A stretch of DNA of 64,000 nucleotides from a virus (IMGVR_UViG_3300020473_002010:1-64000); one strand, 5' to 3'; shown: positions 1 through 64,000, counted from the stretch's first letter. Notes: a model not told the origin generated them from the letters alone. Made by a program: numbers and translations.

Positions 1-7
1 AAGATAC

Positions 8-376
8 GTGAAACCATTGGTAACCTCCCTAAAAATAAATATAAGACAAGTTCGTTTAAACTGTGTACTTTTCTTTGCAGGGCCCTATGTTTTGGAATAT
101 ACAAAGCAAAGGGCAATTAACGTGGTTGTTGCAAGCCTAAAATCTTGGGATGGAACAAGAATACTTGGCGTTTTCGAAACAGAGGATATTGCAGTTGAAT
201 GCTGCAAAAAAGCGAGCATTGACACCGAGTGTGAAGATTTCAACCTCGACTTCATAGAAATGAATAAGGTGTCGAAATGCCAGACTATTGTAGTAGATAA
301 CTCAACCTTCGGAAAAGGTTTCAGAAGAATTCACGTATACGAAGCAAATCCAGCAGAGAATATCACCAGCAAATGA
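8..376 (+). CDS. Hypothetical protein, possibly 5'-truncated
   Basis: This is a 122-residue reading frame that starts with GTG at position 8. The frame is also open to the left edge of the window, so the true start may lie outside. The middle and end contain a short alpha/beta-like stretch (VVVASLKSWDGTRILGVFET, then a Cys-containing helix and a C-terminal RIHVYEA strand). This looks like a small phage protein, but I recognise no family. No signal peptide or motif is evident. It is followed within about 50 bases by another small + strand gene, consistent with a cluster of small accessory genes. Confidence 0.5.
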   Translation: MKPLVTSLKINIRQVRLNCVLFFAGPYVLEYTKQRAINVVVASLKSWDGTRILGVFETEDIAVECCKKASIDTECEDFNLDFIEMNKVSKCQTIVVDNSTFGKGFRRIHVYEANPAENITSK

Positions 377-424
377 ATATTTAAATTCGTGCTCCCCTCC
401 AAAGCGCGAAAGGCTGGTGGTATC

Positions 425-604
425 ATGCGTGATTTGAAACGAGTTGATCTGCAATATCAATTAAGGAAGTGCTTGTTATACTTAAACAAGTCGTATATCG
501 CTGCGTCTAATTGCGGTGAGCATGAGACAATGAGAGAATTAAAAAAGTGCATGGATTCGATAAAAAGACAGCTAAAGGTTCTGTCGACCAAAAAGAAAGA
601 CTGA
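425..604 (+). CDS. Small hypothetical basic protein
   Basis: This 59-residue protein is rich in Lys and Arg and predicted to be helical, with no recognised domain. I chose ATG 425 because a GGTGG sequence lies a few bases upstream. The frame could extend to a GTG at 389, but no ribosome binding site precedes that codon. The protein has two Cys near the middle and ends in a Lys-rich tail (KKKD). The gene overlaps the next reading frame if that one starts at its GTG. Function unknown. Confidence 0.45.
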   Translation: MRDLKRVDLQYQLRKCLLYLNKSYIAASNCGEHETMRELKKCMDSIKRQLKVLSTKKKD

Positions 605-897
605 CAGAAGACGGTCCTGGCAGCAACTACCGCACCATCGATCCTAAGCCAATCAGCTTTTTTCATGATGCTAGAGTTGAGGTTGAAATGTACCCGACTG
701 CATGGGGGCAACACGGGGTCGAGGTAACATGTCCTGACTTAAATTACGATAGCGGACTGCGTACATTCGCTGATGAAGAGCAAGCGACACTGTGGGCTAG
801 AAACCAATATTCAGATCTTATATCGAAGCTAGACTCGGACCCAAAGTTCGAATTGGTTGAGGCTGTACTGATAAGACTCTTAGAGGACGCCAGCTGA
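547..897 (+). CDS. Hypothetical protein, start uncertain
   Basis: Up to 116 residues if translation starts at GTG 547, which overlaps the preceding gene by 58 bases. An internal ATG at 688 gives a shorter form. The coherent part is the C-terminal two thirds, from FFHDARVEVEMYPTAWGQHG through an Asp/Glu-rich helical end, which looks like a real small folded domain. I recognise no family. The last 18 bases overlap tail-to-tail with the minus-strand protease gene, so this small gene and the protease face each other with no room for a terminator. Confidence 0.45.
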   Translation: MHGFDKKTAKGSVDQKERLTEDGPGSNYRTIDPKPISFFHDARVEVEMYPTAWGQHGVEVTCPDLNYDSGLRTFADEEQATLWARNQYSDLISKLDSDPKFELVEAVLIRLLEDAS

Positions 898-1662
898 TAT
901 CAAGAAGTTACGAAGCGCTTGGGTCCGACATCCTATAGCGTATTCATCGAAGCTTACTGCGGCTGCGTTAATAATCGAAATTATCTCTTGGTCACCATTT
1001 AACACCGGGGATCCGCTGGACCCTGGGGCTGCTGGTACTGTAAAAATATATAGCGATGAGACTTGTCCGGAAAAATAACCATCAAACACCGGCACAGCGA
1101 CAGGTACTGCTAACCCGAGCGGCGAAGCCATATTATAAACCTTTTCATGCAATTCTGGTTCTTCAATCGCGATCGGTAATGAAGGTCCGAGGTAAGTATC
1201 CGAGATGAGAAGACATAGGTCATTTGGCATATCAACTGCCAATACTGTTCCGTTTCCAGCTTTCCCAAACCCAGTTTCTAAACCAATAGTGTATTGGCTC
1301 GCAAGGTCTTCTATCATCGGTACCCGTGAAGTGTTATTTACACATACATGACCAGCTGTAACAACAAGAGATTTTCCATCTCTTTGTCCCACAATCACTC
1401 CAGATCCAGTACCAGACATTTGATATTCTGGAACAGCTGCTGGTAAGCAATCGCTACCATCCGGATTACAAATTTCTTGAAACGTCACAAGATCTTGTGT
1501 TACCATTACAAATGACTCAATCGGGAAATAATTTTCAGCCTTGGAAATTGAGCTATTATTCTGTCTGACGTCTGTAACTATGAGAGCAAAATTTGCTGCA
1601 CTTACCAACGTAAGTATGAAAAGCGAAAGAGGGATTATCCAACTATATCTCTTACTATTCAT
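880..1662 (-). CDS. Membrane-anchored trypsin-like serine protease
   Basis: This 260-residue protein belongs to the chymotrypsin/trypsin-like fold. The catalytic triad is visible in order: His105 in VTAGHVC, Asp148 in NDLCLL, and Ser216 in PGSSGSPV, a variant of the GDSGGP motif. Residues 8-30 form one hydrophobic segment (IIPLSLFILTLVSAANFALIV) that should act as an uncleaved signal anchor or signal peptide, placing the protease domain outside the cytoplasm. Cys pairs are present. It is the only minus-strand gene in the first 13 kb and is divergent from the phosphomannomutase gene, so it is probably transcribed separately. A membrane or periplasmic role such as superinfection exclusion or processing of surface proteins is possible but not shown. 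Confidence 0.8.
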   Translation of the reverse strand: MNSKRYSWIIPLSLFILTLVSAANFALIVTDVRQNNSSISKAENYFPIESFVMVTQDLVTFQEICNPDGSDCLPAAVPEYQMSGTGSGVIVGQRDGKSLVVTAGHVCVNNTSRVPMIEDLASQYTIGLETGFGKAGNGTVLAVDMPNDLCLLISDTYLGPSLPIAIEEPELHEKVYNMASPLGLAVPVAVPVFDGYFSGQVSSLYIFTVPAAPGSSGSPVLNGDQEIISIINAAAVSFDEYAIGCRTQALRNFLISAGVL

Positions 1663-1718
1663 ACACTTTCCAAATTAAACCCTATAAATTTACTTATGAC
1701 TTAGAGAGACTTTCTGAA

Positions 1719-2510
1719 ATGATTATTAAAAATGCAATGGTATTATTCGACATGGACGGTACACTAACACCACCTCGTGAAAAAATAAAAAGAGGTGTAA
1801 TATCTGCGCTTAGTTCACTCGAAAAATTTGCAAGGATTGGAATAATATCTGGATCCGACCTTGTGTATATCCAAGAACAATGTGGCGCAATGTTCGATGT
1901 GGGAGGAATAAGCATAGACAACGTTGACCTTCTTCCTTGCAACGGAACAAAGCTTCTTCGGTGGAAAGATACGTCGTATGAAGTGGTTCACGAAGCCGAT
2001 ATGATTGCAGCGATTGGGAAAAAAGCATATAAAAATATTCTTACAAAAATTTTTCAATGGCAAGCTGACATTACAACATTTTACCCTGACCTACCTTTTA
2101 CTGGTACTTTCGTCCAGTATCGCGGTTCGTTGTTAAATTGGTGCCCTATTGGAAGATCTGCAACTCTCACCCAGCGAAGTGAGTGGAAGCAGTGGGACCT
2201 CAAGTGGCAAATTAGAGAAACGTATGTTGAAGAAATCCAGAAACATATTGATAAATCAAGAGCTGACCTCACTGTCGCGCTTGGTGGTTCGACAAGCTTT
2301 GACATATATCCCAAAGGTTGGAACAAGACATACGGTCTACAACATTATCCAGCTCAAGAGATATATTTCATTGGAGACAGATGCGAGCCTGGTGGGAACG
2401 ATTGGCATCTTTATGAAGCTCTTAAGGATGAAGGTAGAGCATGGCAAACAACAGGACCAGAAAATACGATAGAAATCATTGGACAGGTGATCAAAAAGCT
2501 TCAGCAATGA
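1719..2510 (+). CDS. Eukaryotic-type phosphomannomutase (HAD superfamily)
   Basis: This 263-residue enzyme is predicted to interconvert mannose-6-phosphate and mannose-1-phosphate, the step before GDP-mannose. It has the HAD nucleophile motif DMDGT at residues 11-15. It also has segments typical of the PMM1/PMM2 (alpha-PMM) family: LNWCPIGRSATLTQR in the cap domain, GGSTSFDIYPKGWNKTYGL, and IYFIGDRCEPGGNDW near the C-terminus. Length matches the family (about 245-260). Most bacteria use the unrelated alpha-D-phosphohexomutase ManB/AlgC, so this type is notable in a phage. A phosphatase of the same fold is a less likely alternative. It would feed the Gmd and GDP-fucose synthase encoded near 42-44 kb. 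ATG 1719 follows a GAGAGACT sequence that may be a weak ribosome binding site. Confidence 0.88.
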   Translation: MIIKNAMVLFDMDGTLTPPREKIKRGVISALSSLEKFARIGIISGSDLVYIQEQCGAMFDVGGISIDNVDLLPCNGTKLLRWKDTSYEVVHEADMIAAIGKKAYKNILTKIFQWQADITTFYPDLPFTGTFVQYRGSLLNWCPIGRSATLTQRSEWKQWDLKWQIRETYVEEIQKHIDKSRADLTVALGGSTSFDIYPKGWNKTYGLQHYPAQEIYFIGDRCEPGGNDWHLYEALKDEGRAWQTTGPENTIEIIGQVIKKLQQ

Positions 2511-2556
2511 TGTAAAATCCTTATAAGAAGCGTACAATAAGTACAAGGAGTTTTGC

Positions 2557-4191
2557 ATGAGCCTTCAATATTCTAAACACTTTCCATATAAGCAGATACG
2601 CCCCCAGCAAAAGCAAGCTATTGAGTTTGCTTTGGATAAAAACATAAATGAGGGCAAACGGTTCATCATAATTGAAGCAGGAACCGGCGTTGGTAAAAGC
2701 GCTATCGGGCTGACTGTTGCTAGATATCTTTCTGAAAAGCTTTCAAACGCTACGGGTTTATTCGAACCGGGATCTTATTTTTTAACAACACAAAAGATAT
2801 TACAAGAACAATACGTTAAAGACTTCGGTGGATTTTCTGGTCCAATGAAATCAATTAAGTCTTCTTCAAATTACACTTGCAGGTTCAACAAAAAAACTTC
2901 GTGCGGTGAGAGCTTAAGAACACTAAGGACAGCAGAAAAGGGTAGCGCGTTCTGGAAGGCTTGTACGTTTAATTGTGTGTATAGAAATGCAAAAGAAGGT
3001 TTCTTAAAGTCTCCAGAGGGTGTGACTAACTTTCCTTACTTTCTCGCTGAAACGCAGTATGCTGGAAAGCTAACCCCACGTCAGGTGCTAGTTATTGATG
3101 AGGCCCATAACGTCGATTCCCAATTAAGCAAGTTTATCGAAATCACAATTTCGAATCGTTTTTGCAAAAGCTTTCTTAATTTCGAAGTCCCTAAATCTCT
3201 TACAGCCGCAAAATATGTAAAATGGATTGAAGAAACGTACGTTCCAACAATAGCTGGAAAGCTTAAGCATTTAGAGCAGATGTTAGAAAAGTATGTCGGC
3301 TTAACAGAAAAAATCAAGTCTGGAGAGTTTGCTTCTATTGCTAAAAAGTTTGAAGTTATGGATAAGCATGTTTGCAAGGTCCGAAGGTTTCTAAAGCTGT
3401 ATAATTCTGAAAACTGGGTTATGAATGAAATCGCTGCCGATGGGCGATCTGGTCGAAAGATAGAGTTTAAGCCAATCGATATCGCTCCTTTTGCTAACGA
3501 GCATTTATACAACTACGGTGAAGTCGTTATTTTGATGTCTGCAACTATTCTGGACAAAAAAGCGTTTACTGAAAGCGTTGGGATTCCTGAAGATAAAGCT
3601 GCTTTTATCAGTCTTCCCAGCCCATTTCCTGTAGAAAATCGGCCAGTTGTTTATAGTGGTATCGGAAAGATGAGCTCAAAAACGATAGATGATACACTAC
3701 CAAGAATGGTTCAGGCAGTAAAAGCGATTCTAGAACAACACAAGAATGAGAAGGGTATTATCCACTGTCACTCTTACAAAGTCGCGAATTATATTAAGAA
3801 GAATGTACGTAATACTCGATTGCTTATTCATAATTCTGAAAATAGAGAGAAGGTCTTAGAAAAGCATATGAAGGCCAAGAAAGCCACGGTGCTTATCTCA
3901 CCATCCATGACTGAAGGTGTTGATCTTAAAGGTGATTTAAGCAGGTTCCAGATTATCTGTAAGGTGCCGTATCCATACTTAGGTGATAAGTTAGTACGAA
4001 AAAAGATGAATAAGTGGAAGTGGTGGTATCCGCTTCAGACAGCAAAAACGATCGTGCAAGCAACCGGGCGATCCGTGCGATCTAATGAAGACACTGCTGT
4101 TACGTACATTTTAGATTCAGATTTTGAAATGTTCTATAATAGAAATAGATCAATGTTCCCAAAGGGGTTTAAGGAAAGTTTACAAAAATGA
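2557..4191 (+). CDS. dinG: DinG/XPD-like superfamily 2 DNA helicase with Fe-S cluster
   Basis: This is a 544-residue ATP-dependent helicase, probably 5'-3' on DNA as known for the XPD/DinG family. Walker A is AGTGVGKS at residues 41-48 and the DEAH box is at 181-184. Four cysteines between them (108, 116, 136, 140) match the 4Fe-4S cluster position of XPD-like helicases. The C-terminal helicase domain includes the VLISPSMTEGVDLKG segment and the QATGRSVRS motif VI. A clear AAGGAG site precedes ATG 2557. The gene ends in an ATGA overlap with the nucleotidyltransferase, so the two are translationally coupled. Likely role: phage DNA repair, recombination or replication. The exact substrate is unknown. 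Confidence 0.85.
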   Translation: MSLQYSKHFPYKQIRPQQKQAIEFALDKNINEGKRFIIIEAGTGVGKSAIGLTVARYLSEKLSNATGLFEPGSYFLTTQKILQEQYVKDFGGFSGPMKSIKSSSNYTCRFNKKTSCGESLRTLRTAEKGSAFWKACTFNCVYRNAKEGFLKSPEGVTNFPYFLAETQYAGKLTPRQVLVIDEAHNVDSQLSKFIEITISNRFCKSFLNFEVPKSLTAAKYVKWIEETYVPTIAGKLKHLEQMLEKYVGLTEKIKSGEFASIAKKFEVMDKHVCKVRRFLKLYNSENWVMNEIAADGRSGRKIEFKPIDIAPFANEHLYNYGEVVILMSATILDKKAFTESVGIPEDKAAFISLPSPFPVENRPVVYSGIGKMSSKTIDDTLPRMVQAVKAILEQHKNEKGIIHCHSYKVANYIKKNVRNTRLLIHNSENREKVLEKHMKAKKATVLISPSMTEGVDLKGDLSRFQIICKVPYPYLGDKLVRKKMNKWKWWYPLQTAKTIVQATGRSVRSNEDTAVTYILDSDFEMFYNRNRSMFPKGFKESLQK

Positions 4192-4694
4192 AGGTTTATA
4201 ATTCAGTCAAAGAATTTAGAGAATATGTCGATAAAGACGGAGTTTGGGGCGATGCGAATATTAATGTCTATATGACTTCTGGTGGGTTTGATCCTCTTCA
4301 CGTAGGTCACCTTAGGTGCATTCTTGAGACCGTGGAAATGGCGGAAAAAGACGGCGGGTATGTGGCTGTCATAGTAAATGGTGATGGGTTTTTAGAGCGT
4401 AAAAAAGGCAAAGCGTTTATGCCCGCGGCGGAAAGAGCCGAGATTATTGCAGGGATTCGAGGGGTTGACGCTGCTATTATCTGGGATGATGGAGGCCAGA
4501 CTGTGATTGGTGCCATAGCAGAACTTAAGCCTAATTTTTTCACAAAGGGTGGAGACAGAGCTGCTCCTCAAGATATACCAGAGTGGGATATATGCGAAGA
4601 GGTTGGGTGTAAAGTTATTTTCAATGTGGGTGGCGGTAAAGTTCAAAGCTCATCTTGGCTACTAGAGGAGGCAGAAAAGAATGCGAAAAATTGA
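4188..4694 (+). CDS. HldE/RfaE-like sugar-phosphate nucleotidyltransferase
   Basis: This 168-residue protein is of the cytidylyltransferase-like fold. The signature GGFDPLHVGH is at residues 32-41, and KPNFFTKGGDR resembles the KGGDY segment of heptose-1-phosphate adenylyltransferase (HldE C-terminal domain). Those enzymes transfer a nucleotide to a sugar-1-phosphate. The sugar could be heptose-1-phosphate, given the GmhA-like and GHMP kinase genes further along, but glycerol-phosphate or other substrates cannot be excluded. It overlaps the helicase stop (ATGA) and the cupin gene start by 14 bases, forming a tight gene string. Confidence 0.75.
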   Translation: MKVYNSVKEFREYVDKDGVWGDANINVYMTSGGFDPLHVGHLRCILETVEMAEKDGGYVAVIVNGDGFLERKKGKAFMPAAERAEIIAGIRGVDAAIIWDDGGQTVIGAIAELKPNFFTKGGDRAAPQDIPEWDICEEVGCKVIFNVGGGKVQSSSWLLEEAEKNAKN

Positions 4695-5019
4695 AAAACC
4701 GTGGGGATATGAAGTGGTTTGGGCTGAGACAAACGCATACGTTGGTAAGCTTTTGCATATCAATGCCGGGCATAGGCTATCCAAACAATTTCATATGATT
4801 AAAGAAGAGACGGTGTACGTTCTTAAGGGCACACTCTACAATTATGAAGAAGACGGATCAATCACAAAAGTCTTACCCGGAAATTCCTTACACATTAATG
4901 TTGGCCAGGTTCATAGATTTGGAGCAAATGAATCAAGCGTTGAAGTCATTGAAGTCAGCACACCGTATTTAGAAGATGTGGTAAGATTGGAGGATGACTA
5001 TGATAGAGGGAGACAGTAA
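4681..5019 (+). CDS. Cupin, mannose-6-phosphate isomerase type II-like
   Basis: A 112-residue single cupin domain. The N-terminal KPWGYEVVW, the GHRLSKQFHMIKEE...VLKGTL strand pair and the C-terminal TPYLEDVVRLEDDYDRG are characteristic of the C-terminal domain of type II mannose-6-phosphate isomerase/guanylyltransferases and stand-alone homologues. Metal ligands are probably the His residues in GHRLSKQFH and HINVGQVHRF plus Glu. It would convert fructose-6-phosphate to mannose-6-phosphate, the substrate of the nearby phosphomannomutase. Other sugar-cupin reactions are possible because a single cupin is a weak predictor. A GAGGAGG site lies about 10 bases before ATG 4681. Confidence 0.72.
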   Translation: MRKIEKPWGYEVVWAETNAYVGKLLHINAGHRLSKQFHMIKEETVYVLKGTLYNYEEDGSITKVLPGNSLHINVGQVHRFGANESSVEVIEVSTPYLEDVVRLEDDYDRGRQ

Positions 5020-5416
5020 GCAAGGTGCCGGATTCATAATTTTTAAGGCGGCAAATCCAGAGTTGGTACTAGTCCTAATTCGAAGCGATGGGCAATATGA
5101 CATTCCAAAAGGTGTAGTTGATACCGGGGAAAGTGATATTATGGCTGCAAAGAGAGAGACATTTGAGGAGTGCTCAATATTCATAGAGCCCAAAGAAATG
5201 TTGGCTCCTATGCCATCATTAAAAGATGAACAGCTTGCAACTTATGCTGCTATTACGGGCAAAATTCCACAGATTACTCCTAACCCGCACTCTGGAATAT
5301 GGGAGCATGAGGGATACGAATGGGTGACAAAAGACAAGGCAGTTGCTAATTGTTTGCCCTATCTTGTTCGGCATATAGAGGCCGGTTACTTTCTGAAAAG
5401 GATCTGTCTTCTATAA
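5000..5416 (+). CDS. Nudix hydrolase
   Basis: A 138-residue Nudix family pyrophosphohydrolase. The Nudix box runs from Gly38 (GVVDTGE) through RETFEE at 52-57, matching GX5EX7REUXEE. The usual Gly after EE-X is Ser59, a small deviation. The preceding DIPKG segment is also typical. I chose ATG 5000 rather than 4994, because GGAGG at 4989-4993 abuts the first ATG but sits six bases from the second. Substrate cannot be read from the sequence. Position next to sugar-nucleotide genes suggests an NDP-sugar or nucleotide substrate, but dinucleoside polyphosphates or RNA caps are equally possible. Confidence 0.85.
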   Translation: MIEGDSKQGAGFIIFKAANPELVLVLIRSDGQYDIPKGVVDTGESDIMAAKRETFEECSIFIEPKEMLAPMPSLKDEQLATYAAITGKIPQITPNPHSGIWEHEGYEWVTKDKAVANCLPYLVRHIEAGYFLKRICLL

Positions 5417-5442
5417 TCTGAATAGTTAATACAGAGGTATAC

Positions 5443-6609
5443 ATGTCAATTTTCCGACGCCACAAGACAATCGCAGATCGATCAGCAGGAGATCGAGCTC
5501 GACATCGTAAAAAGATCGAGAAGGCGATTAAAGAGGGTATCCATAATATCGTTGCCGAAGAGTCAATCATCGGTAAGGATGGAAAGAAAAAATTTAAGAT
5601 ACCAGTTCGTGGCATCAAAGAATATAGATTCGTATATGGTGACAATGGATCTAGAAGGGTTGGGTCTGCTCAAGGTAAGGATGTTCAGCGTGGGCAAAAG
5701 ATCGGTGAAAAGGAAAAACAAGGAAGTGGAAAACCCGATAAACCCGGCCAGGAAAAGGGCGAAGAGTATTATGAAGTTGAGCTAACTCTTGAGCAGCTAG
5801 CAGACTACTTGTTCAATGATCTTGAGTTACCCAACTTCGAAAAGAAAAGAAATGCGCAGGTTATTGCAAAGAAAATAAAGCGCAAAGGATACAGGTCTCA
5901 AGGTATTCGGCCAAGGCTTGATAAAAAGAAAACCGTAATACAAAAGCTAAAAAGAAAGAATAAAGCAAAGAGAGCAGGAAAGCTGACTGGTGATGAAGAT
6001 GAATTTTCATTTCACGAAAAGGATCTTCGTTATAAGCACTACAAGGTAACAGAAAAGAAGTCATCAAATGCCGCGATACTCTTTTTGATGGATATTTCCG
6101 GATCGATGACCAAAGAAAAGAAATTTCTGGCTAGAAGCTTCTTCTTTCTTTTGTATCATTTTATTAGGTCTAAATACGATAAAGTAGAGATTGTTTTTAT
6201 AGCTCATGATGTTGAAGCTTACGAAGTTACAGAGGAACAATTCTTTGGTCGTGGTTCGGGTGGCGGGACCATGGTTTCTTCTGCGCTAAAGATGGCAGAA
6301 GACATCATAGATTCTAGATACCATAGGTCTAGTTGGAACACTTACGTTTTCCAATGTTCTGATGGTGACAATTGGCCGACTGACAATGGTTTGTGTCTTA
6401 AGGTAATCAACACTATGCTAGACAAAATTCAGTTTTTTGGGTATTGTGAAATTGAACCAAACGTTGAAAGACTAAAGTGGTTAAGTGATACCACCTTAAG
6501 CAAGCTTTACGAGCAACTAGAGGGCGATAAATTTAAGCTTGCCGGTATATATCAGAAAAACGATATCTGGACTGCTTTTAGAAAGTTTTTCAAGGGAGAG
6601 ATGGCATGA
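5443..6609 (+). CDS. yeaH: YeaH/YhbH family protein (DUF444, UPF0229)
   Basis: A 388-residue member of the DUF444 family, which in bacteria works with the PrkA/YeaG kinase in stress and stationary-phase physiology. The N-terminus (FRRHKTIADRSAGDRARHR) is the family's characteristic start. A charged, Lys/Gly-rich linker covers about residues 70-110. The C-terminal half is a von Willebrand A-like domain with MIDAS residues DISGS at 217-221, Thr276 in GGGTMVSS and Asp307 in CSDGDNW. A perfect TATAAT at 5412-5417, overlapping the previous stop codon, could be a promoter -10, though I see no good -35. The ATG overlaps nothing and is preceded by AGAGG. The gene ends in an overlap with spoVR, so the three-gene module is coupled. 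Confidence 0.92.
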   Translation: MSIFRRHKTIADRSAGDRARHRKKIEKAIKEGIHNIVAEESIIGKDGKKKFKIPVRGIKEYRFVYGDNGSRRVGSAQGKDVQRGQKIGEKEKQGSGKPDKPGQEKGEEYYEVELTLEQLADYLFNDLELPNFEKKRNAQVIAKKIKRKGYRSQGIRPRLDKKKTVIQKLKRKNKAKRAGKLTGDEDEFSFHEKDLRYKHYKVTEKKSSNAAILFLMDISGSMTKEKKFLARSFFFLLYHFIRSKYDKVEIVFIAHDVEAYEVTEEQFFGRGSGGGTMVSSALKMAEDIIDSRYHRSSWNTYVFQCSDGDNWPTDNGLCLKVINTMLDKIQFFGYCEIEPNVERLKWLSDTTLSKLYEQLEGDKFKLAGIYQKNDIWTAFRKFFKGEMA

Positions 6610-7913
6610 CATCATTTTTAGAAGAATTACAAAAGTGGGATGCTAAACTGATAAAAATGGCAGAAGACCACGGATTAGACTGGTTTCCCATTCTCTATGA
6701 AACTTGTGACTATTACGAGATGATTGGCACAATGGCTTACCACGGCATGCCGTCACATTACGGACACTGGAGCTTTGGTAAAAGCTTTGAGCGAACCCAC
6801 ACGATGTATAATGCCGGTCTAGAAGGGCTTCCATACGAGCTTATCATTAACAGCGATCCATCTCTAGCATACCTGATGGAAGAAAACCCGCTATATCTTC
6901 AAATACTGATTATGGCACACTGCATTGGCCACTCAGACTTTTTTAAGAACAATATTACATTTAGTCACACTCGACCGGATCAAGTTATTCTTAGAATGAG
7001 AAATGCAAAAAGGTATATTGACCAATTAGTGGAGGATCCAAGTGTTGGTGTGGAAAGAGTCGAAGAGATTTTAGACGCAGCCCATGCTTTATCTCTTCAC
7101 GTGCCCAGACAATATAAAAAATATGTCAGTCAAAAAGAACAACGAAAAGAATTGATTCATGAGATAAAGTCAGGGTACTATAAAAACTCAAAAAAGACAC
7201 CAGACCCGGACGCTTATCCAATATCTAGAGAAGAAAACATAATAGCGTTTATAGCTGAAATGTCACCGAACCTGGAAGAGTGGGAACGAGAGTTACTCTG
7301 GATCGTGCTTGATGATGCTCAATATTTCATGCCACAAATCCGAACAAAGATAATGAATGAAGGGTGGGCTTCATATTGGCACTACAGGCTAATGCATGAG
7401 CTTGATTTAGACTCTGAATTACACCTTCCATTCTTAAAGATGCATAACGAAGTTGTTCGGCCGCATTTAGGGTCTATTAACCCTTATCACCTTGGATTCT
7501 TTCTATTTCAAAAAATCGAAGAGAGATATGGGCTAGAAGAATGCTTCATAGCTAGGGAATCGCTTAATGATGAAGCGTTTCTGAGACAGTACCTTACAGA
7601 GAAAGATTGCGAAGAATTGAATTTATTTAGTTTCTCGCTTCATAAGAATGATTATCTAATAGACGACGTTGCCGACGATGATGGGTGGAAAAAAGTAAAA
7701 GAAGACCTTATCAATCAGGTTGGAGGGAATAATATACCCATAATAACTGTTGCAGAAATCATCGATGGTGGAATATTGGCTCTAGAGCATGAACATGAGG
7801 GAAGGGATTTAGACCTAGATTATGGGGATGCTGTAGTAAAACATATCCAACGGTTGTGGGGCGATATAGTTAAATTGGACACGATAATAGAGGATGAACC
7901 CTTCGAAATCTAA
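6606..7913 (+). CDS. spoVR: SpoVR/YcgB family protein
   Basis: A 435-residue SpoVR family protein. Family features are the N-terminal YETCDYYEMIGTMAYHGMP, then SHYGHWSFGKSFER, the HCIGHSDFFKNN segment, and MNEGWASYWHYRLMHEL at about residues 246-262. It is shorter than E. coli YcgB (about 510 residues). The biochemical activity of SpoVR is not established. The Bacillus gene is named for a role in spore cortex formation, and proteobacterial homologues lie next to yeaG and yeaH. Here it sits between the DUF444 and PrkA genes, overlapping the former by four bases. This conserved partnership in a phage strongly supports a joint function. Confidence 0.93.
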   Translation: MTSFLEELQKWDAKLIKMAEDHGLDWFPILYETCDYYEMIGTMAYHGMPSHYGHWSFGKSFERTHTMYNAGLEGLPYELIINSDPSLAYLMEENPLYLQILIMAHCIGHSDFFKNNITFSHTRPDQVILRMRNAKRYIDQLVEDPSVGVERVEEILDAAHALSLHVPRQYKKYVSQKEQRKELIHEIKSGYYKNSKKTPDPDAYPISREENIIAFIAEMSPNLEEWERELLWIVLDDAQYFMPQIRTKIMNEGWASYWHYRLMHELDLDSELHLPFLKMHNEVVRPHLGSINPYHLGFFLFQKIEERYGLEECFIARESLNDEAFLRQYLTEKDCEELNLFSFSLHKNDYLIDDVADDDGWKKVKEDLINQVGGNNIPIITVAEIIDGGILALEHEHEGRDLDLDYGDAVVKHIQRLWGDIVKLDTIIEDEPFEI

Positions 7914-7928
7914 TTCGGGAGAAACTTA

Positions 7929-9857
7929 ATGTCAAAGAACAAGTATTTAGACATCATCAAGACCCAACGGGCTAAAAGCAAGAAAGAAAAATTCAAGGGA
8001 ACTCTCCTCGACTATCTTGCTCTTGTTGAAGAAGACAAATCAATCACTGATCATGCGCACAAGAGGCTGTATGATGCGATTGTTGATCGAGGCATTAGCA
8101 CTCTCGACGACACAGACCCTAGAAAGCACAAGCTATTTGATGGCGATGATGTCAAGACGTTTGACTATTTTCAGGATCAATTTTTTGGTATGGAAAGGGT
8201 CATCTCAAAGATCATGAGGTATATGAGGTCGGCTGCTATGAAGGGCGAAGAGAATCGGCAGGTTCTTTTGCTAATGGGTCCTGTGGGTGCAGGTAAATCT
8301 GCTTTAACTGAACATATAAAAAGTTCATTAGAGGGCTTACCTTATTATCACTTAGAGGGGGACCCTCAAAGAGGGGAACCGCTACAGTTGATCCCAAGGT
8401 CTCTAAGAGGTCAAATGAAAGAAATGCTTGGGGTTGCAATCGAAGGAGATATTTCCCCAGTAGCTCGGCACCTTTTATTCGAAGAGTATGACGGAGAATA
8501 CGAAAAGTTTTCAGTCACCGAAACTACTTTCTCTCAACGAGCTAGAAGAGGCGTTGCGTCTGTTCCCCCAATGGATGCGAACAGCCAAGATGTTTCTGTA
8601 CTGATTGGTTCGGAAGATATCTCAAAACTTGATAAATACTCTGAAGATGACCCTCGGTCGCTTTCACTAAATGGTGCATTCAACGTTGGTAATAGGGGTA
8701 TAGTCGAACTTGTGGAGGTCTTTAAGAATGAGATTGAGTTTCTCCATACGATTATTACCGCAACCCAGGAGAAGAGAGTACCGTCCCCCGGAAAGCATGA
8801 TATGATTCATTTCGACGGAGTTATTCTTGCCCACTGCAACGAAGCTGAATGGAATAGATTCCAGAGTGAACATACAAATGAAGCTATCTTAGACCGAATC
8901 GTAAAAGTAAACGTTCCTTATGTCTTAGAGTTGGAGTCTGAAATAAAGATTTACGAGAAGATTCTTAGCTTATCTAACTTTGATATTCATATTGCTCCCC
9001 ACACCCTTAGGGTCGCGTCGATGTTTTCTATCTTAAGTCGTCTAAAGCCAAGCCAGAAATGCGACTTATTGACGAAGCTAAAAATCTATAATGGCGAAGA
9101 AGTCGTTGAAAAGGGTCGTGTGAAAAAAATCGACATTAATGACCTTAGAGATGAATCGTCTAACGAGGGCATGAATGGTATATCCACAAGGTTTATCATG
9201 AAAGCGATTGATAATGCTCTTAGCGATTCTGATAAAGACTTCGTTACTCCTGTTTCAATTCTTGATTCTCTAATGAAGCAATGCAAAGAACAATTGATCG
9301 ACAAAGAATTCGCAACACACTGCCTTGAGTTGATTAGAAATACTGTAAGAAATGAATACCTACGCTTACTAGAGAATGAAATTGCGAAAGCATTCATCAC
9401 CGCGTACGAAGAGCAAGCCCAGTCTATTTTTGAAAATTACCTTGATAACGCAGAAGCATTTACAACGAAGTGTAAGCTAAAAGACAGGGTGACCAAAGAA
9501 GAGATGAAGCCTGATGAAGAATTTATGAGGTCGATTGAAGGCTCTATTGGTGTAAGTCAATCCGGCCGAGAGGGGTTTCGAGCTGACGTTACAGCGTATA
9601 TGTTCGCAAAAATGCGCAGAGGTGAGATTGTGGACTACACCTCGTATGAGCCCCTTAAGGAAGCGATCGAAACTTACCTGATTAGCTCTGTAAAAGACTT
9701 AGCTAGAATCGTTACCAAGTCTAAGACACGGGACGATGAGCAGAAGGTTAAATACTCAAGCATGGTTCAGACGCTTATCGACGAATACGGTTATACTCCC
9801 GAATCAGCAGAAGAAGTGCTGGTATACGCGAGCAATAATCTTTGGAGAGACAGCTAG
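7929..9857 (+). CDS. prkA: PrkA/YeaG family serine protein kinase
   Basis: A 642-residue protein, the same length as cellular PrkA/YeaG. The N-terminal AAA-like part has the Walker A GPVGAGKS at residues 117-124 and the family segments DQFFGMERVISKIMRYMRSAA and PLQLIPRSLRG. The C-terminal kinase-like part is intact to the usual YSSMVQTLIDEYGYTPESAEEVLVYASNNL ending, here split across residues 600-640. In bacteria PrkA/YeaG is a Ser/Thr kinase (or AAA protease in some reports) tied to nutrient stress. A GGGAGAAAC site precedes ATG 7929, 15 bases after the spoVR stop. The full module yeaH-spoVR-prkA is therefore complete, with the gene order permuted relative to typical bacterial operons. Confidence 0.93.
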   Translation: MSKNKYLDIIKTQRAKSKKEKFKGTLLDYLALVEEDKSITDHAHKRLYDAIVDRGISTLDDTDPRKHKLFDGDDVKTFDYFQDQFFGMERVISKIMRYMRSAAMKGEENRQVLLLMGPVGAGKSALTEHIKSSLEGLPYYHLEGDPQRGEPLQLIPRSLRGQMKEMLGVAIEGDISPVARHLLFEEYDGEYEKFSVTETTFSQRARRGVASVPPMDANSQDVSVLIGSEDISKLDKYSEDDPRSLSLNGAFNVGNRGIVELVEVFKNEIEFLHTIITATQEKRVPSPGKHDMIHFDGVILAHCNEAEWNRFQSEHTNEAILDRIVKVNVPYVLELESEIKIYEKILSLSNFDIHIAPHTLRVASMFSILSRLKPSQKCDLLTKLKIYNGEEVVEKGRVKKIDINDLRDESSNEGMNGISTRFIMKAIDNALSDSDKDFVTPVSILDSLMKQCKEQLIDKEFATHCLELIRNTVRNEYLRLLENEIAKAFITAYEEQAQSIFENYLDNAEAFTTKCKLKDRVTKEEMKPDEEFMRSIEGSIGVSQSGREGFRADVTAYMFAKMRRGEIVDYTSYEPLKEAIETYLISSVKDLARIVTKSKTRDDEQKVKYSSMVQTLIDEYGYTPESAEEVLVYASNNLWRDS

Positions 9858-9858
9858 T

Positions 9859-10323
9859 GTGTTTCGAGAAAGACAACCTATAAAAGGTTACTTTACTAAA
9901 AGTGTAGTTGTAAAAGAGTCGACCGTTGAAGGATTGGGCGTTTTTGCAACTGAAGATATTCCTCTGCATGCATGCTTTGAGGCTGTCCCCTACATCGCAT
10001 TTGCAACAACTTTATTAAAAGACTTCTTAGACATGTACGAAAGAGAGCATCTGCTGAAGTCGTATGTGTTTGCAGCCCCTGATGGGATGTATGCTTTAGC
10101 TCTTGGGTACGGAGGCATATACAACCATAGCGCTCAACCAAATGCATTCTGGAAGTTTAGGGGTGGTCCAGAGAAAGCCATAATGTATTACGCGAAAAGA
10201 GATATCAAAAAAGGGGAAGAGATTTTCATAAAATACGGATGGAATTCCCAAAGGCTCGCCTTTGCTGATGAAAATGAGGTAGATCGATTAGTCAAGCTCG
10301 GGTTATCACGAGAAAATATTTGA
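9859..10323 (+). CDS. SET-domain protein methyltransferase
   Basis: A 154-residue stand-alone SET domain, predicted to be a SAM-dependent protein lysine methyltransferase. The hallmark motifs are GLGVFATEDI (25-34), YNHSAQPN (88-95; canonical NHSxxPN) and GEEIFIKYG (119-127) with the catalytic-type Tyr126. I chose GTG 9859, two bases after the prkA stop, because GGAGAG lies nine bases upstream. The longer frame reaching into prkA is overlap only. It lacks pre- and post-SET Cys clusters, as in bacterial and viral SET proteins. Its position as the last gene of the yeaH-spoVR-prkA string suggests co-expression. The target protein is unknown. Confidence 0.88.
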   Translation: MFRERQPIKGYFTKSVVVKESTVEGLGVFATEDIPLHACFEAVPYIAFATTLLKDFLDMYEREHLLKSYVFAAPDGMYALALGYGGIYNHSAQPNAFWKFRGGPEKAIMYYAKRDIKKGEEIFIKYGWNSQRLAFADENEVDRLVKLGLSRENI

Positions 10324-10348
10324 ACTAAATGCACCATTCTGTTACAAT
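10320..10348 (+). promoter_or_regulatory. Candidate sigma70-type promoter
   Basis: TTGAAC at 10320-10325 and TACAAT at 10343-10348 are separated by exactly 17 bases. The boxes match four and five of six consensus positions. It overlaps the SET stop codon and would drive the downstream small membrane protein and the chaperonin-like gene. This is a pattern match only. Confidence 0.45.
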
Positions 10349-10385
10349 AGACAATGGCATATTAATTTGCTTATAGGGAGCAGAA

Positions 10386-10655
10386 ATGAATGTAAGATTT
10401 GGAATGTCTGAAATGATGATTTTATTTGCCGCGGCAATGCTGTGGCATAGCGTCATCGCAGCAAGCTGTATTTTTGGTTTAGCAGTGCTGGGAGGAATCA
10501 TTAGGTTTTCTCTAGAGTGGAGTGAAAAACAAAAGATAGAGGAAGCAAAAAAGCAAGCAATTCAGCAGCTTAATGAACAAGCAGGTGAATTGGGAGAAGC
10601 TCTTGGCACGCTGTTCGGATCTAATAAAAAGAAGACAAATAGCACTCTTCACTAG
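10386..10655 (+). CDS. Small membrane protein
   Basis: An 89-residue protein with one hydrophobic region (about residues 8-40, MMILFAAAMLWHSVIAASCI then FGLAVLGGIIRF), long enough for one or two short membrane passes, followed by a charged helical tail rich in Lys, Glu and Gln. No known family. ATG 10386 is preceded by TAGGGAG. It is separated from the SET gene by a short region with a good promoter match and is followed 11 bases later by the chaperonin-like gene. A holin-like or scaffold role cannot be judged from this alone. Confidence 0.65.
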   Translation: MNVRFGMSEMMILFAAAMLWHSVIAASCIFGLAVLGGIIRFSLEWSEKQKIEEAKKQAIQQLNEQAGELGEALGTLFGSNKKKTNSTLH

Positions 10656-10666
10656 TAGGAGTTTGC

Positions 10667-11980
10667 ATGTCCGCAAAGAACGATGTAATTTGTAGGGATG
10701 AGATTGAGAAGTGTAAGAACTCTCTAAGAAAAGATATCTCATTGGCAGTGCAAGAAGTCGATAGCCTTTCATCATCATTATTGCTCGATGATTGTCTTCA
10801 CACCATTGGGTGGAGCGATTCTTTTCGAGCATTATTAATTGGCTTAAAGAAATCTGAACCAGCATACAGAAATCTCATCTTAAACAGTGCTAATCATATC
10901 AATTCTAATTGTTCGATGGGCATTCCATTATACCTTGTTCTTGTAGAGCATCTATTAAAAAGTGAATACGATGGTGAGCGCTTATTAGAAGACATCCAGC
11001 AACCTAAACGGACAAAATCCGCAACGATTATTTCTGAATGGCAGAAAACCGTACATGATGAATACACTATAAAAAATAAAGACCTGTTTTTGAGCGCAGT
11101 AAATCAGGCGGGATCTTTAGGTTCTGTTGTTGTTGAAAAAACCAGCGCAATAAATCGCGTTGAAGTTGATTGTGGTTCAAAATTCTCTTGTACTGCTCAT
11201 TCATTTTTTGATGATGAAAGCTTGGACATAATAGAGTTCGACAAGTGTTTAATCGCTGTAGTAGACGGCGCGATTATAGAAGTAAGCGAAATCCACCACC
11301 TCTTAACATACGCATACGAAAGAAGCATGCCAGCAGTTATCGTGGCAAGCAACTATTCTGACGATGTTGCAAATACCTTGAGAGTTAATTGGGAAAAGGG
11401 ATTGGTCAAGGTATTGCCTCTTATCCTCAATCGAGATTTAGACAATATCAACCAGGTAAAAGATATATGTGAAGTTGCATGTACAGTACCGATCTCTAAA
11501 GACACGGGATTGCTATTAAGCGCTATGGACTTTGATGAACAACCCCTAAACTCAGTAGTATACATTCGCAGAAAATCTGAGATTTCGATTAAAACAACCA
11601 AGCGTAATTTTGATGCGATAAGAGTGCTCCAAAAAGAAATACAGGAAAGCCTTGAAAAAGAAAAAGTAGATGACATAAAAAAGATTTTAAGGAAAAGGCT
11701 ATCACGATTATCAACTAGAAAAGCGATAGTAAAAATAAACTGCAGTCAAACAGAGCTTGGTATTTTGCAAGACAGGGCTGGAAGTCTGTTTCAGCTACTG
11801 TCGTGCGCAGGAAGGGAAGGAGTTGTTTCTTTAGACCCAATATATGAGAGGATAGGTTATTCTCCAAGTCGATATATGCCAAGAATTCTGCCAAGGCGTG
11901 TCACGGAAATTTCTATTAGGAGAGCGATATCTGATGTTAGAGCTATAAATAAAATTATGGCTATTATTAAATTGGATTAG
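10667..11980 (+). CDS. Divergent, probably ATPase-dead GroEL/Cpn60-like protein
   Basis: A 437-residue protein that I align by eye with GroEL over most of its length. Residues about 191-250 (CLIAVVDGAIIEVSEIHHLL, then AVIVASNY...TLRVNWEKGLVKVLPL) match the GroEL apical segment [20 protein letters not shown]...LLIIAEDV...VVNTMRGIVKVAAV. Residues about 318-387 match the GroEL region from the RQQIEEA helix through VAKLAGGVAVIKVG to AVEEGVV. The last 20 residues match GroEL's VAGLMITTECMV helix. The equatorial GDGTTTAT motif is replaced by NCSMGIPLYL (81-90), the N-terminal glycine-rich nucleotide loop is absent, and about 80 equatorial residues are missing. It is therefore unlikely to hydrolyse ATP. 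It could be a modified chaperonin subunit, an adaptor or a decoy. The relation is inferred by eye, so an unrelated fold remains possible. Confidence 0.55.
   Translation: MSAKNDVICRDEIEKCKNSLRKDISLAVQEVDSLSSSLLLDDCLHTIGWSDSFRALLIGLKKSEPAYRNLILNSANHINSNCSMGIPLYLVLVEHLLKSEYDGERLLEDIQQPKRTKSATIISEWQKTVHDEYTIKNKDLFLSAVNQAGSLGSVVVEKTSAINRVEVDCGSKFSCTAHSFFDDESLDIIEFDKCLIAVVDGAIIEVSEIHHLLTYAYERSMPAVIVASNYSDDVANTLRVNWEKGLVKVLPLILNRDLDNINQVKDICEVACTVPISKDTGLLLSAMDFDEQPLNSVVYIRRKSEISIKTTKRNFDAIRVLQKEIQESLEKEKVDDIKKILRKRLSRLSTRKAIVKINCSQTELGILQDRAGSLFQLLSCAGREGVVSLDPIYERIGYSPSRYMPRILPRRVTEISIRRAISDVRAINKIMAIIKLD
11944..11951 (+). promoter_or_regulatory. Candidate T4-type late promoter TATAAATA
   Basis: An exact match to the T4 late promoter -10 element, 30 bases before the RNase H-like gene and inside the end of the chaperonin-like gene. 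A gp55-like late sigma is encoded at 47.6 kb. One 8-base match in AT-rich coding sequence could easily be chance. Confidence 0.2.
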
Positions 11981-11981
11981 C

Positions 11982-12458
11982 ATGATAAAATGGAGAACAT
12001 CGAAGATTAACTGGCACGATGCAGACTCAGAGCCGGCATCATTCGATGACATCATAGACAAAATACGAGGAAACGATTTATACGAAATTCATGTCGGGTG
12101 TGATTCTCATAGGGTGGGTGGCATATACGTATTTGCCATTGTAATCGCTGGCTACGTCCAAAAAAAAGGTGGGACATTCTATTTTTATAGAAAGAAGAGC
12201 AAGGATAAATCATTGGCCACGATACCTGTAAGACTTATGAAAGAAGCTGAACTAGCACTTGATGTCGCTCATCGCTTAAAAGTAGAATTTCCCTTCAAGA
12301 ACATTAACGTACATTTAGATATGAATCCAGACAAGCGTTTTGCATCATCGAAAGTTTTAACAAACGCAGTTTCTTGGGTAAATTCATTTGGGTATAACGC
12401 TATAGTCAAGCCCGATGCTTGGGCTTCTTCATCGCTGGCGGATGCATTTGCAAAATGA
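11982..12458 (+). CDS. YkuK-like RNase H fold protein (DUF458)
   Basis: A 158-residue protein with the RNase H-like fold of the YkuK/DUF458 family. Acidic residues expected at the active site lie in HVGCDSHR (residues about 38-45), in the LMKEAELALD helix and in VHLDMNPDKRF. The C-terminus AIVKPDAWASSSLADAFAK is typical of the family. Function of cellular YkuK is not well defined, and nuclease activity is inferred from the fold. It directly follows the chaperonin-like gene with one base between stop and ATG, so the two are probably co-transcribed. RNA primer removal or RNA decay is a plausible role. Confidence 0.78.
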   Translation: MIKWRTSKINWHDADSEPASFDDIIDKIRGNDLYEIHVGCDSHRVGGIYVFAIVIAGYVQKKGGTFYFYRKKSKDKSLATIPVRLMKEAELALDVAHRLKVEFPFKNINVHLDMNPDKRFASSKVLTNAVSWVNSFGYNAIVKPDAWASSSLADAFAK

Positions 12459-12490
12459 TTGTTTACTGCTGGTGATAGCGTATATAATTG
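12459..12490 (+). promoter_or_regulatory. Possible promoter (TATATAAT) before small genes
   Basis: TATATAAT at 12481-12488 sits about 20 bases before ATG 12509, with TTGTTT at 12459-12464 at an 18-base spacing from TATAAT. The -35 match is weak. It would begin transcription of the four small genes up to the terminator at 13.7 kb. Confidence 0.3.
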
Positions 12491-12508
12491 ACCTCAGGAG
12501 GACTAATA

Positions 12509-12739
12509 ATGCCTACAAAGAGAGCTACAAAATGGACTCAAAAAGAAGTTCGTGATTTAGTAATGGAAATTTTGATGTTCCAAAGCGACTCAGTACAGGG
12601 AAGTATCGCTTCATTGTCAAGTGAAGATACCGCTGAAAGTACTCGCTTAAGTAGAGAGCAAGCAAACTCTATTATTTCAATACTGGAACCTACTTTAAAA
12701 GATTCTGCGTTTAAGGTGCTTGCTTCGAAGAAGCTTTAG
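12509..12739 (+). CDS. Hypothetical small protein
   Basis: A 76-residue, mostly helical protein (KWTQKEVRDLVMEILMFQSD start; Ser/Glu-rich middle). ATG 12509 is chosen because CAGGAGGAC lies eight bases upstream. An upstream in-frame ATG at 12488 has no such site and would sit in the promoter-like region. No known domain. First of four short co-directional genes that end at a strong terminator. Confidence 0.6.
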   Translation: MPTKRATKWTQKEVRDLVMEILMFQSDSVQGSIASLSSEDTAESTRLSREQANSIISILEPTLKDSAFKVLASKKL

Positions 12740-12741
12740 CC

Positions 12742-13206
12742 ATGCAAGGCGTTAAGCATCTCATAGAGTGTAGGTGTATTCTACCTACGCTTAAAAACAG
12801 AGACAATGCGCCGCTGCATAAGTTCGTGGTTTTCTCTATTATAAATGACAAGGATGAGATAAATCAAAAGATTGTAAATTGTAATAACTGCGGTATCGCG
12901 CATAATATCGTCGGGCTCTGTCAGTCTAAAATCATGTCTGGAAAGGAGCTATCAAAGTCTGCTCTAACCATTGAAGATATGTCATTGATGTTGCCTGATG
13001 GGGTTGTTGCTATACTAAAATCACATGAAAAAGCTCTACCAGATTATGAGCATGTCAAGTTTATTATAGACAATGAAAAGGTTGGTGAATTCGTAACACT
13101 AACATCTGAGATCATGGATGATAAAAAAGTGGGCAAGGTTTTACACTACAAAGGATTAGGTAAATTTATAATTGAGCCGTATCAAATTGATGAGATGTTA
13201 AAATGA
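12742..13206 (+). CDS. Conserved phage protein with Cys-rich zinc-ribbon-like start
   Basis: A 154-residue protein. Four cysteines at the N-terminal side (IECRCILP at about 8-12 and VNCNNCGIAH at about 46-55) form a CxC...CxxC arrangement suitable for one zinc ion. The rest is an alpha/beta domain with a conserved-looking KFIIDNEKVGEFVTL and GLGKFIIEPYQIDEML end. I believe related proteins occur in large marine T4-like phages, but no function is known to me. It starts two bases after the previous stop and overlaps the next gene by four bases. Confidence 0.68.
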   Translation: MQGVKHLIECRCILPTLKNRDNAPLHKFVVFSIINDKDEINQKIVNCNNCGIAHNIVGLCQSKIMSGKELSKSALTIEDMSLMLPDGVVAILKSHEKALPDYEHVKFIIDNEKVGEFVTLTSEIMDDKKVGKVLHYKGLGKFIIEPYQIDEMLK

Positions 13207-13457
13207 AAGAAAGCGAAAGTACAGAGAAGCTACAAAGAGAAGACACAGATTGGCTTCTAGACATTAAAAAGTCCAGAGATATTACTCAGGAAATTTTAAG
13301 GTTTGGAGTTAATCAAGAACAAATTAGGAATATAATCAATTTGCTTGCACTCGAGCTAGAAGATAGGGAGATGATGCTGGCAATCAATAGGGCTGTAAAA
13401 CAAGAAGAGGATGAAGAGCGCCCAAAGATTCTTCACCCAGGAGAAAACAATGAGTGA
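13203..13457 (+). CDS. Hypothetical small acidic helical protein
   Basis: An 84-residue, strongly helical and charged protein. The central segment (ITQEILRFGVNQEQIRNIIN, then LLALELEDREMMLAI) resembles short proteins I associate with large marine phages. No enzyme motif is present. It starts in an ATGA overlap with the preceding gene and its end overlaps the start of the Hc1-like gene by eight bases, so translation of all three is coupled. Confidence 0.6.
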   Translation: MKESESTEKLQREDTDWLLDIKKSRDITQEILRFGVNQEQIRNIINLLALELEDREMMLAINRAVKQEEDEERPKILHPGENNE

Positions 13458-13644
13458 TTCAAACACAATTCTCGAAAATTGGGAAAGCCTGAAGGAGCTA
13501 GTAGCATCTTTAGAGTTAGACGTGCACAAGAATGCACACGGAAATAAGTCTGCTGGCGTAAGAGCCAGGAGAGGACTTCGTCGTCTAAAGGATGCTTCTG
13601 CTAGTTTGGTTAAACTGACTCTAGAAGTTGAGAAAGCTAAGTAG
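13450..13644 (+). CDS. Hc1/histone H1-like small basic protein
   Basis: A 64-residue protein. The segment LDVHKNAHGNKSAGVRARRG (residues about 23-42) resembles the conserved core of small Hc1-like, histone H1-like bacterial proteins (a KxxxGNKxAxxRxR pattern flanked by two helices). It is basic in the middle and helical at both ends. DNA binding or condensation is therefore possible but unproven. ATG 13450 overlaps the preceding gene by eight bases and has CAGGAGA a few bases upstream. It is the last gene before a strong intrinsic terminator. Confidence 0.55.
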   Translation: MSDSNTILENWESLKELVASLELDVHKNAHGNKSAGVRARRGLRRLKDASASLVKLTLEVEKAK

Positions 13645-13672
13645 TCATTCCCTATCATTCGAATGAACCCTA

Positions 13673-13698
13673 AAGGAGAGCGAAAGCTCTCCTTTTTT
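13673..13698 (+). terminator. Intrinsic (Rho-independent) terminator
   Basis: A perfect stem GGAGAGC / GCTCTCC closes a GAAA tetraloop (13675-13692) and is followed directly by six T. It ends the + strand run of small genes and separates it from the convergent minus-strand regulator. Confidence 0.93.
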
Positions 13699-13726
13699 GT
13701 TCCCAAGTGAATAGTTAATACTGTGA

Positions 13727-14035
13727 TCAATCAGACAATATCTTTGGAGACGATGATTTTAAGAAGCGCTTCGCTAATTTCTCTATTTGGCATATTCTCA
13801 TGCGAGTTACACTGAATATGTCACCGACTTCCTGCAGAGTCATAGGGCCATTGCTCGCTGCTACAATAACGCAATTGCAGTGTTTCTTTTCTTCCATCTT
13901 CTGCCAATATCGGCAATCAGTCTTATTACACTCGACACCATTGTCTGAGTGCGCTTTAAAGCACGCCAAACCCTCAACAATGTCAGAGCCTTTTGCTCTA
14001 CGTTTTTTTATCTTGGGTGTTTTTTCTTTATTCAT
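13727..14035 (-). CDS. Sigma-region-4-like HTH protein with Cys cluster
   Basis: A 102-residue minus-strand protein. Residues about 64-92 (PMTLQEVGDIFSVTRMRICQ then IEKLAKRFL) form a helix-turn-helix that looks like sigma70 region 4. The middle has Cys25, 36, 41, 53 and 55 in a pattern that could bind zinc. The N-terminus is very basic. No sigma region 2 is present, so it is a stand-alone -35-type or coactivator-like module. T4 uses a separate region-4-like coactivator (gp33) with gp55, so a similar role with the late sigma at 47.6 kb is conceivable. A good AAGGGA site precedes the ATG. It is divergent from phoH, so it may also autoregulate this intergenic region. Confidence 0.7.
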   Translation of the reverse strand: MNKEKTPKIKKRRAKGSDIVEGLACFKAHSDNGVECNKTDCRYWQKMEEKKHCNCVIVAASNGPMTLQEVGDIFSVTRMRICQIEKLAKRFLKSSSPKILSD

Positions 14036-14114
14036 TCAATATCCCTTTAAGCGTTATTACACGCCTATGTCAGTATTTTAAGAGAGAGTCAGCTAATTTT
14101 TCAAGGAGAAAATT

Positions 14115-15425
14115 TTGGAAAACAATAGAAAGCGTTTTATTTTAGATACAAGTGTACTTTTATATGACAAATCTGCTATTCATTCATTCCCAGGAAACGA
14201 TGTTATTTTACCGCTTCAGGTTATGGACGAAATAGACCGCTTTAAAGAAAAACCGGGTGTTGTTGGTGAAGCAGCGAGATATATCAATAGGTTTTTAGAC
14301 GACCTTCGGGGAAGTGGTAGGCTTGATGTTGGAGTTGCTGTGGAGACTTCACTTTCAGAAGGGCAAACAGTTAAGATCACAATCGACGAAGACCTTTCGA
14401 AGTTACCTCGAGGACTAGCAAAAGATAGCGGTGATAACAAAATATTGGCGACATGCATGTCAGAAAGAGAGCGTGAGGGCGGACCGCTAGTCGTTATTAC
14501 TAAAGATATCAATCTACGGGTCAAGTGTGACGCTCTGGGGATCAGGGCTGAAGATTACTATAAAGACCACCTCGAAAGCTCTAACGTAGAATACAGGGGG
14601 CATAGAGAGGTTTTTGAACCAAAAAAAAATATTGATGCATTTTATAAGGATGGGAAGCTTCGGCTTTCAGATCATGACCTTTTGCCAAATGAGTTTGTTG
14701 TTATGACAACAGGCGATAAAACCGGGTCCGCATTGGCAATGCACCGTGAGGATCATCTATACCCATTAGTAAAAAAGCCTGGACAGCTGATGAGTAACTT
14801 TGAAGCGAAGAATAAAGAGCAAGCATTTGCTGTTGAAGCCCTAATGCGAGATGAGGTAGAGCTTGTCACGTTAACAGGTTTGGCCGGGTCCGGTAAAACG
14901 TTTTTAGCACTGATGGCAGGCATTGATGGGGTACAGCAAGGCAAGTGGAAAAGAATAGTGGTTTCCAGATCCATACAGCCTGTCGGAAGGGATCTTGGGT
15001 ACTTACCTGGGGATATGGATGATAAGATGCAACCGTGGCTCGCACCGATCACTGACAACTTTAGAACAATGTTAAGTGATAAAAACTTTACGTACTTTGA
15101 AATGATGAGAGATAAGGGCGAACTCGAGGTTGCACCGCTAGCCTATATTCGAGGTAGAACATTCAATGATTCATACGTTATTGTAGATGAGGCTCAAAAC
15201 GCGACGGTACACGAGCTAAAGACAATCATAACCCGAATTGGGAAAGGGTCCAAGATAGTTTTACTCGGCGACACGGATCAGATTGATACTCCTTATATCA
15301 ACAAATTAAGCAATGGACTATCGATTGTGGTCCATAAATTTAGGGACAAAAACTCAGCCGCACACGTGCAATTAGAAAAAGGTCAAAGGTCTGATATAGC
15401 TTCGCTAGCTTCTTTAATTCTTTAA
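14115..15425 (+). CDS. phoH: PIN-PhoH fusion ATPase
   Basis: A 436-residue two-domain protein. The N-terminal PIN nuclease domain has acidic residues in FILDTSVLL (Asp11), VMDEIDRF (Glu39), KDSGDNK and VITKDINL. The C-terminal PhoH domain has Walker A GLAGSGKT at 255-262 and Walker B-like YVIVDEAQNA near 355, followed by LLGDTDQID. This is the PhoH2 architecture, known in bacteria as an RNA helicase/RNase. The PIN carboxylates look intact, so RNase activity is plausible. PhoH genes are common in marine phages. The start is TTG at 14115, chosen because AAGGAG lies six bases upstream. Confidence 0.92.
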   Translation: MENNRKRFILDTSVLLYDKSAIHSFPGNDVILPLQVMDEIDRFKEKPGVVGEAARYINRFLDDLRGSGRLDVGVAVETSLSEGQTVKITIDEDLSKLPRGLAKDSGDNKILATCMSEREREGGPLVVITKDINLRVKCDALGIRAEDYYKDHLESSNVEYRGHREVFEPKKNIDAFYKDGKLRLSDHDLLPNEFVVMTTGDKTGSALAMHREDHLYPLVKKPGQLMSNFEAKNKEQAFAVEALMRDEVELVTLTGLAGSGKTFLALMAGIDGVQQGKWKRIVVSRSIQPVGRDLGYLPGDMDDKMQPWLAPITDNFRTMLSDKNFTYFEMMRDKGELEVAPLAYIRGRTFNDSYVIVDEAQNATVHELKTIITRIGKGSKIVLLGDTDQIDTPYINKLSNGLSIVVHKFRDKNSAAHVQLEKGQRSDIASLASLIL

Positions 15426-15459
15426 CTCTTCCCGTGCATATTTAGATCAGAGGTGTCTG

Positions 15460-15822
15460 ATGGGAAGTACAAAGCTAAAAAAGATTGACAAGAATAGGTG
15501 GAGAAAGACCTACCCACGGTTTCGCAAGTTGCCAATTACTTCCTACATGGGGGATGATGCGCTTGTTATCGAAACGCACGAAGTTAAATTCACTGACACT
15601 ACAAAGGTTCTGTTTCACTTAAAAGAAAATTACGACGGTGTACCAACTGTGTTGGTGACACCCTATAGTGATAGCTTTGATAGCGACATTAATGTTTGGG
15701 TATCGAAAGTAGAGATTGGAGGTACCGTTCCTCCCGGAAGCAAAAAATGTACGATCACTCTTGAGTGTAGTGCGAAATGGACGGGCACCGTATTCATACA
15801 GTCTATCAAGGCAGGATCATAA
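15460..15822 (+). CDS. Putative tail fibre-associated beta-sandwich protein
   Basis: A 120-residue, beta-rich protein (for example KVLFHLKENYDGVPTVLVTP and NVWVSKVEIGG then KWTGTVFIQSI) without Cys-rich or enzymatic motifs. The alternation of strands resembles small receptor-binding or H-type-lectin-like domains of phages, but that is only an impression. It begins the tail fibre block, and its stop overlaps the ATG of the next gene (TAATG). ATG 15460 is preceded by AGAGGTG. Confidence 0.55.
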   Translation: MGSTKLKKIDKNRWRKTYPRFRKLPITSYMGDDALVIETHEVKFTDTTKVLFHLKENYDGVPTVLVTPYSDSFDSDINVWVSKVEIGGTVPPGSKKCTITLECSAKWTGTVFIQSIKAGS

Positions 15823-16202
15823 TGAGCTCATGGCCGTATAGAGAGAGAATTTTAAGCGGAACGTTTCCACCGACGCCTAAAGTTTATTATGCACATAATG
15901 GGAATGGTGCGTTAACATTCGGTCTGATAGTTATTCCTGGCGGAAAGTCAGCTACGGCATGGCAATATTTACCACTTTCTGCTCATCCGAAAAGAGCAAG
16001 ACCTAACATAATACTTACTCCATCAGGGAGCATTGCAAACGTAAATTCCTGGGTTGAGACAGAATATTCACCCACAGGATCAAATGGCTGGAGATGGAGA
16101 GCAAATTCATCTGCTACATCAACATCTGATATTAATGAAGATGGTGTGGATGAAGACTGGTCCATCGCAATAAATTTTCAGATATTTTCAATGTGGGCAT
16201 AA
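15822..16202 (+). CDS. Putative tail fibre-associated structural protein
   Basis: A 126-residue, beta-rich protein with Gly, Ser and aromatic residues (GNGALTFGLIVIPGG; TEYSPTGSNGWRWRANSS). No known domain. I use ATG 15822 because it overlaps the previous stop as TAATG, a common coupling signal in this genome. A longer frame overlapping the neighbour is not needed. It is followed nine bases later by the giant fibre gene, so it is likely a fibre component or connector. Confidence 0.55.
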   Translation: MSSWPYRERILSGTFPPTPKVYYAHNGNGALTFGLIVIPGGKSATAWQYLPLSAHPKRARPNIILTPSGSIANVNSWVETEYSPTGSNGWRWRANSSATSTSDINEDGVDEDWSIAINFQIFSMWA

Positions 16203-16211
16203 GAGGAAAAA

Positions 16212-19200
16212 ATGGCAAAAGATTTTAGAGCAGACCAAATACGATTTCATACAATCCTTGCGTCAGGCACTATGTGGCCAAGACAAACAAGTGATACCCC
16301 GCCTAACCCCGGGTATTTGGACGGTAATGGTCACCCGCATCTGGGCATGGTCATCATGTCTGCTAGTGATGCCTATGACTACGAAGGTACGTTTAATCAA
16401 TCTGGCAGAGATATGTTCAACCAATTTGGGCATGAGCCATGGCTCGTATTTTCTGGCGTTGCTAACACCACCACAAACGGTCGAGATGGGTGGGATAGAC
16501 CAGACGTAGCCGGTGGATATCCGAAAGGTAGTGCTGTTCTATTCATGGGCGATGTCATTATCAGTGGTACTTTATTCGGAAAGCGGCAGGTCATTACTGT
16601 GGACAAAGATGTTCCCGGTGATTTTCACGTTATTGGTGATGCGTTTGTTTCTGGAGGCATCTTTGCAGGAGAAACCAAGTATCCCGATTCAACAACCCCC
16701 TTAGAAGATGCGTTTGTTGTGCAGCAGGGTGACGCTAATAATCCCCCAAGAATATCATTTAGAAAGATAAAGTGGTCAACCCGGCTCGCTTCATCGTGGA
16801 CAGACACTTACAAAGATTGCTTCCTTGTATTCTCTGGTGCCAAAGATGGTAAGGATGGTAACGCTGGTAGCATAGCACTGTTCGAAGGTGACGTGCATAT
16901 CTCTGGTAACATAACAGGGGATGGCTCTGGATTCTACGCTCCAGACGAAAATCTCATACTTAATAATTCTGCAAGCTGGTATAATCAAACTAATACATGG
17001 TGGGGAGAAGTTGGTACGGATCGAGGACCTGCTTTCGGTCATGCAACAACCGGTACGTATGCAAGAATTAGCAATGACGGCGGTAGCTCATGGATTGACG
17101 CAGGCACAGGCCCATCTACTAGACCTTATTATATCGAGCAAGACAGGTGGAGCATTTCAGGGTCAGCTGACTCAAGCATAAGCTTCGGTGGCGTAAATCG
17201 TGCGGTGCCATCGCACTGGTACTCTGATTTCATTAACTCAAGCTCAGTAGATACAGGAGCCAAAAAAGGTGGATTTAGATTCTTGGTTGGTGGGGATGGA
17301 CTGCATGCTGCTGCTCCCGGAGGTTTTGCAGCAGCGAATAGAAGCGTATTTACGATATCTGGTTCTGGTGATATTGCTCTTGACCCGTATAAGTCGCTTG
17401 TTTTTGATTCACAGGCAAACTCAGCTCTAACAATCACTCATATTAAGGGCCCAACCCTCGCAGATCCTCAAACAAACCATGCTCTAAGGTTTACAGCTGC
17501 AACAACATACCCGGTCCACTATAATTTTGTAAGGGGTGAAGTTACAGGGTCAGGAGGGTTCCATCTCCCTAACCTGCAAAATGCTCACTCTGCCAACACT
17601 CGAGACGGACAGCAGGGTCAGCTTAGCGGGATTACATTCCAGGGTGAGGCAGACTCAACCGCGAACCCGGCGGTCGAAGACACACGTCCCGATGTGGCGA
17701 TTTTCTACCAAAAAGCAGCGAACTCACACCCGCAACACCCACAAATTAAACCCAAAACGTTCATTATAACTGCCTCTCATACAGATTCCAGTGTATGGAT
17801 TGGAGCAGGTAACGACCTTATGCTAAAAGCGGACGACGACACATTCGTCCAGGCTCATGATGATGTATGGGTCATAGCTGGATCTGATCCAAACGAGAGT
17901 AATGGCGAAGTCAAAATGATGTCTCGTGCAGGATCGTTTATATTCGGCAATAGAGGGGGATTGGCTGACACGGTATCTACCGAAAATATCTTTCAGATCA
18001 CTCATAACTCTGCCGACCCAACGGATACTGCTAAAGAAGGCGGATACACTGTGCAGCTCAACTCAAGTGGCTCGACAGTCGGCGGTGATCCAAGCACGGC
18101 CAGCTACTTGATGTTTAGTGGGTCTGGAGACAAGGGCGCACACACTATTAAGACCGTCGACCAAAGTGGGGTAGGCTCCGAGCTTGGTCACTTGACGATA
18201 TTCCCTGATGGTCGATTGATCATGTCAGGAACAAAGCACGTATCAATCGATTCCGCTGGGGCTGCTGGTTCGGATTCGAAAATCCGCATCGCGACGAAAA
18301 ACAACGCCCAGTCTGTTGAAATAGGTGGAGAGACCGGTGCGGGTGACGTTAAGAAAATGTACTTCAGGGCACAGGAGCTTTATGTAGAAACGGAAGATAA
18401 GAGTTATTCTGGTGGTGGCGAGCAGCACGGTATTAAAATGCTCTCATCCACAACGCTACAAATGACTGGGTCAACGAACGCTGGTATCACGGCAACATCA
18501 GGTCAGGCGCATATTAACGCAAAGAGTGCCAATGGTATTATTCACCTCCGCGCAGACTCGACCGCAGAAGGTGTCCAAATTGCGCGTCAATTGACGGATG
18601 GTACTACTGCTGCCAATATTCCTGTATTTATTGGAGGTTCAACTTCTACTGTCACGATTGGTAATGACTTAAGCGTTGGAACGGTAGCTCACTCCGGTAG
18701 CGTAGACGTTTGGGGTGACTTGACTGTTCACGGTAACTTTATTAAAGGTCACGTCATAACAGCCTCCATGGAAGATCCGCTCTTAATGCTGAACTCTGGC
18801 TCTAAAGTCGGCGGATCTGGTGGTGGTATTGCGATCGCTTCTGGTTCAAGCGCTGTCTTCACAAACGCACAAGGTAACTGGAACTACTCGATGGTATTTG
18901 GTAGAGATACCGTAAATCATGGTGGCGATCGCGACACATTCCTTGCTGGAAGAATGGATACCGAGGATGGGCTAAAAATCAGTCTTGACGGAGCGGTACC
19001 TATTGACATGAGGGCCGCTGGGTACAGAACAGTTGCTGGAATGACAATGACCGCATCACAGGTTCCAGGTGAGTCTATATACACAGTAAGAGCAGGTAAT
19101 ACTGGAAGCGCTGGACGGCTCGTGCTGCATGCAGGTACTACAGACGGCGGAGCAAATCTTGGGCCCTTCTCGCTGAGCGGCTCTTACTTCACGTTCAGCC

Positions 19201-21641
19201 CAGGCTCTAAGATATACTTGGATAATACTGCAAATGACGTGTATTTTAGGTCTCAGCAGGGCGGTACAAACCAGAGACTAGACCTGAATCTTAAAAATGC
19301 ACTCAGGTTAACTGGACAACCGAATATTCAATTTTACGCCAGTGAATTCCAGATTCGGCACGGTCACAGCTCAGCAGATCCTACAGATGTGTTGATGCTA
19401 AAGGCTGACGCGCATCCTCTTGTCTTTTCTGGATCAGATTATTCTTTCGATATGGCAAGTGGCGAGTACATGTGGTGGAACGAGCACGCTACAGACTATA
19501 CTAGATGGAACATCGCCTCCAACCAGGTCCAACTTGACATGGGCAGCGCGATGACAGGATTTAAGATCCTCGGCGCGACCAAGAAAATCTTTTTTAACTC
19601 AGATAGCAAGTATATAAAAGGCGATGGCCAAGTATCTAGTGGGGACCTTACCTATTCTTCGGCGCAGACGGCAACTGTTAAAACAACTGGCTATGCACAA
19701 TCTGTTGAGATATTCGCCGCAGATGCTAACGAGTTACTTGCCACTAAGAATAATAGGGGTACCGGCGCTGTTCTTATCTTTACTTCATCCGCCACTGGGG
19801 CTCCGGATAAGGGGTACGCATCACTGGGTTATAGCACCGAAGAGCTTGACAGCGGGATGTTCACGGATAAGAATGAAGATGTCACGTTAATATTCTCTGG
19901 TTCAGCAGGTAACTTACCACTTAAACACCACCGCGGAACGTCATTATTCACCGGTGATGTCGTCATATCAGGAAGCATGGCTGTCGGTGAATACATTTAC
20001 CACGATGGTAATGAAAGCGCAGTAAGCGGCGCGCCCCGGACAGCGATCAGGCTACAAGATCGAGTCATAAGCTTGATTGCATCAGGTACAAATATTCTTG
20101 AGGTTGAGGGTATTGGAGATAAGTTCGCCACCTTCAACGGCAATAGCGGGCAAGTTAGTACTCAAATCAAAGGCTACTCTGCCGGAGACGACAAACCGAT
20201 AATGTTGGCCTTGGCACATGATTCGAGCAACCGGGCAACATTCTTCAATCCACTCACAACACTCGACCCCGATGTCGATCCAGCAAACGGCCATGATGTC
20301 CTTCTGTTCTTCAGTGGAGCGATGGGAAGTAAGTATCAGGCAGGTGATACAGATGCGGCTGTCAGAGCAACAGCACTCTTCGGTGGCGACGTTTATGTTT
20401 CGGGTACTTTAGGCGCAGGAACAGTGGACCTTGCAAACCTTACCTTAACGGATACAAATCCGTATCTTCGATTCTATGATGCTAATACATACATCAAGAA
20501 AGACGGCACAAACCTTAATTTCTATGATGCTGCACTGGGGACTGTCAAATCATTGACACAGCTGGCCAGCTTGTCAGTTAGTGATGACCTGTTTAGCGTA
20601 ACAAGGACTGCTCTTAACGTACCGAATTACGGGATGTCCACTGGATCGTTCTCTTTTGATAGCGGATTTAACGGTTATTCAGACAACAACCCGCGACCCA
20701 CAAACTTGGTAAGCGATAATAATACTGGCGCTGGAAATACTGACGTATACTTCTTCGTTAGTGGCGCTGTTGGTATGAAGGCTCGAGCGCCGGCAGATAT
20801 TGCAAACCAGCTAAACAGAAGGTCTGTTGCTCTATTTGGTGGTGATGTTCACATTTCAGGAACGCTTACGAGCAATAATACCTCATTCGGTGCATCTTCA
20901 CTTGACAAGTGCTATGACACCAACGCCGCCGGGGAAGAAGAAGCGGGCGGTGGTCGCAGAATCATAGCAGACGCGGAAAAAGTAGAAATTCAAAGAACCA
21001 CTACGAACGCTATTGCTAGTCACCACTTATTCGGTGTAACAGGGTCTGCAAACTTTGGACAAATAAAAATAGCACCCATAGTGGACGCTGATGGATTCTA
21101 CACATACGGTGGGGTATTCGTTACAGGAAGTGCTGGAAGACTTGGGTTCGGAGTAGGTGGCTCAACAGCAACAGACGTAGCATTCTCTGTTAACTCTAAT
21201 AATAATATCGAGATCGGCGGTACCGGAGGAAACAGTAGAAAGCTCTACTGGGATCCAAACGAAAACAGCACGTTTATTCGATACACGAACACAAATAGCT
21301 CTAATCCTGGTCCAAAGATATTACATTTTGCGAACAGGACAGCTGATGGCCGGATTAGTTTTTCAATGGGCTCAGGCGGTACCATTACTGGTACAAATCA
21401 AGGGACCGGTTTTGAGGGCCACATTGCAGTTTCTGGCAGCATACTCCCGGGATACGATAATGAGTACAATCTTGGTAGTCCCTCCACTAGATGGGCCAAC
21501 CTTTATACCGGTGACCTCCACCTTCGAAATGAACGAGGCGACTGGACGATCTACGAGGAAAGAGACATGCTAGTTGTCGTAAATAATATAACAGGAAAAA
21601 GATACAAGATGGGGCTTACACCCTTGGAGGATGACGAGTAA
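16212..21641 (+). CDS. Giant repetitive tail fibre protein
   Basis: An 1809-residue, Gly/Ser/Thr/Asn-rich, beta-structured protein with almost no Cys. A module of the form FSG-(15-40 residues)-LFxGDVxISG recurs at least five times, at about 16446-16580, 16821-16910, 19888-19980, 20294-20410 and 20742-20866. Between the two clusters lies a long stretch with many 'SGS' turns. The C-terminus GYDNEYNLGSPSTRWANLYT followed by GDLHLRNERGDW and NNITGKRYKM is a recurrent ending of marine phage fibre proteins. It is predicted to be a long trimeric fibre that binds host surface glycans. AAGAGGAAAAA precedes ATG 16212. It overlaps the second fibre gene as TAATG. Confidence 0.85.
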   Translation: MAKDFRADQIRFHTILASGTMWPRQTSDTPPNPGYLDGNGHPHLGMVIMSASDAYDYEGTFNQSGRDMFNQFGHEPWLVFSGVANTTTNGRDGWDRPDVAGGYPKGSAVLFMGDVIISGTLFGKRQVITVDKDVPGDFHVIGDAFVSGGIFAGETKYPDSTTPLEDAFVVQQGDANNPPRISFRKIKWSTRLASSWTDTYKDCFLVFSGAKDGKDGNAGSIALFEGDVHISGNITGDGSGFYAPDENLILNNSASWYNQTNTWWGEVGTDRGPAFGHATTGTYARISNDGGSSWIDAGTGPSTRPYYIEQDRWSISGSADSSISFGGVNRAVPSHWYSDFINSSSVDTGAKKGGFRFLVGGDGLHAAAPGGFAAANRSVFTISGSGDIALDPYKSLVFDSQANSALTITHIKGPTLADPQTNHALRFTAATTYPVHYNFVRGEVTGSGGFHLPNLQNAHSANTRDGQQGQLSGITFQGEADSTANPAVEDTRPDVAIFYQKAANSHPQHPQIKPKTFIITASHTDSSVWIGAGNDLMLKADDDTFVQAHDDVWVIAGSDPNESNGEVKMMSRAGSFIFGNRGGLADTVSTENIFQITHNSADPTDTAKEGGYTVQLNSSGSTVGGDPSTASYLMFSGSGDKGAHTIKTVDQSGVGSELGHLTIFPDGRLIMSGTKHVSIDSAGAAGSDSKIRIATKNNAQSVEIGGETGAGDVKKMYFRAQELYVETEDKSYSGGGEQHGIKMLSSTTLQMTGSTNAGITATSGQAHINAKSANGIIHLRADSTAEGVQIARQLTDGTTAANIPVFIGGSTSTVTIGNDLSVGTVAHSGSVDVWGDLTVHGNFIKGHVITASMEDPLLMLNSGSKVGGSGGGIAIASGSSAVFTNAQGNWNYSMVFGRDTVNHGGDRDTFLAGRMDTEDGLKISLDGAVPIDMRAAGYRTVAGMTMTASQVPGESIYTVRAGNTGSAGRLVLHAGTTDGGANLGPFSLSGSYFTFSPGSKIYLDNTANDVYFRSQQGGTNQRLDLNLKNALRLTGQPNIQFYASEFQIRHGHSSADPTDVLMLKADAHPLVFSGSDYSFDMASGEYMWWNEHATDYTRWNIASNQVQLDMGSAMTGFKILGATKKIFFNSDSKYIKGDGQVSSGDLTYSSAQTATVKTTGYAQSVEIFAADANELLATKNNRGTGAVLIFTSSATGAPDKGYASLGYSTEELDSGMFTDKNEDVTLIFSGSAGNLPLKHHRGTSLFTGDVVISGSMAVGEYIYHDGNESAVSGAPRTAIRLQDRVISLIASGTNILEVEGIGDKFATFNGNSGQVSTQIKGYSAGDDKPIMLALAHDSSNRATFFNPLTTLDPDVDPANGHDVLLFFSGAMGSKYQAGDTDAAVRATALFGGDVYVSGTLGAGTVDLANLTLTDTNPYLRFYDANTYIKKDGTNLNFYDAALGTVKSLTQLASLSVSDDLFSVTRTALNVPNYGMSTGSFSFDSGFNGYSDNNPRPTNLVSDNNTGAGNTDVYFFVSGAVGMKARAPADIANQLNRRSVALFGGDVHISGTLTSNNTSFGASSLDKCYDTNAAGEEEAGGGRRIIADAEKVEIQRTTTNAIASHHLFGVTGSANFGQIKIAPIVDADGFYTYGGVFVTGSAGRLGFGVGGSTATDVAFSVNSNNNIEIGGTGGNSRKLYWDPNENSTFIRYTNTNSSNPGPKILHFANRTADGRISFSMGSGGTITGTNQGTGFEGHIAVSGSILPGYDNEYNLGSPSTRWANLYTGDLHLRNERGDWTIYEERDMLVVVNNITGKRYKMGLTPLEDDE

Positions 21642-24600
21642 TGCCGATATTTACAACGCAAGTTTCAGGCTCAACATATACCCATTTATCTGGTACAATT
21701 AGTTTATCAGGCTCTCATTATAACGATGTAGCTGGTGCGCTAAACCCACCTTTGTTTCAAGTTACGGGTAGTGTTGGAATTGAAAGAAACCTTAGGGTGT
21801 CAGGCTCTCTTATGGTCTCTTCCAGCCTATTGATATCAGGTACAGCAAGATTTGACAGTCGAGCGGGTGGTGTACAAGCATATTTCACAGATAAAAGAGG
21901 TCACGCTGAAACACAGATTGCATCCTCTAACGGAGGTTCGCTCCGGATTCAGCATGCTGATGTCTTTGCGTATGGTGTATTCGCCCCAACAGTAAAGCTT
22001 TATAAATCTAGAGGGACATTAGACAGTCCTACACCCCTTAACGACGGTGATAGAATCGGAAACATTGAATTTTGGGCTTACGACAATTCGTGGGAGCGAA
22101 GTGCAATGATTACTGTTAATGCAACCGCTAATCACGGCGATGATTCCACCGATGTTCCGTCAAATATGCAATTTTTCGTAGCTGAAGATGGACAAACAGC
22201 ATACAATTCTACTCCTGCGCTTACATTAATTAATTCTGGTTCCGGGACCGGTGGACTAGTAGCACATACAGGTGGAAATCTCCGCGTCGGTGGAAATGAA
22301 ATCGAGAATAGCGACGGAGAAACGACAATCATTATGACCGCCGACCAAAAAGTCGGCATTGGGCCGGATCCTGGAGGTTCATGGCCCTCATACATGCTAG
22401 ATGTTAATGGAGATATCCGAATCCGCGGAAATGATATAAGAAATAGCGACGGTGAGGTGACTATTTCCATGGACGCTGATCAAAATGTAACCATTGGAAA
22501 CGATTTAACGGTCACTGGAAATGTTATTAGAGCATCAGATGGTGGATCAACTATCACAATGGACGATTCCGACAACGTAACTATTGGAAATGATTTAACG
22601 GTTGGTGGAAATGTTATTAGAGCATCAGATGGTGGTTCAACTATTACGATGGACACCAGCGATAATGTAACCCTAGCCGGTAATCTAGACCTTGCAAAAA
22701 GCGGAGCAACTTTATTAACAATAGGCGATGACTCTGATGGCGATAATCGTAAGATCACGTTTGGTCATGCAACTTGTAAGACCGTAATGGGAATTTATGA
22801 CACCGACGACAAATTTCAAATTCATACTGGCGCAGATCTTGCATCTGGTGCCGATTTTGAGTTAGATAATTCTGGGAATGTTACCATTGGTAACGGTAGT
22901 TTATATGTCGATGGTGAAGTCTGGGGTAAAGGTACAACGCAGCTTAAACTGAATTCCAACGCTGACGTTATAGTAAAGGTAGATGCAGACAACAATCAAG
23001 GTGGTAAAAAGTTCAAGGTTAATAATCATTCTGATACCGAGAAGTTCTCTGTTTCGATGGCAGGTGTTGCTTCGGCTGCCGGTGCGATTTATGCTGGTGG
23101 CAATGCGCGGATAAGTGGTTCTATTTATCTTGATGATGGCGGCATGTTTATGGGTATGTCTTCTAACGACCTGCAAGTTACATCAAAGGGTAATATTGAA
23201 TTCTTTGTTGATAATGATGTAACAACTCCGGGTAACAGCTCATTCCTCATATACTCTGGCTCCACAACAAACACCATACCACTATTCGCTGTTACTGAAG
23301 CTGACGGTGTTGATGTCGGCACGACCCTGATTGGTGGAGACCTAAAAGTCGGTCAAAATAGAATCCTGAGCTCTGATAATACGGAAGCTTTGTACTTATC
23401 TGGTTCAGGAAACGTTGTTGTTAAGGGGGAGCTAGAAGTTGTAGGAGGAATTGTTACAGCACCATCGGTGCTAGCCAACGCTGCGGTATCCCCAAGCGAG
23501 GACAAATGGATTAGGATTGCAACAGCTAATTCTGATATAGACCAGAACAATAAACAGCTATCCTCAACGTTCCTCGTCACAATGGTCGGGGTTGAATACA
23601 CTACGACGTTTAATGCAGATTCTACATTTTTAGTTCACGTTGAGTGGGTTGCCAGGAGCACAGCGCCATATTACGATAGCGATGGTACTTCTATAACGGT
23701 TGATACACTGTCTGGGACGGCAGACCTCGAGGACTTCGACCCTTCCACCGATGTTGCAATTACTTTCTCGAACTCAGAGACCCCAACACAAGTTGACCTC
23801 TGGATGAAGTATAATGAGAGTCATCGTTCTTGTTATACTTCTATTTTGGGAGGGACTACACAGGTATCTTCGAATTACATTATTGAAGGCTTTACGTTGT
23901 TAACTGGACAGTCCAATGAGAATTCGATAACAAGCTTAGGTCAAGAAGTGTATGGAACCTGGATGGACAAATCCTACAATAACGTACACGTCAGCAAAAT
24001 ATACTCTGAGTTTCCCTCAGGCGGACAGCAGGTCTTAAGCTTTAGCGGGTCGAACATAAACAGCAATGCAACAAATCCTGTTAGTATCGTGGGAACTGGC
24101 ACCGGCGTAACTCCTTACCTTATGATTACCAGTAGGGCTACAGGTGTCGACAGCGGACCTGAATTCAATATGAGGAAATATGCCAGTGACGGAACGCTTG
24201 TAGAGGGCGAAAATCTTGGTGAGATTAGATTCATGGCAGCCACCGGATCAGCACCTCATGGATTTGATGATGAAACCTATGAGAATGGTGCTGTCATTAT
24301 TGCTGAGGTGGGAACAGGTACATGGGAAACAGGAAGCAGTCCAGGTAGGCTAAGGTTCTTCACCAATGAGGATGGGTCAAATACGCTCCGCGAGAGACTT
24401 GCGATTGAGTCCGATGGAGAAATTACTTTTCCAAGAGGTGGCTTTCCTGGCTTGGTTATTGGCTATACAGCTGTCGATTCGTCTGCCCTTGGAAACATGA
24501 ACGTGACAACAACCATGGACTACATTCAGGAAGGATCCGGCGATAGAGCTGACGTTACTTTTACTGCGCCACCAAGCGGTAATGTAGAAATTGAATGGAG

Positions 24601-24928
24601 CGGATACATTAGGTGTACTTCTGACACAGCAGCATGGTTAAAAATGGGGCTGACAACTGACACAAGCACATTTACGATAATCAATGGAACAAGGAAATTC
24701 GTGAAGCAATCCTCGACCTTTGATGATGAACATGCTACATATTTTACTACAAAGTGGATAGTGAGCAGTCTAACACCAGGCACTTCCTACACTTATTGTG
24801 TCGGGGCGCAGGCCGAAGCAGCTGATTCATTCGACATATATTGGTACGACTACAACGGCGGGTCGAATGATTATTATCCACCCATGACAGTAAAAGCGAC
24901 TGTTTTACCTGCTACAATATCTACTTAA
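21641..24928 (+). CDS. Second large repetitive tail fibre/tailspike protein
   Basis: A 1095-residue beta-rich protein. The first 120 residues repeat 'SGT/SGS' turns (FTTQVSGSTYTHLSGTISLS). Residues about 210-350 contain tandem 30-residue units of the type GNxIRxSDGxxTITMDxSDNVTIGNDLTV, suited to a beta-helix or triple-stranded fibre. The region after about residue 610 (SEDKWIRIATAN...) looks like globular jelly-roll domains, possibly the receptor-binding tip. No S74 chaperone motif was recognised. It starts by overlapping the previous stop and is the last gene of the fibre block before the glycan island. Confidence 0.82.
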   Translation: MPIFTTQVSGSTYTHLSGTISLSGSHYNDVAGALNPPLFQVTGSVGIERNLRVSGSLMVSSSLLISGTARFDSRAGGVQAYFTDKRGHAETQIASSNGGSLRIQHADVFAYGVFAPTVKLYKSRGTLDSPTPLNDGDRIGNIEFWAYDNSWERSAMITVNATANHGDDSTDVPSNMQFFVAEDGQTAYNSTPALTLINSGSGTGGLVAHTGGNLRVGGNEIENSDGETTIIMTADQKVGIGPDPGGSWPSYMLDVNGDIRIRGNDIRNSDGEVTISMDADQNVTIGNDLTVTGNVIRASDGGSTITMDDSDNVTIGNDLTVGGNVIRASDGGSTITMDTSDNVTLAGNLDLAKSGATLLTIGDDSDGDNRKITFGHATCKTVMGIYDTDDKFQIHTGADLASGADFELDNSGNVTIGNGSLYVDGEVWGKGTTQLKLNSNADVIVKVDADNNQGGKKFKVNNHSDTEKFSVSMAGVASAAGAIYAGGNARISGSIYLDDGGMFMGMSSNDLQVTSKGNIEFFVDNDVTTPGNSSFLIYSGSTTNTIPLFAVTEADGVDVGTTLIGGDLKVGQNRILSSDNTEALYLSGSGNVVVKGELEVVGGIVTAPSVLANAAVSPSEDKWIRIATANSDIDQNNKQLSSTFLVTMVGVEYTTTFNADSTFLVHVEWVARSTAPYYDSDGTSITVDTLSGTADLEDFDPSTDVAITFSNSETPTQVDLWMKYNESHRSCYTSILGGTTQVSSNYIIEGFTLLTGQSNENSITSLGQEVYGTWMDKSYNNVHVSKIYSEFPSGGQQVLSFSGSNINSNATNPVSIVGTGTGVTPYLMITSRATGVDSGPEFNMRKYASDGTLVEGENLGEIRFMAATGSAPHGFDDETYENGAVIIAEVGTGTWETGSSPGRLRFFTNEDGSNTLRERLAIESDGEITFPRGGFPGLVIGYTAVDSSALGNMNVTTTMDYIQEGSGDRADVTFTAPPSGNVEIEWSGYIRCTSDTAAWLKMGLTTDTSTFTIINGTRKFVKQSSTFDDEHATYFTTKWIVSSLTPGTSYTYCVGAQAEAADSFDIYWYDYNGGSNDYYPPMTVKATVLPATIST
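22427..22696 (+). repeat. Tandem 90-bp coding repeats, three units
   Basis: Units 22427-22516, 22517-22606 and 22607-22696 encode three 30-residue copies of G-N-x-I-R-x-S-D-G-x-x-T-I-x-M-D. Units two and three are nearly identical in DNA over about 60 bases. A related, weaker unit occurs near 22290-22366. In-frame unit number could change by recombination and so change fibre length. Confidence 0.85.
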
Positions 24929-25104
24929 TCAATGTATACTGTATAGAATTAATTAAATTAGAAAAACAGGTTAACAGGTTACTGAAGAACTGAATTCAGA
25001 ATTAATATAACAGCAGCTGTAAAATTTGTACACAAAAAAACGTGGATTTTCTTTCTTTACAGTCGAGCAAGAGGGCTTATTATTGCATCAGTAGGAGTGT
25101 TTTG
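24929..25104. other. 176-bp intergenic region between fibre genes and glycan island
   Basis: This is the longest non-coding gap in the window. It is AT-rich, with TATACT and TATAGAAT (24935-24949) as possible -10 sites, a direct repeat of AACAGGTT near 24965-24981, and a 10-base palindrome CTGAATTCAG at 24990-24999. I see no terminator hairpin with a T-run and no tRNA. GTAGGAGTG near the end is the ribosome binding site of the next gene. Confidence 0.4.
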
Positions 25105-27045
25105 ATGCTGAATAGTCCCTTTGATACTCCGCAATCAGTGCAAGTAGACCCTGGTGCGGACGTTATATTTGTAGCAGACTTCTTTGTGGAAGATTATGCA
25201 GGTGGTGCTGAGATGACCACTGAAGCTTTGATATCATCAGCAACTGATATCAATATTCAAAAGATTCATGCTCGTGATGTTAATATGGATACCCTCAGAA
25301 CTGGTGTAGAGAAACACTGGATCTTTGGTAATTTTTCGTCTCTTAAACCTGACCTAATTCCTTCCATTATCGGCAACCTTCAGTATTCAATATTAGAATA
25401 TGACTATAAGTTTTGTGTTTACCGATCTATAGAACGCCATGAGCATGAAACCGGTTCACCTTGTGACTGTTCGGAACAGTTACACGGTAAAATGATATCA
25501 GCTTTTTTTCATGCAGCTAAATCGATTTGGTGGATGAGTGAGCAACAGGAACAACGGTACCTTGAGAGATTTCCATTTTTGGAAGAAAATGCAAGGTGTG
25601 TTTTAAGTAGCGTTTTCGATGATAACTTTTTTCACGCAGTTAAAGTGCTAGCTGATTCTACAAAAGAAGAAGACAGAAAAGGCTGGATTGTTTTAGGTTC
25701 TGATTCGTGGATTAAAGGAGCAGATGCCGCTGAAGAGTATTGCAAGAAAAATAATTTAGAATATGAAATAGTTTGGGGCATGCCACATGACCAACTGTTA
25801 ACTAAGTTAGCCAATTCAGAGGGCTTTGTATATCTTCCGAAAGGTGGTGACACATGTCCACGAATGGTTATTGAAGCTAGAGCATTGGGCTGTAAAGTAG
25901 TGCTTAATGAGCATGTTCAGCATAAGGATGAGATTTGGTTTACTGGAGACGAGCTAGACATGCTTTCGTATCTTTACGCAGCAAGAGATCGATTCTGGAC
26001 AGCAATAAAACAAATCATGAATTATTCACCAACGCTAAGTGGATACACAACAGTTAGAAATGCGACTGAAATGAAGTATCCATGGAAAGCGACCATTGAA
26101 TCGATGCTGGGTTTTTGTGATGAAGTTATTGTCGTTGATGGTGGCTCAACGGATGGCACATGGGAAGACCTCCAATCAATGTCACAGCTCCAAGAAGATG
26201 GCCGACTGAAAGTGTATCAAAATCCAGTGGATACAGACAGCCCCAGCTTTGCATACGAATCAGATGGGAAGCTTAAAGCAACTGCTCGTGAATTATGTAC
26301 ACTAGAATATTGCTGGCAAATGGACGCAGATGAAGTTGTACATGAGGATGATTATCCAAAAATTAGAAACCTTTTGAGATCTTTCCCCAGATATGCAGAC
26401 ATTGTTTCTCTTCCTGTTATTGAATATTGGGGATCGACTGAAAAAGTTCGAATGGATATAAACCCATGGAAGTGGAGAGTAAGCAGAAATCTTCCTGAAA
26501 TAACTCAGGGAATTCCAGCAGCTCTTTTGAACGTGGATGATGAAGGGTATGAATACGCCTCAGTGGGTACCGACAGTTGCGATTATATTCACAAAGAAAC
26601 AGGGGAAGTACTTCCTCATGCAGGATTTTATGATGAGACAGTACATAAGACAAGAATAGCCGGCCTAACTGGAAACGAAGATGCAAGAAAATTATACGAA
26701 GAGTGGTTTAATAGAGCTATTGAAAACTTGCCCGGTGTCCATCATTACTCGTGGTACAACATTGAGAATAAAATAAACCAATATAAGCTTCATTGGGGAA
26801 AGTTCTGGAAGAGCATGTATCGTTTTGATTCAGAAGACACAGCTGAAAATAACGTGATGTTCGATAAACCATGGTCAGATGTAACAGAGTCAGACATATC
26901 AGAGCTTTCAGCAAGGCTTGCTAGCGAACTCGGCGGGTGGATATTCCATAACAAGGTAGATTTTTCGACAAAAATTCCGCATATTTCTGTACAACGAGGA
27001 CATCCTTCTACATTTATATCATACGAAAAATCAAATGAGAAATAA
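25105..27045 (+). CDS. Bifunctional glycosyltransferase (GT-B domain fused to GT2 domain)
   Basis: A 646-residue fusion. Residues about 10-300 look like a GT-B (GT4-like) domain, with WIVLGSDSWIKGADAAEEYC and the acceptor-loop-like GFVYLPKGGDTCPRMVIEAR. From about residue 312 a GT2-type GT-A domain follows, with FCDEVIVVDGGSTDGTWEDL near 342 and the DxD-like MDADEV near 406. ATG 25105 is chosen because TAGGAGTG precedes it. The longer frame upstream lies in non-coding sequence. It opens a run of transferases separated by few or no bases. Sugar donor and acceptor are unknown. Confidence 0.85.
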   Translation: MLNSPFDTPQSVQVDPGADVIFVADFFVEDYAGGAEMTTEALISSATDINIQKIHARDVNMDTLRTGVEKHWIFGNFSSLKPDLIPSIIGNLQYSILEYDYKFCVYRSIERHEHETGSPCDCSEQLHGKMISAFFHAAKSIWWMSEQQEQRYLERFPFLEENARCVLSSVFDDNFFHAVKVLADSTKEEDRKGWIVLGSDSWIKGADAAEEYCKKNNLEYEIVWGMPHDQLLTKLANSEGFVYLPKGGDTCPRMVIEARALGCKVVLNEHVQHKDEIWFTGDELDMLSYLYAARDRFWTAIKQIMNYSPTLSGYTTVRNATEMKYPWKATIESMLGFCDEVIVVDGGSTDGTWEDLQSMSQLQEDGRLKVYQNPVDTDSPSFAYESDGKLKATARELCTLEYCWQMDADEVVHEDDYPKIRNLLRSFPRYADIVSLPVIEYWGSTEKVRMDINPWKWRVSRNLPEITQGIPAALLNVDDEGYEYASVGTDSCDYIHKETGEVLPHAGFYDETVHKTRIAGLTGNEDARKLYEEWFNRAIENLPGVHHYSWYNIENKINQYKLHWGKFWKSMYRFDSEDTAENNVMFDKPWSDVTESDISELSARLASELGGWIFHNKVDFSTKIPHISVQRGHPSTFISYEKSNEK

Positions 27046-27047
27046 AG

Positions 27048-27833
27048 ATGCCAAAAGTTTCAATTATTCTACCTGTTTATAATGGGGAGAAAAAGTTATC
27101 TCGTGCTCTTAAATCAATTGCTGACCAGACTTATCGTGATTTCGAAACGCTGGTAGTTGATAATAATAGCACGGATTCAAGTTGTGATATCGCTAGAGAA
27201 TTTACTGATTCTGCAAATGTAAGAATTGTTCATTGTAAAGAGCAGGGGTTAGTACCTGCTCTTAATTTTGGTATATACAACGCCGACTGCGATTTCATAG
27301 CGCGCCAAGATGATGATGACTATTGGTATCCTAATAAGCTTGAAAAGCAAATGAACCTATTTGAAAGTGATCCAAGCTTAGGTGTCGTTGGTACCCAAAT
27401 AAGAACTCTAGACCCTGAAGGAAGGGTAGAGGAGATCGGAACATTTGGTAAAAAAGTAAATTACGCGACCGATGATAATGGCATGAAGCAAATGTTAATG
27501 ATAGGCCAAAACCCTATATGTCATCCGTCAGTAGTATTTAAGAGAAGCGCAATATTACGGGTCGGTGGATATTCTGATTTATGGCATCTTGCAGAAGATT
27601 TTGAGCTGTGGTGCAGAATGATGCCATTTACAAAATTTGCGAACATCGATGAAGTGTTGATTGACTACACTCAGACGGTACGTGATGATTACGATCCAAA
27701 CGTAGTAATCTTAATTTCGGATATGTACTATCACCTATACAAGACAATAGGGATGATCCGCGGTGAAAGGCCGCCAGTAATGGCAGAGTGGCAATTGAAG
27801 CAAATGATGGAGGAGCAGCTAAACGATGGCTAA
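27048..27833 (+). CDS. GT2 family glycosyltransferase
   Basis: A 261-residue inverting GT-A transferase. It has the family start VSIILPVYNGEKKLSRALKS, the NNSTDSS nucleotide segment and the DxD-like RQDDDDYW at about residues 86-93, followed by the acceptor-region WHLAEDFELWCRM, whose ED motif is typical of GT2. Length is normal for a single-domain GT2. It starts two bases after the previous stop and overlaps the next gene by eight bases. Donor and acceptor cannot be deduced. Confidence 0.9.
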   Translation: MPKVSIILPVYNGEKKLSRALKSIADQTYRDFETLVVDNNSTDSSCDIAREFTDSANVRIVHCKEQGLVPALNFGIYNADCDFIARQDDDDYWYPNKLEKQMNLFESDPSLGVVGTQIRTLDPEGRVEEIGTFGKKVNYATDDNGMKQMLMIGQNPICHPSVVFKRSAILRVGGYSDLWHLAEDFELWCRMMPFTKFANIDEVLIDYTQTVRDDYDPNVVILISDMYYHLYKTIGMIRGERPPVMAEWQLKQMMEEQLNDG

Positions 27834-28731
27834 TAGTTCTTTCGAAAAGATTGTTATATGGGGTCTTCCTCTCCACTCTCATACTCACAGCTATATACAC
27901 GATTGCTTTTTTAAGGCATTCAAGTCAATGGGGATGGAAACGGTATGGATTCAGGATACTTCTGAAAAGATCGAAAATGAATTCCTTAATAATTCGCTTG
28001 TAATCGCATGCGGTATTGATTGCAAAACATTAAGCGTTAACGAAAAATGTTTTTATGTTCTGCATAATGTAGACGATCATCGATTCCGCCAGGCAGACAA
28101 CTATATTGATCTTCAAGTTTACACCAAAGACACTCTTTTACCAGAGCGCGAGTCTCAACGTTTGAGTGCATTTACATATTGGCAAGAGAATAGCAGATGC
28201 TTGTATCAGCCCTGGGCAACAGACTTGCTTCCTGAAGAAATGATTTATGAGCCTGTGCCGGCACCAGAAGTCAATAAGTCCGTAAACTGGGTCGGCTCCG
28301 TCACAGATGGAGACCAAGGAAATTTACAGCAGCTGCAAGCGTATGCCCAGTCTATGGCTTCTAGAATAGGTATTCCCGTTCATGTTCACCGCGGTGTTGA
28401 TAGGGAAAATATGATAAAACTAATTCGGTCGTCAAACCAAGCGCCAGCCATCGTCGCCGGTTGGCAACGAGAAAATCTTTATGTTCCCTGTCGTCTTTTT
28501 AAGAATATCTCGTACGGTCAACCTACTTTTAGCAACAGTCCAGTAATAAAAGAAATATGTGGTGATGATTTCTATGAAGAAGATTGCGCAGCACTGGCAA
28601 TAAAGACTAATGAGTACTTAAAAAATCGTGATTTAGACCGTGAAAAAAATGTAATAGAAACCATTAGAAAAGAACATACATTTGTGAACAGGTGTAATAG
28701 AATATTAGAAATGGTAGAAGGAGTAAGATAA
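27826..28731 (+). CDS. Putative GT-B glycosyltransferase
   Basis: A 301-residue protein. It begins with a Rossmann-like strand (KIVIWGLPLHSHTHSYIHDC) and has segments seen in GT-B transferases: CLYQPWATDLLP about mid-protein, VNWVGSV at the start of the second domain, and CRLFKNISYGQPTFSNSPVI near the donor site. Overall similarity is weak, so the family assignment is by fold impression and context only. It overlaps both neighbouring transferase genes by a few bases. Confidence 0.6.
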   Translation: MANSSFEKIVIWGLPLHSHTHSYIHDCFFKAFKSMGMETVWIQDTSEKIENEFLNNSLVIACGIDCKTLSVNEKCFYVLHNVDDHRFRQADNYIDLQVYTKDTLLPERESQRLSAFTYWQENSRCLYQPWATDLLPEEMIYEPVPAPEVNKSVNWVGSVTDGDQGNLQQLQAYAQSMASRIGIPVHVHRGVDRENMIKLIRSSNQAPAIVAGWQRENLYVPCRLFKNISYGQPTFSNSPVIKEICGDDFYEEDCAALAIKTNEYLKNRDLDREKNVIETIRKEHTFVNRCNRILEMVEGVR

Positions 28732-29600
28732 TGCCTCACGATCATGATAGCTGCGGTCATTCTCATGAACATTCTCTTGTATACTCTTGCCGCTGGTCCG
28801 GCAAGACTAGCATATGCATATTCTCTAGAAATCGCCCTCTTCAATTATACGCTTTGCTTCGCTCTATGAAATATGTTCATCCCGTTCGAGATATCACTGT
28901 GCTGTATAGCTATGACGAGGAATATCTTCCAGCGCTTGAGGAAATAAAATCGAAAACTAATGGTGTTAGTTTTCATGAAGATAATAATTTCAAGGAGCAG
29001 GTCATAACATTTTTAAAGAATTCGGGTCCGCTCTGTCTGTTCTTGGTCGATGATATCGTTTTTCGTAGACCATTTGATACTGACATGTGCGTGAACATCA
29101 TGTCAAACAATCCGCAGATATTGACATACTCTTTACGAATGGGGTTACACCTCAATTATTGTTATCCGGTTAATAAAACACAACCAGTACCAGACGGTAC
29201 TGTACAAGGTAATCATTTTTTGTGGAGTTGGAGAAATTCTCAGCATGACTGGAATTACCCCTTCTCAGTTGATGGTAACGTTTTTAGGACCAATCAATTG
29301 CTAGGGTGGATTCAGCATTTGGAATTTACAGCACCAAATTCTTTTGAGGAAGCGATGCAAACAATACAACACACCTTCGCGATTCCAGACATGTGCGTGT
29401 GCTACACTGAATCTTCTTTATTTAATAATCCCCTGAACCGCGTTCAAGATACGCACAAAAATCGAAGCGGAAAGGTATCATCAGAGCAATTACTTGAAAA
29501 ATGGAATGCCGGTTTAGAGATTGATGTTGCAAAGCTTTCTAGACACATTCCAAATGCTGCTCACTTTGTTGTAGATTTACCGCTTAAGGATAGAAAATGA
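28731..29600 (+). CDS. GT-A-like glycosyltransferase with His-rich N-terminus
   Basis: A 289-residue protein. The first 14 residues (MPHDHDSCGHSHEH) contain five His plus Cys and Asp, an unusual metal-binding-like tail. A GT-A-like core follows: SICIFSRNRPLQLYALLRSM, then LCLFLVDDIVFRRPFD with a DD pair in the DxD position. It resembles small sugar transferases that use a short nucleotide-sugar domain, but the exact family is not clear. It starts one base inside the previous stop (TAATG) and overlaps the GT6 gene by four bases. Confidence 0.62.
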   Translation: MPHDHDSCGHSHEHSLVYSCRWSGKTSICIFSRNRPLQLYALLRSMKYVHPVRDITVLYSYDEEYLPALEEIKSKTNGVSFHEDNNFKEQVITFLKNSGPLCLFLVDDIVFRRPFDTDMCVNIMSNNPQILTYSLRMGLHLNYCYPVNKTQPVPDGTVQGNHFLWSWRNSQHDWNYPFSVDGNVFRTNQLLGWIQHLEFTAPNSFEEAMQTIQHTFAIPDMCVCYTESSLFNNPLNRVQDTHKNRSGKVSSEQLLEKWNAGLEIDVAKLSRHIPNAAHFVVDLPLKDRK

Positions 29601-30352
29601 TCGGCATTCTAACAATAGCGACCGGCAAATATACACAATTTTTAACAGGCTTGTATTCTTCGATAGCTCAGAATTTCTTAAGGGATGAAGAAATCGTGTG
29701 TTATCTCTTTACAGATGATATCGATAGTGCAAAAAAATACGTGCCACCAACAAGACTGGCTCATGAATATTTTCAAATTGAAAGGATGGGATTTCCTGGT
29801 GATACCCTATACCGGTACCGCCACTTCTCTACGCTTGATGATCGTATAGCTGAGTTGGGATTGGAGAAACCTGAGTTTCTTTTTTATTCCGATGCCGACA
29901 TGCTGGTGATACAAGGGGTCGGTAAAGAAGTACTTCCAGAAAAGACATACGGCTTAACTGCGACTGCTCATCCTGGCTTTTATTTAGGAAAAACCCCGCA
30001 ACATCCTCTTGGTACACCAGAATCCAGACAGGAGTCAAAAGCTTTTATTCCTCCACATCGCTACCGGCCGTGTTATGTAGCTGGTGGGTTCAATGGAGGC
30101 GCTTACGATGCATTCATAAGAATGTCTAAAGAGATATCTAAGAATATCGATGATGATCACGCTAGAGGAATTGTAGCGGTATGGCATGATGAGTCTCATC
30201 TTAACGAGTACGTAACACGTCCTGAGAATCTTCGTTATCTAAAAATAATGACTCCTTCTTATTGTTTTGCAGAATACAATAATCCGCAAGAAGTTGGTTA
30301 CCCTGCTAAGATCGTAGCTTTAGATAAGAATCATTCTGAGATACGTTCATGA
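29597..30352 (+). CDS. GT6 family (ABO/alpha-1,3-galactosyltransferase-like) transferase
   Basis: A 251-residue enzyme with the hallmarks of family GT6, the family of blood-group A/B transferases: IGILTIATGKYTQFL at the start, FYSDADMLV at about 97-104, TATAHPGFYL, the gallery YVAGGFNGGAYDAF and the near-invariant AVWHDESHLNEY (194-205). GT6 enzymes are retaining transferases that add alpha-1,3-Gal or GalNAc to a beta-galactoside, often fucosylated. The DxD motif (DAD, 99-101) is present, unlike most bacterial GT6 proteins, which I recall as having NxN. A GDP-fucose pathway encoded nearby fits an ABO-like acceptor, by inference. Length matches soluble bacterial or catalytic-domain forms. There is no membrane anchor. 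Confidence 0.9.
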   Translation: MIGILTIATGKYTQFLTGLYSSIAQNFLRDEEIVCYLFTDDIDSAKKYVPPTRLAHEYFQIERMGFPGDTLYRYRHFSTLDDRIAELGLEKPEFLFYSDADMLVIQGVGKEVLPEKTYGLTATAHPGFYLGKTPQHPLGTPESRQESKAFIPPHRYRPCYVAGGFNGGAYDAFIRMSKEISKNIDDDHARGIVAVWHDESHLNEYVTRPENLRYLKIMTPSYCFAEYNNPQEVGYPAKIVALDKNHSEIRS

Positions 30353-31080
30353 CCAAAGTTTCTGTTATAGTCCCGTATAGGAATGCAGAGAAATATATTC
30401 TTAAGACAATCGAGTCTTTACTCGCACAGACATATTCTCAAGTTGAGATGGTTTTTGTTGATAATGGTTCTTCTGATGATAGTCATCTCATGGTCGATTC
30501 TATGGTTTCACAACTTGAGAGCGATGTAAAGAACTTATTTTTTCGCCCGAAAGGAAAAAGCCTTGCGTTGAATTATGCGATCCACCATGCTACTGGCGAC
30601 TGGATAGCGATTTGTGATGCTGATGATGTATGGCATACCACCAAGCTAGAAAAACAAATGTCCAAAGCAGCAGAAGGTGTTGACATTATTGGAACACAGA
30701 TGCGCTACATTGATGAGTCGGAAAACATAAAGCCTGGCTCTCCAGTTTTGCCAACAACAAATTCTGAGATATATCATTCTATTTTGTACCGCAAGGAGAA
30801 TCCTGTATGCAATAGCAGCGTTGTATATAAAAAAGCAATTCATACAGACATCGTGGGATTTTACGACCCACTGTGTGCAGTAGAAGATTATGATCTATGG
30901 TCTCGTTGCGTCTTCGCTGGATTAAAATTCGCTAATTTAGATGAAGCCTTGGTAGATCATAGAATTCACGAGGCCTCCAACTTTAACAGCTCTAAGAAGC
31001 AGGCTTTACATAAAGATTTTGTTGATGCGAAAAATAACGCATTGAATCAAATAAGAACATTTCTTGAGTGTGGAAATTAA
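30349..31080 (+). CDS. GT2 family glycosyltransferase
   Basis: A 243-residue GT-A transferase: KVSVIVPYRNAEKYILKTIE at the N-terminus, FVDNGSSDDSH, the metal-site CDADDVWH at about 88-95 and the VEDYDLWSRCVFAG acceptor segment. It overlaps the preceding GT6 gene by four bases and directly precedes the FkbM-type methyltransferase. It is clearly related to the GT2 proteins at 27.0 and 32.5 kb, suggesting duplication within the island. Specificity unknown. Confidence 0.9.
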   Translation: MTKVSVIVPYRNAEKYILKTIESLLAQTYSQVEMVFVDNGSSDDSHLMVDSMVSQLESDVKNLFFRPKGKSLALNYAIHHATGDWIAICDADDVWHTTKLEKQMSKAAEGVDIIGTQMRYIDESENIKPGSPVLPTTNSEIYHSILYRKENPVCNSSVVYKKAIHTDIVGFYDPLCAVEDYDLWSRCVFAGLKFANLDEALVDHRIHEASNFNSSKKQALHKDFVDAKNNALNQIRTFLECGN

Positions 31081-31722
31081 ATGCTTATAAAATTTGAACA
31101 ATTACAACCTCTATTCGAAAAGACTCCAGTAACTGGTGTGTTACATTTAGGTGCACATCTAGCCGAGGAGTTAGAAGGGTACAAATCTTGCGGTATCGAG
31201 CGAATAATATGGGTTGAGGCAAACACTGGTATGGCGATTCACCTGATGAATCGAACGATTAATGATCTAGGTTCCACTGTTGTGTTTGGTGCCGCATGCA
31301 ATGAAGATGAAAAACTTGTTGAACTCAACATCGCGAATAATGGCGAGTCATCTTCTCTTTTGGAATTTGATGAGCATTCAAAAGAGCATCCACAGGTTGA
31401 GTATATTATGAAAGTGCAAACCTGGGCTTTTCGTGTCGATACAATGATGCATAAAAAAGGTTTTGATCGATCATTGTTTAATTTCGCAAACATAGACATT
31501 CAGGGCGCTGAGCTTCTTGCTCTTGAAGGTATGCATGAACAATTAAAGCACTTAGATTATGTTTATCTTGAGGTGAATGAAAAGCATCTCTATGAAAATT
31601 GCGCTCTTATGCCAGAGATTGATGAATTTCTATCGCAACACGGTTTTAATAGGACCATGACAGAAATGACGAAGCACGGCTGGGGCGACGCGTTATATGT
31701 GAGGAAAGATGAAGTTAGCTGA
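31081..31722 (+). CDS. FkbM family methyltransferase
   Basis: A 213-residue SAM-dependent methyltransferase of the FkbM type. Motif I-like VLHLGAHLAEELEGY, the acidic WVEANTG at the end of the second strand, and FANIDIQGAELLALEGM in the C-terminal half are characteristic. These enzymes usually O-methylate sugars. It sits between a GT2 gene and the GmhA-like gene and overlaps the latter by 14 bases, consistent with methylation of the same glycan. Confidence 0.85.
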   Translation: MLIKFEQLQPLFEKTPVTGVLHLGAHLAEELEGYKSCGIERIIWVEANTGMAIHLMNRTINDLGSTVVFGAACNEDEKLVELNIANNGESSSLLEFDEHSKEHPQVEYIMKVQTWAFRVDTMMHKKGFDRSLFNFANIDIQGAELLALEGMHEQLKHLDYVYLEVNEKHLYENCALMPEIDEFLSQHGFNRTMTEMTKHGWGDALYVRKDEVS

Positions 31723-32209
31723 TGTACAAAAAGCTATCGATGAGATTGACGCAGCTTCGGTAGATAGGTTGAAGCAGCTTCTTATCGCTCATGAAGAAGT
31801 AATCATGATTGGCAACGGCGGTAGCAATGCGATTTGTTCTCATATCTCACAAGACTATACAAAGTTTTTAGGCTGTCGAGCGTATGCATTCTCTGATGCT
31901 TCTCGATTAACTTGCTATATAAATGACTTTGGTATGGAAAACGCTTATGAGCGATTTTTAGATGATTTTGCTGTAGATGGTACATTAGTAATTTTGGTTT
32001 CATCTTCTGGGAACTCTCAAAATATTGTTAATTGTGCACAGTATTGTTGTGATAATGGTCTACCTTTTATCACAATAACGGGGTTTGACAAAGATAATAA
32101 GGTCCGAAGCCTTTACTCTGCTCATGCAGCTCTAGACATGCATGTCGATTCACACTCTTACGGTGTGGTTGAATGCGTTCATCAGGTATTTCTCCATACA
32201 CCTGTTTAG
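31709..32209 (+). CDS. gmhA: Phosphoheptose isomerase-like SIS-domain protein
   Basis: A 166-residue SIS-domain protein closely resembling GmhA, which converts sedoheptulose-7-phosphate to D-glycero-D-manno-heptose-7-phosphate. Phosphosugar-binding segments are MIGNGGSNAICSHISQDYTK at about 35-54 and VSSSGNSQNIVNC. The C-terminal SYGVVECVHQVFLH is like the GmhA end. It is slightly shorter than bacterial GmhA (about 190). The next gene is a small HAD phosphatase and a GHMP kinase follows 6 kb later, the companion activities in NDP-heptose synthesis. ATG 31709 is preceded by GAGGAAAG. Confidence 0.82.
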   Translation: MKLADVQKAIDEIDAASVDRLKQLLIAHEEVIMIGNGGSNAICSHISQDYTKFLGCRAYAFSDASRLTCYINDFGMENAYERFLDDFAVDGTLVILVSSSGNSQNIVNCAQYCCDNGLPFITITGFDKDNKVRSLYSAHAALDMHVDSHSYGVVECVHQVFLHTPV

Positions 32210-32217
32210 GATTAAAG

Positions 32218-32538
32218 ATGATTTATTGTTTTGACATTGACGGTACGATATGCAGTCTAGAAAAGAATAGTGAGTATCAGCGCGCCAAACCGTATAAGAA
32301 CATGGTCGATAAGATCAATGAGCTATACGATGCAGGGCACACAATCAAGTTTTTTACTGCAAGAGGATGTAATTCAGGTATAGACCACACAGAGCTAACA
32401 ACAACACAGCTACAAGAGTGGGGTGTTAAGTATCATGAGTTAATCATGAATAAAAAGCCGCACTATGACTTGTTGGTAGATGATAAGGCAGTGAATGTGG
32501 AGTCATGGATGAGGAGCACAGGAATAAAAGATGTTTAG
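32218..32538 (+). CDS. Small HAD phosphatase (capsule biosynthesis type)
   Basis: A 106-residue minimal HAD protein: nucleophile motif CFDIDGTIC (Asp5, Asp7), the motif II segment KFFTARG and the motif III-IV segment HYDLLVDDKAVN. Such short HADs are common in capsular and LPS clusters, next to glycosyltransferases. It might serve as the phosphatase step after GmhA (GmhB-like), but GmhB itself is larger, so this is tentative. I start at ATG 32218, eight bases after the gmhA stop, rather than at an earlier in-frame codon inside gmhA. Confidence 0.75.
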   Translation: MIYCFDIDGTICSLEKNSEYQRAKPYKNMVDKINELYDAGHTIKFFTARGCNSGIDHTELTTTQLQEWGVKYHELIMNKKPHYDLLVDDKAVNVESWMRSTGIKDV

Positions 32539-33409
32539 CGTTATTTTACCAGTATATAATGGCGAAAAATGGTTAGCCGAAGCTATCGAGTCTGTCAAGA
32601 ATCAAACGTATAAAAACTTTGAGTGTATTATTGTTTGTAATGGATGCACTGATAAGTCACAAGATATTGCACAATCCACGATAAAAGGCGACACGAGGTT
32701 TAGGATGATTTCTACGAACCATGCGAATAAGTCGAATGCTCTAAATATCGGTGTTATGTTTTCAACAAAAGAGTGGATTGCACCGATCGATGCAGACGAT
32801 GTGTGGTTATCGAAGAAGTTAGAGTACCAGGCAAAGTTTATTTCTGAGAATCCGCATGTTGATGTTATCGGTACACAGCTAGATTATATTGGTGCGCTTA
32901 TTTGCGAAGCCCCAAGGAACCCTCTCCATCATGAAGAAATTTATTGGTGTTTCTCAAGGGGAAAAAACCCGATACCTTTTCCTTCATCAGTGTACAAAAG
33001 AAACATTCATATCAGAGGTGTTGGCTTTTTTGATACCACAAATTTCGTGATTGAAGATTACGATTTTTGGCAGCGCTGTGTAGCGAACAATATCGTTATG
33101 GCAAACCTTCCTGAAGTTTTACTGCATTATAGGTTACATGGCGACCCAAGTACATCTACATTCGATCCCGAAGGTCATCCAGAAGGAGGGATTGAAAAGG
33201 GAAGAATAACAACTAAGAGTATAACAGAGGCCAGACAGCAGCTTTGCAAAATGAATACTGATGCAAGATACGTTAGATGTGATGATGATAAGATGCCTGC
33301 AATCTGGGGTGTGTCAGCAGAAATACGTAAGTTTGATAACAAGTATCGAGGAGGCGGAAGTACATCAACTCCTGTTAATTCCAATGATACTTCGAAGGTA
33401 GGCAAATAA
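32531..33409 (+). CDS. GT2 family glycosyltransferase
   Basis: A 292-residue GT-A transferase: FSVILPVYNGEKWLAEAIES start, the IVCNGCTDKSQD segment, DxD-type APIDADDVWLS at about 92-102 and VIEDYDFWQRCVANN in the C-terminal half. It has an extended C-terminus of about 60 residues ending in a Gly/Ser/Thr-rich tail of unknown role. It overlaps the HAD gene by eight bases and the next gene start by one base. Confidence 0.9.
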   Translation: MFSVILPVYNGEKWLAEAIESVKNQTYKNFECIIVCNGCTDKSQDIAQSTIKGDTRFRMISTNHANKSNALNIGVMFSTKEWIAPIDADDVWLSKKLEYQAKFISENPHVDVIGTQLDYIGALICEAPRNPLHHEEIYWCFSRGKNPIPFPSSVYKRNIHIRGVGFFDTTNFVIEDYDFWQRCVANNIVMANLPEVLLHYRLHGDPSTSTFDPEGHPEGGIEKGRITTKSITEARQQLCKMNTDARYVRCDDDKMPAIWGVSAEIRKFDNKYRGGGSTSTPVNSNDTSKVGK

Positions 33410-34290
33410 TGAAAATTAGACTTTTAACAAACAATAGAACAGAGCGCGGCCCCGGGATGGTGTATAAAAATTTAAGAAAAGGTCTTGAATTGCTTGGGGT
33501 AGAGGTTGAAGATTATCCGATAAGAGATGATGCCACGTATGACTACTGTGTTTGCTTGTCTGACCCAAGAAACTGGGAAGCCGCCGGCGCAGACTTAACA
33601 GACTGCTCTCTTGTTGGGCCTAATATGTGGGAAGTACCTATTGAATCCGTTGCCAGTAGATTTAAGGATTTTCTTGTGCCTTCTGAATGGGTAAAAGATC
33701 TTTACGGACAGTTTTCTTGTATGGAAGGAAAAAACATACATGTCTGGCCGGTTGGGATAGACACAGCTGACTGGCCGTATAAAAGCTCTTCTAGCAAAAA
33801 GGGCGATTGTCTAATCTATTTTAAGAATATGTCAGAAGAAGACAAGAATACTGCTGCCGAGCTTTGTATTGATAGAAGGCTGTCTTTTGGATGTCTCAAA
33901 TATGGCCACTATACAGAAGACGCCTTAAAAGATGCAGTCAGTCAATGTAGGTTTGCTATACTAGTTACAAGGACAGAGAGTCAGGGTATCGCATATCAAC
34001 AGATTTTAGCTTCAGGATTGCCATGTTTTGTTTTTGAAAAAGGATCATGGGATGATAGGGCTGATGGTCTAAAGTGTCCAGCTTCCGCCGTGCCATATTG
34101 GGATGATCGTTGTGGGGTAAAAGTTAGGGAAGGTGCATCTAGAGAAGAAATATACGAGGCATTTACTTACTTCTTAGAAAACCTTGATTCTTTTGATCCA
34201 AGAGCGTATATTGAAGAAAATTTAACATTGGAAATCTGCGCTCAAAAATTTCTAGACATTTTAGAGAGTACAGATGCAAAAGAAGATTAG
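33409..34290 (+). CDS. Putative GT-B glycosyltransferase
   Basis: A 293-residue protein. It shares the style of a GT4-like transferase: an N-terminal strand (KIRLLTNNRTERGPGMVYKN), a mid-protein DFLVPSEWVKDLY that resembles the FIVPSxFxK segment, then VWPVGIDTADWPY and, in the donor region, VTRTESQGIAYQQILASGLP. Its length is about 100 residues shorter than canonical GT4. It overlaps the next transferase gene by 17 bases. Confidence 0.7.
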   Translation: MKIRLLTNNRTERGPGMVYKNLRKGLELLGVEVEDYPIRDDATYDYCVCLSDPRNWEAAGADLTDCSLVGPNMWEVPIESVASRFKDFLVPSEWVKDLYGQFSCMEGKNIHVWPVGIDTADWPYKSSSSKKGDCLIYFKNMSEEDKNTAAELCIDRRLSFGCLKYGHYTEDALKDAVSQCRFAILVTRTESQGIAYQQILASGLPCFVFEKGSWDDRADGLKCPASAVPYWDDRCGVKVREGASREEIYEAFTYFLENLDSFDPRAYIEENLTLEICAQKFLDILESTDAKED

Positions 34291-35116
34291 CTCAATCACG
34301 CCATGTTATAATGGGGGGAAATACCTCGAAGGATTTCTCAGTAATGTAACTTCGATGGTCAATATTGATGAAGTTGAGATCGTCTTGGACCACAATGCTC
34401 CGGAACAGTGGGAGATTGATCTAGTTAAGAAGTTTCAAAAAGAACATCCAGGTGTATTTGTGCACAATGTTAAAGAGCACGTGGACAATATCGCTAGATC
34501 TATGAACGACTGCTGGAGTATTGCTAACGGTCGATATGTCGCGATATGGAATATAGACGACCTTCGTGTGCCAAATTCACTTCAACTTCAAGGTGACTTC
34601 TTGGATTCTCATCCAACCCATGGAGTTGTTCACGGAAATTTTGTTATTGTTAATACTTTCGGCTCCGGAGCGGGAAGGCTTGTAGACCATTCGCAATATT
34701 GCACACCTCACCATGAATTAACGAGAGGAATGGTCACTGGTCCATTTCTGATGTGGAGAAAAGACCTCAAAGATAAGTGCGGTATGTTTGATGAGCAGCT
34801 TGTTTCGGGCGCCGATTTTGATCTATCCATCAGGCTAGCCGCAAATTCGAGGGTAGGTGCACTTAACGAAGTCCTGGGCGCGTATCTAGATGAAGGAAAA
34901 GGGGCAAGCACACGCCCAGATAATAAGCAGCCGCTAGAAAGAACAGTCATTGAGATGCGTTATGGTATTAACGACAAGATCGATCAAGCGTACATTGGTG
35001 AAGCAAAAGAAAAGTATAAAGTCCATGAGCTAAGGTGGTATGATGAAGTTAAGACACCTTCAGACTTGATTCCAGATTTTGAAAACTTTATTATGAAGAA
35101 TGGCACAAAATGGTAG
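34274..35116 (+). CDS. GT2 family glycosyltransferase
   Basis: A 280-residue GT-A transferase with ISSITPCYNGGKYLEGFLSN at the start, the IVLDHNAP segment instead of the usual VDDGSxD, and the metal-site WNIDDLRVPNSL at about 94-105. The C-terminal LVSGADFDLSIRLAANS corresponds to the ED acceptor region of GT2. It is a more divergent family member than its neighbours. It overlaps the next gene (a methyltransferase) by seven bases. Confidence 0.82.
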   Translation: MQKKISSITPCYNGGKYLEGFLSNVTSMVNIDEVEIVLDHNAPEQWEIDLVKKFQKEHPGVFVHNVKEHVDNIARSMNDCWSIANGRYVAIWNIDDLRVPNSLQLQGDFLDSHPTHGVVHGNFVIVNTFGSGAGRLVDHSQYCTPHHELTRGMVTGPFLMWRKDLKDKCGMFDEQLVSGADFDLSIRLAANSRVGALNEVLGAYLDEGKGASTRPDNKQPLERTVIEMRYGINDKIDQAYIGEAKEKYKVHELRWYDEVKTPSDLIPDFENFIMKNGTKW

Positions 35117-35829
35117 GCATTGGTAAGATATTAAGGGATGCGATTGAATTGACTAGGGCTACTCCGGTCATCCAGTGGAATGATCCAACATGGGCAACAA
35201 AAGTTAATTCAGACCCTGAGTTTTCCACGTATATGAACAATCATGTTATTGACGGTCCTGGTGGAGGTAAAAGGCGCCATGGTTATTTTGCACTGCTAAG
35301 TAACATAGTATCAAATCTACCAGCTAATACTTCTATATGTGAACTTGGTAATAGAGAGGGATTATCAACTCTTGCGATTTTAGATTCGATGAGCGATACT
35401 CATACACTTGTGACGATAGACGTTGTCGAAGACTTACGATTCTTGCCTTACGAAAGAGTGAACCAAATGATCGAGGATGGTTCTGTTTTTGTAGTCACCG
35501 GTAATTGTATTCACCCTAAGACGTTATCACTTGTAGGTGATAATCTTTCTGCATGGCCAACAAATAAGAATATTAGCTTATTATTTTGTGACACGATTCA
35601 TGTATACGAGCAAGTGCTAGCTGAATTTGAGGCATACGAAAAATTTCTGTGTGATGAAGCCATTATATTGGTTGACGATATCCAAGATGACTATACTCAT
35701 AAAGACAAGCAGATGCATCGAACGAAATATCGCTTTTTTGAAGAGTGGGAAGGCGAGAAATATGACTTAACAGAGCTCTGTCACGACCCATCCGGATTCG
35801 GCGCTTTTGTTTATAGGAGAAAAAAATGA
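35110..35829 (+). CDS. Class I SAM-dependent methyltransferase
   Basis: A 239-residue protein with a Rossmann methyltransferase core: SICELGNREGLSTLAILDSM as motif I, TIDVVED at the end of the second strand, LLFCDTIHVYEQVLAEFEAY and IILVDDIQDDYTHKD in the later strands. This resembles the Methyltransf_24/cephalosporin-hydroxylase-like group often found in glycan clusters. Target sugar unknown. It sits between two GT2 genes and overlaps both by a few bases. Confidence 0.72.
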   Translation: MVGIGKILRDAIELTRATPVIQWNDPTWATKVNSDPEFSTYMNNHVIDGPGGGKRRHGYFALLSNIVSNLPANTSICELGNREGLSTLAILDSMSDTHTLVTIDVVEDLRFLPYERVNQMIEDGSVFVVTGNCIHPKTLSLVGDNLSAWPTNKNISLLFCDTIHVYEQVLAEFEAYEKFLCDEAIILVDDIQDDYTHKDKQMHRTKYRFFEEWEGEKYDLTELCHDPSGFGAFVYRRKK

Positions 35830-36737
35830 AGATAGTCGGGATCTTACCCGTTAAGAACGAAGAGTGGATTTTGCCTACTTTTTTATCGAACGTGATGCCG
35901 ATAGTCGATGAGTTAATAGTCATTGATGACGGCTCGACAGACAATAGCAGGCAGATTTTAGAAGATGCTGGTGCTATTATCAAGGGATATGAAGACACTG
36001 AGAAACTTAAAGGTGGCTGGCCTTGCGGCTTAATACGAAGTAATTTATTCAAGTATGCTAGGGAAGCCGGCGGTACTCATTTTTTGTGTTTAGATGCCGA
36101 TGAGACTTTCACAACAAACTTTGTACCGATAGCTAGGGATGTGATATCTCAATTAAAGCCGGGACAGAAGCTTGCGATGCATTGGCTTGCGCTATGGCAA
36201 AGTTATAAACACTTCCGTCATGACAACACCGTGTGGAGTAATAATTACAAGGACTTTGTCGTGTGCGATGACCCGAGTCTGGACTATGAATATAACTACA
36301 TGGCTGAGGGTCGAACCCTGGGGTCTAATGAAGGTACATGGCTCCGGCTTCCAACCCAGCAAGGCGCAGTAATGCATTATCAATTTGCTGCGCTAAATAA
36401 TTTCTTGCTAAAACAGGCTTGGTGCCAGTGCGGAGAGCTAGTTCAGAAACCGGGTCATGCTGCTTCGATTCGTAACAAATACGCCATCACACTATTGACA
36501 AACAACGTCGGTATTGTTGAAATGCCGCCTGAGTGGTATGCCGGTGTACCGGTTCCTAATGTTCCAAATTTTGACCCTGACTGGAATGAGAAGTGGTTTA
36601 TGAGAAAAGATTTACTTCCTGGACTGATGAAGTATTTTGACGAAAACGGCGCAGAGTATTTTCGTGAGCTTGATATTTGGCATATACCACAGTTAAGGGA
36701 TCGTTATATTAAGGAAACAGGAAAGGAGCCAAGATGA
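35826..36737 (+). CDS. GT2 family glycosyltransferase
   Basis: A 303-residue GT-A transferase: KIVGILPVKNEEWILPTFLS, VIDDGSTDNSRQILEDAGA (an unusually canonical VDDGSTD motif), and the metal-site FLCLDADETFTTN at about 91-103. The C-terminal half, with LGSNEGTWLRLPTQQGAVMH, is not standard and may form the acceptor site. It overlaps the preceding and following methyltransferase genes by four bases each. Confidence 0.9.
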   Translation: MKIVGILPVKNEEWILPTFLSNVMPIVDELIVIDDGSTDNSRQILEDAGAIIKGYEDTEKLKGGWPCGLIRSNLFKYAREAGGTHFLCLDADETFTTNFVPIARDVISQLKPGQKLAMHWLALWQSYKHFRHDNTVWSNNYKDFVVCDDPSLDYEYNYMAEGRTLGSNEGTWLRLPTQQGAVMHYQFAALNNFLLKQAWCQCGELVQKPGHAASIRNKYAITLLTNNVGIVEMPPEWYAGVPVPNVPNFDPDWNEKWFMRKDLLPGLMKYFDENGAEYFRELDIWHIPQLRDRYIKETGKEPR

Positions 36738-37504
36738 GTGATATGTTCAAGCAGCTAAATATTGATGAGCTGTATACAGACTTATTTTTTAGAGACAACA
36801 TAGCAGATAGTTTGCCGATGGCAAAGTACTTGGCTCCTAAGATAGCAGAAACGCTAGACATAAAGAGCGTACTTGATGTCGGTTGCGCGACAGGCCACTG
36901 GCTCAAGTGCTTTAGTGACTTAGGCATAAGCATTCACGGTCTAGAAGGCTCTGTAAACACATTAGACCATTTACTAATTCCTCGAGAATCAGTCTCTATT
37001 TTTGACCTAAGGGACAAGTACACAACGAAGCATGACGTTGATCTTGTCTTGAGCATTGAGGTCGCTGAGCATATTGAACCATTTTTTGCTGGTAACTATG
37101 TCGATGTACTTACAATGCACGGTTCAAAGTATGTCGTTATGACCGCCGCACCCCCGGGTCAAGGAGGGACAGGACATGTCAACCTCCAACCAAAAGAATA
37201 CTGGGTGGAGAAGATGGGTTACAAAGGATATGAAAGAGATTCAGGGTTAGAAGACCAGATATATCAGTGGTGTAAAGAAGGTAGGGAAACCCAAGATGCT
37301 CCTCATGAGTTAAAGAGGTTAGCTGTTGCGGGAGACGGCTCTCGATGCGCTCCTGGTACGGTGAGATTTCCTGTTGCTAACTGGTTGAGTCATGATGATG
37401 CTATAAACGCTGATACGAGCAAGGTCGTTCAAGCTAGATTTGATAACGTATGGATTCCGTGGTGGTTCCCGCGCAATTTAATGTGTTTTGTTAAGCAGGA
37501 TTAG
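36734..37504 (+). CDS. Class I SAM-dependent methyltransferase
   Basis: A 256-residue methyltransferase: SVLDVGCATGHWLKCFSDLG (motif I, about 38-57), ISIHGLEGS at the second strand and VDLVLSIEVAEHIEPF as the later motif. The family is close to Methyltransf_11/23-type enzymes that modify small molecules or glycans. The C-terminal third, rich in Trp and charged residues, is not assigned. It starts four bases inside the previous gene and is followed by a GT4 gene. Confidence 0.85.
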   Translation: MSDMFKQLNIDELYTDLFFRDNIADSLPMAKYLAPKIAETLDIKSVLDVGCATGHWLKCFSDLGISIHGLEGSVNTLDHLLIPRESVSIFDLRDKYTTKHDVDLVLSIEVAEHIEPFFAGNYVDVLTMHGSKYVVMTAAPPGQGGTGHVNLQPKEYWVEKMGYKGYERDSGLEDQIYQWCKEGRETQDAPHELKRLAVAGDGSRCAPGTVRFPVANWLSHDDAINADTSKVVQARFDNVWIPWWFPRNLMCFVKQD

Positions 37505-37507
37505 ATC

Positions 37508-38599
37508 GTGAAAAAGATCGCTTTTATAAAGTTTGGTGGAATGTGTGCCGGAGGTACGGAAAAGCATCTCCAGACTTTGGCGGTTCATTTACCAAAAGAC
37601 AGGTTTGACGTTACTTATTTTTATTGCGATGCTGCACCGTACATTGGAAGCGATTTCAAGCATCTAGATACAGACCCATTCCGCTTGAAATATATGCAGG
37701 ATTCTGATGTCAATATTGTTAAGTTTGATGTTGGGTTTAAAGATGTGACCGTTCGTACACACGATTGGGTCGACACAAACTTGTGGGATGTCTTTAATGA
37801 AGGTGACTTCGACGTTATACAGACTGGCCGTTCAGGTCACCCAGAATATCCTTTTACGTTAATTAATACGACACCGATTGTTGACAGTATTCACCTGCCT
37901 GATATGGCTGAGAAAAAAAGCAACGTTGTGAAAGTCGTATTAGTTGCGGAAGAGCAACACCACCGCTGGAATAGAGCAGGTGGGGAGCCTGATAAAGCTG
38001 TTGTTATTCCACCTGCGATAGAAATGCCCGAGGTTAAAGGGGACTTAAGGGACGAACTTGGGATTCCGAAAAACACTGTGGTATATGGAATGCATCAACG
38101 AGCAGATGACGGCATCTTCTCACAGGCCTTAATGCCGTGCTGGCAAGGGTCTAAGGCTTCAAAAGAAAATACCTGCCTGCTTGTTTTAGGCGGCTCTAGA
38201 CATTATCAAGAGCATGCAAAGCAGCTTGGTCTAGACAACGTTTTGTTTTTATCTCCGACCGGAGATGTCAATAGGGTTCATCAATTCTTAAACACAATAG
38301 ACGTGTATACGCACGCCAGAAAAGATGGGGAGCAGTGCTCTAGCTCCATTATAGAAGCACTTTACCATGGGATACCTGTGATTGGTCATACCGCACCCTC
38401 GATGGGACATAGGGATCAAATAAGAGATGCTGGATACATCTGTTCGACATTCCAGGAGTACGCCGATGCCATTGATGAGCTCTATAATGAAGACAACAGA
38501 AAAAAGTTGTCAAAAATCGCAATAAAAAGATACGAGGATACTTTTTCGCTACAATCTGTTGTAGATTCTTATGTAAACATATATGATTCTATAGATTAG
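37508..38599 (+). CDS. GT4 family glycosyltransferase
   Basis: A 363-residue GT-B transferase: start KKIAFIKFGGMCAGGTEKHL with the GG(T/A)E phosphate-loop type motif, VIPPAIEMPE at the domain border, LLVLGGSRHYQEHAKQLGL, VLFLSPTGDVNRVHQFLNTI and the catalytic-region SSSIIEALYHGIPVIGH containing the EX7E-like Glu. Starts with GTG at 37508. Retaining mechanism expected for GT4. Sugar donor unknown. Confidence 0.88.
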   Translation: MKKIAFIKFGGMCAGGTEKHLQTLAVHLPKDRFDVTYFYCDAAPYIGSDFKHLDTDPFRLKYMQDSDVNIVKFDVGFKDVTVRTHDWVDTNLWDVFNEGDFDVIQTGRSGHPEYPFTLINTTPIVDSIHLPDMAEKKSNVVKVVLVAEEQHHRWNRAGGEPDKAVVIPPAIEMPEVKGDLRDELGIPKNTVVYGMHQRADDGIFSQALMPCWQGSKASKENTCLLVLGGSRHYQEHAKQLGLDNVLFLSPTGDVNRVHQFLNTIDVYTHARKDGEQCSSSIIEALYHGIPVIGHTAPSMGHRDQIRDAGYICSTFQEYADAIDELYNEDNRKKLSKIAIKRYEDTFSLQSVVDSYVNIYDSID

Positions 38600-38607
38600 T
38601 GTGATAT

Positions 38608-39552
38608 ATGATTGTAGCGAAGTGCCCATTAAGAATTGGCTTGGTCGGTGGATCATCAGACCTGCAGGCCTATATTGACACCCACGGTATCGGCGCAGTA
38701 GTTAATTTCAGTGTTAATCTCTACACATACGCTACTTTGTCTAAAGATGTACGAGGCTTCAACGCCATAGAAAATCGTTACATCGTTGGTTATTCTCAAC
38801 GCGAAGAAGTGGGCTCTATAAATGAAATTAAAAACGATGTGGTGAGAGAGGCGTTTAACCATTTTGGAACGCCACCTTGCACTACAACACTAACGACTGA
38901 TGTATATTCTTCTGGTTCCGGATTGGCGTCATCATCTTCTTATATGATTTCAATAATTGCAGCGATTAGAGAGCTTCAAGGTTTACCAGCTACGCAATAT
39001 AGGATTTGTCATGAAGCCTTAGAGCTTGAGAGAATTTTCAACCCGCTGTTGGGATGGCAAGATACTTTTGGGTGCGGACTACCCGGTCTGAAACACCTCG
39101 AATTTAGTAATATAGGACCGCCAAAGCTAGAAAATCTTAATACTGGGATATTCGATAATCTAGAAATATATTTGCACCCAACCGGTGTTAGCAGGTCTTC
39201 GACAAAAGTTCTAAAGACGATAAAGGTACCTCCAACAACTGAGTTGATTGATTTGGTAAATGAGATGACGATGGCAATTCGTAATAAGGACATTTCTTTG
39301 TTTTCTAGAATAATGAAAGACGGTTGGGAAATGAAAAAGTCTTCATCAAAGATGATCCTCAAGAACAACAAAGTGAAATTAATCGATGATGAGTTAACAT
39401 CATCTAACAGCGTTTTGTGTCATAAGCTTTGTGGCGCTGGTAATGGTGGGTTCTTTTTATTCTTTAAACACAGGGATAAACCCATGAAAATCCCTCCAGA
39501 GGCGATTAAAGTTAATGTAGACTATGACGGTGTTAGAGTTGTTCGTTTATGA
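38608..39552 (+). CDS. GHMP kinase, HddA-like (heptose-7-phosphate kinase)
   Basis: A 314-residue GHMP sugar kinase. The N-terminal AKCPLRIGLVGGSSDLQAYI, the ATP loop YSSGSGLASSSSYM at about 100-113, and the C-terminal LCGAGNGGFFLFF match the family. The order and length are like D-glycero-alpha-D-manno-heptose-7-phosphate kinase (HddA), which works with GmhA to make GDP-heptose, although fucokinase and other sugar kinases share the fold. Presence of a GmhA-like gene in the same island supports the HddA reading. ATG 38608 is nine bases downstream of the GT4 stop. Confidence 0.78.
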   Translation: MIVAKCPLRIGLVGGSSDLQAYIDTHGIGAVVNFSVNLYTYATLSKDVRGFNAIENRYIVGYSQREEVGSINEIKNDVVREAFNHFGTPPCTTTLTTDVYSSGSGLASSSSYMISIIAAIRELQGLPATQYRICHEALELERIFNPLLGWQDTFGCGLPGLKHLEFSNIGPPKLENLNTGIFDNLEIYLHPTGVSRSSTKVLKTIKVPPTTELIDLVNEMTMAIRNKDISLFSRIMKDGWEMKKSSSKMILKNNKVKLIDDELTSSNSVLCHKLCGAGNGGFFLFFKHRDKPMKIPPEAIKVNVDYDGVRVVRL

Positions 39553-39588
39553 CGTACTTTAATTTTATAGAATAATACGGGAGATGCT

Positions 39589-40491
39589 GTGAGATCACTA
39601 GTTACGGGCGGTGCGGGCTTCATTGGAAGTCATGTTGTAGATGAGCTACTTTCGCTAGGGCATGAAGTTGTTGTTGTGGATGATGAGAGTGGCCAAGCAT
39701 CCGACGTTTTTCATTGGAATGATTCATGCGTAAATTATCGTGAGAACGTAATTGATGTGGGAAAAATGAATAGCATTTTTAAGAATCACAACTTTGATTA
39801 CGTTTTTCACCTTGCTGCGAAAACAAAAATTGTACCAGCAATGGAAAATCCCCCACCTACTCTATGGGAAAATTATACTGGCCTCCTAAACATTCTTGAG
39901 CTTTCAAGAAAGTATAACATAAAGCGAGTGATATTCTCTTCTTCCTCTTCTGTGTACGGTGACCAAGAAATACCGTATAGCGAAGATAGAAAACCTGACT
40001 GTCTAAATCCGTACGCACTCAGTAAGTTACATGGCGAGTCTCTTTGTGAACATTATTCTAGGGTTTTCGGCCTTGACACCGTTTGTCTAAGATACTTTAA
40101 TGTCTTTGGCGAAAGGATGCCAGAGAGAGGCCAGTACGCCCCCGTAATCGCCATATTTCTTAGACAATTAAGAAATAAAGAGCCATTGACAATCGTTGGC
40201 GACGGACACCAAAAAAGAGATTTTGTTTACGTTAAAGATGTTGCGAAAGCCAACGCTAACGCTGCGTTTCGGTCTGATAGATTTGATGCCAAGGTGTACA
40301 ATGTCGGTCATGGATCGATGGTCAGTGTAATGGAGATTGCAAACCTTATTTCTAGTGAACATGTACACTTACCGGAACGTCCTGGCGATGCACGAAATAC
40401 GATGGCTGATACATCTCTTGTTTGCGAAGCATTAAATTGGAGACCAACAATTGACGCAGCGTCATGGGTAAAGGAGCTTTTATCAAAATGA
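39589..40491 (+). CDS. NAD-dependent epimerase/dehydratase (extended SDR)
   Basis: A 300-residue UDP-sugar epimerase type enzyme: GGAGFIGSHVVDELL for NAD binding, FSSSSSVYGDQEIPYSED for the active-site region, and the catalytic YALSK, as well as CLRYFNVFGERMPERG. It resembles GalE/WbpP-type 4-epimerases, which convert UDP-glucose or UDP-GlcNAc. The exact substrate is unclear. The start is GTG 39589 preceded by CGGGAGATG. It overlaps the next gene by four bases. Confidence 0.88.
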   Translation: MRSLVTGGAGFIGSHVVDELLSLGHEVVVVDDESGQASDVFHWNDSCVNYRENVIDVGKMNSIFKNHNFDYVFHLAAKTKIVPAMENPPPTLWENYTGLLNILELSRKYNIKRVIFSSSSSVYGDQEIPYSEDRKPDCLNPYALSKLHGESLCEHYSRVFGLDTVCLRYFNVFGERMPERGQYAPVIAIFLRQLRNKEPLTIVGDGHQKRDFVYVKDVAKANANAAFRSDRFDAKVYNVGHGSMVSVMEIANLISSEHVHLPERPGDARNTMADTSLVCEALNWRPTIDAASWVKELLSK

Positions 40492-41330
40492 GGCATCTTG
40501 TTCTTGGTTCAGCAGGTCAGATTGGGGCCCCTTTGTGCGATTTCATAAGGGCACAAGGGGATGAGGTTGATACTTTTGATATAGTAGATTCAGAAGGAGA
40601 AGACCTAAGAGTCTATAACAACGGCTTTTTGGAAGAAGCCGTATCGAAGGCTGACTTTATTTATTTTCTTGCTTATGATGTTGGGGGCTCTCGGTATCTT
40701 GAGCAGAACCAGGACAAGAGCTGGTTCATGATGAATAACCTTCAGTTAATGACAAATACGTTTAACTGCATTGAGCGGCATTCAAAGCCATTCCTTTTTG
40801 CTTCAAGTCAAATGGCCGACATGAAGCACTCAACTTATGGCGGTTTGAAATTTATTGGTGAACGACTTACAATTTCAATGGGCGGAACGATCACCCGATT
40901 TTGGAATGTATATGGTCCTGAAAGAGATTTACAAAAAGCACACGTGATAACAGACTTCGCTTTGAAGGCCCAACAAGAAGGTAAGATAGAGATGCTTACA
41001 AACGGAGAGGAGACCAGACAATTTTTGCACGCTGAAGACTGCTCAAGGGCGCTGTACATGATAAGTAAAGACCCATCACGCTTTGCAAGTCAGTCTTTGG
41101 ATGTGACAAATTTTGAGTGGACGAGTATAAGAGAGATAGCAAGCATTGTTTCTTCAATATGCGGAAATGTTCCTGTCATCCCTGGTACCAAGGAGGATAC
41201 AGTGCAAAAGCTTGTTGATGTTCCTCCAGACGAATATATCCTGCAATATTGGAAGCCAAAATTAACATTAGAAGAAGGGATACGAGACGTAATTGCTTCT
41301 ATTGAGGAAATACATGGAAAAGTATTATGA
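40488..41330 (+). CDS. NAD-dependent epimerase/reductase-like SDR protein
   Basis: A 280-residue protein of the extended SDR fold. LVLGSAGQIGAPLCDFI is the nucleotide-binding loop, LFASSQMADMKHSTYGGLKF contains the YxxxK pair, and RFWNVYGPERDL resembles the substrate-binding loop. It differs from the preceding epimerase and may be a dTDP/GDP-sugar epimerase or reductase. I use ATG 40488, with AAGGAG 12 bases upstream and an ATGA overlap with the previous stop, rather than an earlier in-frame ATG inside the neighbouring gene. Confidence 0.78.
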   Translation: MRHLVLGSAGQIGAPLCDFIRAQGDEVDTFDIVDSEGEDLRVYNNGFLEEAVSKADFIYFLAYDVGGSRYLEQNQDKSWFMMNNLQLMTNTFNCIERHSKPFLFASSQMADMKHSTYGGLKFIGERLTISMGGTITRFWNVYGPERDLQKAHVITDFALKAQQEGKIEMLTNGEETRQFLHAEDCSRALYMISKDPSRFASQSLDVTNFEWTSIREIASIVSSICGNVPVIPGTKEDTVQKLVDVPPDEYILQYWKPKLTLEEGIRDVIASIEEIHGKVL

Positions 41331-41973
41331 TTATGATATAGAAAAGTACAAGTTCGTCTCGTTATTTCAAGGTCTTTTCGGAAGAAAAGATCTGGATAAT
41401 CTTCATTTAGACTTAGACAAGCAATATGAGTTTTTCAGCGAGCCTGGGTCCGATTCAGACACAAAGTTTCATAGAGTTTTTTATGATAAGATGCGTTCAG
41501 GTTGGCCAGAATTTTTAGATTCTTATAGGGCTTTTATAAAAGACTTTGTAGCGCCTATCGTAGGTGCCAATGATAAGTTAATATATCAAAAATGGCCATC
41601 ATTTCGTGTTCATTTACCAGACAACGTCGCAGTGGGCGGCTGGCACAAGGATGGTGATTACAATCATCCGTCTGGTGAAATGAATTTTATTCTTGCGCTA
41701 ACGCGCATGTTCGAAAGTAACACGACGATAGCTGAAAGCAGGCCAGGAAAAATGGACTTTAGGCAGTTCGAGCTTGATCCGGGTCAGGTTGTACAATTTA
41801 ACGGGAATCAATGTATACACGGAAATCTTCCAAATAGAACTGGAGTTACACGGGTAAGCTTCGACTTTAGGGTGATGCTCCCTGAGCACTATAATTCTTC
41901 TCACCAATTAAAGTCGTTAAGCAAGGGCAACAAGTTTTTGATTGGTCATTATTACGAGGTTATGGAAATATGA
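41314..41973 (+). CDS. Putative 2OG-Fe(II) oxygenase-like protein
   Basis: A 219-residue protein with the double-stranded beta-helix pattern of 2-oxoglutarate/Fe(II) oxygenases: the HxD motif in VGGWHKDGDYNHPSG (His about 110, Asp about 112), the distal His in CIHGNLPN and the 2OG-binding-type Arg in GVTRVSFDFRV. This resembles StrF/StrG-like proteins or phytanoyl-CoA dioxygenase-like enzymes. It could hydroxylate or epimerise a sugar. I start at ATG 41314, inside the end of the previous gene (17-base overlap), preceded by TTGAGGAAAT. Confidence 0.7.
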   Translation: MEKYYDYDIEKYKFVSLFQGLFGRKDLDNLHLDLDKQYEFFSEPGSDSDTKFHRVFYDKMRSGWPEFLDSYRAFIKDFVAPIVGANDKLIYQKWPSFRVHLPDNVAVGGWHKDGDYNHPSGEMNFILALTRMFESNTTIAESRPGKMDFRQFELDPGQVVQFNGNQCIHGNLPNRTGVTRVSFDFRVMLPEHYNSSHQLKSLSKGNKFLIGHYYEVMEI

Positions 41974-42899
41974 GGGTATTGATTACAGGCGGAACGGGAA
42001 TGGTAGGTTCCGGGTTTCAAGATATAAAGACAGACCATGAGATTATTCTTATGAGCTCTGCTCACCATGATTTACGCTCTTGGCATGATACACAGGTGAT
42101 GATGATGAATTACACACCAGAAGCAGTGATTCACCTTGCAGCTCGTGTTGGTGGTGTAAAGGGCAACACTGATTTTGTTGCTGACTTTTTTGCTGATAAT
42201 ATCAGGATGAACACAAACGTTTTGCAAGCTTCGAAAAAATTTGGTATAAGCAAAGTTGTATCTCTTTTGTCTACTTGTGTCTATCCAGATGAAGTAAACT
42301 ATCCACTAACTGAAGACCAGATTCATAATGGTGCACCTCATACTAGCAACTTTGGCTATGCGTACTCAAAGAGGATGCTAGATGTACAATCTAGGGCTCT
42401 TCGGCAGCAATATGGGTGTAACTTCATCTGCGCTGTGCCAAACAACCTGTATGGACCCCATGATAATTTTGATTTAGAAAATGGGCATGTCATTCCTGCA
42501 ATAATCAGGAAAGTTTGGGAAGCGAAAAAGTCAGGAGACACCCCCACTTTCTGGAGTGATGGATCAGCTCTTAGGGAGTTCACCTACGCTCCGGATCTCT
42601 CGAAGATTTTGTTGTATTTGCTAGACGAGTACAATGATCCGGATCCTGTTAATATTGGTATAACAGAGGAAAGAAGTATTGCGTCTGTAGTTGAGCTTGT
42701 TTGCCAAAATTTAGGGTATGATGGTCCTGTTTTTTGGGATAAGTCAAAGCCAGCCGGTCAATTTAGGAAGCCAAGCAGTAATGATAAGCTTGTGTCAACT
42801 GGGTGGAATCGATCTCAATATACTACATTTGAAAATGGACTAGAAAAGACATGCAAATGGTTCATCGAGAATTATCCCAACGTAAGAGGAATGGAATGA
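41970..42899 (+). CDS. fcl: GDP-L-fucose synthase (GDP-4-keto-6-deoxymannose epimerase/reductase)
   Basis: A 309-residue bifunctional 3,5-epimerase/4-reductase. It has the NADPH loop [11 protein letters not shown], the active-site [33 protein letters not shown] with the YxxxK pair, and [20 protein letters not shown]. Compared by memory, segments such as [17 protein letters not shown] match animal GFUS/TSTA3 more closely than E. coli Fcl. It overlaps the oxygenase gene by four bases and its stop overlaps the start of gmd, the enzyme that supplies its substrate. Confidence 0.93.
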
Positions 42900-43933
42900 A
42901 AACTGCTTTAGTGACAGGAATAACTGGTCAAGATGGGTCGTATCTCGCTGAATTGCTGTTAAGCAAAGGATATCGTGTTGTTGGGCTTAAGAGAAGAACA
43001 AGCCTGATCTCCACAGATCGCTTAGACCACATCTATAACAATCCCATGTTTTGTCTTGAATACTATTCTTTGCATGACCCGTCTACCCTTTATAGGCTAC
43101 TTGAGCAGTATGAGCCAGAAGAGTTTTATAACCTGGCAGCGCAATCCCATGTTCGCGTTTCCTTTGATGTACCGATAGAAACAGTGGATACTATAGCCAT
43201 GGGTACGCTAAGGATTCTTGAAGCTGTTCGTTTTGTCAATAAAGACATAAGAGTTTATCAAGCATCCTCCTCAGAGATGTACGGCGATAACCCCAACTAC
43301 CCTCAAGATGAAAATACAATTTTGATGCCTGCTAGTCCTTATGCTTGTGCCAAAGTATTTGCTCATAACCTGTGCAGAAATTATCGTGAGTCTTATGACA
43401 TGCATATTTCAAGCGGAATTTTGTTCAATCATGAATCTCCTCGTCGGGGCGAAACGTTTGTTACACGAAAAATTACTCTCGCTGCTGCAAGGATAAAGCT
43501 TGGATTGCAAGAAAAGCTATTTCTGGGTAATCTTTCCGCAAAGAGAGACTGGGGATTTGCAGGTGACTATGTAGAGGCGATGTGGTTAATGCTTCAGCAA
43601 GAAAAACCAGACGATTATGTTATAGCGACTGGCGAAACCCATTCTGTTCAAGAGTGGCTAGAAGAAGTATTTTCGACAGCCGGTCTTCCAATCGATGAAA
43701 ATGTAAAAATAGATGAACGGTTATTTCGTCCGCACGAAGTACCAGTGCTCTTAGGAGACCCTACAAAAGCAAAAGAAAAACTTGGGTGGGAGCCCAAGAC
43801 AAAGTTCTCAGATCTTGCTGGTTTAATGCACGCATCAGATTTTAAGATAGCGACAAATGAGCTTCAGCTAGCAGGCAGGACTCCAGAGCCAGAAGCGTGG
43901 ATCCCTGGACAGAAAATGAAGTTTAAGGGATAG
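42896..43933 (+). CDS. gmd: GDP-mannose 4,6-dehydratase
   Basis: A 345-residue enzyme making GDP-4-keto-6-deoxy-D-mannose from GDP-mannose. Family features: [17 protein letters not shown] at the N-terminus, [22 protein letters not shown], the active-site [10 protein letters not shown] and [11 protein letters not shown] (YxxxK), then [17 protein letters not shown]. The next step in GDP-fucose synthesis is encoded immediately upstream. ATG 42896 overlaps the fcl stop (four bases), preceded by AAGAGGAA. Length normal. Confidence 0.95.
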
Positions 43934-43935
43934 AC

Positions 43936-44805
43936 ATGAGTACTCCAAGCCCAGAAGATATTATATTTCCAACCGGTAAGCCGCACGTTTCATTTTCTGA
44001 AGTACGACTATGGAAAGAGTGTCCCCATCATCACAGGCTTACATACATTAACAAAGTCGCGAAAGATGAACCGTCTCCTTATCTATCATACGGCTCGGCT
44101 CTTCATGATGGAATTGAAAATTTTCTTAAGACTGGAGCGATGGATAAAGAGACGGTACTTGAGAAGTTAAAAAGTGAATGGGACCTACACGGCTTCGATT
44201 CAGATGAGTGGATTCAGGCTCAAGCTGACCACCGGAAGTCTCAAGGTTGGAAACCAAAAGAGCACGATTATCTAAAAAAATGGTTAAAGTGGGCCGATAC
44301 TTCTTTGACAGACTTGCCTCTATTCTTAACAGAAGAGTTTGGAGAGTATGAGGTAATATCAGCAGAAGAGCAATTGTATGAGTATTTTCCTGGCTATGAT
44401 ATTTTCTTTAAGGGCTTTATCGATGCGGTTCTAAAAGTCAATATTCGTGGAAAAGAATATTATTACGTTATTGACTGGAAGACTGCTGGCGATAAAGGGT
44501 GGTACGCAAGCAAACGTCGTGACATTTTGACGTGGGCTCAGATTGCTTTATACAAGTCATTTTGGAAAAACAAAAACGAAAAAGACACAAAAGAAGTGAA
44601 GTGCGGATTTGTACTTTTGAAGCGCGGCGGAAAACCTGGCGATTCTTGCGAGTTGGTCAAAGTATCTGTCGGACCAAAAGCTGAGGAAAATGCTTTATCT
44701 ATTTTGCGCAGTATGGTAAAGACCGTGCGCAGGGGCATTTATCTTAAAAATCGCCAATCTTGCAGATTTTGTGAATTTAAGAATACCACTCATTGTCCCG
44801 GATGA
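43936..44805 (+). CDS. RecB/Cas4-like PD-(D/E)XK nuclease with Fe-S Cys
   Basis: A 289-residue exonuclease-type protein. Active-site elements are His57 (SALHDG), Asp163 (FIDAV) and Asp180/Lys182 (VIDWKTA), followed by the conserved QIALYKSFW segment. Cys29 (KECPHHH), Cys276, Cys279 and Cys287 (CRFCEFKNTTHCPG) have the spacing of the 4Fe-4S cluster in AddB, Cas4 and RecB-like nucleases. It is likely involved in DNA recombination or processing, not sugar metabolism, although it is embedded in the glycan island, two bases after gmd. Confidence 0.85.
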   Translation: MSTPSPEDIIFPTGKPHVSFSEVRLWKECPHHHRLTYINKVAKDEPSPYLSYGSALHDGIENFLKTGAMDKETVLEKLKSEWDLHGFDSDEWIQAQADHRKSQGWKPKEHDYLKKWLKWADTSLTDLPLFLTEEFGEYEVISAEEQLYEYFPGYDIFFKGFIDAVLKVNIRGKEYYYVIDWKTAGDKGWYASKRRDILTWAQIALYKSFWKNKNEKDTKEVKCGFVLLKRGGKPGDSCELVKVSVGPKAEENALSILRSMVKTVRRGIYLKNRQSCRFCEFKNTTHCPG

Positions 44806-44855
44806 TATACTTTGTGGTAATCTATGATATGATTATCCACGCAGATGAGGATTAG

Positions 44856-46109
44856 ATGACAGAACAAAAGAAGTACAAAATATTGATGCTTTCCGACCAC
44901 GCTTTAAGTACGTCAGGAGTAGGATGTCAATCGAGATTCTTGATTGAAGGCTTGCTGAAGAAGGGTTGCTGGAGTGTGAGGCAGTTTGGTGCTGCTTTAA
45001 AGCACAACAACTATGACGTTGTGCAGGTAAGCGAAGATTTTATCATTAAGCCTATTGATGGATTTGGCGATCCAAACATGCTAAGGCTTGCATTAGCCAC
45101 AGAAAAACCAGACTTATTGTTTATTTTTACCGACCCTCGATTCTTTACTTGGTTGTGGGATATGGAGGAAGAAGTACATCAAGTATGCCCAATAGCATAT
45201 TGGCATGTTTGGGACAACCGGCCATCACCAGAGTTTAATTCCTCATATTACGCTTCCACTGACCTTATAAATTGCCATTCACACCCGACATATGAGATAG
45301 TGAGTGAAAATTTTCCTGAACGTACCAACTTTATTCCTCATGCATTACCAGAAGATATTTTCTATAAGCTTCCTGAAAATCAAATAGCTCAATGGCGGGA
45401 AAAAGTACTAGGGTACCAGAACAAAGATTGTTTTGTGGCATTTTGGGTGAATAGAAATGCAAAAAGAAAGCGTCCAGCAGATGTGCTTTGGGCATGGAAA
45501 TTATTTTTGGAAAAAGTCCCAAATCGCGAAGATGTTATGCTCTTAATGCACACCGACCCCTTTGATATGGAGGGACCGAACCTTGTTGAGTGTGCAAAAA
45601 TGCTTGGAATAATAGACAGAGTTACTTTTTCTAGAGAGAGAATAGAATTTGAACAGATGAATATTCTTCACAATGTAGCTGACTGTTGTCTCAACATTTC
45701 CTTCGCAGAAGGTTTTGGTTTGGGAACATTGGAAGCCATGCAAGCAGGTACACCAATCATTGCAGCAAAGACCGGCGGCTTAACAAGACAAGTAGTTGAC
45801 CACCGCGACGGTACTGAGAATGGTGTCGCACTTGATATTTCGTTAAAGGCGCTAGTGGGTTCTCAAAATGTACCTTACATTTATGAGGATTACGCTTCGG
45901 TGGAAGACACAGCTGATGCGCTGTTCAAGATATACAGCATGTCAAATGAAGAAAAGAAAGTTTTAAGTGATAAAGTCTTAGATTATGTTGCTAGCGAGTT
46001 TTCGATTGATAAAACCATTGATGATTGGCATTCTACCATGTTACAGCTTGTAGAAGATTGGCAATCTGGAAAACGCGTTGTTAATAGGTTTGAGATAAGG
46101 GAGTTATAG
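44856..46109 (+). CDS. GT4 family glycosyltransferase
   Basis: A 417-residue GT-B transferase: KYKILMLSDHALSTSGVGCQ with the Gly-rich N-terminal loop, NFIPHALPEDIFYKL at the domain border, FWVNRNAKRKRPADVLWAWK and the donor-site region LNISFAEGFGLGTLEAMQAG, TPIIAAKTGG, which holds the EX7E motif characteristic of GT4. It begins 50 bases after the nuclease gene and is followed by another GT4, so these two lie outside the main island but are of the same kind. Confidence 0.9.
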   Translation: MTEQKKYKILMLSDHALSTSGVGCQSRFLIEGLLKKGCWSVRQFGAALKHNNYDVVQVSEDFIIKPIDGFGDPNMLRLALATEKPDLLFIFTDPRFFTWLWDMEEEVHQVCPIAYWHVWDNRPSPEFNSSYYASTDLINCHSHPTYEIVSENFPERTNFIPHALPEDIFYKLPENQIAQWREKVLGYQNKDCFVAFWVNRNAKRKRPADVLWAWKLFLEKVPNREDVMLLMHTDPFDMEGPNLVECAKMLGIIDRVTFSRERIEFEQMNILHNVADCCLNISFAEGFGLGTLEAMQAGTPIIAAKTGGLTRQVVDHRDGTENGVALDISLKALVGSQNVPYIYEDYASVEDTADALFKIYSMSNEEKKVLSDKVLDYVASEFSIDKTIDDWHSTMLQLVEDWQSGKRVVNRFEIREL

Positions 46110-46112
46110 GGT

Positions 46113-47351
46113 ATGAATGTTATTTTAAGAGGTCCGCTTCTTTCGATAAGCGGGTATGGTGAGCACTCCCGTCAGGTTTTTCAATGGGCAGAATCTCGAG
46201 GGTGGAATATCTTTTCGCATGTATTACCTTGGGGAATGAACCCTTATTTTATAAACCCTGATGCTCAAAACGGCCTTATCGGTCGAATTATGGCCACTAC
46301 TAATCCGCTACCACCGGGTGAGCATAACAAGGCGCAACTGTCTTTTCAGATCCAGCTACCAAACGAATGGGATCCTACAATAGCGAGAGTCAACATCGGT
46401 ATAACTGCGGGTGTTGAAACCACAGTTTGCAATCCTGAGTGGGTTCAAGCGTGTAATAGAATGGACCATATTGTTGTCCCAAGTGAATTTACTAGAAAAG
46501 TTTTTATTGACGCCGGACTTTCTCCTAATCGGATATCTTCTATTCCTGAAGCGTTTACATGCGACCTAAACGAGACTGAGGGTTCCATTGCACTATCCAA
46601 TAACATGGAAAATATTCCGACAAAATTTAACTTGCTTGTGTTTGGGCAAATCACGGGTCAGGATCCCGAAACTGATCGTAAAAATACGTTTTATAACATA
46701 AAATGGCTGGCTGAAGTTTTTCAAAACGATCCAGATGTTGGGATCATAATAAAGACGAATACAGGAAGATTGAATGTTAAAGATAGAGAGCAGTCTACTG
46801 CTATATTAAGGGAATTGCTAAGTCAGGTTAGAAGAGGCCCGGGACCACGATTTTATCTTGCTCACGGGTTAATGGATGAAAGTGAAATTGCTTCGTTATA
46901 TCGACATGAGAGCGTAAAAGCACTCGTTGCGCCAACAAGAGGCGAGGGCTGGGGGCTACCAATACTGGATGCAGCAGTCTGTGGACTGCCTGTCATAGCA
47001 ACAAACTGGTCAGGTCACTTAGATTTTATGAAACAAGTTAAGTTTCTTTCACTGGATTACGATATGGTGCCGGTACCTGCGCACAAGATAGATAACCAGA
47101 TATTCATGAATGGTGCTCAATGGGCAAATGTCAAAGAGGGGCACTTCAAATCAAGATTAACTAAGTTTAGAAAGTCTTCTGGTCCTCCAACAGAGTGGGC
47201 ACAATCGGCCGCTCCACAAATAGCTAAAGATTTTTCTTTGAAAAACATCTTTTCGATTTATAATGAAAAGCTTGCCGCAGTTTTACCCACTGAGCATAAA
47301 GCTCCCATGACTTTTGGCATGCCGGGTGGGGGTAGAATTGACGGGACTTGA
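46113..47351 (+). CDS. GT4 family glycosyltransferase
   Basis: A 412-residue GT-B transferase: VILRGPLLSISGYGEHSRQV, DHIVVPSEFTRKVFIDAG, KFNLLVFGQITGQDPE and, at the donor site, APTRGEGWGLPILDAAVCGL, PVIATNWSGHLDF (EX7E-like). It is similar in arrangement to the preceding gene, with only three bases between them, suggesting tandem origin. It ends just before a small membrane protein gene and the late sigma factor gene. Confidence 0.9.
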   Translation: MNVILRGPLLSISGYGEHSRQVFQWAESRGWNIFSHVLPWGMNPYFINPDAQNGLIGRIMATTNPLPPGEHNKAQLSFQIQLPNEWDPTIARVNIGITAGVETTVCNPEWVQACNRMDHIVVPSEFTRKVFIDAGLSPNRISSIPEAFTCDLNETEGSIALSNNMENIPTKFNLLVFGQITGQDPETDRKNTFYNIKWLAEVFQNDPDVGIIIKTNTGRLNVKDREQSTAILRELLSQVRRGPGPRFYLAHGLMDESEIASLYRHESVKALVAPTRGEGWGLPILDAAVCGLPVIATNWSGHLDFMKQVKFLSLDYDMVPVPAHKIDNQIFMNGAQWANVKEGHFKSRLTKFRKSSGPPTEWAQSAAPQIAKDFSLKNIFSIYNEKLAAVLPTEHKAPMTFGMPGGGRIDGT

Positions 47352-47643
47352 GACGTTATTAGCAATATCATCTTGCTTATTTTTTGCGAGTACATGTGTA
47401 CTCGCATTTTATGCATATAAGTTTGGTATTACCATTTTGAAGGTGGAGGATGCCGTTGAAGAGTGTCTGGATGTTCTTGATGAAAGATATGAGTCCATAT
47501 CTAAGGTTTTAGAAATTCCACTCTTTGATGATAGCCCACAGATAAGGACTGTTCATAAAGATATTAAAAAGTCAAGAGACCAAATTTTGGCTGTTGCGAA
47601 TCTTTTAACCGGCGGCATTATCGAAGAAGTAGAGGAACAATAG
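47338..47643 (+). CDS. Small membrane protein conserved in large phages
   Basis: A 101-residue protein with one N-terminal transmembrane segment (LLAISSCLFFASTCVLAFYA) followed by a soluble coiled-coil-like domain. I start at TTG 47338, because GGTGGGGG lies just upstream. A longer frame to ATG 47314 is possible. The gene overlaps the end of the GT4 gene by 14 bases and is followed directly by the late sigma factor gene. I recall similar membrane proteins next to late genes in marine T4-like phages. Confidence 0.6.
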   Translation: MTGLETLLAISSCLFFASTCVLAFYAYKFGITILKVEDAVEECLDVLDERYESISKVLEIPLFDDSPQIRTVHKDIKKSRDQILAVANLLTGGIIEEVEEQ

Positions 47644-48369
47644 ATGGCCAAAAGAAAGATAAGAAGAAACCCCGGCAAAAAGCGTAACATGTACTTTAAC
47701 AAAGATACGCAAGCGTCGATAGAATCCTATCAACAATCAGATGATTCTGCTGAGAAGGAAAAAATCTATAGGAATGAGATTATGCCGGCGTTTGAGCAAT
47801 TGTCTGAAAGTCTTATATACGTATATGGCTTTAATTCACCGTACGAAAGTACGGCGTCTATGAAGGGGGATTGTGTTGCGTTTTTGTACGAAACTATCCA
47901 CAAGTGGGATCCTGCAAGAGGTACCAAGGCATTTTCTTACTTTAACGTTGTTGCAAAAAACTGGCTAATAATTCGATGCAGAAATGCCAAGAAAAATAAT
48001 CAACGCCACGTTTCAATGAGCGATCTATCTGTGCTAAATTCTAGAGATAAAGCAAAGATTGCGGGTAGCAAGGTAGCCCCATCGCCACAAGATATATTAG
48101 AAAAAGCAGAATTACGCGACAGAATAATGGACGTAATCGATGAGATAGACGGCCGGGTGAAAAAGCCAAATGAGGTACTTTGCGCAAAAGCCATTCGAAC
48201 TGTTTTCGAAAATATCGATAATCTAGACTTCTTAAATAAGCGGGCTATCTATGTATATGTTAGAGAGATTTCAGGGTTAACATCAAAACAACTTTCTGTT
48301 TCGATGTCTAAAATAAGAAAGCACTATAAAGAAATCGTCCATGATGATAGGATAGTGGATTTGCTATAG
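47644..48369 (+). CDS. 55: T4 gp55-like late sigma factor
   Basis: A 241-residue protein. Residues about 41-112 (MPAFEQLSESLIYVYGFNSP, then KGDCVAFLYETIHKWDPARG and KAFSYFNVVAKNWLIIRCR) resemble sigma70 region 2, as seen in the T4 late factor gp55. The extended C-terminus has helices but no clear region 4, which agrees with gp55-type factors that bind TATAAATA late promoters together with a sliding clamp and coactivator. The very basic N-terminus (KRKIRRNPGKKR) is like that of phage homologues. It is expected to control expression of the virion genes that flank it. It starts immediately after the small membrane protein stop. Confidence 0.8.
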   Translation: MAKRKIRRNPGKKRNMYFNKDTQASIESYQQSDDSAEKEKIYRNEIMPAFEQLSESLIYVYGFNSPYESTASMKGDCVAFLYETIHKWDPARGTKAFSYFNVVAKNWLIIRCRNAKKNNQRHVSMSDLSVLNSRDKAKIAGSKVAPSPQDILEKAELRDRIMDVIDEIDGRVKKPNEVLCAKAIRTVFENIDNLDFLNKRAIYVYVREISGLTSKQLSVSMSKIRKHYKEIVHDDRIVDLL

Positions 48370-48378
48370 GGAGAAGTT

Positions 48379-48750
48379 ATGAGCAGCAAGATTGAAGAAG
48401 CAGCAAGAGATTTTGAGAGCATAGAGAAAAAGATTGAAGAGTTTTCAGACATGTTATCGAAGATCGAGCATGCTGATGCAAAGAAAAAGATCTTGTGGCG
48501 AGAAATCTATGAAAACGCTGCTTTAGATAGACAAAATGCCCATATTTTGTTTGTGGAAGCTTATACAACAATGAGCCAAGGCACAACAGAGCACGCAACC
48601 CTGGGTTCGACATTAACAAAGTATCTAGAGAGAATGAATAAGTCAAACGACCAATTACTAAAATTGGCAGAGTTAATATCAAAATCTGAGAGTGAGCATG
48701 CTGCTATAAATGCAGATGATCTGTTTTCACAGATAACAAAGGGTGAATAA
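48379..48750 (+). CDS. Coiled-coil conserved phage protein
   Basis: A 123-residue, almost entirely helical protein (SSKIEEAARDFESIEKKIEE; KYLERMNKSNDQLLKLAELI). It has no enzymatic motif. Its KKKILWREIYENAALDR segment and the C-terminal DADDLF-like acidic end look conserved in large marine phages, in my recollection. It sits between the late sigma gene and the baseplate protein gene. Ribosome binding site GGGAGAAG precedes ATG 48379. Function unknown. Confidence 0.6.
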   Translation: MSSKIEEAARDFESIEKKIEEFSDMLSKIEHADAKKKILWREIYENAALDRQNAHILFVEAYTTMSQGTTEHATLGSTLTKYLERMNKSNDQLLKLAELISKSESEHAAINADDLFSQITKGE

Positions 48751-50622
48751 ATGGCACAAGGATCCGGTACCGATGCTGTAGCACAACAGGCGAACCCAAC
48801 TGCTTCCGCTCCAGCAGATGCCAATGCCACAGCAGCTCCTACCCAAGTTTTTAGCAGGGCAGTTGTTGTAGAAGTGCTCTATGATCTAGCGGTGTGGACA
48901 GATGAAGATCTTGAAGAGCTAAAGGCGCTTATCGATTCCCCTGATATGCTTCAAACAGCTCCTAGAAATTCAATTATTTGTCGCCTCATCAGTGGTGGCG
49001 CAGATAAAAAGGCTCCTGATGCGACTGAGCAACCAACTCCAGAAGAGGTGGAGGATGCGGAAGAGAATGAGGAGTCTGTACCTGAAGGTGAAGCTATAGG
49101 TGGGGTTGGGATATTATGTTACCCATTTTTCCCGCCACATCTCTGTTTTCCTGTAAAACCAGGGGAGCAAGTGTGGGTTGTTCAAGACTCCCCTGATACT
49201 CCATCGAAGGTGCAGTACTGGATGTGCAGAATTCCTGAACCGGCTCATGTCGACGATGTTAATTTTACACATGCTGACAGAAAGCTGGTTGGTGATCTAG
49301 CACCCCCAACAACATCCGAGCTGGCCGAAAATGCGCAGCAAGAAGAAGAGGTCCCTAATGATTCAACATCAGTTGTCAACCCTGGTACCGAGCAGACAGA
49401 AGAGGGCCAGGCGATAAGTCCACTTGAGAGTGAAGATAAAGACGGCGATGGAATGGACGATCGCTTGTTTGGGTTCCCAAATGGAACAGGGAAAGAAGAT
49501 GCATATACGCTTAAAGAAGAATTAGCTTATGAAGATTTGGTTAACGTTGCTATTGCTTACGACCAATTTCACCGCCAGCATGTGCCACGCTTTACAAAGC
49601 GTCCTGGGGATATGGTTCTTCAAGGGTCCAATAATACACTAATATGCTTGGGTGAACAACGTGGATGGGGTAGACATATTGGAAGAGAAACGCTAAATCT
49701 CGCATGGGATGCAGAGTTTTCAAACGCAACATTCGATGAAGACGAAATAGAAGAGAGAAAAGAATATCCTTGGGGCGCCATTGATTTAGTTGCCGGTCGT
49801 GGTCGCCACGACTGGAGATTTAGGGATAAAACAGAGTTACTCCCTCCCATTATGACGGCACCAAGGTGCATACAGAACACGCCTATTCCTGAACATCTCG
49901 GCCCTGGTCGTGAGTCCTGGATTGAAACAAATAAGAATCCCCAAGCAAATGAGCAAGCTGAGGTGAATAGGCTAGACGCCCCACCAGAAGGAGATCCTGA
50001 CTTTGCGTATGACGCCGCGAGGGTTTGGATCAGTCACTCTGGAGAACCAGATCCATTATTTAATATAGACAATCCAGGTACAACTCTACCAACTCTTATT
50101 GGTCCTGAAGACACAGAGCTTACGATTGGCGCTACAAAAGATTTTCCATCAAGCGTCGTAGCTAAAGCTGATGAAATAAGGATTATCTCAAGAAAATTGG
50201 AGGCAGATGATCCTGTTGACGGGTCCCCAGAGATAAATGGCTCTATAAGAATTATTAAGCAGGGAATACCTGATGAGGATATGGCTTGTGTGTATTTGCT
50301 GGCTGATGGCACGGTACAAATAAGCGGCTCAAAGATATTTCTTGGTCGCCACCCTGACGATGGTGGAGCCGGTGAAGATAACAGCGGTCCCGGAGAAGGA
50401 AGCTCACAGCCCTACGTAATGTACCAGCAATTGTACGAGCTTTTTGTTGCTTTTATGGATGATGTACAGACATTTTGTGATAATCTTACGACACATGTTA
50501 CTCCCGGATACGGTGCACCATCTGTTGAGATTAACAAGGCTGCAATGACCCTAAAGGCAGACCTTGAGTCAAGGAAGGGTCAAATACCAAGCATACAATC
50601 AGAAAGAATATTTGGAGAATAG
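48751..50622 (+). CDS. Putative baseplate hub/gp5-like protein
   Basis: A 623-residue protein. After an Ala/Pro/Thr-rich first 35 residues, the region about 110-165 (GVGILCYPFFPPHLCFPVKP, then GEQVWVV and YWMCRIPEP) has the style of the OB-fold of phage baseplate hub or spike proteins. A Ca-binding-like loop EDKDGDGMDD occurs at about residues 228-237. Middle and C-terminal parts are beta-rich (GSIRIIKQGI, GTVQISGSKIFLG), as in spike proteins. The final 60 residues are helical. It overlaps no gene and is followed by small and gp25-like baseplate genes, so a hub or spike role is likely. A tail lysozyme domain was not recognised. Confidence 0.6.
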   Translation: MAQGSGTDAVAQQANPTASAPADANATAAPTQVFSRAVVVEVLYDLAVWTDEDLEELKALIDSPDMLQTAPRNSIICRLISGGADKKAPDATEQPTPEEVEDAEENEESVPEGEAIGGVGILCYPFFPPHLCFPVKPGEQVWVVQDSPDTPSKVQYWMCRIPEPAHVDDVNFTHADRKLVGDLAPPTTSELAENAQQEEEVPNDSTSVVNPGTEQTEEGQAISPLESEDKDGDGMDDRLFGFPNGTGKEDAYTLKEELAYEDLVNVAIAYDQFHRQHVPRFTKRPGDMVLQGSNNTLICLGEQRGWGRHIGRETLNLAWDAEFSNATFDEDEIEERKEYPWGAIDLVAGRGRHDWRFRDKTELLPPIMTAPRCIQNTPIPEHLGPGRESWIETNKNPQANEQAEVNRLDAPPEGDPDFAYDAARVWISHSGEPDPLFNIDNPGTTLPTLIGPEDTELTIGATKDFPSSVVAKADEIRIISRKLEADDPVDGSPEINGSIRIIKQGIPDEDMACVYLLADGTVQISGSKIFLGRHPDDGGAGEDNSGPGEGSSQPYVMYQQLYELFVAFMDDVQTFCDNLTTHVTPGYGAPSVEINKAAMTLKADLESRKGQIPSIQSERIFGE

Positions 50623-50630
50623 GAGGAAAT

Positions 50631-50918
50631 ATGCCACTTTCAGTCGCACTACCGATGCTAGAATTGGATATATTCATGGCTCTTGAGAATGCTAGAGGAC
50701 AGATCGCTGTAGCCGCAGAGTCTGGAAAAACACCTACTGAAATTAATCAGCTGTTTGCTTCTGACCTTAGTCTGGCAATACATTCATACACGACTCAAGC
50801 GCTTGTTCAGACAAACGTAATAACTGTTCTAGCTGGAATTGCTGCCCCTCTGGCGCCCACTGGTGCATGTCCAGTAGCTGGGGCGGGTATGGGAACCGGT
50901 ACGGGCGTCTTGCTATAG
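50631..50918 (+). CDS. Small protein with hydrophobic C-terminus
   Basis: A 95-residue protein, helical at first, with a hydrophobic, Gly/Ala/Pro-rich C-terminal region (VLAGIAAPLAPTGACPVAGA). A strong AGGAGGAAAT site precedes ATG 50631. It lies between the spike-like gene and gp25-like gene, in the position of a baseplate assembly or PAAR-like accessory gene, but I could not identify a PAAR motif. Function unknown. Confidence 0.6.
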   Translation: MPLSVALPMLELDIFMALENARGQIAVAAESGKTPTEINQLFASDLSLAIHSYTTQALVQTNVITVLAGIAAPLAPTGACPVAGAGMGTGTGVLL

Positions 50919-50985
50919 GCGCAGTTATGTACTACTTAGCTCATCACTATTTCTGCGAGCAAATATTTAGTATGGGTGGTATGTC

Positions 50986-51483
50986 ATGGCTGTAAGTAGA
51001 AGAGCGAATGTTAAGAAGTACGATTTTAAGTCTATAGGGACTTCTTTTGAGAAGCAATCTGAGATTGATGCCCGTCGTAGAGCTCCTCCACCCGTTGGAA
51101 TTTTTACACCTGTTACGACAGGAGAAACAGGACAGGGCTTCCTTAAAATGAATACTTCATTTTCAGACCAGATACATGATAACCTCATAAATTTGATCTT
51201 AACTAACCACGGTGAGAGGTTAGGCCTTCCACTTTTTGGGGCGAATTTATCAGAATTGGCTTTTGAAATGCAAACAGATACCGGTGCAAATGAGGCGATG
51301 AGAAGAATAACACTGGCATGCAATCGCTGGATGCCATTTGTGGCACTATCAACATTCGAACCAATTGTTGAGCTGTTTGATAATAAGGAGGTTGCCAAGG
51401 TTGGGGTAAGACTAACATACAGCGTACCGCGTATTCGCTCTAAAGAGCGGGGTATGGAAATAATAATATACAGCGCAGGATAG
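50986..51483 (+). CDS. 25: Baseplate wedge subunit, gp25/GPW-like
   Basis: A 165-residue protein of the GPW/gp25 family (a lysozyme-like fold that forms the wedge). The family signature NLINLILTNHGERLGLPLFG, followed by ANLSELAFE, is at about residues 66-94. A basic N-terminus of about 40 residues precedes it. It is located directly upstream of the gp6/baseplate-J-like gene, the order known in T4-like and Mu/P2-like tails. ATG 50986 is preceded by GGTGGT, a modest ribosome binding site. Confidence 0.88.
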   Translation: MAVSRRANVKKYDFKSIGTSFEKQSEIDARRRAPPPVGIFTPVTTGETGQGFLKMNTSFSDQIHDNLINLILTNHGERLGLPLFGANLSELAFEMQTDTGANEAMRRITLACNRWMPFVALSTFEPIVELFDNKEVAKVGVRLTYSVPRIRSKERGMEIIIYSAG

Positions 51484-51486
51484 AAG

Positions 51487-53331
51487 ATGGCGATCAATGT
51501 AAAACGAAGTTTGAAGAACGAGAATCAGAGAAATTATTTAGCGAAGGATTTCGAGTCTTTCCGAAATGAGCTATACAAACATGCCAAGCTTTATTTCTCA
51601 AATAAGATTCAAGATTTCTCAGAAGCCAGTCTCGGTGGTCTTTTATTAGACATGGCTGCGTTTGTTGGCGATACGATGTCCTTTTATCTCGACCACCAGT
51701 TTAATGAGCTTAATTGGTCATCCGCGATCGAAGTAAAGAATATCCAGAAGCATTTACGTAATGCTGGTGTTAAGGTTCACGGCGCGACACCGTCAGTTGT
51801 CATGGTCAAGGTATATTTTGAAGTTCCAGCTGAAACGATAAACGGCTCGACTGCTCCCAAGGTTGCTCTTTTACCAAAGGTTGGTGCATTGTCGATTTTT
51901 ACATCGAATGATGGCATACCGTTTAACTTACTTTCTGATTTAGATTTTGCGGAAAAAGATAAGGATGGTAATTTCCTCTATGAGTCTGTTGTTGTCGAGA
52001 CAGACGACGCTGGCACGCCAACTTCGTATGTTATAATGCGTGATGGATTATGTCTTTCCGGTGTTAGAAAAGAGTGGAAAACCTCAATACCAAATATTCA
52101 CAAAGCTTTTAGAACCCTCACATTGCCAGATGAGAACGTTACAGATATTGTTAGCGTAAAAGACAGTGATGGGAACATCTATTATGAGGTTGAGTCTCTA
52201 TCTCAAGACACTGTTTTTAAGAAAATTATTAACTTAACTGAGGACAGCGACAGCGTCGGGTACAACCTAGAAGTGATACCAGCGCCGTATAGATTTGTGA
52301 GAAGCTATGATTATAACACTAAGCTAACCACGATTCGTTTTGGTTCTGGGAACGCAAAGACACTAGACAATGACATTATTCCGGATCCTTCCGAGCTAGC
52401 GCTGCCGCTTTATGGGAAGACTACATTCTCTAGATTTACAATCGATCCGAACGCCATGTTACAAACCCAGACGCTTGGTATTTCTCCTCGTAATACAACT
52501 CTAACCATAACGTACCGTGCTGGTGGGGGTCTCAAGCATAACGTTGGAGCAGAGTCAATTAGGACCGTCAGTACTCTTTTTCTCAAATTCTCTTCCGTCG
52601 CTAGTGCTTCTGAGGCGTCTTTGGTCCGAGGATCAATAGATTGCTCAAACAAGCTTCCTGCGCTTGATGGTGATAGAGCACCAACGATCAGTGAATTGAG
52701 GGCCTTAATTCCATCCAGCCGAGCAGCTCAATCCCGAATTATTACAAAAGAAGATCTTATTGCAAGAATCTATACACTACCCAACCAGTTTGGTAGAGTG
52801 TACAGGGTTGGCATTCGACCTAACCCGATTAACTCTCTTGCATCTCAGATCTTTATCGTTTCTCGTAATAAGAGAAAGAAGCTGAAGATGTCATCTGACA
52901 CCTTGAAGAAAAACCTTCGAATTTATCTAAATGAGTTTAGGGCGGTTAGCGATGCTTATGACATTCTAGATGCGAGGATAATAAATTTTGCGGTGAACGT
53001 TGATATCGTTGCCCATCCTGACTCAAACAAGTCTCAAGTTGCCCAAAAAATAATAAACAATCTGACGCAGCTTCTCAAGACAGACAACTTCCAAATTGAT
53101 ATGCCTATCGCATACGCAGACCTAATCAATAGTGTATTGAATAGTGAGGGTGTTATATCCATGGTTGATATTAAGCTTGTAAATTTAACTGGTGTGGTAG
53201 AAGAAAGAACGTACAGTGACGTATCGTTCAGCGTCGACGGAAATACATTCCAGCAGATGGTCGTGGGTCCGCCGGGAAGTATTTTTGAGCTAAAATATCC
53301 CAATAAAGACATTATAGTAACAGTGAGATAA
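51487..53331 (+). CDS. 6: Baseplate wedge protein, gp6/baseplate-J-like
   Basis: A 614-residue protein related to T4 gp6 and the baseplate_J family. The N-terminal NYLAKDFESFRNELYKHAKL, then FSEASLGGLLLDMAAFVGDT and MSFYLDHQFNELNWSSA, is a typical start. The C-terminal half, with RIYTLPNQFGRVYRVGI and LKKNLRIYLNEFRAVSDAYD, then DIVAHPDSNKSQVAQKI, matches the family's conserved end. It forms the wedge that joins the baseplate arms. It starts three bases after gp25 and is followed within five bases by the next tail gene. Confidence 0.88.
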   Translation: MAINVKRSLKNENQRNYLAKDFESFRNELYKHAKLYFSNKIQDFSEASLGGLLLDMAAFVGDTMSFYLDHQFNELNWSSAIEVKNIQKHLRNAGVKVHGATPSVVMVKVYFEVPAETINGSTAPKVALLPKVGALSIFTSNDGIPFNLLSDLDFAEKDKDGNFLYESVVVETDDAGTPTSYVIMRDGLCLSGVRKEWKTSIPNIHKAFRTLTLPDENVTDIVSVKDSDGNIYYEVESLSQDTVFKKIINLTEDSDSVGYNLEVIPAPYRFVRSYDYNTKLTTIRFGSGNAKTLDNDIIPDPSELALPLYGKTTFSRFTIDPNAMLQTQTLGISPRNTTLTITYRAGGGLKHNVGAESIRTVSTLFLKFSSVASASEASLVRGSIDCSNKLPALDGDRAPTISELRALIPSSRAAQSRIITKEDLIARIYTLPNQFGRVYRVGIRPNPINSLASQIFIVSRNKRKKLKMSSDTLKKNLRIYLNEFRAVSDAYDILDARIINFAVNVDIVAHPDSNKSQVAQKIINNLTQLLKTDNFQIDMPIAYADLINSVLNSEGVISMVDIKLVNLTGVVEERTYSDVSFSVDGNTFQQMVVGPPGSIFELKYPNKDIIVTVR

Positions 53332-53336
53332 TAAAA

Positions 53337-54893
53337 ATGTTTTATATCCTTACAGCTAGCGCAGATACGTACATAACCAATAAAGTTATAGATAATAAGT
53401 TCATGGCTACCGATGCCAATGTCGGCAGAGCCGGGACGTTGGATCTCTTTAAGCTGTGGGATGAGTCCACATATATTTCAGCATCGACTAGAATCACATC
53501 TTCTGTTGACGAGCTTTCTAGAATATTGATAAAATTTGATTATGATGAAGTTGCAAAGCTTACATCCACATCTTTAGACTTAAACCACCCGTCATTTCAG
53601 GTAAAGCTAGAATTATTCGAGGCGGTCCTGGGTGCTCCGGTACCTGAAGATTTTAAGATTGTTGCATTTCCTTTAGCGAAAAGCTGGAGCGAGGGATCAG
53701 GCAGAAATGTTGCTCAGTTTAGTGATGTTGATGCAGCGAACTTTCTCACCGCATCCTATCTATCGACCGCCGCTTCATTGTGGAATACCTCTGGTTCTGG
53801 TGCTAGAGGCTTTATGGGTGACAGTAGCGTAGATTATTGGATAAGTGGCACTGTTGGAAGCAGCACTATAGACTTCGGCTCAACGCAATTTTTTAGAGAA
53901 GGACCAGGAAAGTTATCGTTAAATGTCACTAAGGTTGTTTCTGCCTCCATATCAAATGCTGTTGAAAATCACGGATTTAGAATTTCATATAGTGGATCGT
54001 ATGAGACAGACAGAAAGACTCGCTTTGTAAAGCGCTTTGCATCTCGTCATGCTCGGGATGCACTAATCACGCCCCGTCTTGTCTTTACATGGGATGATAG
54101 CATACAAGACAAGCACAAGGGATTATTGTTTAACGTATCTTCAAGTTTATTCTTAAGAAACCTTGAGGCTGGTAAGCCTGCGCCGCTTGTCAGCGGTTCG
54201 TCATTAACTAAGTTACTTGGCCAAGATTGTATTCTACTGCGATTCGTCTCATCTTCAGGTGATACCGCTAGGGAAAAGAGCATCTTTGTAACAGCTTCGC
54301 AGCATACAGGAAGCACAACTGGAGCAGGAATGACTGGAGTCTATTCAGGCACCTTTAATTTGTGTAGGTTTGACTCTACATTCTTTGAGACCCTTAAGCA
54401 CAATGATGAGCTAGAATTAAAAGAGATCTGGTCTTCGATGGATAAAACTGTTGGCTTCTACACGGGGTCGGTTACTGTGAAGAAACAACAACGCGTAGTT
54501 GGAGGGTTTTCTAATAGAAGACTTCTGTTCACGCCAGTAGGTGCACAGCCAGAATATGAGCAAGATGTTGAGGCGACAATAAGATTTTTTGTAGAGGATC
54601 TAGATGCAGATTCCAATAAGAAAGCCTATAAGCTTCCAAGAAAATTAGAGACTATCATTATTGATGAAGCGTATTATCGAATAAAGGATGTTCAGACTGG
54701 TACGATTATAATAGATTTTGATAAGACACATCAAAGCACAAGGGTTTCGACAGATGGAAATGGAATGTATATGCAATTCCGGACTTCCGGTTTGCCGTCC
54801 CACAGGCAATTAACTGTGGATCTCTTGCTAGTTGATCGCGGAATGGATCGTTTAGTAAAGGTACCAGAAATTAATTTCAGGGTTGTTTCGTAA
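53337..54893 (+). CDS. Baseplate/tail structural protein
   Basis: A 518-residue, beta-rich protein. The start (ILTASADTYITNKVIDNKFM then ATDANVGRAGTLDLFKLW) resembles DNRLRE-type adhesion domains. The rest has repeated Ser/Gly turns typical of virion surface proteins and no enzyme motif. It is found between gp6-like and gpI-like genes, so it is probably a baseplate component. Overlaps the next gene by one base (TAATG). Confidence 0.7.
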   Translation: MFYILTASADTYITNKVIDNKFMATDANVGRAGTLDLFKLWDESTYISASTRITSSVDELSRILIKFDYDEVAKLTSTSLDLNHPSFQVKLELFEAVLGAPVPEDFKIVAFPLAKSWSEGSGRNVAQFSDVDAANFLTASYLSTAASLWNTSGSGARGFMGDSSVDYWISGTVGSSTIDFGSTQFFREGPGKLSLNVTKVVSASISNAVENHGFRISYSGSYETDRKTRFVKRFASRHARDALITPRLVFTWDDSIQDKHKGLLFNVSSSLFLRNLEAGKPAPLVSGSSLTKLLGQDCILLRFVSSSGDTAREKSIFVTASQHTGSTTGAGMTGVYSGTFNLCRFDSTFFETLKHNDELELKEIWSSMDKTVGFYTGSVTVKKQQRVVGGFSNRRLLFTPVGAQPEYEQDVEATIRFFVEDLDADSNKKAYKLPRKLETIIIDEAYYRIKDVQTGTIIIDFDKTHQSTRVSTDGNGMYMQFRTSGLPSHRQLTVDLLLVDRGMDRLVKVPEINFRVVS

Positions 54894-57800
54894 TGGCTAA
54901 AAAAAGAGTCTTCGAGGGTCAAAGATTATTTACACCTAGCGTCATTCGAAGATACACAAACTCATCCGGTGTTTTAAGGGGTCAGACACAAGATTCGCTG
55001 TCTGGATCTCAAGAGCCCATGTCTATAAGCGGATCATTTCGTTATGACCCCCCCGGCTCACCGCTAAAGTCCACTCAGCAATTGCCAACAGATTTTACCA
55101 AATGGGAAAATCACACATTCTTTTGCTCTGCTGAAGCAAATGTTAATATCGTTTTTGACAAGATTATAAACAACTTTCCGTTTGATGGAACAAAAAAAGA
55201 GTATGATGAGTGGGTTGACGGACTTACAGGATGGGAAAATCATGTTGTGCATAGGTACCCTTTATACAAAGGTTACTTGACGTTTAATTCTGCGTCCTTA
55301 GCAAACGGACCCTATATTGAGGTAGTAGATAAGGCAGGAATTCTTTTTCCATCATTGTCTAAGAATAACAGCGGCATGACGGTTTTGAACCCAAGATCAA
55401 ACAGCATATTTGTTGAGCTTGATCTTGCTTTGCCAAAAGAAGCAAATGACGATCAGTTTATTTTCCATCATTTCTCTGATACGGGCGTCGGTTATGGTGC
55501 GTATATAAAAACCACTGCCGGCTGCAGTGACGCAACCCTAGCAGCTACCGCTAGCTTCTCCATCGTTAGCGGCAGCAACTACCAGACTGTGAACTATGTC
55601 ATGGAAAAAGGGAAATTCTATAGTCTCGGTTTCGGGTATAACCGAAATAACAGAGTTAAGAGATTACAAATAGTAAGCGGAACGACAGTCGTATCTCAAT
55701 CTCCTCGATTCACATTTGGCTCGCTTAACACGCTTGGTAATTCTTTTCTTATCGGTACCGGGTCTGAGGTGGCATGTGATGATGGTAGAGTATTATTTAC
55801 ACCCGCCCTAACTTTTAGCGGGTCTATAAACCGATTCAGGGTGTGGAATAGAGCAAGGTCTAAAAAGCAATTAGATTACTATAACCCTCGTACTGTGTTT
55901 GCCGATGCCGATGGTCTCTTGATGAACATGCGCTTTAACGAACCTACTGGCTCTTATACGAATAAGAATGTTGTCTTAGACCACAGTGGAAATTCTCTGC
56001 ATTCAAGAATCTCAAATTATTCTTTAGACGTGCGCTCTGAGAAACCGTATAATTCGTTACAAAGATTTGATAACGCTGTTTTAAGTCCTGTTTTGTTCCC
56101 GTCTTATCCAGACGTAGTCGATCTTAACCAGGGTTTGCTCATGAGCGCATCGCAATACGATGCGAATAACCCAAATTTAATTACTAAGCTTATTCCTGCT
56201 CACTATATGGAGATGGCCGCGCAATCAGACTATAGCGTTGGCGGTAATGCTGATGGTACTACGCTAGATGGGATTAAAGACGCCGCGAACCAGCCTGCGG
56301 CAACTTCTGCTCCTGGCGGTGCCAAGATGGGTCAGCCACAAATAATATCTTCACTGCTATTTATGTGGGCAAGAGAATTTGATGAGCTAAAGCAAATGCT
56401 AGACCACGTCAGTAATCTGGTCCATATAGATTATGATAGAGAAGAATCAATAGCTGACCAATTCTTACCGTTCCTTGCAGATTATTACGGATTTAAGCTA
56501 CCAAATATGTATCGAAACGCTACGCATAATCAGTTGTTTCACGGCGAAGACGTTACGGGAGACCTACCGGTTGGAAGTCTCATTGCGGTACAAAATGAAA
56601 TGTGGCGACGGGTGTTGATTAACTTAAGAGAAATTTTCTCATCAAAAGGAACCACCCATGCTATAAAATCGCTATTTCGAGCCGCCGGAATCGATCCTAA
56701 CAGGATGTTTCGCTTTATTGAGTACGGCGGTTCTCCAGAGTTCAGGCTTGGAAGTTCAAGGCAGAAGATAACAGAGATTTCTACCATGACTGATTTTTCT
56801 GGTAGTTTAGCAGGCGGCGGCACAGGACTACAGGCGCAAGGCTTTTATTCAAATCGATCAAACCTTATATCAACGTACCTTTCGTCATCACGAGTCGAGT
56901 GGGGTTGGCCCCCTCTTTCCGACGGCTCAGAATTTAAAGATAAAGATTTCGCTATTTTTGAAGACGGTAGTATAAGAAAGCCCTATTTCCCTTTCGGCAT
57001 ATCAGACGGTAAAAGTGATGGATTATTGACATCTGGCAGCTGGACAATAGAGGGCAGGTTTAAGTTTCCACCCATCGTAGAGTGGGACATGATGGCGAAG
57101 CCCCAAAGCCTATTTCGTCTACACACAACTGGTGCGGGCTCAAGAACCGGTGACGCCACCGCGGAACAACCACTGCTCCTCAATGTCGTGGCTGATCCAG
57201 CGAATTATAACGTTAAGCTTTTCGCTCGCCCTGGGTGGAAGTCGGGTATCGAGCAAGCTGCTCCACTCATAGAACTCACGCTAAGTGGCGTTAATGTATT
57301 CTCAGGAGATAAGTGGTATGTTTCAGCAGGGCGCACTAGATGCGATCAGATTGGAAATGCGTTGTCTTCGAGCTATTTCTTAAACGTTGCTAGACAAGAA
57401 AACGGCACGATTAGAGAGTTCTATACAACATCTTCTGCATGGGCAGAAGCAGCAGATCCCAACAAAAACCTCTTCCAAAGAATTACGGCAGAAAACACAT
57501 CTGGATCGTTCATAGTAATAGGGTCACAATCATTAGGTATCGACCCATCGATTGGGTACCTAAACAGCCACCAAGAAGTATCAGCGTCTGCGCCCCGTAC
57601 GACTAATTTTGCTGGAAGAGCCAGTCATATCAGGTTTTTCTCTAAAGCCTTGACTCGCGCAGAAGTAAAAGAGCATATTTTGAACTTTAAGTCCTTGGGT
57701 GTAGAAGATCCTCTAAAGAACTTTTCCTTCGCGCAAGACGCTACAGGATCTTTTAACAGGTTAAGGTTAGACATATCATGTGATCAACCCCTTACAAAAT

Positions 57801-58564
57801 CTTTATCAGATGGCACCCTAAAGCTAATTGACTTTTCGCAGCAATCTAAATTAAATAGGGAGTCTGTCCCGACGATTGATGGACTGGCTGGGTTATCTGG
57901 GGGCGCATTATTTACAACAGCTTCAGAATACGGTGCGATCCTAAGAGGGTTTGAGACGAGCAAAGAAATTATAATTCCTGAAAGGTTCGACTTTAGTGCA
58001 TTATCCTCGTATTACGACGAGGTCACACAAGAAAACAAGATAAGGGTCCAAGGTTTCACTCAAGGGAAAAATCTTTTTGAGCTTGGTGGACGACCCGGCC
58101 CGATTTATGAAATGCCTCGGGCTTATGAGCCGAAAGATGATTCAAGATTTGCGATAGAATTTTCAGTGATGCAAGCCTTGAATGAAGATATAATGCAGAT
58201 ATTTGCTACGCTTGATTCTCTAGACAACATTCTTGGCGCCCCAGAATTAATGTTTGCAGAAGAGTACCCTGGTCTAGCAGACCTTCGAAAGGTTTATTTC
58301 AATCGACTTACAGATACAGTAAACTATAAGAATTTCTTTGATTTCTTCAGGTGGCTGGATGACTCATTTGACGTTATGATTGAAAATCTTATTCCGAGAA
58401 AGACAAATTATCTTGGGTTTAACTTCATACTAGAAAGTCATGCGCTGGAAAGAGCGAAGGTCGCTCATGGTTACGGTGACGTTTATCTTGGAGAAAGCAC
58501 TAGAAGAAACCTAAAAGGGATCATTCTCTTAAGGCAGCTGATAGCTCAGGTTAGGAAGATATAA
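54893..58564 (+). CDS. Large tail protein with P2 gpI-like core and LamG-like domains
   Basis: A 1223-residue protein. A ConA/LamG-like domain lies at about residues 170-380. Residues about 486-616 (LLFMWAREFDELKQMLDHVS, then ADQFLPFLADYYGFKLP and RVLINLREIFSSKGTTHAIK) resemble the P2 gpI/T4 gp7-type tail protein. A second beta-sandwich domain follows at about 690-940. The C-terminus (DFFRWLDDSFDVMIENLIP; KVAHGYGDVYLGES) is of a type I recognise in other marine phages. It is probably a baseplate wedge protein decorated with glycan-binding domains. Overlaps the next gene by one base. Confidence 0.8.
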   Translation: MAKKRVFEGQRLFTPSVIRRYTNSSGVLRGQTQDSLSGSQEPMSISGSFRYDPPGSPLKSTQQLPTDFTKWENHTFFCSAEANVNIVFDKIINNFPFDGTKKEYDEWVDGLTGWENHVVHRYPLYKGYLTFNSASLANGPYIEVVDKAGILFPSLSKNNSGMTVLNPRSNSIFVELDLALPKEANDDQFIFHHFSDTGVGYGAYIKTTAGCSDATLAATASFSIVSGSNYQTVNYVMEKGKFYSLGFGYNRNNRVKRLQIVSGTTVVSQSPRFTFGSLNTLGNSFLIGTGSEVACDDGRVLFTPALTFSGSINRFRVWNRARSKKQLDYYNPRTVFADADGLLMNMRFNEPTGSYTNKNVVLDHSGNSLHSRISNYSLDVRSEKPYNSLQRFDNAVLSPVLFPSYPDVVDLNQGLLMSASQYDANNPNLITKLIPAHYMEMAAQSDYSVGGNADGTTLDGIKDAANQPAATSAPGGAKMGQPQIISSLLFMWAREFDELKQMLDHVSNLVHIDYDREESIADQFLPFLADYYGFKLPNMYRNATHNQLFHGEDVTGDLPVGSLIAVQNEMWRRVLINLREIFSSKGTTHAIKSLFRAAGIDPNRMFRFIEYGGSPEFRLGSSRQKITEISTMTDFSGSLAGGGTGLQAQGFYSNRSNLISTYLSSSRVEWGWPPLSDGSEFKDKDFAIFEDGSIRKPYFPFGISDGKSDGLLTSGSWTIEGRFKFPPIVEWDMMAKPQSLFRLHTTGAGSRTGDATAEQPLLLNVVADPANYNVKLFARPGWKSGIEQAAPLIELTLSGVNVFSGDKWYVSAGRTRCDQIGNALSSSYFLNVARQENGTIREFYTTSSAWAEAADPNKNLFQRITAENTSGSFIVIGSQSLGIDPSIGYLNSHQEVSASAPRTTNFAGRASHIRFFSKALTRAEVKEHILNFKSLGVEDPLKNFSFAQDATGSFNRLRLDISCDQPLTKSLSDGTLKLIDFSQQSKLNRESVPTIDGLAGLSGGALFTTASEYGAILRGFETSKEIIIPERFDFSALSSYYDEVTQENKIRVQGFTQGKNLFELGGRPGPIYEMPRAYEPKDDSRFAIEFSVMQALNEDIMQIFATLDSLDNILGAPELMFAEEYPGLADLRKVYFNRLTDTVNYKNFFDFFRWLDDSFDVMIENLIPRKTNYLGFNFILESHALERAKVAHGYGDVYLGESTRRNLKGIILLRQLIAQVRKI

Positions 58565-60474
58565 TGGCGAAAACACAAAGAGTTTTAAGCGGTAGCAGGA
58601 CAAAGGGATCAACAGCATCTCCGTCTGGCTCCATTATATATTCCTACCAGGGTATTTACGCTGATACGAATGCGTCTTATTTCGGGAGCCTCCTACCCCG
58701 CATTGGGTCCGGAAATAGAACAAAGCTTTATAAGGGCTCTAAGCCGTTATCAGAAAACCAGTTCGATGATTCCCTTGTAATAAATAACGACACTGCCGAT
58801 ATGAGGGGCGTTAGTGGGTCTATCATTACTACAAGAATCGGCTTCGATTTGGAAAGGATGACTTTCGGGCAGGCACCAACAATACAAAAAGGTGAGCCGT
58901 TCGCAGATATCAGCGGATTTGATCCTGTGTCCTATATCCAGGACCCTGGCCACACGCTTTGGCCTGCAAATCTTTGGAATATAGGCAGTTTACCGGATCA
59001 TGAGTTTGATGGAGTCATAGAAGTTTTTGATGTTCGTACTGAGATGCTTGGTCAAGTAGACACACGTTATGAAGGTCACGCACCGAGGGGTGCTTTAGTA
59101 GGGTCATTTTCTGAGAACCCCTTCGGCAGCTATGAAATATCTGACAGCTGGAAAAGATCAGACCACCCGATATCACCTTTTTTCGATGGCCCCAATGAGA
59201 TGTCAAGAGATAGAGCGAGGGACATCCCTGTATTGGCTAGAATGACGTTTACAGCAGCGTCCTCATCGTGGGCCGACCCTAATTCTGTGGTACCAGCGCC
59301 AGGGTATTTAGGACTTGTGGATGAAACGACATATCCAGTAGTGGATAGAGACTACCACAAGCTGCTATACTCAAAAATCTATAAGGGGAACCCACCGTCT
59401 ACGTTCTTGGAGCAGAAAAAGTACAACCTAACTAGTGATTTTACCACCAGGCTTTATCCAGCATTTAATGTTCAAGAAAACAGGTATCAATCCTCTGCAA
59501 ATCTCATCGGTTGGTGGCCTCTTGATGAGCCGTTTGGAAGTCTTGTAGCCATAGACAGCGCCACGCTAGCTATGACGGGTGCGATAGGAAATACTGGTGT
59601 CACTTGCGGATATACTACGGACAACCCAGCTGCGAACTTCAACAACAGTTTGTCATACATTTACCCTAGCTCTTTTTCATTCGCAGGTACCTCGGTCGGT
59701 GCGTCTGTAAAAATTCCAGGATTTAATTCTGGTGACGGATCCTCATGGGATGAACTTGTTGGTGGTAATTTTGGCACCAACAGCAACACCTTAAAAGACA
59801 TTTCGATATCAATCTGGGTCCGCGGACCAGCCACCGCCGATAATGGCATAGCCATGATTATCGGTGACATCAGGTCCCCGGCATCAACGTACGGTGGCAG
59901 CATTTACATCTGGATCAAGACTGACGGCTCGATGCAATGGGTCCGCAAGTCAGGTGGGAATTATTATCGTATAACCTCAGCCGCGAATACGGTGCTAAAC
60001 GGCGCCAACGGAGGATGGACCCACATTCTCTGTACAGGTGAATTTTCAAAATTCGATGGGTCTACCCACGACGCCGAAGCGCTCATGAAAGTGTATATAA
60101 ACGGTGAATTGATAAATCCAGCCAGCAGTGATAATGAGGCGAATACACTCTCGGGTGATAATGCGAGCATCTTGGTAAATGAAGCTAAAATTGGTGCTGC
60201 GCAAAACACGGCCAGTAACTTCTGGTGGTGGGCGGGTGGTATTTCAAATGCCGCTGTTTGGAATAAAGCCTTGTCGGCCGAAGAGGTGAAAGCAGTCTTT
60301 TCAGCGCAGTTTTTTGAAGTGAGCGGTGGAAAAACCCAGGACCCAATGGTGTCTGCCTTAGAAGAGCTAAATACTGATTCTTGCAACGCTTTGACAAACC
60401 CTCTTGAAGAAAGAGCAAATCACGGATTTTACTTCGGGAAAAAAGCTGGTTCAATTGTATACGGTGATTGGTAA
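58564..60474 (+). CDS. LamG/ConA-like tail protein
   Basis: A 636-residue virion protein. The first 300 residues are Ser/Gly-rich and beta-structured. A LamG-type domain spans about residues 315-590: LIGWWPLDEPFGSLVAIDSA at its start, SISIWVRGPATADNGIAMII, then MKVYINGELINPAS and AGGISNAAVWNKALSAEEVK, which is the classic WNxALSxxEV end. It is likely a surface glycan-binding component. It starts one base inside the previous stop and the next gene follows directly. Confidence 0.8.
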   Translation: MAKTQRVLSGSRTKGSTASPSGSIIYSYQGIYADTNASYFGSLLPRIGSGNRTKLYKGSKPLSENQFDDSLVINNDTADMRGVSGSIITTRIGFDLERMTFGQAPTIQKGEPFADISGFDPVSYIQDPGHTLWPANLWNIGSLPDHEFDGVIEVFDVRTEMLGQVDTRYEGHAPRGALVGSFSENPFGSYEISDSWKRSDHPISPFFDGPNEMSRDRARDIPVLARMTFTAASSSWADPNSVVPAPGYLGLVDETTYPVVDRDYHKLLYSKIYKGNPPSTFLEQKKYNLTSDFTTRLYPAFNVQENRYQSSANLIGWWPLDEPFGSLVAIDSATLAMTGAIGNTGVTCGYTTDNPAANFNNSLSYIYPSSFSFAGTSVGASVKIPGFNSGDGSSWDELVGGNFGTNSNTLKDISISIWVRGPATADNGIAMIIGDIRSPASTYGGSIYIWIKTDGSMQWVRKSGGNYYRITSAANTVLNGANGGWTHILCTGEFSKFDGSTHDAEALMKVYINGELINPASSDNEANTLSGDNASILVNEAKIGAAQNTASNFWWWAGGISNAAVWNKALSAEEVKAVFSAQFFEVSGGKTQDPMVSALEELNTDSCNALTNPLEERANHGFYFGKKAGSIVYGDW

Positions 60475-63400
60475 ATGAGAATAAATAATAAGACATTTGT
60501 ACCTGATTTAGCTAGCGACTCTGTACAGGGTACGCCTGGTAAGGGAAAAGTCCGCCTGACTAAATTCGAGTCGGTTCGAAATACGAATGATATGGTATCT
60601 GTATCAAGCCCTAAGCTTGTTTCGAATGTCAGGTTTAACCAGTTCGGTAAGGCTCCGGGTAATTCCCAATTAATAGATAGAGCAGACTCTTCGAACTTGT
60701 GGAACTTCCGCCGCGGAATCGAGAACGATGCAGGTAATAGCGCTATTGAATCGGGCGTGTTAGTCGGTATGAATAATCGGCAAAAAATTTACAAGTCCCC
60801 AGCAATTACACAGATTAATTTTGAGGGATCCGATGCAAAGATGCATGCAGAATATGTACAGCAGGCTTTGTCTTTAGGTCGAGTAAAGCTTCCTCAGAGA
60901 TGCTTTGTTCAGCTTGATGATGCATCTAGCATGTCACCCAGTAATTTAGGTCCGAACTCATCCGGTGGCGCCGGCGCCGTGTACGGAAATTACGACGGTC
61001 AGACGTACATGTTTAGAGTGATGGTAGACTCGGGCCGACAAACAGCATCCCACAGGAGAGACAAATGCGCTTTCGCCATCGCTGGCGCAGCTGGTCATAA
61101 CATATACGCCAGTCAAACCGCCATGCAAATGAATATCGTCGGTGCACCAAGTGCCGCCGCCCCGTACGATTCAGCAAGTAGCACGGTCGCGGTTGAGTTT
61201 ATGCTTCTTGATGCTAACGGTACTGCCTACACCCTCTCCACCGCCGCCGGGAGTTACGGTCTTGTTGAAGACGAGTGGTACACGGTTTTTCTTCGTTTTG
61301 CTCTGCCCTTTGATAATACCACAAACAACAATGTGCTACGCCAAGAAATTCAAATATTCTCAATGAAGACAGGCGCGCAAGTTGCTACGGCAACCAACGA
61401 CACTACAGCGTTTATCGGATTTCGTACTCTCACAGGTACGCCAAGGGCGATTATTGGGTACGGCGAAGACGGCGGCGGTGTAAACACCGACTACACACTA
61501 AATGATTTTATAGAAGGTGTTAATCTTGCCGAGTTTGCTTGCTGGGCAGGAGCGCTCAATGATGATACTATAAAAAGCATCGCAAAAGCGCACCTTTTAG
61601 AAAATCCGTATAAATCCGGCCTCGATAATCGTCCTGTAAAAAGAGTCCAGCAAATATTCGATTCAATGGATGCTTTCCCCGCCCAAACAAAAACAACGGG
61701 CAAAAGGTTAGACAGATCACAGGATCCCTATAACTCAATGATTGAAAAGAATTTTGGGTTAATAGAGCCGATGGTCTATCCAGAAATGATTCCTGCTCGG
61801 TTATATTCTGGGTCCGGTGGGTACTTTGGTGGAAAGCGATTACAGACTGACGCCAACCCGAATAAAGCGCTTGGCTATGGCAGCTCATATTTTCCTTATC
61901 TTTTCGGTAGTGGAACGCAAGAAGGATTTTTCCCTTCAACAAAATACATGCGCGGAACCCTTCATGAGGTGCCGCTTAAGGACGGCCAGTTTAAAGACAT
62001 TATGAGCACTCCGTTCGAGTGGAGACTTGTAACAACCGGTGCTCAATACCCTGGTGTGGCACATAGAGAAACTGAGATACTAAATAAAATATCTGTCAAA
62101 GGATACGGCACCGGCATCGGCCAGAGTCTATCTGGTGCTTTAGACGCTGCTTTAGGCGGCCATATATCACCCTTTGATGATAACGCTGCGCCTCCTAATG
62201 CCGAAGCGATAAATGAGATAGCAACACCGGAATCAGTTATAGAAGGTCTTAACCAGCGATTAGGAGACATCGTCCGGATTGAGATACCTATTCCTACGAT
62301 AGAAGATGCTGTTATGGGTGTTGACGCAGCCCAGGGCCGCATTGCGTCGATGGCGTACTATAATTTTGAAACGCAAAAGTGGGATCGTAAATTTATGCCC
62401 GGAATCTCTGGTTCCAATGTGCGCTCTGTGAACACACTGAACGGTACTGGTGGTCCTTCTGAGGTATCTAATAATTTTTGGAATGATGCACGAGACTTTT
62501 TGTTGCATTCGTGCTCTATAGGTTTCGGTGGTACAGCAGGATTTAGCATCTTCACAGATGAGCGTGAACGCGCTCTGATGGACTTGCCAACACGTGGCCG
62601 TCCGACTTCGATGTACGGGTTTCCCCACTTAGACCAGTATGAGGGCGCCTCGGGCCAGACTCTAAAAATATCAGATTATATAGACGAGCCGTTTCTACTT
62701 CAAAAAATAGCAGTTGAGTTTGAGGGTGAAGTTGAGGAAGCTGGTCCAGCCTCCATTGCGACAACGATTCGAACACCCCGTCGCTGGCGCGCCGCTCGTC
62801 AATGGTACCGCTATAACACTTACCAGCCAGCTACTCCCGGATCGCTGGTATTCGCCGAAACGCTAAAGCAGTCTGGTATTCCGGGAATGTCGATGTTTTA
62901 TAGGTCTATGAATGTTTCGTTGACTCGAACAGGATCTGTTGGCGGCCGCCGGCGTCCAAACATGATAGACATAACCAGGAAAGGGGTCAATCTAGGCCTT
63001 TCATGGGTCGGTGGGGAAACGCTTCAAAACGGTCTTAACCCATCTCTTTCCGGTGATAATGATGCAGGATTGCTTGGTTATCCACAGCTCTCACAGCTGA
63101 CTTCGCAAGCGCATATGAACCCTTACCCTACATTCGTTGGCGGGTCCACTCGTCCCGCAATAGCCGATTTTTCTTATGCTTATCAAGAGCTTTTGGCGTA
63201 CGCCGGCGGGTGGCAAAACTATAATTGGGAACACGTCTCGTTAGCCGCCAAAACTGACAAGAAGGGATTTCCCAAAAGTGAAGACAGGCTTTTCGCTGTC
63301 CAGGATACGACAAATGCGGCGTCATCTTTTAGCGGAGTTGGGCTCTCGCAATTCCGCGGCATGACCGCAACTGGTTACACCAGCGCAGCCGCGTCTGATG

Positions 63401-64000
63401 TGAATCCTGTCGGCAATGTGGCAGTACCATCAAAATTCCCAGATTTCTTAACATCTACGACTGGATATTATTCTTCTAATCCTTCGGTAATGATGTACTA
63501 CAACATTCCTGCTGGTGTATTTCTTCCACAAATTGAGCGAGCGCCAAGCACCGATGCCGACCTTGGTTGGGCCCGCGGCCGACGCGATGGTGTGGAAGTC
63601 GGTGGCGCTGTCAAGCTGCTGTTTGGCGGTATTTCTGGGCTTGTTACCGGCTCCTATACACCGAATCAACTCGCAATTCATAATTATTTTTCTTCTGGTA
63701 GTGACCCTCGCGGGGACGGCCCACGATCAAACCGCTTTGTAGATAGAACAGACGGATGGCGTAAGCCGTTCTGGGAGTGCAGAAATTACGTAACTTTCGT
63801 AGATTCATTTACGATAACGTCTGGTGGTGTCATGCATAGTACTGCTGGTAAGTGGAGGGCACAATCTCCCTCCGCGCTTCCGCACATGTACGACTCAGGC
63901 TCAGGTCTGCCATCAACGCTTCCGAGTGATGTAGCACCAGACACAACAGGTGGTGCTCCCTTTTGGAGGTGTGATACTTTCTTTCTTTTACACCAGAAAA
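60475..64000 (+). CDS. Very large structural/tail protein with ConA-like domain, cut by window edge
   Basis: An open frame of at least 1175 codons from ATG 60475, immediately after the previous stop, with no stop before the window end. Residues about 165-380 form a third ConA/LamG-like domain (QTYMFRVMVDSG, EDEWYTVFLRFALPFDN, NLAEFACWAGALNDDTIKSI). The rest is a long, Gly/Ser/Tyr-rich, beta-predicted region without motifs known to me. Codon choice here is more GC-rich (runs of GCC/GGC) than in the first 15 kb, suggesting different recent history. Its role is probably virion surface. The true length is unknown. Confidence 0.8.
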   Translation, partial: MRINNKTFVPDLASDSVQGTPGKGKVRLTKFESVRNTNDMVSVSSPKLVSNVRFNQFGKAPGNSQLIDRADSSNLWNFRRGIENDAGNSAIESGVLVGMNNRQKIYKSPAITQINFEGSDAKMHAEYVQQALSLGRVKLPQRCFVQLDDASSMSPSNLGPNSSGGAGAVYGNYDGQTYMFRVMVDSGRQTASHRRDKCAFAIAGAAGHNIYASQTAMQMNIVGAPSAAAPYDSASSTVAVEFMLLDANGTAYTLSTAAGSYGLVEDEWYTVFLRFALPFDNTTNNNVLRQEIQIFSMKTGAQVATATNDTTAFIGFRTLTGTPRAIIGYGEDGGGVNTDYTLNDFIEGVNLAEFACWAGALNDDTIKSIAKAHLLENPYKSGLDNRPVKRVQQIFDSMDAFPAQTKTTGKRLDRSQDPYNSMIEKNFGLIEPMVYPEMIPARLYSGSGGYFGGKRLQTDANPNKALGYGSSYFPYLFGSGTQEGFFPSTKYMRGTLHEVPLKDGQFKDIMSTPFEWRLVTTGAQYPGVAHRETEILNKISVKGYGTGIGQSLSGALDAALGGHISPFDDNAAPPNAEAINEIATPESVIEGLNQRLGDIVRIEIPIPTIEDAVMGVDAAQGRIASMAYYNFETQKWDRKFMPGISGSNVRSVNTLNGTGGPSEVSNNFWNDARDFLLHSCSIGFGGTAGFSIFTDERERALMDLPTRGRPTSMYGFPHLDQYEGASGQTLKISDYIDEPFLLQKIAVEFEGEVEEAGPASIATTIRTPRRWRAARQWYRYNTYQPATPGSLVFAETLKQSGIPGMSMFYRSMNVSLTRTGSVGGRRRPNMIDITRKGVNLGLSWVGGETLQNGLNPSLSGDNDAGLLGYPQLSQLTSQAHMNPYPTFVGGSTRPAIADFSYAYQELLAYAGGWQNYNWEHVSLAAKTDKKGFPKSEDRLFAVQDTTNAASSFSGVGLSQFRGMTATGYTSAAASDVNPVGNVAVPSKFPDFLTSTTGYYSSNPSVMMYYNIPAGVFLPQIERAPSTDADLGWARGRRDGVEVGGAVKLLFGGISGLVTGSYTPNQLAIHNYFSSGSDPRGDGPRSNRFVDRTDGWRKPFWECRNYVTFVDSFTITSGGVMHSTAGKWRAQSPSALPHMYDSGSGLPSTLPSDVAPDTTGGAPFWRCDTFFLLHQK

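Follow-up and report, generated by a model that had tools for sequence, protein, structure and literature searches.

A gene trio encoding a DUF444 (YeaH-type) protein, a SpoVR protein and PrkA was found to be carried by a lineage of marine phages as a complete, selected module, lying on one strand and in the non-cellular order DUF444-SpoVR-PrkA in 60/60 loci where all three genes were recovered. The reading favoured here, at a probability of about 0.5, is that its products would work in infected cells as an AAA+/VWA/SpoVR ATPase complex, with host physiology as the most likely target. The window, i.e. the whole stretch of 64,000 nucleotides that was analysed (IMGVR_UViG_3300020473_002010:1-64000, part of a 69.7 kb IMG/VR record), contains four consecutive plus-strand ORFs between positions 5443 and 10323, all of them intact (Table 1). 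An earlier reading of the same DNA (hereafter the initial annotation) had placed the trio back to back with overlapping genes and a SET-domain gene directly after it; the tight arrangement was confirmed, but overlap was confined to DUF444 and SpoVR (4 nt), SpoVR and PrkA being separated by 15 nt and PrkA and SET by 1 nt. Its identification of the four products held in Pfam searches, the scores lying far above cut-off for the trio (DUF444: PF04285, 3.4e-111, 372.7 bits; SpoVR: PF04293, 3.7e-118, 395.2 bits; PrkA: PF08298, 4.9e-136, 453.9 bits, and PF06798, 3e-78, 263.5 bits, with cut-offs of 25) and being clear for SET (PF00856, 3.2e-13, 50.4 bits). The SpoVR_C domain (PF24755, 9.1e-8, 32.5 bits) was also above cut-off. 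The DUF444 protein matched TIGR02877 (YhbH) with 4.3e-119 and 397.9 bits, below the cut-off of 467.95 for that model, and is therefore a member of the family and not the Bacillus YhbH equivalog. Near the start of the window, on the opposite strand, a gene for a trypsin-like serine peptidase was observed (880-1662, minus; PF13365, 1e-10).

Table 1. Coordinates of the trio and its neighbouring genes in the window.
Feature	Position	Strand	Remarks
DinG/XPD-type helicase	2557..4191	+	phrog_2488, 3.1e-120; upstream end of co-directional run
NUDIX hydrolase	4994..5416	+	PF00293, 7.1e-9; same gene run, upstream in 29/51 loci
DUF444/YhbH/YeaH protein	5443..6609	+	388 aa; VWA domain, MIDAS intact
SpoVR protein	6606..7913	+	435 aa
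PrkA	7929..9857	+	642 aa; AAA+ ATPase and C-terminal kinase-like domain
SET-domain protein, stand-alone	9859..10323	+	154 aa; GTG start
Divergent chaperonin (GroEL)-like protein	10667..11980	+	437 aa; phrog_5725, 5.3e-10

The phage origin of the window, as previously proposed, was corroborated by synteny of its record with a 306 kb phage contig (L101; NHDW01000006.1, 305,838 bases), which was matched, mostly collinearly, by 38 of the 58 ORFs tested, and by the presence of capsid and terminase genes in the lineage. The contig is filed under a species-representative bacterial MAG (Methylococcaceae TMED69), a label that is probably due to mis-binning, and no terminal repeats were found on it. The T4 capsid protein Gp23 was present in 8/8 related records of 204-298 kb, whose capsid protein falls within the T4 superfamily, and terminase was found in 5/5 related records that were checked, as well as in the 306 kb contig. 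No Gp23 match was obtained in the window's own record, a fragment, which is, though, syntenic with that contig, and the window itself carries baseplate-type genes (a gp25-like gene and a baseplate wedge). Judged by this gene content, the lineage of the window is that of T4-type marine phages with genomes of ~300 kb. Host contamination as the source of the window was ruled out by the same synteny together with the Gp23 and terminase genes of the lineage, and a plasmid origin was rejected, no match being found. Neither Rfam elements nor tRNAs were detected in the 64 kb window, and the T4 late promoter TATAAATA, sought near the operon, gave a single match in 64 kb, which is below chance expectation. 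Elsewhere in the window, ~20 co-directional ORFs at 25042-47351, several of which match glycosyltransferase families, adjoin the baseplate genes, and two very long ORFs of 1809 and 1095 aa at 16212-24928 have no PHROG match.

A scan with the PrkA of the window recovered 71 loci at 68-99% identity. The 60 complete loci (59 from IMG/VR and the 306 kb contig, some of them near-duplicates) have gene ends that usually overlap or nearly abut. Since this set had been gathered via PrkA, a second sampling was begun from the capsid protein, yielding 15 viral records, of which both above 200 kb carry PrkA; the other 13, of 62-176 kb, have no PrkA and may be incomplete or stem from relatives that lack the module. 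For the window and a close relative (L005), dN/dS values of 0.013 for DUF444, 0.014 for SpoVR and 0.020 for PrkA were calculated, with dS partly saturated; on these estimates purifying selection on all three genes is strong. Of the window proteins with a match in the 306 kb contig, PrkA was the best conserved (72.7%). Separately, the dS of PrkA between the window (7929-9857) and L005 (10001-11926) was 0.25, as against 1.2 to saturation for the genes next to it, a difference that points to a recent recombination event spanning PrkA.

The statement that cellular operons usually place the kinase gene first was borne out, PrkA being first in 63/69 cellular loci with all three genes and third throughout the 60 phage loci. 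Six Bacillota loci, including two from Sulfobacillus (L137, L140, L141, L142, L147 and L148), show the phage-like order, indicating that the change of order arose in cells too. In the PrkA, SpoVR and DUF444 trees the marine phage proteins form one clade each (SH-aLRT 100), and the nearest cells in all three trees are Clostridia, Tistrella- and Flammeovirga-type bacteria. One joint capture of the trio in the marine lineage, followed by reordering, would be the simplest account, and the donor was probably a bacterium whose PrkA was of Clostridium type, or a close relative of such a bacterium. The prkA-yhbH-spoVR loci of Clostridium and Bacillus encode the same three families (PrkA 54-61% identical to the phage protein, DUF444 and SpoVR ~40-45%) but in the order PrkA-YhbH-SpoVR rather than YhbH-SpoVR-PrkA. 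The E. coli genes yeaGH and ycgB (SpoVR) have families, AAA+ residues and the kinase lysine in common with the window trio, whereas YeaG, at ~33% identity, belongs to a distant PrkA subfamily, the type that served as donor for a second viral set of independent origin.

This second set was recovered in a scan with a YeaG-type alignment, which gave 80 further viral loci, 71 of them with the full trio, on contigs of up to 363 kb. Wherever the flanks were complete (46/46 loci) the order was PrkA-DUF444-SpoVR, as in bacteria, and among 11 large records tested SpoVR was present in 11/11, Gp23 in 8/11 and terminase in 7/11. The viral PrkA proteins of this type are intermixed with proteobacterial ones in the tree, where at least five changes of the viral label are required by the starred branches. 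A few short YeaG-type contigs may be host sequence, one example (L307) being identical to the copy in Enterobacter phage LAU1; the LAU1 record (L003; MN688132.1, 1-3308) opens with an enterobacterial yeaG-yeaH, which, given the identity of its PrkA to that of the short contig, looks like flanking host DNA. A third version is carried by the isolated Thermus phages phiYS40, phiLo, MN1 and Lalka27b, in which DUF444, SpoVR and PrkA are ordered as in the window (with an extra gene between SpoVR and PrkA in phiYS40), but whose PrkA shares only ~31% identity with that of the window, has Asp in place of the kinase lysine and occupies a separate branch, a placement that carries long-branch warnings. 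Uncultured phages of 595-642 kb have the trio in the cellular order or dispersed. A single ancestral viral trio common to the marine, Thermus and ~600 kb phages was considered and found to be unsupported, as their proteins lie on separate branches of the PrkA, SpoVR and DUF444 trees. Instead, the separate YeaG-type set, the Thermus version and the label changes indicate that giant phages captured the trio several times.

The initial annotation had allowed that the trio might prove common and already characterised in phages. It is common in giant phage contigs, but no paper describing it as a phage module was found among the open-licence literature on SpoVR, PrkA, DUF444, YeaG, YeaH, phage and AMG. 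Single members were already annotated in phiYS40, and SpoVR (ORF28) and PrkA (ORF30) were annotated in the isolated Ralstonia jumbo phage RsoM2USA, where SpoVR was closest to a Vibrio protein and the two were not treated as belonging to a module (PMC8504454); the sequence of this phage was not among the tblastn matches. From an oxygen-minimum zone of the ocean, spoVR by itself was reported as one of the viral auxiliary genes for 'sporulation' (PMC8940887). Its membership of a repeatedly acquired three-gene stress ATPase module argues against sporulation as the explanation for why phages carry it.

The motifs previously described as intact proved to be so, and to be fixed across relatives: the DUF444 MIDAS (DxSxS, T, D; D217/S219/S221/T276/D307) is invariant in 38/38 aligned viral and cellular proteins, and in PrkA the Walker A residue K123, together with E260, E263, N304, R323 and R371, shows no variation across 70/70 marine viral copies. 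From their positions and what is known of the family, we take K123 to be the Walker A lysine, E260 and E263 to be Walker B-region glutamates and N304 and the arginines to be sensor residues. The best solved match of PrkA was PDB 9xip, 'Serine protein kinase' (4.7e-86). The AlphaFold model of the DUF444 protein matches VWA/MIDAS domains, the top matches including the MIDAS domain of the AAA+ protein Rea1. In SpoVR, H54, H105xxxH109, NE252GxA and H259 are invariant in 35/35 proteins, and the H105xxxH109, NE252GxA and H259 set could bind a metal; the AlphaFold model is confident (pLDDT 91) and has no PDB counterpart at E<=0.001. The lysine of the PrkA kinase-like domain behaves differently. K425, the counterpart of K426 in E. 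coli YeaG, is kept in 70/70 marine viral copies and the equivalent lysine in 80/80 YeaG-type viral copies (150 non-Thermus phage copies altogether), but it is Asp in 4/4 Thermus phages tested and Asp or Asn in 26/75 sampled cellular-type PrkA proteins, a degree of variation scarcely seen at the other AAA+ residues examined. What stays constant in the trio is thus the AAA+ engine and the MIDAS, whereas the kinase lysine is lost in some copies.

It is this pattern that favours an AAA+/VWA/SpoVR complex over virion assembly, a kinase switch or counter-defence. Following capture and reordering, the trio, kept complete on one strand, would have become a standard gene set of the marine lineage, and its three products would form one ATP-driven complex. 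PrkA would be the AAA+ engine, the MIDAS-bearing VWA domain of DUF444 may serve, by analogy of fold and motifs, as a metal-dependent adaptor, and SpoVR, with its invariant His/Glu cluster and no solved relative, may be the effector or the client. Other AAA+/VWA pairs include the chelatases and Rea1/midasin. Made during a long infection, such a complex would put or hold the host cell in a state of the starvation or stress type, which is the process that the cellular module controls. E. coli YeaG and YeaH are functionally linked in adaptation to nitrogen starvation (PMC4664914), and B. anthracis PrkA is required for sporulation and for growth under osmotic stress (PMC13001217). The recurrence of the trio in unrelated giant phages suggests repeated capture to control infected cells. 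Counting against host control are the frequent neighbours of the marine trio, none of which is a known host-regulation gene: a DinG-type helicase upstream in 31/51 loci, the NUDIX hydrolase, PhoH downstream of PrkA in 34/43 loci and the chaperonin-like gene.

The last of these neighbours lends itself to another reading, in which the trio acts on phage proteins as an ATP-driven chaperone for the assembly or maturation of capsid, tail or nucleoid parts of very large virions, working with the downstream chaperonin-like protein. The gene is found on the downstream side of PrkA in 34/43 loci, and its product resembles GroEL (NF000592, 1.1e-11, below cut-off; PDB chaperonin 7k3z, 1.8e-8); this divergent GroEL-like chaperonin may cooperate with the trio in remodelling proteins. 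An AAA+ core with a VWA adaptor is itself a remodelling architecture, the trio occurs in phages with large genomes, and in Lalka27b it is located between the minor head protein and TerL, as it is near TerL in phiYS40. In the marine lineage, however, the trio lies among replication-type genes and far from the capsid gene (67 kb versus 177 kb in G007), and the YeaG-type phages retain both the cellular gene order and the kinase lysine, which suggests that a cellular activity has been kept. A role in assembly is considered rather unlikely.

The initial annotation had named the trio a stress kinase module; the AAA+ engine is invariant, while the kinase label is uncertain. Without the SET protein, its interpretation would be that of a true Ser/Thr kinase system phosphorylating host targets and thereby driving the host into a low-metabolism state. 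Consistent with this, the K426A variant of E. coli YeaG fails to complement, as do K116A and R232A (PMC4664914), and the lysine concerned is the one kept in all the marine and YeaG-type viral copies. On the other hand, purified B. anthracis PrkA, which has no kinase P-loop, was found to be negligibly active in vitro both as a kinase and as a protease, and the same study disputed a 2022 report that the B. subtilis protein is a weak protease (PMC13001217). The replacement of the lysine in all four Thermus phages and in about a third of the cellular-type copies, next to near-constant AAA+ residues, also speaks against a kinase system, and we regard this interpretation as unlikely; with the key lysine kept in jumbo phages, a regulatory role for the kinase-like domain is plausible. 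Finally, use of the trio against a host defence or a block to host takeover, for instance through the remodelling of some host complex or as a substitute for a host copy that the defence targets, would fit repeated capture by large phages from different donors, a pattern that such genes may also produce, but appears very improbable, as the genes identified next to the trio include none known from defence or counter-defence, and its low dN/dS and high conservation are unlike those of most arms-race genes.

The four-part system including the SET protein that had been proposed was not borne out. The SET gene lies downstream of PrkA in 3/43 loci, which are the closest relatives of the window (L005, L006 and L032), and upstream of the trio, 6-10 kb away, in 7/51 loci, with no SET gene found in 8/14 related records examined. 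When the window protein was compared with 50,697 phage records, the only matches were to two records of one 735 kb uncultured phage. It is an accessory gene and occasional neighbour, and no constant member of the module. Its most likely start is the GTG at 9859, 1 base past the PrkA stop and preceded by GGAGAG, the ATG at 9736 lying inside PrkA. With its domain and its NHS..PN and GEEIFIKYG motifs (the latter being the catalytic Tyr motif), the product is a putative SET-domain lysine methyltransferase. Its best matches among solved structures were SET7 (PDB 5h6z, 5.2e-17) and PBCV-1 vSET (PDB 1n3j, 2.7e-9); vSET and other small stand-alone SET methyltransferases share with it the core of the SET fold and the NHS..PN and Tyr motifs, but a histone substrate is not expected in a bacterium.

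What is new is the viral use of a known bacterial module, in which the trio extends more broadly than the initial annotation had stated and the SET link is narrower. The bacterial module is widespread and its biochemistry debated (kinase, protease or remodeller), and the phage copies provide a natural comparison set for residues that are indispensable, while a three-gene module in giant phages offers a common mechanism to test. We tentatively entertain the wider proposal that the trio is a general giant-phage machine, captured independently by unrelated large phages for one essential job that an AAA+/VWA/SpoVR complex does in their infection, be it long-lived control of the host or the assembly of very large particles. 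If this is true, what the bacterial module does at the molecular level might be learned from its phage copies.
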